Assembly: GCF_001870905.1 (NCBI RefSeq) | Contig: NZ_LNDC01000051.1 | Coordinates: 3,136-43,873, forward strand | Direction: 5' to 3' | Source of the DNA: Geitlerinema sp. PCC 9228 | GTDB taxonomy: Bacteria; Cyanobacteriota; Cyanobacteriia; Cyanobacteriales; PCC-9228 | DNA: 40,738 nucleotides | Part shown: piece by piece, positions 1 to 40,738 of the stretch | Numbering within the stretch: the stretch's first letter is position 1 | How the letters are laid out: the number at the start of each line of letters is the position of its first letter | Program-made: the position numbers and the translations under genes | The notes under the pieces: generated by a model | Told to the model about the DNA's origin: nothing | Database searches by the model: none | What the model saw: only the letters and a program-made list of their open reading frames with translations

Positions 1-990
1 CCGTCCGTTCCAGGCTAGGTAGTAATCGGGTTGGATTTGTAAGGCTCGGTCATAACTAGCTAGCGCTTCTTCCTTTCTTCCTAACTTGTATAGGGCAGCG
101 CCCCGGTTGGTCCAGGCTTGGTAGTAATCGGGTTGGATTTGTAAGGCTCGGTCACAACTGGCTAATGCTCCTTCCATATCTCCTGCTTCAAACTGCTGTA
201 CACCTCTGTCAAACCAACTCTTAGCCTCAGCCTCTACATCCGAATCCGACCCTTCCTCACCATTGCCCCGATTCTCCGCCACCGAAAACAAATCCGGTCC
301 CGCATATTCCCAAATCGCCTCTTCCTCTTGACGCTGTTGCAACTGCGTACCTACCTCTTGCGCCACCGATGCCAACTCGCCTACAGACATTTGCCCCAAC
401 TGTAGCAAAGGCACAATACGACTGTAGTTGGGTTCGTTAGCCGCTAGCTGTTGGTTGCCCCATTCCCGCAGCCAAGCCGCCATATCGTCCTTGCTGGCGC
501 GGGGAGCAAGTTCTTGTAAAAATTGCTGGACGGCGGATTCTCCCTGGGCGAGGCGTTCCAGGAGTTGGCGAAAGACGGGTTCGTAGTCTTCTGGTTGGAG
601 GGGTTCTTGCTGGCGTTGCAGCAGTTGGTTGCCGATGTCGCCGGCTAGTTTACCGATTTCGCCACCGCCGGTTTGCGATAGCTGTACCATGCGTTGCCCC
701 AATTCTAAGTTGGGAACGGGGGCGTTGGTGACTTTTTTGCCGAAGCGTCGCAGCCAGCCGCGAAAGTGTTTGTCTTGCAACCGGTTGCCCAAATGTGCTT
801 CCAGTTGCGCTGCCCCCCAGCCTTTCTCGGCGACGCCGTCTAGCAGTTCAAAAAATAAGGCTTCGTAGTTGCTGTCGGAAAGGGGTTGTAGGTCGGGTTC
901 TGTTGGCGGTTGCTGTGGGGAGGGGTGGGAGAAGAGGCGTTTGATGGCACGCCAGAGGGTTTTGAGGGGGTGGAGGAGTTTGGAGAGCAT
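1..990 (-). CDS. TPR-repeat protein, 3' end beyond the window
   Basis: The reading frame is open from an ATG at 990-988 to the left edge (330 codons, no stop), so the C-terminus is missing. The first ~30 residues are basic and amphipathic (MLSKLLHPLKTLWRAIKRLF). A ~200-residue helical region of unknown function follows, rich in Gln, Glu and Leu. From about residue 265 there are tetratricopeptide repeats of 34 residues with the typical core ALASYDRALQIQPDYY. TPR units bind other proteins; the partner is unknown. Two successive units share an almost identical stretch at 18-52 and 120-154, exactly 102 nt apart, which points to recent repeat expansion. The start codon abuts an octanucleotide array. 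The gene follows the ABC permease on the same strand after a 249-bp gap and is probably a separate unit. The frame is certain; the function is not known. Confidence 0.8.
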   Translation of the reverse strand, partial: MLSKLLHPLKTLWRAIKRLFSHPSPQQPPTEPDLQPLSDSNYEALFFELLDGVAEKGWGAAQLEAHLGNRLQDKHFRGWLRRFGKKVTNAPVPNLELGQRMVQLSQTGGGEIGKLAGDIGNQLLQRQQEPLQPEDYEPVFRQLLERLAQGESAVQQFLQELAPRASKDDMAAWLREWGNQQLAANEPNYSRIVPLLQLGQMSVGELASVAQEVGTQLQQRQEEEAIWEYAGPDLFSVAENRGNGEEGSDSDVEAEAKSWFDRGVQQFEAGDMEGALASCDRALQIQPDYYQAWTNRGAALYKLGRKEEALASYDRALQIQPDYYLAWNGR

Positions 991-991
991 G

Positions 992-1095
992 GGAGTGTGG
1001 GGGCGTGGGAGTGTGGGAGTGTGGGAGCGTGGGAGCGTGGGGGCGTGGGGGCGTGGGAGCGTAGGAGCGTGGGAGCGTGGGGGCGTGGGAGCATG
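992..1095. repeat. Octanucleotide tandem array, about 13 copies of GGRGYGTG
   Basis: Thirteen consecutive 8-bp units fit GGRGYGTG, with single-base variants at unit 9 (ends GTA) and unit 13 (GGAGCATG). Arrays of this type are common in filamentous cyanobacterial genomes. This one ends two bases from the start codon of the TPR gene. Because 8 is not a multiple of 3, a change in copy number shifts the frame of anything translated through it. Confidence 0.9.
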
Positions 1096-1172
1096 GGGGC
1101 AATGGAAACAGGTTTATTGTAGATCGGGACCAGTTCTGTCGCAAAACCTTGTCTGTCCAGTCAGTCTCCCCA

Positions 1173-1225
1173 CTCCTCCCACTCTTCCCCCTCCTCCCAC
1201 TCTTCCCCCTCCTCCCACTCCTCGG
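1173..1225. repeat. 18-bp tandem repeat, about 2.9 copies
   Basis: The unit CTCCTCCCACTCTTCCCC occurs at 1173-1190 and 1191-1208, followed by a partial, diverged copy. It lies between the octamer array and the end of the ABC permease gene. It is pyrimidine-rich on the plus strand and shows no sign of coding. Confidence 0.8.
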
Positions 1226-1239
1226 TATTCCTAAAAAAA

Positions 1240-2310
1240 CTACTGGGAGAAACTGCGGGGGTCGAGGGCGTCTCGGAGTCCGTCTCCTAGGAGGTTGAAA
1301 GATAAAACGGTGACGACGATGAGAATGGCGGGGGGCCAGACGAGCCAAGGATGGAGGACTAGGATGGAGGCGTTGGTGGCGATGGAGAGGAGGTTGCCCC
1401 AGGAGGGGTCGGGTTGTTGGATGCCTAGACCGATGAGGCTGAGGACGGATTCGGCGATGATGAAGCTGGGAATGCTTAAAGTGGCGGATATTATAACATA
1501 AGTTGCGGTTTGGGGCAAGATGTGGCGAGCGATCGCGTAGAAATTCCCACCGCCCATGGCTTGCACGGCTTGGACGAATTCTCGTTCTTTGATGGAAAGC
1601 ACTTGTCCGCGTACGACCCGCGCCAATCCCGACCAGCTAATAAAGGAAGTGATGACCACAATTAGCAAGAATCGCTGGGTACTGCTCAATCCCGGGGGCA
1701 AGATGGCGGCGAGGGCGACCAATAGGTAAATACCGGGAATGGTCATGAGGACTTCCACCAGTCGCATGAGGATGGTGTCGATCCAGCCGCCGAAGTAGCC
1801 GGAAATGCCGCCGACTAGCATTCCGATGGGGAAAGAGATGGCAATGCCCACCAAACCGATGCTGAGGCTGATGCGGCCGCCGTGAACGATGCGGCTAAAT
1901 TGGTCGCGGGCTTGTTCGTCGGTGCCTAACAGATTGAATTTGCCTGCGCCGATGGTACCAAATAAATGGCGATCGCTGGAAATCAGTCCCAAAAACTTAT
2001 AGCTGCTGCCTTGAACAAACAGCCGCAGGGGGGATGGTTCGTCCCAGTTGACAATTAATTCCCGCTCTCCGGTTTCTAAATCCGTCGGTCCTTGTTGGGT
2101 GGGATAAACGTGGGGACCGATAAACTCGCCGGTTTGTTGGTCGTTCCAATAAATCTGCGTTGGTGGCAAGAGGGAACCGCCCGGCTGGGAGACGTAGGGG
2201 TCGTAGGGCGCGACAAAATCCGCTCCCAGGACCATGATATATAGGATGAGCAAAATTGTTGCCCCTAGCTGGGCTAGGGGGTTCTTTTTCAGCCGTTGCC
2301 ACCATTTCAT
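1240..2310 (-). CDS. ABC transporter permease, DppC/OppC type (peptide/nickel family)
   Basis: Inner-membrane permease of a binding-protein-dependent importer of the peptide/opine/nickel family, 356 residues. An N-terminal membrane segment (about residues 17-38) precedes a ~100-residue extracytoplasmic stretch and then the BPD_transp_1 core with five further membrane segments. The cytoplasmic EAA loop that docks the ATPase reads EFVQAVQAMGGGNFYAIARH. The ending, with a GDGLRDALDP-type motif, is classical for DppC proteins. The soluble loop between the first two segments is longer than in E. coli DppC, as is frequent in cyanobacteria. It starts 24 bp after the stop of the HD-domain gene on the same strand, so the two are probably cotranscribed. 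No binding protein, second permease or ATPase gene lies in the window, so the substrate cannot be told. Confidence 0.9.
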   Translation of the reverse strand: MKWWQRLKKNPLAQLGATILLILYIMVLGADFVAPYDPYVSQPGGSLLPPTQIYWNDQQTGEFIGPHVYPTQQGPTDLETGERELIVNWDEPSPLRLFVQGSSYKFLGLISSDRHLFGTIGAGKFNLLGTDEQARDQFSRIVHGGRISLSIGLVGIAISFPIGMLVGGISGYFGGWIDTILMRLVEVLMTIPGIYLLVALAAILPPGLSSTQRFLLIVVITSFISWSGLARVVRGQVLSIKEREFVQAVQAMGGGNFYAIARHILPQTATYVIISATLSIPSFIIAESVLSLIGLGIQQPDPSWGNLLSIATNASILVLHPWLVWPPAILIVVTVLSFNLLGDGLRDALDPRSFSQ

Positions 2311-2334
2311 AAATTACGCGCCTCGCTCTACGTT

Positions 2335-3177
2335 TTAGGCTTCTACTTCTGTTTTGTGTTCTACCACAAATACGTTGGAGTAGAGATTGGCAATAATTTG
2401 CTGTCCTTGTTGAGTGAGCGACAGATAGGCGAGGGCATCTTTCACATAGGGATAAACGCCGTTCCAGTAAAAACGGGGATAGTTCAATCGCAAATCCCCG
2501 GGATGTTTGTACCCTAATACTTGGTTGGTGCCAGTTTCTTCAAATTCGTAGAACAAGGCGCAAATTTTCTTGAGATAGCGGGGGTCGCTCAATTGACCAA
2601 TGAGGTCGGCGGCGCGGACCAATCCGGCGTAATTCACGGTATTTTGGTGGTCTTCGGCTGCGGGAACCGGGAAACGGGTGAGTTCGATGTTGCGTTTGAT
2701 AACTTCCGCATCGATGAGATTGTGACCGCCAAAACGCTCGTCGATAAAGAGTTTGGCACGGTCTACGTGGAAAGGGGTCAACCCGGCATCGGAAGAACCT
2801 GGGGGCAGGCATACCTTCACGCCTTCTCTGCCTGTGGCGTAAACCCCATTGCGGTCTTCGCGACAAACCCCCTTGACATAGCCAATATCGTGGCAAACTA
2901 GGGAAATAATGCAGTGCAACCAGTCTTCGCAGGAAACACCGCCTTCGCGAATGTGACGCCCGCGCAAAATTTCCTGTCCCACCAGGGTAACGAGAATGGT
3001 GTGTTCTACGTTGTGGTACAGGGCATCGCTGTTGGCGATGTTTTCTAGGGCCATGCTGCCTGCCCAGGCGATGATATCGGAATAGTTCGGTTTTAAACCG
3101 CCGTAGGTGCGGCGGTAGCCTTCTCGAATGCGATTGACAAATTCGTCGATGAGGATCTCAGTGGCGTTAAATACCAT
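2335..3177 (-). CDS. HD-domain metalloprotein (cyanobacterial Npun_R2479-like family)
   Basis: Predicted metal-dependent phosphohydrolase-fold protein, 280 residues from the chosen ATG. Candidate metal ligands in order are the two His of LYHNVEHTILV, the His-Asp of LVCHDIGYVKG and the His of TPFHVDRAK. The family is conserved in cyanobacteria; as far as I know no substrate has been established. The frame is also open upstream to an ATG at 3231, but those 18 extra residues look non-conserved, and the start giving MVFNATEILIDEFV matches my recollection of the family. No clear Shine-Dalgarno sequence precedes either start. It lies directly upstream of the DppC-type permease, probably in the same transcript. 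Confidence 0.85.
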   Translation of the reverse strand: MVFNATEILIDEFVNRIREGYRRTYGGLKPNYSDIIAWAGSMALENIANSDALYHNVEHTILVTLVGQEILRGRHIREGGVSCEDWLHCIISLVCHDIGYVKGVCREDRNGVYATGREGVKVCLPPGSSDAGLTPFHVDRAKLFIDERFGGHNLIDAEVIKRNIELTRFPVPAAEDHQNTVNYAGLVRAADLIGQLSDPRYLKKICALFYEFEETGTNQVLGYKHPGDLRLNYPRFYWNGVYPYVKDALAYLSLTQQGQQIIANLYSNVFVVEHKTEVEA

Positions 3178-3641
3178 GGTCCAGTTTGAAAAGGATAGCG
3201 TTGGTGGTTCAGACGGCAAAAAGGAGAGCAAGGAATTTGCTTTGGGTGTGGGGAGAAACCAACCCCAATCTCCCAGTTTGTCTTAGTAACAGCCTACTCT
3301 GTCTTGGTCTCAGTATAATGCGATCGCGATCGCGTGCAAAGGGAATTTCTCCAAAGAAGGAACTCGGGAATATCAAGAGGGGGAACGGTGGGGAGAGTGG
3401 GAAACGACGAGCGATGATGATTTTCGTTCTGTTTTGCTAGTTCGGGGGGGAAGGCAATTTTTGAGATCGACACCTGGAAAAGAAAAATACGGTTCTATGT
3501 AAAGTTACGTTAATATATTTAAGGAGCCTTCACCAGCTAGGCGATATGGTTGTAGCTGGCGATAAGCGCAACCGACACTGTAGGGGCAGTGCCCCCGTGC
3601 CTAATCCTTTGAACCTTGCAGGCAGATTTACGAGGACGATC
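3178..3641. other. Divergent intergenic region upstream of HD gene and RND adaptor
   Basis: This spacer separates the minus-strand HD gene from the plus-strand adaptor. It contains a TATAAT hexamer at 3314-3319, two overlapping HIP1 octamers directly after it (about 3320-3334), an AAGGAG at 3521-3526 and a GTAGGGGC palindromic element at 3580-3603. A short inverted repeat CCAGCTA/TAGCTGG (3533-3539, 3552-3558) flanks the upstream candidate ATG at 3546. No convincing -35 box could be paired with the TATAAT. Confidence 0.4.
3580..3603. repeat. Short GC palindromic element, copy 1 (GTAGGGGC type)
   Basis: GTAGGGGCAGTGCCCCCGTG contains the perfect palindrome GGGGCA-G-TGCCCC. It lies in the leader of the adaptor gene if translation begins at the GTG at 3642. 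It is related to the copies at 3701, 3922, 4888, 5260 and 38560. Confidence 0.7.
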
Positions 3642-5246
3642 GTGACTTTGAACCCATCTTCTAGCGACGAGCAACGCGAAACTGCTGGCGGCGAAAGCAA
3701 TAGGGGCGCAACGGGAAGTGCCCCCGCCAACGAAGGACTATCCCACGAACATCAGCAAGTCGAATCGCCATCTCAAAATCGATTTCCTAGCAACCACCAG
3801 CCTGGTACTGGGCGAACGCGCGGCATTGGTCGTGGCTTTGTTTGGGGAATTGGTACCGGTCTGGCTGCTGGGGCTGTAGCAACCTTTGCTTTGCTGTCGG
3901 ATACGTCCCAATTTTCTCAAAATAGGGGCGATTCGCGATTGGCCCCTACTATGTCTGCCACTGCGGTGGCTTCAGAAGACCAAACCTCCTCGGCGGTGGC
4001 GGTCACAACGGCAACAGCCAAAGCCATGCAAGTGTCTCGCACCTTGGAAGCAACGGGAACATTGGAAGCGCGGGAGATGGTCCCCGTTTATCCCAAAGCC
4101 ACTGGTTTGCAAATCGAACAGATTTTGGTGGATGAAGGCGATCGGGTACAGGCTGGGGAGGTCATGGTACGTTTGGATAACGACGTGTTGCGTTCCCGTT
4201 TGAAAAAAGCTCGTGCCGATTTAGCCCGGCAAAGGGCAGCGTTGCAGGAATTGCGTTCGGGAACCCGCCAAGAAGAAATTGCCCAAGCCAAAGCAGATGT
4301 GGAACGGTACGAGGCGCAGCTAGAATCGGCGAAATCTTCTTTGGAACTGGCTAACGCCCGGGTAGAACGCAATCGCCAACTGGCTGATGAAGGAGCGATC
4401 GCCCGCGATCGCTTGGATGAAATTCTCACATCGGCGAGCAACCGCCGTGCCGAACTAGCCCAAGCCAAAGCCCAGCTCTCCCGCGCCCGCGAACGTCTGG
4501 AACAGTTGCGCAACGGACCCCGCGTCGAAGCGATCGCTCAAGCCGAAGCCAGCGTCCAATCTGCCCAAGCAACAGTGAACCAACTGGAGGTGGAGTTAGA
4601 ACAAACCATTGTACGAGCACCAGCTTCGGGTCTAGTGGCAGAACGTTTGGCGCAAGTGGGAGATGTAACCAGCAATACCAAAAAATTATTTTCCTTAATT
4701 GAAAACGGACTTTTGGAACTACAAGTCAAAGTTCCCGAAACCCAACTGCCGCAGGTGCAAGTAGGCAAAACAGCCGAAATTACCTCCGAAGCTTTTGAGC
4801 AATTGCAACTGCAAGGAACCATCCACGAAATTGCCCCTTTGGTAGATGCGGAAAGTCGCCAAGCTACAGTCAAAATTCACATTCCCACTAGGGGCGAATC
4901 GCGAATCGGCCCTACCAAGCAATTGCGACCGGGAATGTTTTTACATGCGAAAATGGCAACAGTAACTGCCCAGCGCGTTGCCATACCGGGGAAAGCCGTT
5001 TTGCCGCAATCCGATGGCAACAATACAGTCTTTAAGCTGCAACCCGACAATACTGTCAAAGCGGTATCGGTAGAGGTAGGAGAAATCCTCAGCCCAACGA
5101 CGGAGCTCACCGCAAGCGGTCCCCCAGGCAGTAGCAACGGCACCCGTGTAGAAATTCTATCGGGTTTGCAACCGGGCGATCGCATAGTGGTGGAAGGTGC
5201 CCCCTACTTGGCTGATGGCGATCGCGTCAAACCCATTACCAAATAA
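3642..5246 (+). CDS. RND efflux periplasmic adaptor (membrane fusion protein, HlyD/AcrA family)
   Basis: Membrane-fusion subunit that couples an RND pump to an outer-membrane channel. From the GTG at 3642 it has 534 residues. It comprises a hydrophilic N-terminus, one membrane anchor (GFVWGIGTGLAAGAVATFAL), a biotinyl-lipoyl half-motif (VDEGDRVQAGEVMVRLD), a long coiled-coil hairpin with two similar arms (LRSGTRQEEIAQAKAD and LRNGPRVEAIAQAEAS), the second lipoyl half (IVRAPASGLVAERLAQVGD) and beta-barrel/membrane-proximal domains. I chose GTG 3642 because GAGGA sits 5 nt before it. The ATG at 3546 is in the same frame but has no ribosome site, and its extra 32 codons run through a repeat element. 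Three palindromic elements are read in frame, giving NRGATGSAPAN, NRGDSRLAPT and TRGESRIGPT. The pump gene follows after 77 bp. Confidence 0.88.
   Translation: MTLNPSSSDEQRETAGGESNRGATGSAPANEGLSHEHQQVESPSQNRFPSNHQPGTGRTRGIGRGFVWGIGTGLAAGAVATFALLSDTSQFSQNRGDSRLAPTMSATAVASEDQTSSAVAVTTATAKAMQVSRTLEATGTLEAREMVPVYPKATGLQIEQILVDEGDRVQAGEVMVRLDNDVLRSRLKKARADLARQRAALQELRSGTRQEEIAQAKADVERYEAQLESAKSSLELANARVERNRQLADEGAIARDRLDEILTSASNRRAELAQAKAQLSRARERLEQLRNGPRVEAIAQAEASVQSAQATVNQLEVELEQTIVRAPASGLVAERLAQVGDVTSNTKKLFSLIENGLLELQVKVPETQLPQVQVGKTAEITSEAFEQLQLQGTIHEIAPLVDAESRQATVKIHIPTRGESRIGPTKQLRPGMFLHAKMATVTAQRVAIPGKAVLPQSDGNNTVFKLQPDNTVKAVSVEVGEILSPTTELTASGPPGSSNGTRVEILSGLQPGDRIVVEGAPYLADGDRVKPITK
3701..3725. 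repeat. Short GC palindromic element, copy 2 (inside adaptor gene)
   Basis: Starts TAGGGGCGCAACGGG and ends GTGCCCCC; the outer arms GGGGC and GCCCC pair. It is translated in frame as RGATGSAP in the cytoplasmic N-terminal tail of the adaptor. Confidence 0.6.
3922..3949. repeat. Short GC palindromic element, copy 3 (inside adaptor gene)
   Basis: Starts ATAGGGGCGATTCGCGATT and ends GGCCCCTAC. The arms are GTAGGGGC-like with a TCGCGA core. It is translated in frame as RGDSRLAPT, just after the membrane anchor. Confidence 0.75.
4888..4916. repeat. Short GC palindromic element, copy 4 (inside adaptor gene)
   Basis: Starts CTAGGGGCGAATCGCGAATC and ends GGCCCTACC; same architecture as copy 3. It is translated in frame as TRGESRIGPT, immediately before the conserved LRPGMF segment of the adaptor. 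Confidence 0.75.
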
Positions 5247-5259
5247 CGTAACTCCCGTC

Positions 5260-5290
5260 TGGGGCGGGCAGTTCGCGAACCGCCCCTACA
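5260..5290. repeat. Short GC palindromic element, copy 5 (adaptor-pump spacer)
   Basis: Nested palindrome: outer arms GGGGCGG and CCGCCCC, inner GTTCGCGAAC. It lies between the stop of the adaptor and the start of the pump and could form a stable hairpin in the bicistronic mRNA. Confidence 0.8.
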
Positions 5291-5323
5291 CCGTATATTG
5301 CTGGTCATGCATCCATTCATTCC

Positions 5324-8300
5324 ATGAACTTTCATATCTCATCAGCATCCATTCGCAGACCCATTCCCACCATTGTTTTATTCTTAATCCTCGCCATTGG
5401 TGGGTTATTCTCCTTCAACCAACTGGGCATCGATAGCAATCCCAACATTGACTTGCCAGTGGTATCGGTCACCGTAACCCAACCAGGAGCAAGCCCCAGC
5501 GAATTGGAAACTCAGGTAACCAAGCCCGTAGAAGATGCGGTAGCCGGTTTGGGGGATATCGACCGATTGACCTCTACAGTCAACGATAGCGTTTCCAACA
5601 CCCGCATTGAATTTGAACTGGGAACCGATAGCGATCGCGCCACCAACGACGTACGCAACGCGATCGCACAAATTCGCCAAGAACTGCCCGCCGACATCGA
5701 AGAACCAGTCGTACAACGGGTAGAATTTGCCGGCGGTGCCATCATGACCTACGCCGTCACCTCCGACAAACGTTCCGTAGAAGAACTCAGCAATCTAGTA
5801 GACGATAAAATAGCCAAAGACTTGCTCTCCGTTTCGGGAGTAGCGCAGGTAGAACGTACCGGCGGTTTGGACCGAGAAATCTTAGTAGAACTCAACCCCA
5901 CCCGCCTGAAAGCCCTAAACATCACCGCCACAGAAGTAAACAACCAAATCCGCGCCTTTAACCTCAACTCCCCCAGCGGTCGCGCCACAGTAGGTTCTAG
6001 CGAGCAGAACATCCGTACCCTGGGCAGTGCCCCCAGCGTGGAAACCCTACGCAACTACCGCATTTCCCTACCCAACGGCGATAGCGTTACCCTGGAAAGC
6101 CTCGCCAGCATCAAAGACAGCTACGCCGACCCCACAGAACTGGCGCGCTATGCCACAAAAGAAAATGGGGCTAACCAGCAGGTAGTTGCCTTTTCCGTTT
6201 TGCGCAGCAGCGGTAGCAACCTAGTGAATGTAGAATCAGGAGTACGGGAAGCGATCGCCGATTTACGCCCAACCCTCCCCGAAGACATCCAGCTACAATT
6301 AATTTTCACCCGCGCCGACGCCACCCGGGATTCCTACCAAGCCACCATCGACGCCCTGATTTTGGGTTGCTTGCTCACAGTCATCACCGTAGGAATCTTC
6401 CTAAAAGATTGGCGACCCACCGTTATCACCGGTTTGGCATTACCCCTTTCCATTATCCCCACCTTCATCGTCATGAAACTGTTGGGATACACCCTCAACA
6501 ACATGACCCTGCTAGCGCTCTCCCTAGCCGTAGGGAACCTAGTAGACGACGCCATCTGCATGGTAGAAAACATCGACCAACACCTACTGCAAGGGAAAAC
6601 ATCCCGGCAGGCAGCATTAGATGGTTCCCGGGAAATTGGACTAGCAGTAGTTGCCACCACAGCAACCATTGTTTCCGTCTTTATGCCAGTAGCGTTTATG
6701 GGTGGCGTACCGGGGAAATTTTTCCAACCCTTCGGCGTGACAGTTTCTGCAGCCACCCTATTCTCCACATTGGTAGCAGTGACCATGACGCCGATGCTGG
6801 CGGCATATATTCTCAAACCGAAACGGCGACCATCAGCAGCCTGCAACGGTCCAGTTCCCCAATCCGGTCCTTACCGCAGTTTGCTCACTTGGGCATTAAA
6901 ACACCGGATTACCACTTTATTGCTAGCAGTAGCGCTGTTTATCGGCAGCTTGCAGTTGGTTCCGTACCTTCCGAAGGGATTGTTTGGCAGCCAAGACGAT
7001 GGTTTGAGCGTGGTTTCGGTGGAACTGCCGCCGGGGTCTCGTCTGGAAGATACCGATCGCATTGCCCGTCAGGCGAGTAATATATTGTTAGAACATCCAG
7101 CTGCAGCGAATGTTTTTGCCAGTATTGGCGGAGACCAACAAAAGGAAATTGACTCAGCAACCCTGTATGTAAACTTATTAGAAAAATCCGAACGGGCGGT
7201 TTCCCAGTCAGAATTCGAACGAACCCTGCGGCGTGTTCTCGCCAATATTCCCGGTGCCCGCATCAGCTTCCAATCCCGTGGTGCTGGCGGTAGCAGCAAA
7301 GATTTCAGTTTGGTGCTAACCAGCGAAAATCCCGACGCTTTGGTGTCATCAGCAAACAAGATAGAGCGGCAAATGCGGGATATTAGCGGCATGGTGGAAG
7401 TGGAATCTACAGCTAGTTTGGTGAAACCGGAAATTCTCATCAAGCCCAACCCAGCGCGGGCTGCGGATTTGGGGGTTTCGGTACAGTCGATTTCCCAAAC
7501 AGTGACCTTGGCAACCATTGGCGATAATGAGGCGAACTTGCCCAAATTTGACCTGCCCGACCGACAAATTCCCATTCGCGTGCAACTGGCACCGGAGTTT
7601 CGCAACGATTTGGAAACCTTGCGCAATTTGCAGGTACCCACCAATACCCAAGAGTTGGTGCCTTTGTCTACTGTTGCCGATATTACGATTGGCAGCGGTC
7701 CGGCACAAATCGATCGCAGCGATCGCGCCCGGCAAGTGACCCTATCGGCGAATTTGCAGGGGCTTTCCCTAGGCGAGGCACTGACTGCGGTGAAAGATTT
7801 GCCAGCTTTTCGCAATTTACCGCCGGAGGTGAATCAGAAACCCGATGGGGATGCGGAAATTATGCGGGAGGTGTTTAGCCGCTTTTTCGGTGCCCTGGGT
7901 TTTGGGGTTCTGTGTATTTATGCGGTGTTGGTGTTGCTGTACAACAATTTCCTCCATCCCTTTGCCATTTTGGTGGCGCTGCCGTTATCCATTGGTGGGG
8001 CGTTGCTGGGGCTGTTGGTTACCCAGAAGGAGTTGGGGCTGTTTGCATTGATTGGCATTGTGCTGTTGATGGGGCTGGCAACCAAAAATGCTATTTTGCT
8101 GGTGGATGCTACGCGCTCCAACCAACGGGAAGGCAAACCCCGGATTCCGTCAATTATTGAAGCGGGGGTTTCCCGTTTGCGCCCGATTTTCATGACGGCG
8201 GTTTCTACGATTTCGGGGATGATGCCCATTGCGTTGGCGTTAGGTGCGGGGGGCGAGGTTCGCTCTCCCATGGCGATCGCGGCAATTGGTGGTTTTTCCA

Positions 8301-8464
8301 CATCTACGTTGCTAACGCTGGTGGTGGTGCCGGTGCTGTTCAGCTATATCGATCGCTTTAGCGGTGGCATTGTCAATATCTTTCGCAAAGAAGAAAATCA
8401 CAAGCCATCGGTGGATGCGGTCGAGCCTGCAGAAGCTGTTTCCCAACGGGGAATCGGGCGATAA
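5324..8464 (+). CDS. RND efflux transporter permease (AcrB/AcrD/AcrF family)
   Basis: Proton-driven inner-membrane efflux pump, 1046 residues, the usual length of the AcrB (HAE1) family. Twelve membrane segments and two large periplasmic loops can be read. TM4 carries the proton-relay pair Asp408-Asp409 in GNLVDDAICMVENI, at nearly the same positions as Asp407/Asp408 in E. coli AcrB. The start MNFHISSASIRRPIPTIVLF is a typical AcrB-like N-terminus, and the family motif FMPVAFMGGVPGKFF after TM5 is present. It is preceded by the adaptor on the same strand, 77 bp away, so the two form a pump operon. No TolC-type channel is encoded here. The substrate (drug, metal or lipid) cannot be deduced. 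Confidence 0.95.
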   Translation: MNFHISSASIRRPIPTIVLFLILAIGGLFSFNQLGIDSNPNIDLPVVSVTVTQPGASPSELETQVTKPVEDAVAGLGDIDRLTSTVNDSVSNTRIEFELGTDSDRATNDVRNAIAQIRQELPADIEEPVVQRVEFAGGAIMTYAVTSDKRSVEELSNLVDDKIAKDLLSVSGVAQVERTGGLDREILVELNPTRLKALNITATEVNNQIRAFNLNSPSGRATVGSSEQNIRTLGSAPSVETLRNYRISLPNGDSVTLESLASIKDSYADPTELARYATKENGANQQVVAFSVLRSSGSNLVNVESGVREAIADLRPTLPEDIQLQLIFTRADATRDSYQATIDALILGCLLTVITVGIFLKDWRPTVITGLALPLSIIPTFIVMKLLGYTLNNMTLLALSLAVGNLVDDAICMVENIDQHLLQGKTSRQAALDGSREIGLAVVATTATIVSVFMPVAFMGGVPGKFFQPFGVTVSAATLFSTLVAVTMTPMLAAYILKPKRRPSAACNGPVPQSGPYRSLLTWALKHRITTLLLAVALFIGSLQLVPYLPKGLFGSQDDGLSVVSVELPPGSRLEDTDRIARQASNILLEHPAAANVFASIGGDQQKEIDSATLYVNLLEKSERAVSQSEFERTLRRVLANIPGARISFQSRGAGGSSKDFSLVLTSENPDALVSSANKIERQMRDISGMVEVESTASLVKPEILIKPNPARAADLGVSVQSISQTVTLATIGDNEANLPKFDLPDRQIPIRVQLAPEFRNDLETLRNLQVPTNTQELVPLSTVADITIGSGPAQIDRSDRARQVTLSANLQGLSLGEALTAVKDLPAFRNLPPEVNQKPDGDAEIMREVFSRFFGALGFGVLCIYAVLVLLYNNFLHPFAILVALPLSIGGALLGLLVTQKELGLFALIGIVLLMGLATKNAILLVDATRSNQREGKPRIPSIIEAGVSRLRPIFMTAVSTISGMMPIALALGAGGEVRSPMAIAAIGGFSTSTLLTLVVVPVLFSYIDRFSGGIVNIFRKEENHKPSVDAVEPAEAVSQRGIGR

Positions 8465-8550
8465 GAGATTGGGAGCGTACTGCCTAGGAGATAGAAAAGT
8501 ACGATCGCTTGTTTTCTCCAACGCCCCGATCCCTCATCTCCCAAAAACCA

Positions 8551-9825
8551 CTACGCTGCCATGGAACGATACCCCGCCGTGCAATCGTCGCTACTTTGGG
8601 CGGGAAGAATATATTGTAAGAGAAAATTGAGGGTTTCTGATTTGATATAACCTTTGCGTACGGCGATTTCGCCAAAACGCAGGCTGGTGTGGACTTGTTC
8701 TTGAAGGATATGGTTAATTTTGCCGTCGTCGAGCAAGCCGGCTGATTTGAGATAGTAGCCAATGGGATGTTGGGGATGATGGTTGGCTAGTTGCGGTAGC
8801 TGCACGGCAAAAAAGTCCACGGTTTCTATTTCCACCCATCCTTTCTGGACCAGAATTTCACCGAACCGGGGAGAAGGTTGTTGGGAAGATTGGTTTTGGG
8901 TGTGCTGGTTTTGCAGCTGGAGGGTGGTCTCTACTTGCTCGGTAGAGAGCAAACCAGCTTGTTGGAGGGCTTCGCCAATTCTGGGTTTGGCTGGGGGAAC
9001 AGATACCATTGATGCTGGTGGGCAATCTCTACGGCGGCGAAACCACCAGGTTTGTACCAATTGCTGGCTGGCTAGCCACACAAACGGGGGAATGGTTTTG
9101 GCGTAGCGTTTCCACAGGCGGCGCGGTTCTTGAATGAGGCGATACAGCCACTCCAAACCTACTTGCCGCACCCATTCGGGAGCGCGCTTGTGCAAGCCAG
9201 CATATACGGGAAAAACGGCACCTACACCCAGGGTCACTGCCGAGAGTTGGTGGCTATGCTGTGCCATCCAGTTTTCTTGTTTGGGACATCCCAAGGCCAA
9301 AAAGATGATTTGCGTTTGGCGATCGCGAATTCTTTGCACCAATTCCCGGTCTTCGGTGGGGGTGAGGGGTCGAAAGGGTAAAGGTTCCATGCCGACGATG
9401 GATAAGTCGGGAAATTCCCGACGCAAACGCTGGTGCATGCGTTCGAGAACGGCACTGTGCGACCCCAGGAAGAAGACACGGAGGTTTTCTTGAGAGGCGC
9501 GATCGCAAAGTTGTAAAAATAAATCCATACCGGCAACGCGGTCTTGCTGGGGGAATCCCAACAACCGCAACATCCACACCAGCGGCATGCCATCCGGTGT
9601 GACCAAATCGGCACTTTCTAAAACTCGTGCAAACGCCCGATGCCAGTAAGCTTCCATGAGCATGTGCACGTTGGCCACGCAAACGTTGCGACTCTCCCGG
9701 TGCCGAGCCCATTGTACGATTGCATCCACCTGTTCTTCCAAACGTGCTGCCGTTACGCCAGAGCGAAGGAGGCGCTGTTTCGGTAGTTGCACGGAAGACC
9801 CAGGGGGGAATAGCCTGCTTTCCAT
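8551..9825 (-). CDS. WecG/TagA/CpsF-family glycosyltransferase with C-terminal MshEN-like repeats
   Basis: 424 residues. Residues ~17-260 form a GT26 (WecG/TagA/CpsF) domain, which transfers a sugar such as N-acetylmannosamine or its uronate to a lipid-linked acceptor in polymer assembly. PDGMP at 77-81 and LGCPKQE at 178-184 are family hallmarks. Family members usually end near residue 250. Here a linker leads into four short repeats at about 282-305, 320-343, 354-377 and 383-404, of the form R(I/F)GE-xx-(V/Q)xxGxhxxxxhxxxLxxQ. This resembles the paired motifs of MshEN/GSPII_E N-terminal domains, some of which bind cyclic di-GMP; binding here is an inference. It is the last gene of the minus-strand export cluster, 329 bp after the Wzc-like gene, with its own structured leader. 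Confidence 0.88.
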   Translation of the reverse strand: MESRLFPPGSSVQLPKQRLLRSGVTAARLEEQVDAIVQWARHRESRNVCVANVHMLMEAYWHRAFARVLESADLVTPDGMPLVWMLRLLGFPQQDRVAGMDLFLQLCDRASQENLRVFFLGSHSAVLERMHQRLRREFPDLSIVGMEPLPFRPLTPTEDRELVQRIRDRQTQIIFLALGCPKQENWMAQHSHQLSAVTLGVGAVFPVYAGLHKRAPEWVRQVGLEWLYRLIQEPRRLWKRYAKTIPPFVWLASQQLVQTWWFRRRRDCPPASMVSVPPAKPRIGEALQQAGLLSTEQVETTLQLQNQHTQNQSSQQPSPRFGEILVQKGWVEIETVDFFAVQLPQLANHHPQHPIGYYLKSAGLLDDGKINHILQEQVHTSLRFGEIAVRKGYIKSETLNFLLQYILPAQSSDDCTAGYRSMAA

Positions 9826-10154
9826 AAAACGAACCTAGTAGAAGGGGACGCAATTTCCTTTGTTCGTAAAAGCAACGTTTCCAAGACAGCTGTCTGGAGA
9901 ACCATTGCCCGTAGGTTGCTTTTTTTAGGTCAATACCGTTCAAAAAAGCTTCCGTACTTCCACGGAGAAACCGTATCACCTAGGTATTGTAGGAGAAGAC
10001 AGCCAAATATTCCTAGAGGTTTTTCCGGAAAATCGTTTTTTTTACTGCAAATTTATAATTCCCCGTTGCGATCGCCTACTTTTTTAAATTTTTTGTAAAT
10101 TTTCGCTTCTACTGCAAACACTTCCTTGACAAAATCTCAAACATTCTTTACTTT
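9826..10154 (-). other. Leader/intergenic region upstream of the WecG-type gene
   Basis: Noncoding, AT-rich spacer of 329 bp. It holds a nested inverted repeat: outer arms AAAAGCAAC (9868-9876) and GTTGCTTTT (9915-9923), with an inner perfect 12-bp palindrome AGACAGCTGTCT (9884-9895). On the plus strand the outer arm is followed by a run of T. A HIP1 octamer lies near 10070. I see no convincing promoter pair and no coding frame that continues conserved WecG sequence. Confidence 0.45.
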
Positions 10155-12476
10155 TTACTTTTGCCGCCATTTTTGCAACCAAGCCCGGACTGGATTTTCC
10201 GCCACTGACCTCGATTTCTGGGGGTCGTACCACGTTTGCAGGGTTTGGGAATGGCTTTGGGTGGCATTTTCCGAAGTTTCCGAGCTTCCAGAAGTCCGAT
10301 TTCCACCGGTATCGGGAGTGGAATAAGCCGTAATGGAACAGGCATCGTGGCTGGGAGTGGCCCCATTAGCCACCATGCCCAACACCGGCGTTCGAGCCAA
10401 ACGCAGCTCTTCCAAAGCTTCCTGCAGGCGCGGACCTTTGACCCGACCCAAACCAGCCACCAGCAAAATGCCGCTGGTGTGATTGCCCAGCAGGTGAGCA
10501 TCAGCACATCCCAACAGCGAAGGCGCGTCGTACACCACCAAATCAAACGCCGCCTGCAACTTATCCATCAACTCTTGCATCTTATGGGAAGCCAGCAAGC
10601 GTACCGGATCTAGAGGAACCGACCCCGCTGGCAGCACGAATAAATTTTCCTCCAAAGGCGATTTTTGGATGGCTTGATAGGGGTCCAAATCTTGGGCAAT
10701 GACCTCCGTAAGTCCCTGGGTATTGTCCAATCCCAAATGCTGGTGCAAATTGGCATGGCGCAAATTGGCATCCACTAGCAAAACCCGCCGGTCCATGGTG
10801 CCGGCTGCTTGTGCCAAATAAAAAGCCACCGTAGTCTTTCCTTCCTGTGGCATTGCGGAACTGACCACAAAGGAAAAAATAGACAAATCGTGTCCCAACA
10901 GGCGAATGTTGGTACACAGAGAACGAAACGCCTCCAAAAACAGCAGCGTCTTGCTACATTGATACTGAGCGCTGGGACCGCTAGGATCGCCAGCACGGAT
11001 GATGGCAGCACTGGGTGCCGCCGCCACTTCGGCACGGGCCACCGGCGCTTTCTCCAATCCTTTTTCCTTGGGAATTACCCCCAGCAAAGGCAGTTTGGCC
11101 ACATTTTTCAGTTCCTTCGGCGTATGCAGTACGTTGCGCAACCAATCCAGCAATAGGACCAATCCCAATCCCACCATCATACCCAAAGCAGCACCCAAAA
11201 CGGCATTTTTGCGGATACTAGCTGTGGACGAGTGGGGAGGGCTGGGTGGGGTCAGCAACTGCCAGGGAACTTCTTTTTGGGCGGCATCCAAACGGAACGC
11301 CTCTCGTTTGGTCAGAAATTGGTTGAGGTTTTCCGTGGCAATTTTTAACTGTCGTTGAATTTCCGTATACTCCCGGTCGATAGCCGACAGCTGTTTGATT
11401 TGCTGGTTGAGGCGTTCGATGGTATTTTCTAAAATCCGCTCGCGCGATCGCAACTGGTCAATTTGACTGGCTAGTTCCTGGAGCGTACGTTCTCCTTCTT
11501 GCTGCAGCAGGGGCAATAACTGGGCTTGTTTGTCCTGCAACAATTGCTGTTCGGGACTAGCTTCTAAAAATAAGGTCGAGGACTCAGCTCGTTGCTGCTC
11601 GATTTCCCGATAGCGCGCCAGCAGGGTTTGATAGCGGGTATTTTCTTTCAAAGCCGGTGCGGTGATTTCGGTAATTGGGTTATTCGCCAGTTGTTGCTGC
11701 AAGGCTTGGTATTGTGCTTGCGTTTCCTTCAGCTGCAGTTGGGTATCCAAAAGATTTTGGGTAAAACCACTTACCTGAGTGGAGAGCTGCTGGCCGGTGG
11801 TGGTAGGATCCACCAAGTTGTATTGCGTCCGCAAGGTTTGCAAGTCTTGCTGTCTGGCTTCCACGCGGCTGCGCAGTAGCGGTAGCTGGTCTTCCAAAAA
11901 GTCGATACCGCGGTTGATATCCCGTTGCCGCGTTTGCAAGCTGTAGTTGAGATATGCTTGCGAGAGAGATTCCAAAACAGCTTGGACCAATTGCGGGTTG
12001 GTATGGCGGTAGGAAACCACCAAAATATCGGTGTTACCGCCGGCTTGTTTGATGTCGAGGTTTTTGGCAATGGTTCCGTAACTGATTTGGGGATACTCGT
12101 CTTGCAGTTTTTTTACAATGGGATCGAGCGCGTCGGGACTTTTAAGAATTTTTAATTTCACTTCGTCTACTTTGACCCCGACAATCTCTTCGCGATTGCT
12201 GAGGGTTTCCGGGTTGGCGGAGGAAATAATTTGGCTTTCTAGGGTCACTGGTTTGGTAAGCAGTTCGAAGCGTGCTTGAAATACGGGAACTTCGGTGATT
12301 GCGTCGTAGGCAGCCACAGCTGCTAAAATTGTAGTACTGCCTGCGATGAGCCAGACGCGGCGGCGAATGGCTCGTAGCACCCGTTCTAGATCCAAGCCAC
12401 CTTCATCGCTATCGTCAAATTGAGAAGCTTCCGACATTTTGAGCAGTTGAGAAGGGGATTGTGCGTTCATAAACAA
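10155..12476 (-). CDS. Wzc-like polysaccharide co-polymerase / BY-kinase
   Basis: Inner-membrane chain-length regulator and tyrosine-autokinase-type protein of Wzx/Wzy polysaccharide export, 773 residues. It has a Wzz domain with a first membrane segment near residues 40-60, a long periplasmic coiled-coil-rich region (~180-400) and a second membrane segment (~425-445). A cytoplasmic ATPase follows with Walker A SAMPQEGKTT (Lys547), Walker A' RRVLLVDANLRHAN and Walker B-like FDLVVYDAPSLLG. The C-terminal tail after residue ~700 has only two tyrosines (AYSTPD, TWYDPQ) instead of the tyrosine cluster of classical Wzc, so autophosphorylation may be reduced or occur elsewhere. A second ATG two codons downstream is equally possible as the start. 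It lies downstream of the Wza-like gene and the 106-residue protein, a classical export pairing. Confidence 0.93.
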   Translation of the reverse strand: MFMNAQSPSQLLKMSEASQFDDSDEGGLDLERVLRAIRRRVWLIAGSTTILAAVAAYDAITEVPVFQARFELLTKPVTLESQIISSANPETLSNREEIVGVKVDEVKLKILKSPDALDPIVKKLQDEYPQISYGTIAKNLDIKQAGGNTDILVVSYRHTNPQLVQAVLESLSQAYLNYSLQTRQRDINRGIDFLEDQLPLLRSRVEARQQDLQTLRTQYNLVDPTTTGQQLSTQVSGFTQNLLDTQLQLKETQAQYQALQQQLANNPITEITAPALKENTRYQTLLARYREIEQQRAESSTLFLEASPEQQLLQDKQAQLLPLLQQEGERTLQELASQIDQLRSRERILENTIERLNQQIKQLSAIDREYTEIQRQLKIATENLNQFLTKREAFRLDAAQKEVPWQLLTPPSPPHSSTASIRKNAVLGAALGMMVGLGLVLLLDWLRNVLHTPKELKNVAKLPLLGVIPKEKGLEKAPVARAEVAAAPSAAIIRAGDPSGPSAQYQCSKTLLFLEAFRSLCTNIRLLGHDLSIFSFVVSSAMPQEGKTTVAFYLAQAAGTMDRRVLLVDANLRHANLHQHLGLDNTQGLTEVIAQDLDPYQAIQKSPLEENLFVLPAGSVPLDPVRLLASHKMQELMDKLQAAFDLVVYDAPSLLGCADAHLLGNHTSGILLVAGLGRVKGPRLQEALEELRLARTPVLGMVANGATPSHDACSITAYSTPDTGGNRTSGSSETSENATQSHSQTLQTWYDPQKSRSVAENPVRAWLQKWRQK

Positions 12477-12535
12477 TAGAAAAAATCAATACCATCGATA
12501 TCAATTTCATTTTTGAGCGTCTGGGAGCGTATAAT

Positions 12536-12856
12536 TTATGACTCCCGCAGCAGCAAAGCCATCCAGGTTTCGGCGGCATCGTCATAGCTGTCAGCTTCTA
12601 TAACGCGAAACTGCATTGTGCGACCTGCCACATCCAGCCAAATGCGATCGCCGGATCGTGGTACATTTCCCTGAGCGCTCAAATAGGCTTGTTCGCCGTT
12701 TTGGATGAGATCCACAATATAGTCTTGGCCAGCGATCGCGCTCGTATAGTCATAAATTCGATAGCGTTTCTTCTGCACCCCAGGCAACCAAGCTACTAGC
12801 CAATTCCAGACATGGGCGACAATATATCGAAATTTTCTCCTAGCAGAAACAAGCAT
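12536..12856 (-). CDS. Hypothetical small protein between Wza-like and Wzc-like genes
   Basis: 106 residues, family not recognised. The N-terminus is basic, then hydrophobic and aromatic (RYIVAHVWNWLVAWLPGVQ), which fits a membrane-anchored or amphipathic helix. The remaining ~75 residues are soluble, with predicted beta strands (YRIYDYTSAIAGQDYIVDLI and RIWLDVAGRTMQFRVIEA). The gene is 46 bp after the Wza-like gene and 59 bp before the Wzc-like gene, on the same strand, so it is probably translated from the same mRNA. The position suggests a role at the export machine, but there is no direct evidence. A CDS is supported by the continuous frame, the tight spacing and a plausible protein composition. 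Confidence 0.65.
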   Translation of the reverse strand: MLVSARRKFRYIVAHVWNWLVAWLPGVQKKRYRIYDYTSAIAGQDYIVDLIQNGEQAYLSAQGNVPRSGDRIWLDVAGRTMQFRVIEADSYDDAAETWMALLLRES

Positions 12857-12902
12857 GGTGCAGCTAACATCTTCGATCCCTACTCCTTACTATGCCCGCA
12901 AA

Positions 12903-14765
12903 TCAATCCATTTGCAAAGTGTCCACCACATCTGATAAGCGAGCCGGCAGTCCCAAAATGCTTAAGACACGGTTGATGGGACCTAGGGTAGTATCCAATA
13001 CATCGCCGACGCTGGCTAGAAACGAACGACCCACAATAATGGTATCGTTGCTGCGCAATACCGGATTTTTCTCCTCATCCACCCCTTGCTCGAAATCCAC
13101 CGCAATTTCCCGCTGGGTCACCGTCCCGTTGGGTTGCAGGCGTATCAAATCTACCGAACCGGTTTTGGCGCGGTTGTTAAAGCCACCGGCTGCTAGCAAG
13201 GCTTGATTGAGGGGAGTATTGGGAGGCAGCTGCAAGGCACCAGGACGCCGCACTTCCCCCACAATATTGATCTTCACCGTCTCGGGAGCAAAACTGGCGG
13301 CAGCTAGCTGGGTGGTTTCTTCCGGTCGCAATTCCCTGGCAGTAGGAACCACGATAGTATCTCCCTCCTGCAAGACAATATCTTGGCTGGTATCTTCAGC
13401 TTGTAACAGTTTCCAAAGATTGACGGTTAGCGTTCGTTGTTCGCCGCTGCTGGTTTGGCGACGGACTTGGATTTGGCGGATGTTTGCTTGGGTGTCAATA
13501 CCGCCGGCGACTTGTAAGGCTTGCGTAACCGTGGGAGCGCCTTCTGGACCTCCCTGACCGGTGACCGTGTGGGGACCGGGACGGCGTACTTCCCCTAAAA
13601 CATCGACGTTGATGGGTTGGGTTTGTGCGGGGGCAAAGCTGGCAGAACGCAGCCGGGAGATTTCTGCTAGGTTGGTTTCCGGAACTGTCGGTACGACCAC
13701 TGTATCGCCGTCTTGTAAAATTAAATCTTGCTGCAGTTGCGAGTCCTGTAGCAGTTTCATTAAATTGACTTGAATGGTTTGCGTGGTACCGTTTTTGGCG
13801 GTGCGGCGAACTTGAATGTTGCGAATGTCGGCGAGGGGTTGAATGCCACCGGCGGCTTGTAAGGCTTCGGTGACGGTGGGTTTGCCTCCAGGACCGCCTT
13901 CTCCAGCTACGGCATGGGGTCCGGGACGGCGCACTTCTCCTAAGACGGCGATATCTATCGGTTCTGCGCGATCGCTGGCGAAGCTGGCAGCGGCCAGTTG
14001 GTTGCTTTCTGCGATGTCGATTTGGTTGCTGGTGGGAATGACAATGGTGTCGCCGTCTCGCAGGGGAATGTCGCTTTGTAAGTTACCGGTTTGCAACAGT
14101 TGCCACAGGTTGACGGTGATGGTTTGACCATCGGAGCAACAGCTGCGTACTTGCACCTGCCGCAGGTCGGCTGCCTGGGTGATACCACCGGCGGTTTGAA
14201 TGGCTTGGGTGAGGGTGGGGAACTGAGACCCGTTGAATTCTAGGGTGTAGGAACCGGGACGTTGGATTTCTCCGGCGATGCCAATTCGCAAGGGACGGGG
14301 GGTGGTCAGGGTAACGGTGACTCGCGGATTGCGCAAAATTCTGGCTTCTTCGTAGGCTGCAGCGATCGCGCTGGCGGCGGCTTCTAGGGTCAGTCCTTCC
14401 ACGGTGATGGTACCGATGGGAGGCAGTTGCAGGTTGCCACCGACGAGGATTTCCCGCTGGCCGCTGTATTGGGGAACTTCAAAAATATCGATTTGAATGC
14501 GATCGCCGGCCCCTAGGGTGTAGGGACGGTGGTGGGAAGCCTCGCCGCGATCGTTCCCTGGGAAGGGATGGGTGTGGTTTTCCAGATCGATGTTGGGAAA
14601 GTTGGGATTGGGACTGGGTGGGGTGGCAGTTTCCCTTTCTGGGAAAAGAGGTGGCACTTGCGCGCGTCCTCCGGAACCGAACAGTACGAGGGAAGCAGTG
14701 ACCCCCCAAACCAGCACAGCATAAGCAGCAGACCGCATAAGATGTTGGCCAACAATACGTTGCAT
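12903..14765 (-). CDS. Wza/GumB-like polysaccharide export protein with four SLBB units
   Basis: Outer-membrane or periplasmic exporter component, 620 residues against ~380 in E. coli Wza. A signal-type segment (AAYAVLVWGVTASLVLFGSG) ends near residue 35 without an evident lipobox. A Pro-rich linker and a Poly_export domain (~80-160, YTLGAGDRIQIDIFEVPQYSG) follow. Four SLBB-type units each begin with GE(I/V)(Q/R)RPG, at residues 165, 276, 391 and 503. The spacing is 111-115 residues, and units 2 and 3 are very similar (LGEVRRPGPH, GDT-VVPT, SFAP). This is an internal tandem expansion. The gene is first in the minus-strand cluster and has a candidate promoter overlapping the divergent one. It presumably works with the Wzc-like protein to move polymer across the envelope. 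Confidence 0.92.
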   Translation of the reverse strand: MQRIVGQHLMRSAAYAVLVWGVTASLVLFGSGGRAQVPPLFPERETATPPSPNPNFPNIDLENHTHPFPGNDRGEASHHRPYTLGAGDRIQIDIFEVPQYSGQREILVGGNLQLPPIGTITVEGLTLEAAASAIAAAYEEARILRNPRVTVTLTTPRPLRIGIAGEIQRPGSYTLEFNGSQFPTLTQAIQTAGGITQAADLRQVQVRSCCSDGQTITVNLWQLLQTGNLQSDIPLRDGDTIVIPTSNQIDIAESNQLAAASFASDRAEPIDIAVLGEVRRPGPHAVAGEGGPGGKPTVTEALQAAGGIQPLADIRNIQVRRTAKNGTTQTIQVNLMKLLQDSQLQQDLILQDGDTVVVPTVPETNLAEISRLRSASFAPAQTQPINVDVLGEVRRPGPHTVTGQGGPEGAPTVTQALQVAGGIDTQANIRQIQVRRQTSSGEQRTLTVNLWKLLQAEDTSQDIVLQEGDTIVVPTARELRPEETTQLAAASFAPETVKINIVGEVRRPGALQLPPNTPLNQALLAAGGFNNRAKTGSVDLIRLQPNGTVTQREIAVDFEQGVDEEKNPVLRSNDTIIVGRSFLASVGDVLDTTLGPINRVLSILGLPARLSDVVDTLQMD

Positions 14766-14825
14766 GGTGATCTTGTCTCCAGTTTATCGCGACGTTCTCG
14801 GTTTGCCTTTTTTTTGCACAAAAAG

Positions 14826-14854
14826 GATATACCCAATACATTTACGTGTGACAA
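14826..14854 (-). promoter_or_regulatory. Candidate sigma70-type promoter for the Wza-like gene
   Basis: On the minus strand TTGTCA (-35, complement of 14849-14854) is followed by a 17-bp spacer and TATATC (-10, complement of 14826-14831), about 60 bp before the start codon. The -35 box matches the consensus at 5 of 6 positions and the -10 at 4 of 6. The -35 box overlaps that of the opposing promoter. Confidence 0.45.
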
Positions 14855-14877
14855 CGAGGAATGTTCCTGGTTATAAT
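14848..14877 (+). promoter_or_regulatory. Candidate sigma70-type promoter for the ABC exporter transcript
   Basis: GTGACA (14848-14853, 5 of 6), an 18-bp spacer and a perfect TATAAT (14872-14877). Transcription would begin near 14884 and leave a leader of about 255 nt before the GTG start at 15141. GGAATGTTCC in the spacer (14858-14867) has short inverted arms and could be a regulator site. Confidence 0.5.
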
Positions 14878-15129
14878 ACCTTCGGATGCTTCATTCTCAG
14901 TACTGTCACGTATACTACATCCGCAGCTGGTATGAGGAGGGAGGATCGAACGGGGGAACACACGATCGCGAAGATTGGGAATAGAGCGGTCGGTCAGCTG
15001 GTGGATATGAGGGATCGCTCGCTGCCACACGGAGCGATTGGGGAATCGAACAGAGGGGTTTTCTGGAACGATTTGGATAGAGGGTCAGAATTTTTTCTCG
15101 TTTCTCGTTGTTTTCGCGATCGCAAACTC

Positions 15130-15135
15130 AGGAGG
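15130..15135 (+). promoter_or_regulatory. Strong Shine-Dalgarno that fixes the GTG start at 15141
   Basis: AGGAGG lies 5 nt before GTG 15141. It decides this start against an in-frame ATG 33 bp upstream, which has no ribosome site. Confidence 0.75.
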
Positions 15136-15140
15136 CGTAC

Positions 15141-16967
15141 GTGTCTGCATACCTATCAAAATTTTTGTACGTTTTGCCAGCGGGAAAACGCAGCTTGGTC
15201 ATGTTGGTTGTGTTGTTTCTCCTGGTATCGCTGTTAGAAGTTTTTGGCATTGGTTCTATTGGTCCGTTTATTTCCCTCGCTAGCAACCCACAAACCATTT
15301 CCCAAACGCCTTGGTTGCATCAAATTTACCTACAAACGGGTTTCCAAAACGAAACCCACTTTCTAGGTTTTCTCGGTTTGTTGATTGTGGCTATTTTTAT
15401 CCTGAAATCCTACGTTCACTGGCGCGTTAACGTTCATATTTTTCGCTTCAGTTTTCAACAACGAGCTGAGCTGTGTCGCCAGTTGCTGCAAGCATATCTG
15501 GAAGCTCCCTATTCTTTTCACCTAAGTAATAGCAGTGCCAAAAGCATTCAAAATGTTATTCAATTTACCGGACAGTTTTCTGGCACAATTTTGATTACGT
15601 TTTTGGTGGAACTTTCCAACCTAACAATCGTTTTGTTCCTAACCGCTCTTCTGTTTATTGCCAATTCTATTGCGGTGGTGATGGTTTTATCGATCTTGCT
15701 ACCTTTGTTGCTGCTTTTCCATCATTTCCGCCAGAAAATCAAACAATGGGGACAAGAAGTGGGGGAAGCCAATGCATCAATGATTCGCATTGTCAATCAC
15801 AGTTTGGGCAGCATTAAGGAAACGCGAATTATTGGCTGCGAACCCCATTTTCAAGGGCAAATTTCCCAACAAGCCAATCGCTTAGCCGATGCCATGACGG
15901 GATTTTTCTCATTTAAAATTTTGCCCAGGCTGATGATCGAAACGATGCTGGTTTTGGGGTTGGTTGGCTTTACATCGATCTCGTTAATCGTGTACCAAAA
16001 TTTGGAATCTCTTTTGCCAGTTTTAGGGATATTTACCGTGGCATCTTTGCGCATGGTTCCAGCCATTACAGGGTTGGTCAAAGGAGCCAGTACCCTGCGC
16101 AACTCCACTTACACGCTGGACCGGCTCTATTTGGAATTTAAAGAAATAGAATCTTTTCAAAAAGAAGCTGTTTCTCAATTTTCTGTGGCTATGAATACCA
16201 GATCTAGGGAAAATTACCAAAAGAAAAATTTAACCTTCCGCGATCGCATTGTTTTGGATGGGGTTAGCTATCGCTATCCGGAAGCTAACGAACATGCCCT
16301 CAGCGATATTTCCTTAACCCTTCAAAAAGGAGAATCCATTGCTTTTATCGGCAAATCCGGTGCTGGCAAAACCACCCTGGTCGATGTCATTTTAGGACTG
16401 CTATTACCCCAGCAAGGAGATATTCAAGTAGACGATACTTCAATTTACCAAAATTTGCGTTCCTGGCAAAATTTAATTGCCTACATTCCCCAATCTATTT
16501 ACCTAATTGACGATACCATCGAAAGGAATATTGCTTTTGGGGTTCCCGATGAAGCCATCGATGGCGAAAAAGTAGAAAAAGCCATACAAGCTGCTCAGTT
16601 ACAAGATTTAATCGCCGAACTTCCAGAAGGAATGAAAACTTCTGTAGGGGAACGAGGGGTGCGTTTGTCTGGAGGTCAACGCCAGCGAATTGGTATTGCC
16701 AGAGCGATTTACCACGACCGACCCATTTTAATACTTGACGAAGCAACTTCTGCTCTCGATAACGAAACTGAAAATTTGGTCAGCGAAGCCATTGAATCTT
16801 TAGCTGGTGTAAAAACCACCATTGCGATCGCGCATCGCCTGAGTACGATTCAAAATTGCGATCGCATTTATCTCATGGAAAAAGGAAAAATTGTCAAATC
16901 GGGAACCTATCAGGAAGTCGTGGAAGCTACAAACGAAGTAGAAAATGCTGTTAATAATAGTGCCTAG
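15141..16967 (+). CDS. ABC transporter, fused membrane domain and ATPase (exporter type)
   Basis: A half-transporter of the ABC exporter class (MsbA/PglK-like), 608 residues from the GTG start. Six membrane segments occupy about residues 15-315 and the ATPase ~360-600. Walker A is GKSGAGKTT at ~404-412, the signature LSGGQRQRIGIARAI begins at ~509, Walker B is PILILDEATSALD and the switch His lies in AIAHRLSTI. Homodimers of such proteins flip or export lipid-linked sugars, lipids or peptides. Given the surrounding glycan genes, a lipid-linked oligosaccharide or glycolipid substrate is a reasonable inference. It is the first plus-strand gene after the divergent promoter region; the sulfotransferase follows after 129 bp. 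Confidence 0.92.
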   Translation: MSAYLSKFLYVLPAGKRSLVMLVVLFLLVSLLEVFGIGSIGPFISLASNPQTISQTPWLHQIYLQTGFQNETHFLGFLGLLIVAIFILKSYVHWRVNVHIFRFSFQQRAELCRQLLQAYLEAPYSFHLSNSSAKSIQNVIQFTGQFSGTILITFLVELSNLTIVLFLTALLFIANSIAVVMVLSILLPLLLLFHHFRQKIKQWGQEVGEANASMIRIVNHSLGSIKETRIIGCEPHFQGQISQQANRLADAMTGFFSFKILPRLMIETMLVLGLVGFTSISLIVYQNLESLLPVLGIFTVASLRMVPAITGLVKGASTLRNSTYTLDRLYLEFKEIESFQKEAVSQFSVAMNTRSRENYQKKNLTFRDRIVLDGVSYRYPEANEHALSDISLTLQKGESIAFIGKSGAGKTTLVDVILGLLLPQQGDIQVDDTSIYQNLRSWQNLIAYIPQSIYLIDDTIERNIAFGVPDEAIDGEKVEKAIQAAQLQDLIAELPEGMKTSVGERGVRLSGGQRQRIGIARAIYHDRPILILDEATSALDNETENLVSEAIESLAGVKTTIAIAHRLSTIQNCDRIYLMEKGKIVKSGTYQEVVEATNEVENAVNNSA

Positions 16968-17096
16968 CTTTTTTCCCAATCTTATACGAAATCCTGCTGT
17001 AAACTTATGAAAAAGAACCCCCTGTAGTCCCCCGCAGGCTCGGGAAACACGGATTTCATCTTACTGCCAATTTTTGTATCCAATGGAGGAAAAACT

Positions 17097-18005
17097 ATGA
17101 CGATGCCCAACTTTTTAGTAATTGGTGCTGTCAAATCAGCGACAACATCTGTTTATCACTATCTGAAGCAACATCCAGAAATCTACATGAGCCCTACCAA
17201 AGAAACCAGTTTCTTTGCCATTGAAGGGGATGATTTAGACTTTAATGGACCTGGTTTCCAGCAAACCTATCTTTACAAATGCGGCATCAGAGATTTGGAT
17301 ACTTACCAGGCTGAATTTGCTGGTGTCACCAACGAAAAAGCGATTGGCGAGGCTTCTCCTATCTATCTATATTTTACCCCCAAAGCTCCCCAGCGTATTC
17401 GTCACTATCTCGATCGTCCCAAACTCATTGCTATTTTACGCCATCCTGCCGAGCGTGCTTTTTCCCATTTTCTTAATAATATTCGCGATCGCCGGGAACC
17501 GCTTACTGATTTTGCTGCAGCTTTACAAGATGAAAAACGTCGCCTGCAAGAAAATTGGGGACCTGCTTGGCATTACCAAGAAATCGGTTTCTACTCGCGA
17601 TATCTTCGGGAATATTTTCAGCGTTTTGAACGCGAACAAATTCGGGTGTATTTGTTTGAGGATTTGAAAGCCAATCCCATAGCTACCATGCAAGATATTT
17701 TCCGATTTCTAAAAGTTGATGACACTTTTATTCCCGATTTTTCCGGTAAGTACAATCAATCCTACACTCGCAAAAGCGAACTGTTACACGATATGATTTT
17801 TACCAGCAATCCCCTCAAGGCAGCCGTGAAAACCCTGGTTCCGGCAGGGGTAACCCGCAAACTGGCAACTCGCATCAACAAACAAAATCTCGCCAAACCG
17901 AAATTATCCCCGCAAATTCGCCAGCAACTGGTAGATTTATATCGCGAGGATATTTTACAGCTACAGGATTTGCTGCAACGAGATTTCTCGGCGTGGTTGG
18001 CGTAA
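17097..18005 (+). CDS. Sulfotransferase-domain protein (PAPS-dependent)
   Basis: 302 residues with the fold of PAPS-dependent sulfotransferases related to heparan sulfate N-/O-sulfotransferases. The 5'-phosphosulfate loop is FLVIGAVKSATTSVYHYL at ~5-22 (consensus PKSGTT). The 3'-phosphate-binding segment LIAILRHPAERAFSHF lies near 109-124. The start ATG is preceded by GGAGG at good spacing. Such enzymes transfer sulfate from PAPS to sugar hydroxyls or amines. In this locus the acceptor is probably the exported polysaccharide, which fits the known sulfation of many cyanobacterial exopolysaccharides. The acceptor is inferred from position only. Confidence 0.9.
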   Translation: MTMPNFLVIGAVKSATTSVYHYLKQHPEIYMSPTKETSFFAIEGDDLDFNGPGFQQTYLYKCGIRDLDTYQAEFAGVTNEKAIGEASPIYLYFTPKAPQRIRHYLDRPKLIAILRHPAERAFSHFLNNIRDRREPLTDFAAALQDEKRRLQENWGPAWHYQEIGFYSRYLREYFQRFEREQIRVYLFEDLKANPIATMQDIFRFLKVDDTFIPDFSGKYNQSYTRKSELLHDMIFTSNPLKAAVKTLVPAGVTRKLATRINKQNLAKPKLSPQIRQQLVDLYREDILQLQDLLQRDFSAWLA

Positions 18006-18256
18006 TATAAACGCATGTAGGGTATCTTTGCCAAAACTTTATACAAAAATGCGATCGCTTGCCCCGGCCAAAAACTGTCCTAAGTGCTGCAATACGCAAG
18101 TATCGGCTTGCCATCGGGAACGTACTAGGAAAAATTTATGTATTTTTTTGATAAAGCTCCGTGCTAGCACTGGAAAATTATACTGAATTGAGTTAGCTTG
18201 TGGCGTAATTCGCGAGTTTTACGGATATCCATCGTTTCAAATCGTCCTAGCCAACT
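18006..18256 (+). other. Spacer before the Kdo operon
   Basis: 251 bp with no gene. It contains a HIP1 octamer near 18050, a perfect palindrome GTGCTAGCAC at 18161-18170 and a TATACT hexamer about 10 bp downstream of it. No -35 box at suitable spacing was found for that hexamer, so the operon promoter remains unassigned. Confidence 0.35.
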
Positions 18257-19269
18257 ATGCAAACCCAAGCCTCTCCTTCCGTTTTCTCCCAGAGTCGTTC
18301 GTACTTTCAGCAAGTTACCGAACTACTGCAGCTAGAAGCAGAAGCGATCGCACAGACGAGTCAGCGATTGCAACCAGAATCCGTTCAAAGCGTTGTCCAA
18401 CTTCTCAGTACTTGCACGGGGAAAATCGTCCTCACGGGGGTAGGCAAGTCCGGCATCGTTGCCCGCAAAATTGCTGCTACTCTCACCAGCGTAGGCACAG
18501 TGGCCATTTTTCTGCACCCCGCAGAAGCCCTTCACGGGGATTTGGGCATCGTACAATCGGATGATGTGGTAATTGCCCTCAGCAACAGCGGCGAAACCGA
18601 CGAACTGCTGGCGATGCTGCCCTCTTTAAAACAGCGTTGCGTTCCCATTGTTGCCTTGGTGGGGAATCTCGATTCTACCCTAGCGCGACAGGCAAATGTG
18701 GTCCTCGCTGCCACCATCGAACGGGAAGCTTGCCCCCTCAATTTAGCACCCACCACCAGTACCACGGTAGCCATTGCCATTGGCGATGCGATCGCAATGA
18801 CCGTTGCCACCGCCAAAGGCATCACCCCGGAAAAATTTGCCCTCAACCATCCCGCCGGTCGTTTGGGCAAACGCTTAACCCTGCGGGTTGCCGATATCAT
18901 GCATGGGGGAACAGATAATCCTACCATTTCTCCCGATGCCAGTTGGTTGGAGGTGGTTACCGGTATCAGCCAGGGGGGATTGGGGGCTGTCAGCGTTGTT
19001 GACGAACAGCAGCGGCTGTTAGGCATCATTACCGACGGTGACTTGCGTCGGGCTATGGAAACGATTCAGCCAGTAGAACTAGCTAAATTCCAAGCTGGAA
19101 GCATCATGACCCGCAACCCCATTACCGCTATGCGTGAGTGGTTGGCGTACGATGCCTTGCAGGTGATGGAAAACCGACCTTCCCAAATTGCCGTTTTGCC
19201 AGTGGTGGATGCCGACCGCCGCTGCGTTGGTTTGTTACGATTGCACGATATTGCTAGGAGTGGTCTCCT

Positions 19270-19273
<4 letters not shown>
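18257..19273 (+). CDS. kdsD: D-arabinose-5-phosphate isomerase (KdsD/KpsF/GutQ family)
   Basis: Cytoplasmic isomerase that converts D-ribulose 5-phosphate to D-arabinose 5-phosphate, the first dedicated step to Kdo. 338 residues, close to the usual ~325. The N-terminal SIS domain carries GVGKSGIVARKIAATL and the sugar-phosphate motif ALSNSGETDELLAML. The C-terminal half has two CBS domains (~210-270 and ~278-335), as in KdsD and KpsF. Its stop overlaps the kdsB start in GTGA. Capsule clusters such as that of E. coli K1/K5 carry a KpsF paralogue of the same activity; here the full set of Kdo genes follows, which supports the assignment. Confidence 0.93.
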
Positions 19274-21361
<2,088 letters not shown>

Positions 21362-21385
21362 TTTCGTTCTTGGTGGGGAAAGACT

Positions 21386-22807
21386 TTGATAAGTACGCAA
21401 CCGGCTTTCCAAAAGCAAATTCGCCAGCAGCTGCGCCAGTTTCTCACAACGGTGGAAAAACCCATTTTCTCGCCATATTATTTCCCTACCCATCGCTATT
21501 TAACCATAGCAGAACGCTGGCGGTTGCTGGGCAAATATATGTTGGTTCCGGTGACAACTCCATCTTCGCAGGTGGCAGTACCGGAAATTTGTTTTGTGTT
21601 GTATTCTAAGGCTTGCGAACGTATGTTGTTGCCGTTGCTGTTTCATTTGTTACAGCGGCAAGAAACCCAGTTGGGAAGATATAAAATACGTGCGATCGCT
21701 TTAAGTGGGGTTCACGAGTTGAAATTAAATCCCCATGCGATCGCTCATCTAAAAAAACTCGGCTGTTCTGTAGAAACCGACCACTATAGTTTGCTTCGTT
21801 TTTGCCAGCAACCCCAAAACAAATTGGTGGTTTTGTGTTTGGATCACCGCCATCTTTCCCAGTTCCATCGCTGTGGTGTTGATATCGCCGATACGTTAAA
21901 AACTTTTGGCGTCAAAACCCTTTCTATCCAACACGGCGGTACGCGGGAAGATGCCGTGGAAGGCTTATCAACGGCGGCTTCGGATGTGGTTTTGGTGTGG
22001 GGAAAACGGGTTTATCGGCAGTTGGTAGAAACCTACGGCGTCAATGCCAGTCGCTTGCGTTTGGTGGGCAATCCTTTGCACGATGCTTCTGCCCAAATGT
22101 TGCGAGATAGTATCAATTCTAGCAAGCCACAATCGGTTTTACAGGTATTGCGCGATCGCTATCCCTACCTACAAAAACAAATCGAAACCAAAAAAATTAT
22201 CTTGCTCGCTAGCTGCTTGCATAGCGAATATTACGGTTACGAAAACGAACAAGAACTCTACCAACAATATATCCGTCATATCTATCGCAGTTTGGATTTT
22301 TCCCAAGTGGTGTTGTTGGTGAAAATGCATCCTTTAGATAAAAAACATCCCAATCTCTATCAAACAGCCGCCGAGGAACTTATCGATAGGAATGCAATGG
22401 CGATTATCGAACCGGAAGTTACTGAATTGGATATTTACAAACTTCTCTTAATTTCCGATTTATTGCTAACCCGCTGTTCCACTGTAGCCGAGGAAGCTTT
22501 GCTGGCAAACAAAAAAGTGGTTGCCTTCGATCTATTTCCCGAAGGTCCATCAAAAGGATACAAACATTTAGAAGAGTACGGTCGCTATACTACTGCCTAT
22601 GCCAAACCCAAAGAACAGCTAGCCACAGTAATTTCCCAAGCGTTGTTTTCTCCGCCTGACTCTACTAGCGAACACCCATTCCACGAAACAATTGTTCGCG
22701 ATATTACCTATGCTTTGGATGGTCAATCCACAGCCAGAGCGGTCGATACGATCTTACAGGAATTGAATGTAGGAGAATTTCGCAAAACTTCCCTACAAAG
22801 AGAATAA
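21386..22807 (+). CDS. GT-B-fold glycosyltransferase, candidate CMP-sugar (Kdo) transferase
   Basis: 473 residues from a TTG start preceded by GGGGAAAG. No good ATG exists between the kdsC stop and the conserved sequence. The fold looks like GT-B of the capsule/CDP-glycerol-transferase type: an N-terminal half ending in LSIQHGG (His183), then a C-terminal half with an HP motif in VKMHPLDKKHP (His315-Pro316) and an S/T motif in LLTRCSTVAEEAL (Ser365-Thr366). HP and S/T motifs that contact the CMP moiety are known in bacterial sialyl- and Kdo-type transferases. The position 24 bp after kdsC makes CMP-Kdo a plausible donor, but this is an inference; a CDP-glycerol-type or epimerase-like function is an alternative. 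No signal peptide is seen. Confidence 0.8.
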   Translation: MISTQPAFQKQIRQQLRQFLTTVEKPIFSPYYFPTHRYLTIAERWRLLGKYMLVPVTTPSSQVAVPEICFVLYSKACERMLLPLLFHLLQRQETQLGRYKIRAIALSGVHELKLNPHAIAHLKKLGCSVETDHYSLLRFCQQPQNKLVVLCLDHRHLSQFHRCGVDIADTLKTFGVKTLSIQHGGTREDAVEGLSTAASDVVLVWGKRVYRQLVETYGVNASRLRLVGNPLHDASAQMLRDSINSSKPQSVLQVLRDRYPYLQKQIETKKIILLASCLHSEYYGYENEQELYQQYIRHIYRSLDFSQVVLLVKMHPLDKKHPNLYQTAAEELIDRNAMAIIEPEVTELDIYKLLLISDLLLTRCSTVAEEALLANKKVVAFDLFPEGPSKGYKHLEEYGRYTTAYAKPKEQLATVISQALFSPPDSTSEHPFHETIVRDITYALDGQSTARAVDTILQELNVGEFRKTSLQRE

Positions 22808-22825
22808 AAATTCATCAAGCCAACC

Positions 22826-24121
22826 ATGAAAACAGTCGTCCTCATTGATACCAACCACGGCGGTCACCACGTTACATATATGCGATTTTTGGCTAAATCC
22901 TTGCTAGAAATGGATTGCCGGGTGGTGGTTTTGTATCCCCAACCGAGAGAAATTCGCTGGTGGATCAAAGAGCATTCTCCTCAAAGAGCTACCCATTTGT
23001 TTGCCCGGTCGATGCAGGAGTTGCAAAGCCGGCAAATTCCTATTTACGGAAAACTCCCCCGTAGTATGCCGGTGTTCAAGCGACCGCCGCAGTTTGTCGC
23101 GGCAATGGCGCGCTGGCAATACGCTGCCAGTCGAGTGCGTCAGGCTTGCCAGGCTTTGGCTGTGGTTCCCGATTTGGTATTTTTTAACTGGTTGGATAAC
23201 TATTTTAGCTACTATCTGCCTCCTTTGCTTTTAGATATAATTTTTCCTTATAAATGGTCGGGAATTTATTTTCGACCGGGGGAATTTCGTTTTGGCGATC
23301 GCACTTTTCCTATATTCAACTTTCCCCTATACCATGAATTGGTAGCTCGTTCTGGTCGCTGCCAAGCGCTGGCGATTCTCAACGAAGATAGGGTAGCTTC
23401 TTTACAGGAAAAAATTGGGAATCCAGTGTTGTCCTTTCCCGATTTTACCGACGAAGCACCACCAGATTTTACCTATTCTATCGCTCAAGAAATTAAAAAA
23501 CAAGCCGGCGATCGCAAAATTATCGGTATCATTGGCTCCATGAGCAAACGTAAAGGCATGGTAACCTTGCTCGAAGTGGCGCAAAAATCCCTCGGCGAGG
23601 ACTGGTTTTTTGTGTTTGCCGGTCATTTTTCCCAAAAAGCATTCCATCAAGATTTTCGCCACAAACAAAATGAAGACTACTACCGCATTCTTGATATCCT
23701 TAAAAATGGTCTGCCCAATTGTTACTTCCATTTTGACTACATTCCCGACGAACCGCAATTTAATGCGTTAATCAATACCTGCGATATTTTGTTTGCTGCC
23801 TACGAAAATTTCCCCTACAGCAGCAACTTGCTTGCCAAAGCGGCGGCGTTTGAAAAACCCATTGTGGTCAGCCAAGGATATTGTATGGGCAACCGGGTGG
23901 AAACTTTTGAAATGGGAGCAACCATTGAGGAAGGAAACGTGGAACAATGTAAAGAAGCTTTGCATTTTCTCTGCCAGCAATTAGAAAGCGATACCCCGAA
24001 ATTGCGTTTTGATTTTGCGGGATATAGAAATTGCCATTCGGTAGCTAAACTAGATCGTATCTTCCAAACCATTCTTTCCCAGAAAACCACACGTGAGGTT
24101 TCTCAGCCTCTGGCTTTATGA
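22826..24121 (+). CDS. Glycosyltransferase, GT4-like
   Basis: 431 residues with a GT-B fold. The N-terminal domain begins VLIDTNHGGHHVTYM, with the glycine-rich acceptor-side loop. The C-terminal donor domain begins near IIGIIGSMSKRKGMVTLLEVA and includes YIPDEPQFNALINTCDILFAAY and PYSSNLLAKAAAFEKPIVVS. The usual E-x7-E pair is altered: the region reads NFPYSSNLLAKAAA without the two glutamates, so catalysis or donor may differ from classical GT4 enzymes. The next gene overlaps it by ATGA, showing translational coupling. Likely adds a sugar to the lipid-linked precursor of the surface polymer; the specificity is unknown. Confidence 0.85.
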   Translation: MKTVVLIDTNHGGHHVTYMRFLAKSLLEMDCRVVVLYPQPREIRWWIKEHSPQRATHLFARSMQELQSRQIPIYGKLPRSMPVFKRPPQFVAAMARWQYAASRVRQACQALAVVPDLVFFNWLDNYFSYYLPPLLLDIIFPYKWSGIYFRPGEFRFGDRTFPIFNFPLYHELVARSGRCQALAILNEDRVASLQEKIGNPVLSFPDFTDEAPPDFTYSIAQEIKKQAGDRKIIGIIGSMSKRKGMVTLLEVAQKSLGEDWFFVFAGHFSQKAFHQDFRHKQNEDYYRILDILKNGLPNCYFHFDYIPDEPQFNALINTCDILFAAYENFPYSSNLLAKAAAFEKPIVVSQGYCMGNRVETFEMGATIEEGNVEQCKEALHFLCQQLESDTPKLRFDFAGYRNCHSVAKLDRIFQTILSQKTTREVSQPLAL

Positions 24122-25353
24122 AAACGCTGATTCTCAGTACCTCAGATATTGAAGGTGGCGCGGCGCGCGCGGCTTATCGGCTACACCAGGGATTGCTGGC
24201 TGTGGGTGAGGGGTCGCAAATGTTGGTTCGTGCCAAGTATAGCAGCGATCGCCATGTTCTGGCCGAAAAAAGCGTCCTGACCAAGTTAGGACCACCTGCC
24301 AGTCGGTGGCCCCTACGTCGCTATCCCCAACGGGAAAAAACCTTATTTTCCGCGCAATGGTTCCCCGATGCGATCGCGGCGCAGGTAGCACGACTGAATC
24401 CGGATATTGTAAACTTACATTGGGTTTGTAGCGGCTACGTACGCATTGAAACGCTCGCCAAATTGCAAAAGCCGGTGGTGTGGACGTTGCAGGATATGTG
24501 GGCGTTTACCGGTGGTTGCCACTACAGCCAAAATTGCGATCGCTACCAGCAACAATGTGGCAGCTGCCCCCAACTAAAAAGTCACAAGGAACGGGACCTT
24601 TCCCGGAAAATATGGAAAAGGAAACAAAAAGCATGGAAACATGTTAACCTCACCGTGGTCACCCCCAGCCGGTGGATGGCAGAATGCGTACAAGCTAGTT
24701 CTTTGTTAGGCGATCGCCGTATTGCCGTTATTCCCTTTTGTTTAAGTACACAAACCTACCGCCCCATCGATACAAACGTAGCCAGAAACTTATTAGGATT
24801 GCCCCAAGACAAGCATTTGGTTTTGTTTGGGGCAATTTCTGCCACCGCTGACCCCCGTAAAGGCTTTCATTTACTAATACCCGCTTTACAAAAACTCAGC
24901 CAATGGGAATCTCAAGAAAATGTGGAACTGGTGGTTTTTGGAGCTTCCCCACCGGAAAAACCGTTGGATGTGGGCTTCAAAGTTCATTATTTGGGCAATT
25001 TTTCCGATGACCTCTCCTTGGCTTTAGTTTATTCGGCGGCTGATGTCATGGTGGTACCTTCGTTGCAAGAATCATTTGGACAAACAGCTTCGGAAGCTTT
25101 AGCCTGCGGAACGCCAGTGGTGGCTTTTGATACAACTGGGTTGCGGGATATTGTAGATTCCCAACAAAATGGCTATCTAGCCAAACCTTACGAAACCGAA
25201 GATTTGGCCAGGGGAATTGCTTGGATTTTACAGGATCGCGATCGCTACCAACAATTACGCACAAATGCTAGGGAAAAAGCCGAACGCGCCTTTGCCTTGG
25301 AAATTCAAGCCAAACGTTACCTGTCTTTATTCCAGGAATTGCTAGAAAAATAG
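24118..25353 (+). CDS. Glycosyltransferase family 4 (WcaL/WcaC-like)
   Basis: 411 residues, retaining GT4 glycosyltransferase. N-terminus ILSTSDIEGGAARAAYRLH is the classical nucleotide-sugar enzyme opening for this subgroup. In the middle there is a Cys-containing segment (HYSQNCDRYQQQCGSCPQL) that is common in colanic-acid-type WcaC/WcaL relatives. The donor-binding end has the intact E-x7-E motif in LQESFGQTASEALACGTPVV. Start overlaps the stop of the previous gene (ATGA). It closes the run of plus-strand sugar genes that begins with kdsD. Cytoplasmic face of the inner membrane is the expected location. Confidence 0.92.
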   Translation: MKTLILSTSDIEGGAARAAYRLHQGLLAVGEGSQMLVRAKYSSDRHVLAEKSVLTKLGPPASRWPLRRYPQREKTLFSAQWFPDAIAAQVARLNPDIVNLHWVCSGYVRIETLAKLQKPVVWTLQDMWAFTGGCHYSQNCDRYQQQCGSCPQLKSHKERDLSRKIWKRKQKAWKHVNLTVVTPSRWMAECVQASSLLGDRRIAVIPFCLSTQTYRPIDTNVARNLLGLPQDKHLVLFGAISATADPRKGFHLLIPALQKLSQWESQENVELVVFGASPPEKPLDVGFKVHYLGNFSDDLSLALVYSAADVMVVPSLQESFGQTASEALACGTPVVAFDTTGLRDIVDSQQNGYLAKPYETEDLARGIAWILQDRDRYQQLRTNAREKAERAFALEIQAKRYLSLFQELLEK

Positions 25354-25417
25354 GACCAAAGATGCCATTTTCTAAGTAATTTCCCCCTATGGCGGCAAAA
25401 TTTCACCCAACTATCGG

Positions 25418-25446
25418 TTGATATATAGCGAATAGCCGGGCAGAAT
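25418..25446 (+). promoter_or_regulatory. Candidate promoter for the hybrid sensor kinase
   Basis: TTGATA (25418-25423), 17-bp spacer, CAGAAT (25441-25446), about 36 bp before the start codon. The -35 box is a 5 of 6 match and the -10 box is only 4 of 6, so this is tentative. Confidence 0.3.
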
Positions 25447-25481
25447 AAAAGTAGTTCCTACGATATATCTTCATAGCTTCC

Positions 25482-28400
25482 ATGCTGACCGTCGCTGGCT
25501 ACCAAGAATGCCATCCCATCTACACCGGCAATCGCACTTTCGTCTATCGGGCTATTCGCCAGACAGACCATCGAACGGCAATCGTCAAAGTATTACGCAA
25601 TTCCCAGCCTAGTTTCGACGAACTGCTTCAATTTCGCAATCAGTATGCCATTGCCCGGCAGCTAGACCATCCCGGTATTGTTCGCCCCCTCGCCCTGGAA
25701 TCCTACGGCAACAGTTACGCCCTGATTATGCCCGACGAGGGATTGGTTTCTTTGAGTCAGTACTGGTCAAAAAGCGATCGCCATCTCACCACCTTTCTCT
25801 CCATCGCCATTCAAATGGCAGATATTCTTCACTACCTCACCACCCAGCGCGTCATTCACAAAGACATCAAACCCAGCAATATCCTCATTCATCCAGTAAC
25901 CGGTCAAATTCAACTCATTGACTTCAGCATCGCTACACTGCTACCCAAAGAACGCCAGCAACTTACCAATCCCAACGTTTTGGAAGGAACCCTCGCTTAT
26001 ATCTCTCCCGAACAAACCGGACGTATGAACCGAGGCATCGACTATCGCACCGATTTTTATTCTTTGGGAATCACCTTATTTGAACTGCTCACGAGAGAAC
26101 TTCCCTTTACCAGTACAGATCCCATGGACCTGGTACACAGCCACCTGGCGCGTCCGATAGAATTTCCCCACGCCAGCCAGCGAAACCTTCCCCAACCCTT
26201 GCCAGCCATAATTCGGAAGCTGACCGCCAAAAATGCTGAAGACCGCTACCAAAGTGCCCTGGGGCTGAAATACGACCTAGAAATATGCCAGCAACAGTTG
26301 CAAGCCACCGGCGAAATTGCCTCCTTTGAAATTGCCCAACGGGATAGTTGCGATCGCTTTTTGATTCCCGAAAAACTTTACGGGCGAGAAAAAGAGGTAC
26401 AAATCCTGCTAGAAGCCTTCAACCGTGTTAGCGAAGGGCAAACGGAACTGATGCTGGTCGCTGGTTTTTCCGGGATTGGCAAAACCGCTGCCATCAACGA
26501 AATTCATAAGCCTATCACTCGAAAAAAAGGATTTTTTATCCAAGGAAAATTCGACCAATTCAATCGCAATGTCCCTTTCTCTGGTTTTGTGCAAGCTTTC
26601 CGCGGCTCGATCGAACAGCTACTGTCAGAACCCGATGTGGATCTAGCTGCTTGGAAGGAGAAAATTTTAGCAGCCGTGGGAGAGAGCGGTCGAGTTATTA
26701 TTGATGTAATCCCAGAGCTGACAAAAATTATTGGAGAACAACCGGCCGTACCAGAACTATCAGGGGACGCCGCCCGGAATCGCTTCAACTTGCTTTTTCG
26801 TAGATTTGTGCGCGTTTTTACTGCGCCAGAACACCCCTTGGTTCTATTTTTAGACGACTTGCAATGGGCGGATGCGTCATCGCTGGCGTTGATGAAACTG
26901 TTGGTCGGCCCTGCGGCATCGGGATATTTATTGGTGTTGGGTGCCTATCGAGATAACGAAGTATTTCCGGGACATCCGTTGCTTTTAACCTTTAATGAAA
27001 TTGAAAGGCAGGGAACGAAAGTTAGTAAAATAGCCCTATCCCCCTTGGAAGAATCCGATACCACCCAACTGATTGCCGATACTTTGCTGTGTTCGCCAAA
27101 AGCTGCCACCTCTCTAGCGCAGTTAGTGTATCAAAAAACCCAGGGCAATCCTTTCTTTATTACCCAATTTTTGCAAGGACTTTATGAAGAAGGATATATC
27201 TACTTCGATTTGACGTCAGGTTCCTGGCAGTGTGATTTGGCGCAAGTGCGGCAGTCGGCTTTAACCGATAATGTGGTGGATTTTTTGGTTGGGCGGTTGC
27301 AGAAGCTGCCGGAAACCACTCAGGAAGTATTGCGTCTGGCAGCTTGTATTGGCAATCGCTTTGACTTGGAGACCCTGACAGTGGTTTGCGATCGCGATGG
27401 GGAAGAGGTAGCCTGGAATTTGTGGTCTGCTTTGCAAGAAGGGTTGGTGGTGCCCGAAAACGAGACATACAAATTCTTTCAAACAAGCGATCGCATCGGA
27501 GAAAAATCAAAAGACCTCACGATTTACTACCGTTTTCTCCACGATCGCATCCAGCAAGCTGCTTACGCACTCATTCCAAGAAACCAACAGGAAGCCACCC
27601 ACTACCGCATTGGGCGATTGCTGTTGCAGAACCTCTCTCCAGACGAAAGGGAAGAACAAATTTTCAATGTAGTCACCCAGCTAAATCAGGGCATTTCCCG
27701 CTTGGAAACCCCGTGGGAACGAGAGGAACTCGCCCAGCTGAACCTTCTTGCCTGTCGCAAAGCTAAAGCCGCTACCGCCTATCAAGCCAGTCGCGAGTAT
27801 GCCCATCAAGGATTATCGTTGTTAGGAGAAACTCCTTGGTCGCACCAATACGAACTAACACGTACCTTATACGAACTCGCTGCGGAACTGGCTGCTTTGT
27901 GTGGCGACCGGGAAACCATGGAACAGTTGGCAGGGGAAATTATTGCACACACCCACTCCTTGCCAGAACAGGCAACCATTTACCGCATTCAAATCCAAGC
28001 TTACACCTGTCAGGGAGAATTTGCCACCGCCATCACCCTTGCCCGGGAATTTTTGCAGCAGTTCGATATTATCTTCCCGGAAAATCCAACGCCAGAGGAT
28101 ATTCAAAAGAGCATTGCCCAAGCCAATCAACTGCTTGCCGGTCGCCATATTGAAAGTCCGATCGATCTGCCGTGGATGGTAGATCCAGAAAAAATTGCCA
28201 TTGTAGAGATTGCCAACAGTATTATACCTGCTACCTTCCTAACCAGACCCTTGCTGTTTCCCTTAGTGACCTCTTTATCAACTCAGCTATCCATTCAACA
28301 TGGTCATACTTCCGATTCTCCATTTACGTATGCAACCTATGGGTTGACTCTATTAGGTGCTCAATTTTCTGATGTAAAAACGAGTGCTCAATTCGGTCAC

Positions 28401-31400
28401 CTCGCCCTGCAACTACTCCCCAAACTAGAAGCAAAAACAGCCAAACCGAAGACTTTAATGGTCGTTGGCTCGTATCTTATCCATCGTACTTCTCATATGC
28501 AAGAAACTCTGCCTCTGTTACGAGAAGCTTATACCAAAAGTTTGGAAGTTGGCGATTTGGGATTTGCCGGATATAGTGCTTCTAGTTTGTGTCGCGACTC
28601 TTTTTGGTGCGGCCGCGAACTTACTGCTTTAGAAAAAGAAACTCGTGATTACTACCAGGGATTATTGCAATTAAATCAGCATACAGCCGCTACTTATTGT
28701 TATATTTACTGGCAATTGCTATTAAATTTATTGGGCAAGACAGAAAATCCAATGATTTTATCTGGAGAAGCTCTTCAAGAAGCGGCATTTTTGGAGCGAT
28801 TGCATGGTGCCAACGACCTTTATGGGCTATTTTTGTTTCATTCATCCAAATTGCTGCTTGGTTATTGGTTCCGGGAAATGGCAGCAGCCCGGGAGCAAGC
28901 GCTTGCATGCAGAAGATATTTTCAAGGCATTGGAGGACCCACGGCCATTCCTGCATTTTATTTTTACGATGCCTTGAGCCTACTCGCAACCTCTACTGGA
29001 ACCAGTGAGGAATTGCAGCTGGTAGAGCGCAGCCAAGTTCCTCTGCAACGGGATTGGGCACATTACGCTCCTATGAATTACCAGCATAAAGCCGATCTAG
29101 TGGCAGCAGAAAAATCCCGAGTTTTGGGAGACAAAGCCAATGCGATCGACTTGTACGATCGAGCGATCGCAGGTGCCAAGGAAAACCAATTCATCCAAGA
29201 AGAAGCCTTAGCCAACGAACTGGCCGCACGATTCTATCTGGATTGGGAAAAAGAAAAAATTGCCACCACTTACATGCAAAATGCCTATCTTGGCTACGAA
29301 CGTTGGGGTGCCCAAGCCAAAACCCAGCATCTCGCCACCCACTACCCCCAATTGCTAGCTCCCATCTTACCATCAACCGAGACAACCACCGCACCTACAT
29401 CAACGTCTATCGCGGTTTCTATTTCTCACGCCTCCCAAAATTCGAGTTCCGATACCAACACGGCGCTAGACCTCACAAGCATTCTCAAAACCTCCCAAGC
29501 CATTTCCAGTGAGTTGGCTCTCGATCGATTACTTGCTTTGCTCGTCGAAACGTCGGTTAAAAATGCGGGAGCGCAACGGGGCGTCTTTATCCGCGTTGTG
29601 GGCGAAAAACTGCTGGTAGAAGCCATTCAAAATAGCCATACGGAACCTCCACAGGTGCGACAAGCCATTCCAGTTGACCAATATACCAGCCAACTACCGC
29701 TTCGCGTTATTAACTACGTCGCGCGAACCCAAGAAACAGTCTTGCTCAATGAAGCTAGTGACGGGGAAGATTTCGCTACTGACCCTTATATCCAACACAA
29801 CCAACCCCAATCTTTACTGTGCGCGCCGTTGGTCAATCAAGGCAAACTGCAAGGATTAATTTATTTGGAAAATCGCCTAACCAAAGGGGCTTTTACAGAA
29901 AATCGCCTAGAAATTTGGCAAATTTTGGCAGCACAGGCAGTAATTTCCTTGGAAAATGCCTACCTGTATCAACAATTGCAAGACTATTCTCGCACGTTAG
30001 AAGAAAAAGTTGAAGCACGCACCGCAGAACTTGCCGTCGCCAAGGAACAAGCGGATACTGCCAACCAAGCCAAAAGCGAATTTTTGGCTGCCATGAGCCA
30101 CGAATTGCGTACGCCGCTCAACGGAATTTTAGGTTATGCACAAATTTTACAGCGATCGCAAGAAATTTCTGCACGCGATCGCCAAGGGGCAGATATTATT
30201 CACGAATGCGGCTCCCATTTGCTTACCTTGATTAACGATATTTTAGACCTATCCAAAATCGAAGCCCAGAAAATGGAGCTGCATCCCAGCGATTTTCAAC
30301 TACCTTCTTTTCTCCAGGGTGTGGTTCAGATGTGTCGTATCAAAGCCCAACAGAAAAGCATTGCTTTTCGCTACCTACCCGACGAGCAACTACCAGAAAT
30401 GGTGGCAGGTGACGCCAAACGATTGCGACAGATTCTGGTCAACTTATTGGGCAATGCTATCAAATTTACCGAGCGCGGAACCGTTACCCTCCAAGTCAAC
30501 ATATTAGCATCTTCTCAAACAGATAAAGACCATCCAACAGCCAAAATTCGCTTTCAAGTTCAAGACACTGGCGTGGGGATTCCAGAAGCAGAAATCCAAA
30601 AAATCTTCCAACCCTTTGAACAAGCTTCGCCTACCAAGAAAAATACCCAAGGAACGGGATTGGGATTGCCTTTAAGTCAAAAATTTGCACAATTAATGGG
30701 CAGTACTATTCAAGTTCGTAGCATTCCCCAGCACGGCAGTACTTTCTGGTTTGATTTGATTTTGCCGGTGGTGGAAACAACAGCCAAAACCGATTCTACA
30801 GAGTTACGCCAAATTATTGGCTATCAAGGAAAAATACGGCGAATTCTGGTAGCCGATGCCCGCTGGGAAAACCGTACCGTTCTTATCAATTGGTTGCAAC
30901 CTTTGGGATTTGAAATTGTGGAAGCTGCTGATGCCCCAACCCTATGGCAAAAAGCGCAAGATTTGCCCCCAGATTTGCTGATAACCGATACATCAGTATC
31001 GCCCCAAAACGATTGGGATTGGATTCGACGACTGCGTTGCTCGCCAGAGTTTTCTCAAGTACCAATTGTAATTTCTTCTGCTCGGGTTTTTGCAAGCGAT
31101 CGCGATCGTTTTCGCCAAGCCGGCAGCGATGATTTTTTACCCAAACCGATCGATTTATCGGAGTTGTTGCAAAAATTGGCATACCATTTGGACTTGCAAT
31201 GGGTCGAGCGGGAAGCAAGTACCCAACCACAAACAGTAGAACCGCAAAGGCTGGCGTTGCCTCCCAGCAACGAACTACAATATTTGCAAGAACTAGTACG
31301 TAAAGGTAGTTTGAGAAGAGTTGAAAAATACGTCCACCACTTGCAAAATATCAACCCCAATCTAGCCGATTTTACCCAAAAAGTTACTCGGCTAGCCAGT

Positions 31401-31472
31401 CGGTTTCAAGAAGCTGAGTTGCTGGAATTTTTGCAACATTGTCGCCAAACCAATGCGGAAAATTTAGATTGA
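25482..31472 (+). CDS. Giant hybrid sensor kinase: STK-like, AAA ATPase, GAF, histidine kinase, receiver
   Basis: 1996 residues, a cyanobacterial multi-domain signalling protein. (1) Ser/Thr-kinase-like domain ~1-270 with Lys in AIVKVL, catalytic loop [12 protein letters not shown] (HKD at 126-128 instead of HRD) and IDFSIAT instead of DFG. (2) AAA/NACHT-like ATPase from ~300, P-loop AGFSGIGKT near 327-336, Walker [15 protein letters not shown]. (3) A long helical, TPR-like region ~740-1310. (4) GAF domain ~1326-1490. (5) HisKA with phospho-acceptor His1540 in [19 protein letters not shown] and HATPase_c with [11 protein letters not shown] and GTGLGLPLS. (6) Receiver ~1785-1905 with candidate acceptor Asp1836 in [10 protein letters not shown]; the N-terminal acidic pair is reduced to one Asp (LVADARW). 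A short helical tail follows. There are no membrane segments, so it is cytoplasmic. Its ligand and output are unknown; it lies directly after the polysaccharide genes with its own spacer. Confidence 0.93.
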
Positions 31473-31511
31473 ACTGCTTTCACGGCGATCGAGAATTGCC
31501 GCGCTCAAGGT

Positions 31512-31718
31512 TCAAAATCCCAATACTTGCACTGCCTGGCGTTTGGTTTCTTCGCCGCCTCGGTCGTAACGCGCCGTCATAGCTGGGGAAGCTTGGCCGG
31601 CTAGTCGTTGTACGGTAACGATATCGACGCCGGCATCCAGCAAATCCGAACAAAACGTACGCCGGAAATCGTGAGGACTAAATGGCTGCAACCCTGCTTG
31701 CTGCGATCGCTTTTGCAA
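31512..31718 (-). pseudogene. Remnant of a tyrosine recombinase (phage-type integrase), C-terminal end only
   Basis: 68 residues match the C-terminal catalytic part of a tyrosine recombinase: box HDFRRTFCSDLLDAG with the His-x-x-Arg, then VQRLAGQASPAMTARYDRGG with the nucleophilic Tyr. The usual His before it (LAGH) is Gln here. Full-length enzymes have about 300 residues; the upstream sequence on this strand has stops and no continuation, so the N-terminal domain and first catalytic Arg are lost. It lies 39 bp beyond the end of the hybrid kinase, in opposite orientation. It is certainly not a working integrase. Confidence 0.8.
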
Positions 31719-32205
31719 TATCTACAGAACCGACTTTCTAATAAGCTATTTTAGCCAATGGGAAGGGGACTGGGAAGGACGATCGCTTGCGTTCTCCTTT
31801 TGGTAGGCGTTTTAGAATTTTGAGCGTTTGGCGGCAGAAACAAGCTTACAAAAATACACCGATTATTTATTGCCAACTTTTAAGGAGATCGTATAAAAAC
31901 TTTCAAAAAAGAGACGAGCGCCAGCTTATGTAGAAGTAGAGACTGGTTCAATTTTTTCGCCAAAACTTCTTACCAAAATCGCTGCGATCGGAAATTGAAT
32001 CCGGCAGGAGTAAATAGCAAAATCATTTCGTGAGGTACTCCTACCAGGGAAATTGGGAAATTCTAGAAAATCAATGTTTTTTTAGACATGGTATCTATTC
32101 AAACGAGCGCTTGGTGGTTGGGAATAATTGATTGTACTAGTTTGTTGGTGGCGGAGAAAAAACGTTATTGTGGTCAAACGGAATTAGAGAGTCGATGCAA
32201 GAAAC
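31719..32205. other. Gene-poor spacer before the lipoprotein gene
   Basis: 487 bp without a convincing gene. It has an inverted repeat AGGAGTA/TACTCCT (32006-32012 and 32036-32042). There is also an AT-rich stretch at 32058-32091, resembling the one at 36382-36414 (AGAAAATCA-N-TG followed by a T run and TTAGA). One ~60-codon frame at 32088-32270 is read through part of it but resembles nothing and overlaps the lipoprotein start. Confidence 0.4.
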
Positions 32206-32877
32206 ATGCAATTCATTCGCCGTTTGAGTTGCTGGGGATGCTTGGCTTTGACCGTCGCCTTGTGCAGTAGTTGCACCTTAACCACGCAAAAGCAAGCAAA
32301 AAATCCCCAAAACCAACCAACCACCTCTCCTTCGCCAACTGCCACTCCTCAACCGAATCAAGAAACACCTCAAACACCCAAAACAGGGAAAAACGGAAAC
32401 ATTCCCGCTTTAAGCCAAACCTGTACCAACGAAGAACAAGGCTATAGCATTCAGTATCCCCAGCAATGGTTTACCAATTCAGGGGAAGTGGTAGCCACCT
32501 GTCATTTCTTTGACCAGCAACCACTGGAAATCGAACCACGTACGGAAAACTTTGCTGCCATCAATATTCGCATAGAAGCAATTCCTTTTCAGAAGCTTCG
32601 CCAAATGAGTAAAGAAACGAAAATTAGCAGCAAGCAACTGTTTAAAAATACCACAACCATCGGCGATCGCACGACGATTGTCATAGAAAGACAAGCAACA
32701 GGCAAAGGAATGCTGCCGAAAAATATGAAATTTTATAGCTATCAAGTCGATTTGGGCGATCGCACTTTCGTGGCTACTACCTACGATAGTTCCTCGCGCA
32801 ATTACCAACGCAACAAGAAAATCCTCGATGCCATGATGGATTCCTTGCAAATACAGCCATCAATGGCGGAAAAATAA
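32206..32877 (+). CDS. Putative lipoprotein with PsbP-like C-terminal fold
   Basis: 223 residues. The N-terminus MQFIRRLSCWGCLALTVALC is a signal sequence ending in a lipobox-like LCSSC, so cleavage and lipidation at Cys24 are expected. A Thr/Pro/Gln-rich linker (~25-65) follows. The remaining ~150 residues have strand-rich sequence such as YSIQYPQQWF and NFAAINIRIEAI, which resembles PsbP-like proteins; that similarity is weak and is read by eye. The gene converges with the next one on the minus strand, and a hairpin of two HIP1 octamers lies between them. Function unknown. Confidence 0.75.
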   Translation: MQFIRRLSCWGCLALTVALCSSCTLTTQKQAKNPQNQPTTSPSPTATPQPNQETPQTPKTGKNGNIPALSQTCTNEEQGYSIQYPQQWFTNSGEVVATCHFFDQQPLEIEPRTENFAAINIRIEAIPFQKLRQMSKETKISSKQLFKNTTTIGDRTTIVIERQATGKGMLPKNMKFYSYQVDLGDRTFVATTYDSSSRNYQRNKKILDAMMDSLQIQPSMAEK

Positions 32878-32885
32878 TCCCAAAT

Positions 32886-32923
32886 GAGCGATCGCGTTTC
32901 CTGGGTGCAGTTCGCGATCGCTC
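32886..32923. terminator. Candidate bidirectional terminator built from two HIP1 octamers
   Basis: Perfect 11-bp inverted repeat GAGCGATCGCG (32886-32896) and CGCGATCGCTC (32913-32923) with a 16-nt loop, between two convergent genes. A-rich sequence follows on the plus strand (AAAGAAAAATTTATA), so it is a better T-tract for the minus-strand transcript. Confidence 0.5.
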
Positions 32924-32943
32924 AAAGAAAAATTTATAGACGG

Positions 32944-33534
32944 CTAGTCACGGGAAGAATTCCATACATTATAAGTATCTAAAGCACTAGCTGTCAGGTC
33001 CAACAGAGAACCCCAAATACCGTTGCCGTTTCCTTGACAAATATTATTATCCTCGCCAACTTCCTTCAGGGTGGCAATTACCTGTTCTTCAAAGGGATTG
33101 ATATGTTTGATGAGGTTCTTCAACCAGAAGCGAATATTTTCTTCTTCCACACCGCCACGCAACATTAAATGCGATTCGAGAACGAAGTAGTGTTTGTCGT
33201 CAGAACTAGCCACGTAGGCAAAGGTTCCGTGAGCGTCTTGACGTTGGTTCCAGTTGTTTACCCCGATATGTGAATTTTTGTTTTCCTGGGACGTAGGCGG
33301 CGGTGTTTTGGATGGAAATGCCGCAGGTGGAAAAAATCGGCAACGAATCGAAGTCGAGCTTTCCTGAAGCAATTCTGAATTGGGTTGGCTGCCGCTCAAG
33401 TGAGTTGCACCAGGGGAAAACTGGCCAACCAGCCATTGGCCAAAAAATCCGAACAACCGCCGACAGTTTTTGAAATTTGGGGTTAGAGTCGATCTATAAA
33501 GAGACATCGATCGTATCGAGCCAACCCAAGCCAT
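32944..33534 (-). CDS. Hypothetical protein, N-terminal part uncertain
   Basis: 196 codons, family not recognised. The C-terminal ~110 residues look like a real protein (FAYVASSDDKHYFVLESHL, NIRFWLKNLIKHINPFEEQV). The first ~85 residues are low in complexity (FFPPAAFPSKTPPPTSQENK) and resemble out-of-frame translation. A second minus-strand frame between 33206 and 33436 reads LPIFSTCGISIQNTAAYVPG, which is a more protein-like continuation, so a frameshift near 33290 is possible. The first ATG is only 18 bp from the divergent DUF6391 gene, leaving no room for separate promoters. The true start may be internal. Confidence 0.5.
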   Translation of the reverse strand: MAWVGSIRSMSLYRSTLTPNFKNCRRLFGFFGQWLVGQFSPGATHLSGSQPNSELLQESSTSIRCRFFPPAAFPSKTPPPTSQENKNSHIGVNNWNQRQDAHGTFAYVASSDDKHYFVLESHLMLRGGVEEENIRFWLKNLIKHINPFEEQVIATLKEVGEDNNICQGNGNGIWGSLLDLTASALDTYNVWNSSRD

Positions 33535-33552
33535 TGTTGGAGGTTCCTTGCC

Positions 33553-34179
33553 ATGACAAGTACCGCTTCTACCGGACAGTATCCCTTTGAATTCGTACCC
33601 AGAGCCACCCAGGACCTGGAACTGCTAGAACAGCTCAACTTTTTTCCTGGGTTAAAAGAACTGCTGATGCTACGTCAGGTACACGCACTGGAACATGCCA
33701 CCGTGTGGGTATTGAGCGAAACCAGTCCCCACCGCGATCGCACACCCAACCCTCCTATGGGTACAGATAACCAAATGCTGGGGGGAATGTCCACCGAGTC
33801 GGGATTTTACCTGTACGGTCAAGTCAACAAAAACCAACTGGAAAATGCCGTCCGTACAGCTTTGCAACGCATTACCAGCGGAGAATGGGACTTGGCCGTA
33901 CACCCTCGCTGCGGCACCAACTTATCTGTTAGCCTATTACTAACCGCAGGATTTGCGGTTGGCGCCAATTTCTTCTTACCGAAAGACCCCCTCACCCAAC
34001 TGGCAGGGTTAGGATTGGCAGCCACCACAGCCGCAACCGTGGCACCCGATTTGGGAGCGATCGCGCAAAAATATTTAACCACCAGCATCCCCTTTAACTT
34101 AGCCTTCGAGGAAATTCTCCCCGTAGAGGATATGTGGGGTCGTCCCGCTCACTTCGTGCGTTTGCGGTGGCAGCAGTAA
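33553..34179 (+). CDS. DUF6391-family protein
   Basis: 208 residues, conserved in cyanobacteria, no known function. GGAGG lies 9 nt before the ATG. The N-terminal half has a His-rich segment QVHALEHATVWVL and a conserved cluster DNQMLGGMSTESGFYLYG. The C-terminal half has one or two hydrophobic stretches (LSVSLLLTAGFAVGANFFL and LAGLGLAATTAATVAPDLG), consistent with membrane association. It lies 117 bp upstream of psaE on the same strand; whether the two share a transcript is not clear. Confidence 0.8.
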   Translation: MTSTASTGQYPFEFVPRATQDLELLEQLNFFPGLKELLMLRQVHALEHATVWVLSETSPHRDRTPNPPMGTDNQMLGGMSTESGFYLYGQVNKNQLENAVRTALQRITSGEWDLAVHPRCGTNLSVSLLLTAGFAVGANFFLPKDPLTQLAGLGLAATTAATVAPDLGAIAQKYLTTSIPFNLAFEEILPVEDMWGRPAHFVRLRWQQ

Positions 34180-34188
34180 CCACTTGAT

Positions 34189-34273
34189 GGCAATCGGTAA
34201 TAAAACTTAAAAACGAAACGGTTTTGAGATTGCCAATCGCATAGTACTCTAAAGGGAAAACCTTTTGTTTTTG
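34189..34273 (+). promoter_or_regulatory. Structured spacer upstream of psaE
   Basis: GGCAATC (34189-34195) and GATTGCC (34228-34234) can pair around an A-rich loop. A weaker AAAGG-GAAAA-CCTTT hairpin followed by T-rich sequence ends near 34273. It could end the DUF6391 transcript or sit in the psaE leader. The psaE ribosome site AGAGGA is at 34286-34291. Confidence 0.3.
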
Positions 34274-34296
34274 ATAGCAAATTCCAGAGGAAAACT

Positions 34297-34569
34297 ATGA
34301 CTCAAGGACAAGCTGAAATTAAACGTGGTGCGAAAGTCCGCATCCTGCGTCCCGAATCCTACTGGTATAAAGACGTAGGTACGGTGGCCTCTGTGGACCA
34401 AAGCGGTATCCGCTATCCCGTCATCGTCCGTTTTGATAAACTTAACTATACCGGACTGAGCAGTTCCCCTGGTGCTTATGGTGTAAACACCAACAACTTC
34501 GCTATGGAAGAGCTAGAAGTTGTCGAAGCGGCACCAGAGAAAAAATCTAAGAAAAAATCTCAAGGTTAG
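34297..34569 (+). CDS. psaE: Photosystem I reaction center subunit IV
   Basis: Stromal/cytoplasmic-side PsaE subunit of photosystem I, which helps ferredoxin and flavodoxin docking and cyclic electron flow. 90 residues; most PsaE proteins are ~65-75. The SH3-like core is unmistakable: [20 protein letters not shown], then [33 protein letters not shown]. The extra length is a C-terminal tail rich in Ala, Glu and Lys ([10 protein letters not shown]). Start ATG has AGAGGA six nt upstream. It marks the host as an oxygenic phototroph. Confidence 0.98.
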
Positions 34570-34601
34570 TACTCCCCTCATGCAAGGAGTCTTGGCATTT
34601 C

Positions 34602-35453
34602 GTGCCTGAATTGCCAGAAGTAGAAACCGTTCGTCGGGGATTAAATCAAAAAACCCGTCATACTGTCATATCGGGAGGTGAGGTTTTGCTCCATCGCAGC
34701 CTTGCCTACCCGATTTCCTCATGGGAATTTTGGGGAAACATAACTGGAACCGCCATTGCCTCGTGGCAGCGGCGGGGAAAATATTTACTAGCCTCCCTCT
34801 ACTATTCGCAAACCAAGGCCAACGCCGGTTTCTTGGGAGTACACCTGCGGATGAGCGGTCAGCTGCTGTGGGTCACCCCAGAAACTCCCGTTGGCAAACA
34901 CACGCGGGTGCGATTGTTCTTTATCAACGAAGGCGAATTGCGTTTTGTAGACCAACGGACCTTCGGACGCCTTTGGTGGGTACCGCCGCAAACTTCCCCC
35001 GAGGTCATTATGACTGGTTTGCAAAAACTAGGACCGGAACCCCTTGGCGAAACTTTTACCTACCAGTACCTACAGCAACAGCTGCACAAGCGACGCCGTC
35101 CGATCAAAAACGCTCTTTTGGACCAGGAAATCGTAGCTGGTTTGGGAAATATTTATGCCGACGAAGTCCTGTTTGTCGCCGGCATCCACCCCACAACCCT
35201 TTGTTGCGATATCACCAGCCATACCTGCGAACGCTTGCAGCAAGCTATTCAGACAATTTTGCAAAAAGCCATCGATGCTGGCGGAACGACTTTTAGCAGT
35301 TTTTTAAATACAGAAGGGGTGAACGGCAACTACAGCGGCATGGCTTGGGTATACGGTCGTACCGGAGAACCCTGCCGCTGCTGCCAAACCCCCATCGAAC
35401 GTTTGAAATTAGCCGGTCGCTCTTCCCATTTTTGTCCGCAGTGTCAAAAATGA
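34602..35453 (+). CDS. mutM: Formamidopyrimidine-DNA glycosylase (Fpg/MutM)
   Basis: Base-excision repair glycosylase/AP lyase that removes 8-oxoguanine and formamidopyrimidines. 283 residues, normal length. The GTG start is followed by PELPEVETVRRGL, where the second residue Pro becomes the N-terminal nucleophile and the following Glu is catalytic. The DNA-contacting Lys lies in RRGKYLL. Residues of the helix-two-turn-helix (IVAGLGNIYADEVLF) are present, and a C-terminal zinc finger has four Cys in CRCCQ and CPQCQK. AAGGAG at 34584-34589 precedes the start. It is downstream of psaE by 32 bp and may share its transcript. Confidence 0.97.
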   Translation: MPELPEVETVRRGLNQKTRHTVISGGEVLLHRSLAYPISSWEFWGNITGTAIASWQRRGKYLLASLYYSQTKANAGFLGVHLRMSGQLLWVTPETPVGKHTRVRLFFINEGELRFVDQRTFGRLWWVPPQTSPEVIMTGLQKLGPEPLGETFTYQYLQQQLHKRRRPIKNALLDQEIVAGLGNIYADEVLFVAGIHPTTLCCDITSHTCERLQQAIQTILQKAIDAGGTTFSSFLNTEGVNGNYSGMAWVYGRTGEPCRCCQTPIERLKLAGRSSHFCPQCQK

Positions 35454-35459
35454 TACGGA

Positions 35460-35479
35460 AATTCAATTGCCCTTGAATT
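35460..35479. terminator. Candidate bidirectional terminator between mutM and plsY
   Basis: Inverted repeat AATTCAA (35460-35466) and TTGAATT (35473-35479) with loop TTGCCC in the 35-bp gap between convergent genes. The stem is AT-rich and the T-tract is short, so it is only moderately convincing. Confidence 0.4.
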
Positions 35480-35488
35480 ATTTTAAGT

Positions 35489-36166
35489 TTAAGATTGGCT
35501 GTTACTGGTAGACCATTTTTGTCCTAATCTTGGCTCGGTACCGGTCCACAAACGATAGAGATTGCTGCGATGCCGCCATAGGACGTAAATACCGCCAGCA
35601 ATAGCAAAGATTTGGTATGCCAGGGGTTCGTGGGTGAAAACCATCAAAGCACTGGCCCCAATAGCAGCAGTCATGGAACTGAGGGAAACAATGCGAGAAA
35701 GGGCAATGACAAGAACAAAAATTCCCAAAGTTCCCAAAGCCACAGAACTGGACATTCCCAGCAAAACGCCAAAACTGGTAGCTACCGACTTGCCACCGCT
35801 AAAACCAATCCAAAGGGATTTGCTGTGACCCACCAGGGACATCAAACCAGCCAAAGTAGCTATCCACGGCAGCCAGGTTTCCATCCCGGTAGCATCGGGG
35901 ACAAGTTGGGTTGCTACCGGCCAGGTATAGCTCCAGCTTACCAAAGCGATCGCGGCGAGGCCCTTGCCGATATCTACCAGCAGTGAAACCAAAGCGGGAA
36001 GTTTTCCCACCGTACGCAGAACGTTGGTGGCTCCGGTGGAACCGGACCCGTGTTCCCGAATGTCAACTCCCTGCAGCCAGCGTCCCAACAGATAGCCAGT
36101 GGGAATCGAACCGAGCAAATAAGCTGCGAGCAGCAAGAAACCGTTCAATACAAGCCAAGAAGTCAT
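35489..36166 (-). CDS. plsY: Acyl-phosphate:glycerol-3-phosphate acyltransferase
   Basis: First acylation step of phospholipid synthesis in the inner membrane, using acyl phosphate. 225 residues with five membrane segments. Family motifs: GSIPTGYLLG, GSGSTGATNVLRTVGK (consensus GSGNxGATN, here Ser for Asn) and GHSKSLWIGFSGGKSVAT. The frame is open to an ATG at 36250, but the 28 additional residues are poorly plausible and the chosen start MTSWLVLNGFLLLAAY fits the usual beginning directly before the first membrane segment. It is divergent from nothing immediate; the upstream spacer of 251 bp separates it from the DUF3086 gene on the same strand. Confidence 0.93.
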   Translation of the reverse strand: MTSWLVLNGFLLLAAYLLGSIPTGYLLGRWLQGVDIREHGSGSTGATNVLRTVGKLPALVSLLVDIGKGLAAIALVSWSYTWPVATQLVPDATGMETWLPWIATLAGLMSLVGHSKSLWIGFSGGKSVATSFGVLLGMSSSVALGTLGIFVLVIALSRIVSLSSMTAAIGASALMVFTHEPLAYQIFAIAGGIYVLWRHRSNLYRLWTGTEPRLGQKWSTSNSQS

Positions 36167-36417
36167 AATTGCATAGAATACATATCTTCTAAAGTTACTG
36201 TACACCGAAGTCGCGATCGCGAGGTAGCCTTTTGAGCAGAAAACGAACACAGCATCGGTTCCCAGGGATTTGTCAACCCCATAGCAAAACCATCCGAGCC
36301 CACCTTCTTAAAAAATTGCAATAAATAATCGGGATGCTTTTATCGGGGCGCTTCTTAAAACGCCCCTTCCAGAGATATTGACAAATCTCAGAAAATCATT
36401 GTTTTTTAGAAATGGGA
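36167..36417. other. Spacer between DUF3086 and plsY
   Basis: 251 bp with no gene. It holds a HIP1 octamer, an inverted repeat GGGGCG/CGCCCC (36345-36350 and 36361-36366) and an AT-rich stretch (about 36382-36414) similar to one at 32058-32091. The hairpin may end the DUF3086 transcript, but no T-tract follows. Confidence 0.4.
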
Positions 36418-37560
36418 CTACCAATAGGTCGGAGTGGGTGCCGACGGGTCGGGAGCAAAAGCAATCCACAAAGGAAACTGCAAAATCGACAGGCTTACTT
36501 GATTTTCCGCTTCATCTACCACAATCAACGGTAGTTGACCCGACTGTTCCACGCGGTCCGCTTTCTGAACCAGAGCCTCCGGCGATTCAAACAGCGTTAC
36601 CCCTTTATCCGGACCAAAATCGGCTCTCGAAATCCCCAAACCATCTTGCAATCCCCGTCGCCATTCTCCCAAACGTTCGGGAGTGTGGGCCAAAATCATC
36701 GTTTGCAAGCGGTTGCCATGCAAGCGACGCAAGATAGAAATTGCCGCCGCTGCAATGAGAATATTCTGCAAGCGACTTCCCATGGAACGAACCGCACCGC
36801 GGCCCCCTTGAGCAAAAAACCATTGGGAAACCCGTTCCGCATGCACCGGTTCAAAAGTACGGCGTAGCTGCCAGGGAGGACCGTAGTAATCCGGTCGTTT
36901 GCGGTATTGGTCCAAGCAGCGCCGAATTTCCTGAGCTTCGTCTTGGAAACGTCCGTTGCGAGAGCGAAATGGAGAGGATTCGGACGCCGATGGTGAGGGG
37001 GTCGGCGATGGGGTGGCTTCCGTAGCTGTGGGTTCCGATACGATCGCTTCTTCCGGGGTAAGTTGCAGTTGTTCCGCCGCCGCCGCTAAATCCTGCAAAC
37101 TCCCTACCAGATAATCTTTAAACCCTTGCACCCGTACCGCCAGTTCCTGGGAAGCACCGGCAAACGTCGTCCGCATTTCTCTTTGAATGCGTTCCCGCCG
37201 CCGTTCCAGCTGTTCGATGGAAACTTCCAAAGACTGCTTGCGTTCCTGCAACTCCTGCAATCCCAGCTCGATCATGCGATCGATTTTGGCTTGGGTCGGC
37301 TGCAACTGCTCCTCACTCAGCTGCCTTTTTTTGGCTTGCAACTGCTCGATCTCTGCTTGCAAACGCTCTTTTTGGCGTTGCAGATCGGTAATACCTTCTA
37401 CAGGTTCCGTTGGCGAGGTGGGTTCGTTAGTGGCTTCGCTATCAGTTTCCCAGGGATCGGACGGGGGGACTTGGTTGGTTGGGGACATTAATTCCTGCGA
37501 TCGCGACTTTTGTGGGTTTTGGTTTTGCGAATCTCGATTTTGATTTGCTTCTGAATTCAT
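36418..37560 (-). CDS. DUF3086-domain protein with coiled coil
   Basis: 380 residues from the ATG giving MNSEANQNRD. The frame is also open to an ATG at 37629, but those residues are not plausible. Three parts are seen. A Gln/Asn/Pro-rich disordered N-terminus comes first. A long coiled coil (~70-165) with many Lys/Glu/Gln follows, for example QRQKERLQAEIEQLQAKKRQ. The C-terminal globular DUF3086 domain contains CLDQYRKRPDYYGPPWQLRR and ends in PSAPTPTYW. The family is widespread in cyanobacteria and of unknown function. It is downstream of DUF3119 on the same strand (125-bp gap); I recall these two families as neighbours in other cyanobacteria, which suggests a related role. Confidence 0.88.
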   Translation of the reverse strand: MNSEANQNRDSQNQNPQKSRSQELMSPTNQVPPSDPWETDSEATNEPTSPTEPVEGITDLQRQKERLQAEIEQLQAKKRQLSEEQLQPTQAKIDRMIELGLQELQERKQSLEVSIEQLERRRERIQREMRTTFAGASQELAVRVQGFKDYLVGSLQDLAAAAEQLQLTPEEAIVSEPTATEATPSPTPSPSASESSPFRSRNGRFQDEAQEIRRCLDQYRKRPDYYGPPWQLRRTFEPVHAERVSQWFFAQGGRGAVRSMGSRLQNILIAAAAISILRRLHGNRLQTMILAHTPERLGEWRRGLQDGLGISRADFGPDKGVTLFESPEALVQKADRVEQSGQLPLIVVDEAENQVSLSILQFPLWIAFAPDPSAPTPTYW

Positions 37561-37685
37561 GGACAAAACGAAAATAGGCCGCAAAGCGAAGGTTCTATAG
37601 TTGGAGGGTTGGGGATGGGAAAGCAACATAGCTCAGGATTGTCCTACCTGCAATGAAAAATGCTTGCCAATTTTTCCCCAAGCGG

Positions 37686-38075
37686 CTAGACAATGGGACA
37701 TTTTTGCTCCAAACAGCTACGCAGCGTGCGAGCATCGAACAAAACCGGGACGAAATGAATGCTTTTGACTTCTTTAAAATAAAACAAAATGGGGACTTTC
37801 GACCAGAAAATGCGCCAATTCTGCCAGTCGGAATAGGGAAACTGGCGGATGAGTTTCCCCGAACGGTAGACATCCAACGCTGAATCAGTAAACTGCAAGC
37901 GAATAGTCGCTGCTTGGAAGGCTAGAAACAAACCGAACAAACCAACCGCAGAAGCGATCGCAATTTGCCACCAAACCAAAGCCACAGCAATGACGACCAA
38001 AGCCAAGGGCAATTTGTAGCTGGGTCGTAGTTCTACCGTAGAAGCAGATGAATTCATAGAGGACGCAGTAGCCAC
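37686..38075 (-). CDS. DUF3119-family membrane protein
   Basis: 129 residues from a GTG preceded by GGGAGGGAG (complement of 38081-38089). An ATG six codons further in is also possible. It has two adjacent hydrophobic segments near the N-terminus (YKLPLALVVIAVALVWWQIA and ASAVGLFGLFLAFQAATI), then a conserved soluble part: FTDSALDVYRSGKLIRQFPY, WQNWRIFW, PILFYFKEVKSIHFVPVLFD and a CLEQKCP end. Function is unknown. The frame continues open upstream into a degenerate tnpB, so an automatic call of a 440-residue protein from 39008 would be a chimera. The gene is followed by DUF3086. Confidence 0.88.
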   Translation of the reverse strand: MATASSMNSSASTVELRPSYKLPLALVVIAVALVWWQIAIASAVGLFGLFLAFQAATIRLQFTDSALDVYRSGKLIRQFPYSDWQNWRIFWSKVPILFYFKEVKSIHFVPVLFDARTLRSCLEQKCPIV

Positions 38076-38099
38076 AATAACTCCCTCCCATTTGCTAAA

Positions 38100-38747
38100 C
38101 ACCAATACTTGACACTCCGCACTGTAACCAGACGCGGATTCTTCCTTCAACGACTCGTCTTGCGGAAACAGGCTTTCGCCAGCTACCGTAGCGGACCAAT
38201 CTCCGGAAGCATTTCCTGTCTCACCGACAGAAGTTTCGGTGTGCCCCACCGTACTTAAAACAAGTTCCCAAATTTTATGTGCCGCATTTTCCTCTCGATC
38301 CAACCGACACCCACACTGACAAATATAGATTCGTGTGGAAAGCAACTTCGCGGAACCTTTCTTTTTACTCCCAACACGGCGTTGAAAACGCTTCAATCGT
38401 TTCTCGCTTTTCCGATCGAATCTAGGATTAGGTTCGCTATAACCGTTGGAGTCCGTGTAGAAGGCTTTCAATCCTACATCCAATCGGTAGGTTTTTCCCG
38501 TTGGTTCTAATTGTTGTTCGTTGTCAGCACGAACGCAGAACTGACAATAATAGCCATCAGTAGGGGCGTCACGCGTTGCGTCCCTACAAATTAAACGAAC
38601 CCGCTTGATGTTTTCTGCCCCAAAGAAGGCTAAATCCCTTCGACTACCTGGGAGACGTCCAATTCCCTTTTTGTCTTTGAAGACGATTTGTTTGGGGTCA
38701 ACAAGCTTCCCACCTGAGATTTTGTATTCGACCGAACGAGTATTCAT
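38100..38747 (-). pseudogene. tnpB: Degenerate TnpB (IS200/IS605 family)
   Basis: The frame from MNTRSVEYKISGGK to the LFPQDESLKEESA end follows a cyanobacterial TnpB: KKGIGRL, then DGYYCQFCVRADNEQ, LEPTGKTYRLDVGLKAFYTD (first RuvC Asp) and CQCGCRLDREENAAHKI (zinc-finger half and last RuvC Asp). Missing are the N-terminal third and the centre between RFDRKSEKRLKRFQ and LSTRIYICQCGC, which includes the catalytic Glu and the first Cys pair. A palindromic element at 38560-38587 is inserted in frame (CRDATRDAPTDG). The ending near 38105-38125 has GGAGTGTCAAG, like the right end of such elements. The stop has been lost, so the frame runs on into DUF3119. No TnpA is present. It is not functional as a nuclease. 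Confidence 0.85.
38560..38587. repeat. Short GC palindromic element, copy 6 (inside the tnpB remnant)
   Basis: Starts GTAGGGGCGTCACGCG and ends TTGCGTCCCTAC; near-perfect 28-bp palindrome of the same family as the copies at 3.6-5.3 kb. It interrupts the TnpB reading frame without shifting it. Confidence 0.75.
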
Positions 38748-39259
38748 TCTTTTTAAATTGAGAATATCCCTTTTTGTCAGGAATTTTCTACTTACAATGT
38801 TCGTAAAAACGTGAAATCGCCGACCAGGCTCGTTCGGCAGCCGCCTGCCTACCATGCTATTGAGTTGTTGAACCCAAGAAAATTTGTGGCACCACACTTG
38901 GCAAGATTGGCGCCGATCGTGTTTGTCAACGCCTCGGTGGTGCATCCAATGGCACCAAGCCTGGTTGCGGACAAATTGAGCTGTCCGATACTTCGACAGG
39001 CTCAGCACGAGATGGCTTCATCAATGGCGCGGTATTGGTAGGGCTTTCCTTTTACTTGGAACTCAACAACGAGCATGGCTAGAGATGCTGCATTATTCTG
39101 AAAATCCTAGCATAAATTTCAGATTGACCGATGGCGGCGACCGCCACACGGGTCGCTTTTCATCCCGGCTGGGAAAGAGGCAGGGCTTTCCAGCTCCCGT
39201 CTTTTCTCGTAAACTAGCTATCCTTGAAGTCTATGGTTCTATTCTATCGAGTTCGCCCC
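38748..39259. other. Decayed mobile-element region
   Basis: Mosaic of fragments. On the minus strand, between about 38800 and 39010, two frames carry protein-like pieces (LAKCGATNFLGFNNSIAW, then after a frame change ERAWSAISRFYEHCK), suggesting a frameshifted gene remnant of unrecognised family. CTTCGACAGGCTCAGCACGA at about 38992 is a common dispersed bacterial sequence. At 39125-39215 there are tight inverted repeats (TGGCGG/CCGCCA, CTGGGAAAG/CTTTCCAG) followed by TCTTTTCTCGTAAAC, resembling a terminus of an IS200/IS605 element. No intact gene. Confidence 0.45.
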
Positions 39260-40105
39260 TTAAAATCCTTGTTGCAGGCTTTGCCCCAATCCCTGAAACA
39301 TAATCCAAGACAGGAAAAAATTGCTAATAAAAATTGCCAGCAAAGAAGTGACCACAGCCGTGGTGGTGGATTTACCAACGCCTTTCGCACCCCCAGTAGT
39401 GGTCAATCCCCAGCTGCAGCCAATCACGGCAATCAACAAACCGAAACACAAGCCTTTCAAAGAGGCATTCACCAAATCCAATACACTTAAAAAGGTATTC
39501 ACCGAGTCGATAAAACTGTTGATGGGCAAATTATAAATGTTCGCAGCCACCACAGCACCGCCAGCCATTCCCGTAACAAAGGAAAGAATGGTCAGCAAAG
39601 GCAGCATAATGCAGCAAGCCACCACTCGGGGAATTACCAAATAATCGATGGGGTCGGTTTTTAAAACATATAAGGCATCGATTTGCTCGGTCACTTGCAT
39701 GGTCCCCAACTCCGCCGCAAACGCCGATCCTACCCGACCAGCCAAAACCACAGCCGTCAAAACAGGTGCCAGCTCTCGCACCAGCGACAAAGCCAAAACC
39801 CCGCCAACCATTTGGCCTGCCCCGAAGGTGATAAATTCTCTAGCTACCTGAATGGTAAAAACGGCCCCCACAAACAAAGCTGTCAACAAGGTAATTCCCA
39901 GGGATTCGGGACCCACCATGGACATTTGTTCCATGGTATTGCGGCGGTGCAGTTTCCCCTCGACCAGATGAACGATAACTTGACCCCCAAGAAAAATAGC
40001 GGCAATCAATCTTTGTATCCACATATGGTTCCAGTAAATTCCCCCTTGGTTGTGGGTCGGTGCAGCCAAGGCTAGGAACGATTGGCTACCCACTTCCTGC
40101 ATCAT
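39260..40105 (-). CDS. mlaE: MlaE-family lipid ABC transporter permease
   Basis: Inner-membrane permease of the MlaFEDB/TGD-type transporter that moves lipids between inner and outer membranes. 281 residues from the double ATG at 40105/40102. Family hallmarks: AIFLGGQVIVHLVEGKLHRR, the coupling-like region VGGVLALSLVRELAPVLTAV, AGRVGSAFAAELGTMQVTEQ and IDALYVLKTDPIDYLVIPR. About five membrane segments can be read. The frame stays open to 40270, but that would run through the tRNA-Pro gene, so those 55 codons are excluded. The ATPase and MCE-protein genes are not in the window. It resembles the cyanobacterial protein slr1045 in my recollection. Confidence 0.93.
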   Translation of the reverse strand: MMQEVGSQSFLALAAPTHNQGGIYWNHMWIQRLIAAIFLGGQVIVHLVEGKLHRRNTMEQMSMVGPESLGITLLTALFVGAVFTIQVAREFITFGAGQMVGGVLALSLVRELAPVLTAVVLAGRVGSAFAAELGTMQVTEQIDALYVLKTDPIDYLVIPRVVACCIMLPLLTILSFVTGMAGGAVVAANIYNLPINSFIDSVNTFLSVLDLVNASLKGLCFGLLIAVIGCSWGLTTTGGAKGVGKSTTTAVVTSLLAIFISNFFLSWIMFQGLGQSLQQGF

Positions 40106-40159
40106 TATAGGCGGTTCTGAAAGCAGACAAGGGGTCAAAATTGAACGGTATATTTTTCT

Positions 40160-40188
40160 TGGACAAACACAACATTTTCCTGTATGAT
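40160..40188 (+). promoter_or_regulatory. Promoter of tRNA-Pro
   Basis: TGGACA (40160-40165, 5 of 6), 17-bp spacer, TATGAT (40183-40188, 5 of 6). The predicted start, near 40195, is a few nucleotides before the mature tRNA at 40202. Confidence 0.6.
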
Positions 40189-40201
40189 ATAAAGGTACTA
40201 A

Positions 40202-40275
40202 CGGGATGTAGCGCAGCTTGGTAGCGCGCCTGCTTTGGGAGCAGGATGTCGCAGGTTCAAATCCTGTCATCCCGA
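40202..40275 (+). tRNA. tRNA-Pro (anticodon UGG)
   Basis: 74-nt cloverleaf. The acceptor stem CGGGATG pairs with CATCCCG, with A as the discriminator base. The D arm reads GCGCAGCTTGGTAGCGC. The anticodon stem CCTGC/GCAGG encloses loop TTTGGGA, with anticodon TGG at positions 34-36. The T arm is CAGGTTCAAATCCTG. CCA is not encoded, as is common in cyanobacteria. Confidence 0.97.
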
Positions 40276-40397
40276 TTGCGCCAACTCAAAAAGCTTTTTC
40301 CCAAATACGCTGCTTCATACGGATTTGGGGAAAGAGCTGCCGTAGGGGAAAATAGTTGCGTTTTGGTGGTGTTGCCGCCGCCCCCTACTTGCCACTG
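40276..40397. other. Short spacer after tRNA-Pro
   Basis: 122 bp without a gene. AAAAAGCTTTTT at 40288-40299 is a perfect AT palindrome that could help end the tRNA transcript. The rest is GC-rich (about 40360-40395) with no clear feature. Confidence 0.3.
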
Positions 40398-40738
40398 CTA
40401 CTTCCTAATAGGTTGTTTACTGGACAATAATTGACTTATATTGACTTGATAGTCGTAGCCATCTTTCTTAAAGATTGGCTGGATGTGATTACGGCAGACA
40501 CTGACTATCTTTCCCTTCACACTCAGGCTAAAGCTGCCTTTAGACCTGACTATTTTGATCCTTGCCGAACGAAGACCTTGGTGCTTGCCTTTGACCACAC
40601 GGACAATATCTCCCGTTTTCCAGTCTTTGGGAGGATTTTTGGGCTGATATCCAACCCGGGGAAAACCATATTTATCCATGAGCATCATTTGACGACATCC
40701 ATGTCCTCTTGCCGTAATGACCAGAATAGACTCAACTT
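40398..40738 (-). CDS. iscB: IscB-like RuvC/HNH nuclease (transposon-encoded), C-terminal part
   Basis: The frame is open from the right edge to a stop at 40398, giving 113 visible residues; the N-terminal ~300 are outside. The sequence VESILVITARGHGCRQMM, then DKYGFPRVGY, KTGDIVRVVKGKHQGL, RIKIVRSKGSFSLSVKGK and DGYDYQ matches the end of IscB proteins (RuvC-III region and the basic C-terminal domain). IscB is an RNA-guided nickase/nuclease of IS200/IS605-related elements and the ancestor of Cas9. Its guide (omega) RNA is normally encoded upstream of iscB, which is beyond the edge. It points away from tRNA-Pro, 122 bp distant. Whether it is intact cannot be told from this part. Confidence 0.85.
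   Translation of the reverse strand, partial: VESILVITARGHGCRQMMLMDKYGFPRVGYQPKNPPKDWKTGDIVRVVKGKHQGLRSARIKIVRSKGSFSLSVKGKIVSVCRNHIQPIFKKDGYDYQVNISQLLSSKQPIRK

Follow-up and report, generated by a model that had tools for sequence, protein, structure and literature searches.

GTX, the working name used here for a protein encoded directly 3' of the genes for CMP-Kdo synthesis in a cyanobacterial surface-polysaccharide locus, is probably a CMP-Kdo transferase that places Kdo on a surface glycan, a reading which draws on the gene context and the residues of the predicted donor pocket and not on the fold. The window, i.e. the whole stretch of DNA that was analysed, comprises 40,738 nucleotides from Geitlerinema sp. 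PCC 9228, and its relevant features are collected in Table 1.

Table 1. Genes and motif codons of the kds-GTX region, with positions in the window
Feature	Position	Strand	Product or predicted role	Support
kdsD	18257..19273	+	arabinose-5-phosphate isomerase (KpsF/GutQ family)	TIGR00393 above cut-off
kdsB	19270..20004	+	CMP-Kdo synthetase	TIGR00466 above cut-off
kdsA	20004..20852	+	Kdo-8-phosphate synthase	TIGR01362 above cut-off
kdsC	20849..21361	+	Kdo-8-phosphate phosphatase	TIGR01670 above cut-off
GTX	21386..22807	+	candidate CMP-Kdo transferase, GT-B, 473 aa	
Q182-H183-G184-G185 codons	21929..21940	+	QHG motif; His183 a candidate base by analogy	in 7/7 sequences covering the site
K313-M314-H315-P316 codons	22322..22333	+	(K/R)xHP; predicted to hold cytosine and phosphate	8/8 aligned sequences
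S365-T366-V367-A368-E369-E370 codons	22478..22495	+	predicted contacts to CMP phosphate, base and ribose	8/8 aligned sequences
GT4a	22826..24121	+	GT4-like glycosyltransferase, 3' of GTX in most relatives	Glycos_transf_1 (Pfam) above cut-off
GT4b	24118..25353	+	GT4 glycosyltransferase	Pfam and NCBIfam

The identities of the four kds genes were established with NCBIfam profiles, each product exceeding the cut-off for one model or more. These genes overlap or abut one another; GTX begins at a TTG codon after a gap of only 24 bp, just as an earlier sequence-only reading had it, and GT4a and GT4b follow at once. This arrangement suggests that 18257-25353 constitutes a single operon of the form kdsD-B-A-C-GTX-GT4a-GT4b. 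Family models identify a sulfotransferase-like gene and a gene for a PglK/MsbA-like ABC transporter 5' of the operon, and further upstream, on the opposite strand, are encoded a Wza-like exporter, an AAA ATPase at the position of Wzc and a WecG/TagA-like transferase. The sulfotransferase-like gene (17097-18005), located just 5' of the kds genes, hints at a sulfated, Kdo-containing glycan. On the 3' side of the operon, positions 25482-31472 code for a protein of 1996 residues in which Ser/Thr kinase, AAA, GAF and histidine kinase domains occur together with a response-regulator domain.

A scan of contigs for GTX homologues recovered seven loci, L004 to L010. The cyanobacterial set comprises eight loci, namely the window, L002/L007 (counted once, as their match coordinates are identical), L003/L038 (genome G036), L004, L005, L006, L008 and L009, and seven of these are readable because L009 starts inside the GTX gene. 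In all seven, kds genes are found within about 3 kb of GTX, which bears out the earlier proposal that GTX belongs to the operon for CMP-Kdo. The precise arrangement varies: kdsC is immediately 5' of GTX in the window, L005, L007 and L008, kdsA takes this place in L006, kdsC and one further gene precede GTX in L038, and kdsA and kdsC lie 3' of it in L004. Unmodified kdsD-B-A-C sets adjoin GTX in the window, L005 and L007. The single non-cyanobacterial relative, L010 from Christiangramia (31% identity), has NeuB 15 kb away and kdsB on a different contig, and Kdo may accordingly not be the donor throughout the family.

GT4a is likewise retained after the kds genes and GTX in seven of the eight cyanobacterial loci (window counted), which could be taken to mean that Kdo transfer falls to GT4a, or to an unlisted enzyme, and that GTX is a glycosyltransferase acting on this glycan with an NDP-sugar. 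The fold of GTX, which is most like those of UDP-binding enzymes, can be cited in the same sense. Against this, GT4a matches the GT4-type Glycos_transf_1 profile above its cut-off, and the known members of that family, to our knowledge, use NDP-sugars; in L003 the 4.1 kb surrounding GTX gave no GT4a match; and it is GTX itself that carries the KxHP and STVxxE motifs. We therefore regard this assignment of roles as unlikely.

To return to GTX as the candidate Kdo transferase, its donor pocket was analysed in an alignment of the window protein with relatives at 31-55% identity to it (eight sequences in all). The His315-Pro316 and Ser365-Thr366 pairs noted in the sequence-only reading are indeed at those positions, and the enclosing KMHP and S-T-V-x-E-E motifs occur in all eight sequences and, in the form of KRHP and STVLEE, in the more distant L003, indicating that their presence is not a matter of chance. 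N229, H232, D233, E281 and R363 are also invariant. In KrkA, a Kdo transferase of solved structure, the accessible text describes H227, P228, S271, S272, V273 and E276 as contacting CMP (PMC12887879); the equivalents in GTX are H315, P316, S365, T366, V367 and E370, with identical spacing within each group. According to the same text, sialyltransferases and retaining Kdo transferases have (K/R)xHP in common (PMC12887879). The earlier view of these motifs as a CMP-binding arrangement thus holds to the extent that the match with KrkA points to a pocket of the cytidine type, but the arrangement is not exclusive to sialyl- and Kdo-transferring enzymes. A cytidine-nucleotide-type pocket in GTX is supported at the level of sequence. 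We dropped the DGxxxxR element of GTX as evidence, since WecB carries a similar one. Motifs typical of other groups were sought in the same alignment: the QxxxD nucleophile motif of retaining Kdo enzymes is present in at most three of the eight sequences in any column, the D/E-D/E-G of bacterial sialyltransferases (GT38/GT52/GT80) in at most two, and the SRRT motif of KdoT and the WHG motif of TagF in none.

In the reaction that we propose, the four upstream enzymes would make CMP-beta-Kdo and GTX, as a GT-B enzyme, would take it as donor. The nucleotide is predicted to lie between P316 and V367, its phosphate contacted by H315, S365 and T366 and its ribose by E370. Given that the QxxxD motif is not conserved, the reaction is likely to be inverting and to yield an alpha-Kdo product. 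The acceptor might be deprotonated by H183 of the QHG motif, or else by D153 or E281; the likely base of TagF is described as His444 within WHG (PMC11666461), and it is by likeness to this motif that H183 is a candidate. GTX would attach Kdo to the growing surface glycan, which GT4a and GT4b probably extend.

To place GTX among known families we turned to sequence profiles. Neither WaaA (GT30, PF04413) nor KpsC/KpsS (Capsule_synth, PF05159) gave a Pfam match to GTX at E <= 1, and Capsule_synth weakly matches two of the eight family members (best E 6.7e-4), in keeping with the earlier statement that GTX is not an evident WaaA, KpsC or KpsS. Judged by such profiles, GTX falls in no Kdo-transferase family tested here. 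Among NCBIfam models NF046086 ranks first (E 5.6e-13, residues 196-458); this domain model, named 'BFO_1060 family glycosyltransferase', is also the best one for seven of the eight family members (best E 1.1e-18); BFO_1060, going by its locus prefix, is presumably the orthologue of GtfS. At 48.7 bits (44.4 in the genome search) GTX is below the 200-bit cut-off of this model. In profile-profile comparisons the GTX family matched the eight above-cut-off NF046086 members with a probability of 93.9% (E 1.6e-7), E. coli WecB with 80.8% (E 1.3e-5) and two other groups with 24% and 9%. A PDB search with the GTX profile recovered the TagF-like Cps3D at E 0.0039; with the single GTX sequence there were chance-level matches at most. 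A tblastn search of a plasmid collection gave no GTX match.

An AlphaFold2 prediction from the eight sequences yielded a GT-B model (mean pLDDT 81.1, pTM 0.75). Its best whole-fold matches are UDP-GlcNAc 2-epimerases (1f6d_D, Z 21.4, rmsd 4.9, 333 residues aligned), with TarL lower among the matches (8va1_B, Z 18.1, rmsd 5.2, 369 aligned), and the C-terminal domain alone (pLDDT 74.5, pTM 0.73) brought the same kinds to the top. UDP-GlcNAc 2-epimerases, TagF/TarL and general GT-B enzymes prevail in both searches. GT38, GT52, GT99 and GT107, the families named for comparison in the sequence-only reading, and GT140 are absent from the matches listed for the whole fold and for the C-terminal domain, as is the reduced, modified GT-B fold of WbbB, KpsC and KrkA, a result that excludes nothing. 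Given what heads these matches, the fold leaves the donor of GTX undecided.

Two alternatives follow from these similarities. That GTX is a UDP-HexNAc 2-epimerase-like enzyme would accord with the top fold matches and with the Epimerase_2 profile (PF02350), which matches all eight family members (best 7e-11), the window protein among them at E 6.5e-5; its 22.4 bits are nevertheless under the Pfam cut-off of 30.6. Moreover, none of R10, K15, D95, E117, E131 and H213, which we take to be the catalytic residues of WecB, is conserved in GTX in a MAFFT alignment (uncertain over its N-terminal half), and WecB has SGG where GTX has (C/A)ST and is without KxHP. We consider an epimerase-like activity very improbable. 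The other alternative is that GTX is a TagF/CpsA-like transferase of a CDP-polyol or sugar phosphate, for which Kdo would be the acceptor, as in capsule transition transferases acting on a Kdo linker. TagF and TarL are similar to GTX in being GT-B enzymes with a cytidine nucleotide as donor, and the QHG of GTX is at the place of their WHG; their profile, Glyphos_transf (PF04464), matches GTX at E 3e-4 and six of eight relatives (best 2.2e-6); and, in addition to the Cps3D and fold matches, QHG is reported in the accessible text of PMC11666461 as a motif of GT-B hexose-phosphate transferases. Set against this are a Glyphos_transf score under the Pfam cut-off (20.3 bits versus 22.1), the missing WHG, the finding that none of the eight genomes searched has TagD above cut-off, and the fact that no gene for making a CDP-polyol is annotated near GTX. 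Such an activity strikes us as quite unlikely. With both profiles below cut-off and the WecB residues not conserved in the uncertain alignment, the outcome named as refuting in the sequence-only reading, a clear match to a CDP-glycerol or UDP-sugar enzyme family whose catalytic residues are retained, did not arise.

The reading as a CMP-Kdo transferase also depends on which other enzymes could attach Kdo in the same organisms. We searched the seven cyanobacterial genomes with GTX (G000, G036, G215 and G387-G390) and, as an eighth, G386, for two kinds of Kdo transferase, WaaA and KpsC/KpsS. WaaA is absent at E <= 0.01 from all seven cyanobacterial genomes and present in G386. Capsule_synth is not found above its cut-off in the seven, except in GTX itself: the sole such match (G388:C489:2110-2334, 20.2 bits versus a cut-off of 20) falls inside the GTX homologue, judging from where it lies with respect to kdsB in L006, and a weaker match in G387 is below the cut-off. 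G036 has one CTP_transf_3 protein, the CMP-sugar synthetase KdsB, and no NeuB. With KdsB alone and no NeuB, Kdo is the only CMP-ulosonate evident in G036, if GTX uses one.

The NF046086 model also captures proteins from a nonulosonate context. We surveyed 247 genomes of Bacteroidota, the phylum of G386 and of Christiangramia, at E <= 1e-10 and found matches in 18, eight of them above cut-off. Each of the 18 has NeuB as well as a gene for a CMP-sugar synthetase on its contig at a distance of no more than 23 kb, a count that covers this one model only, glycosyltransferase genes generally clustering in such loci, and that mixes related groups, six of the ten below-cut-off matches forming a separate group with a consensus lacking HP. 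For the eight above-cut-off members the distance is at most 15.6 kb to NeuB and 17.6 kb to the gene for a CMP-sugar synthetase, and in L022 a PseB gene directly follows one of them. The closest described relatives of GTX thus sit where CMP-nonulosonate transferases would be expected. The separate group (L030, L031, L033, L034, L036 and L037), weakly NF046086-like, beside NeuB and CMP-sugar synthetase genes and with a GST motif, might represent further nonulosonate transferases.

At L004 (6082-9940, in a MAG of Geitlerinema) a four-gene cassette immediately precedes the GTX homologue. It encodes a KdsB-like synthetase (41% identity to the window KdsB), a fusion of a ribulose-phosphate 3-epimerase with CBS domains of the KdsD type, a protein resembling DAHP synthase and a HAD protein of the beta-phosphoglucomutase type. 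This cassette might serve to make a different CMP-activated 3-deoxy-ulosonate. Together with the neighbourhoods of the NF046086 members and the NeuB near L010, it could be read to mean that GTX transfers a CMP-ulosonate other than Kdo, such as a modified Kdo, a 3-deoxy-heptulosonate or a nonulosonate. This is rather unlikely in light of the CMP-sugar repertoire of G036 and the unmodified kds sets beside GTX in three loci.

Comparison with characterized systems helps define what is distinctive about GTX as the proposed Kdo transferase. It shares GT-B and the CMP contacts (K/R)xHP and S-S/T-V-xx-E with the retaining WbbB (GT99), KpsC (GT107) and KrkA (GT140), but differs in not conserving their QxxxD. 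KdoT of Acinetobacter, an ELM1-like protein, is described in the accessible text as a recent inverting GT-B Kdo transferase distinct from WaaA (PMC12856342); likened by description, the proposed GTX is similarly neither WaaA nor KpsC/KpsS, of GT-B type and inverting, but its family is without SRRT. GtfS and TFUB4_00887 of T. forsythia have an HP motif as in GTX and a CMP-sugar acid donor encoded in their own cluster, and are reported to carry D/E-D/E-G and DXD (PMC6388019), the former of which is not conserved in GTX; nonulosonate transferases of this bacterium are also treated in PMC6120980. The NF046086 family has regions corresponding to the KxHP, ST-xx-E and DGxxxxR of GTX, but occurs in a nonulosonate context as against the Kdo context of GTX, and falls far short of including it by score. 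The arguments are evenly balanced as to whether GTX founds a new family of inverting CMP-Kdo transferases, built on an epimerase/TagF-like GT-B scaffold and sister to the CMP-nonulosonate transferases. What we count against the CMP-Kdo reading itself is the preference of the fold, the context of L010, the near-equal conservation of GT4a beside the kds genes and the small share of kdsB-carrying genomes that have GTX.

GTX is rare. Searched with the protein, 386 genomes from the phylum to which the window belongs gave three carriers, the window's genome among them, and a more sensitive profile search of the same genomes again found three, with no extra members. kdsB is present in 211 of the 386, most of them listed as belonging to the same phylum only and not to the same class; three of these 211 have GTX as against none of the other 175, a contrast that is weak as presence/absence statistics. 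Most kdsB carriers must hence use other Kdo transferases. The genome of Synechococcus elongatus has kdsB over the cut-off and an NF046086 match below it.

Cyanobacteria have been described as having only lpxA, lpxC, lpxD and lpxB and an LPS without Kdo, as far as the accessible text states (PMC3087551). A phylum-wide survey concludes, in its accessible part, that cyanobacterial EPS either has no poly-Kdo linker or that another mechanism serves to transfer Kdo (PMC4594306), and a review mentions 1.5% KDO in the LPS of Anacystis nidulans, and KDO in a few others too (PMC4515613). Our literature search, with most subscription papers outside it, found no description of a cyanobacterial Kdo transferase or of Kdo in S. 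elongatus. GTX probably fills a gap in bacteria lacking every Kdo-attaching enzyme searched for, i.e. WaaA and KpsC/KpsS. If the proposal is correct, it would explain how some cyanobacteria without these enzymes put Kdo on LPS or exopolysaccharide, would cover the Kdo reported chemically in Anacystis nidulans, and would give the small set of known Kdo transferases one more scaffold. A dedicated Kdo transferase beside kdsC would also make the question of cyanobacterial Kdo testable in a model organism.
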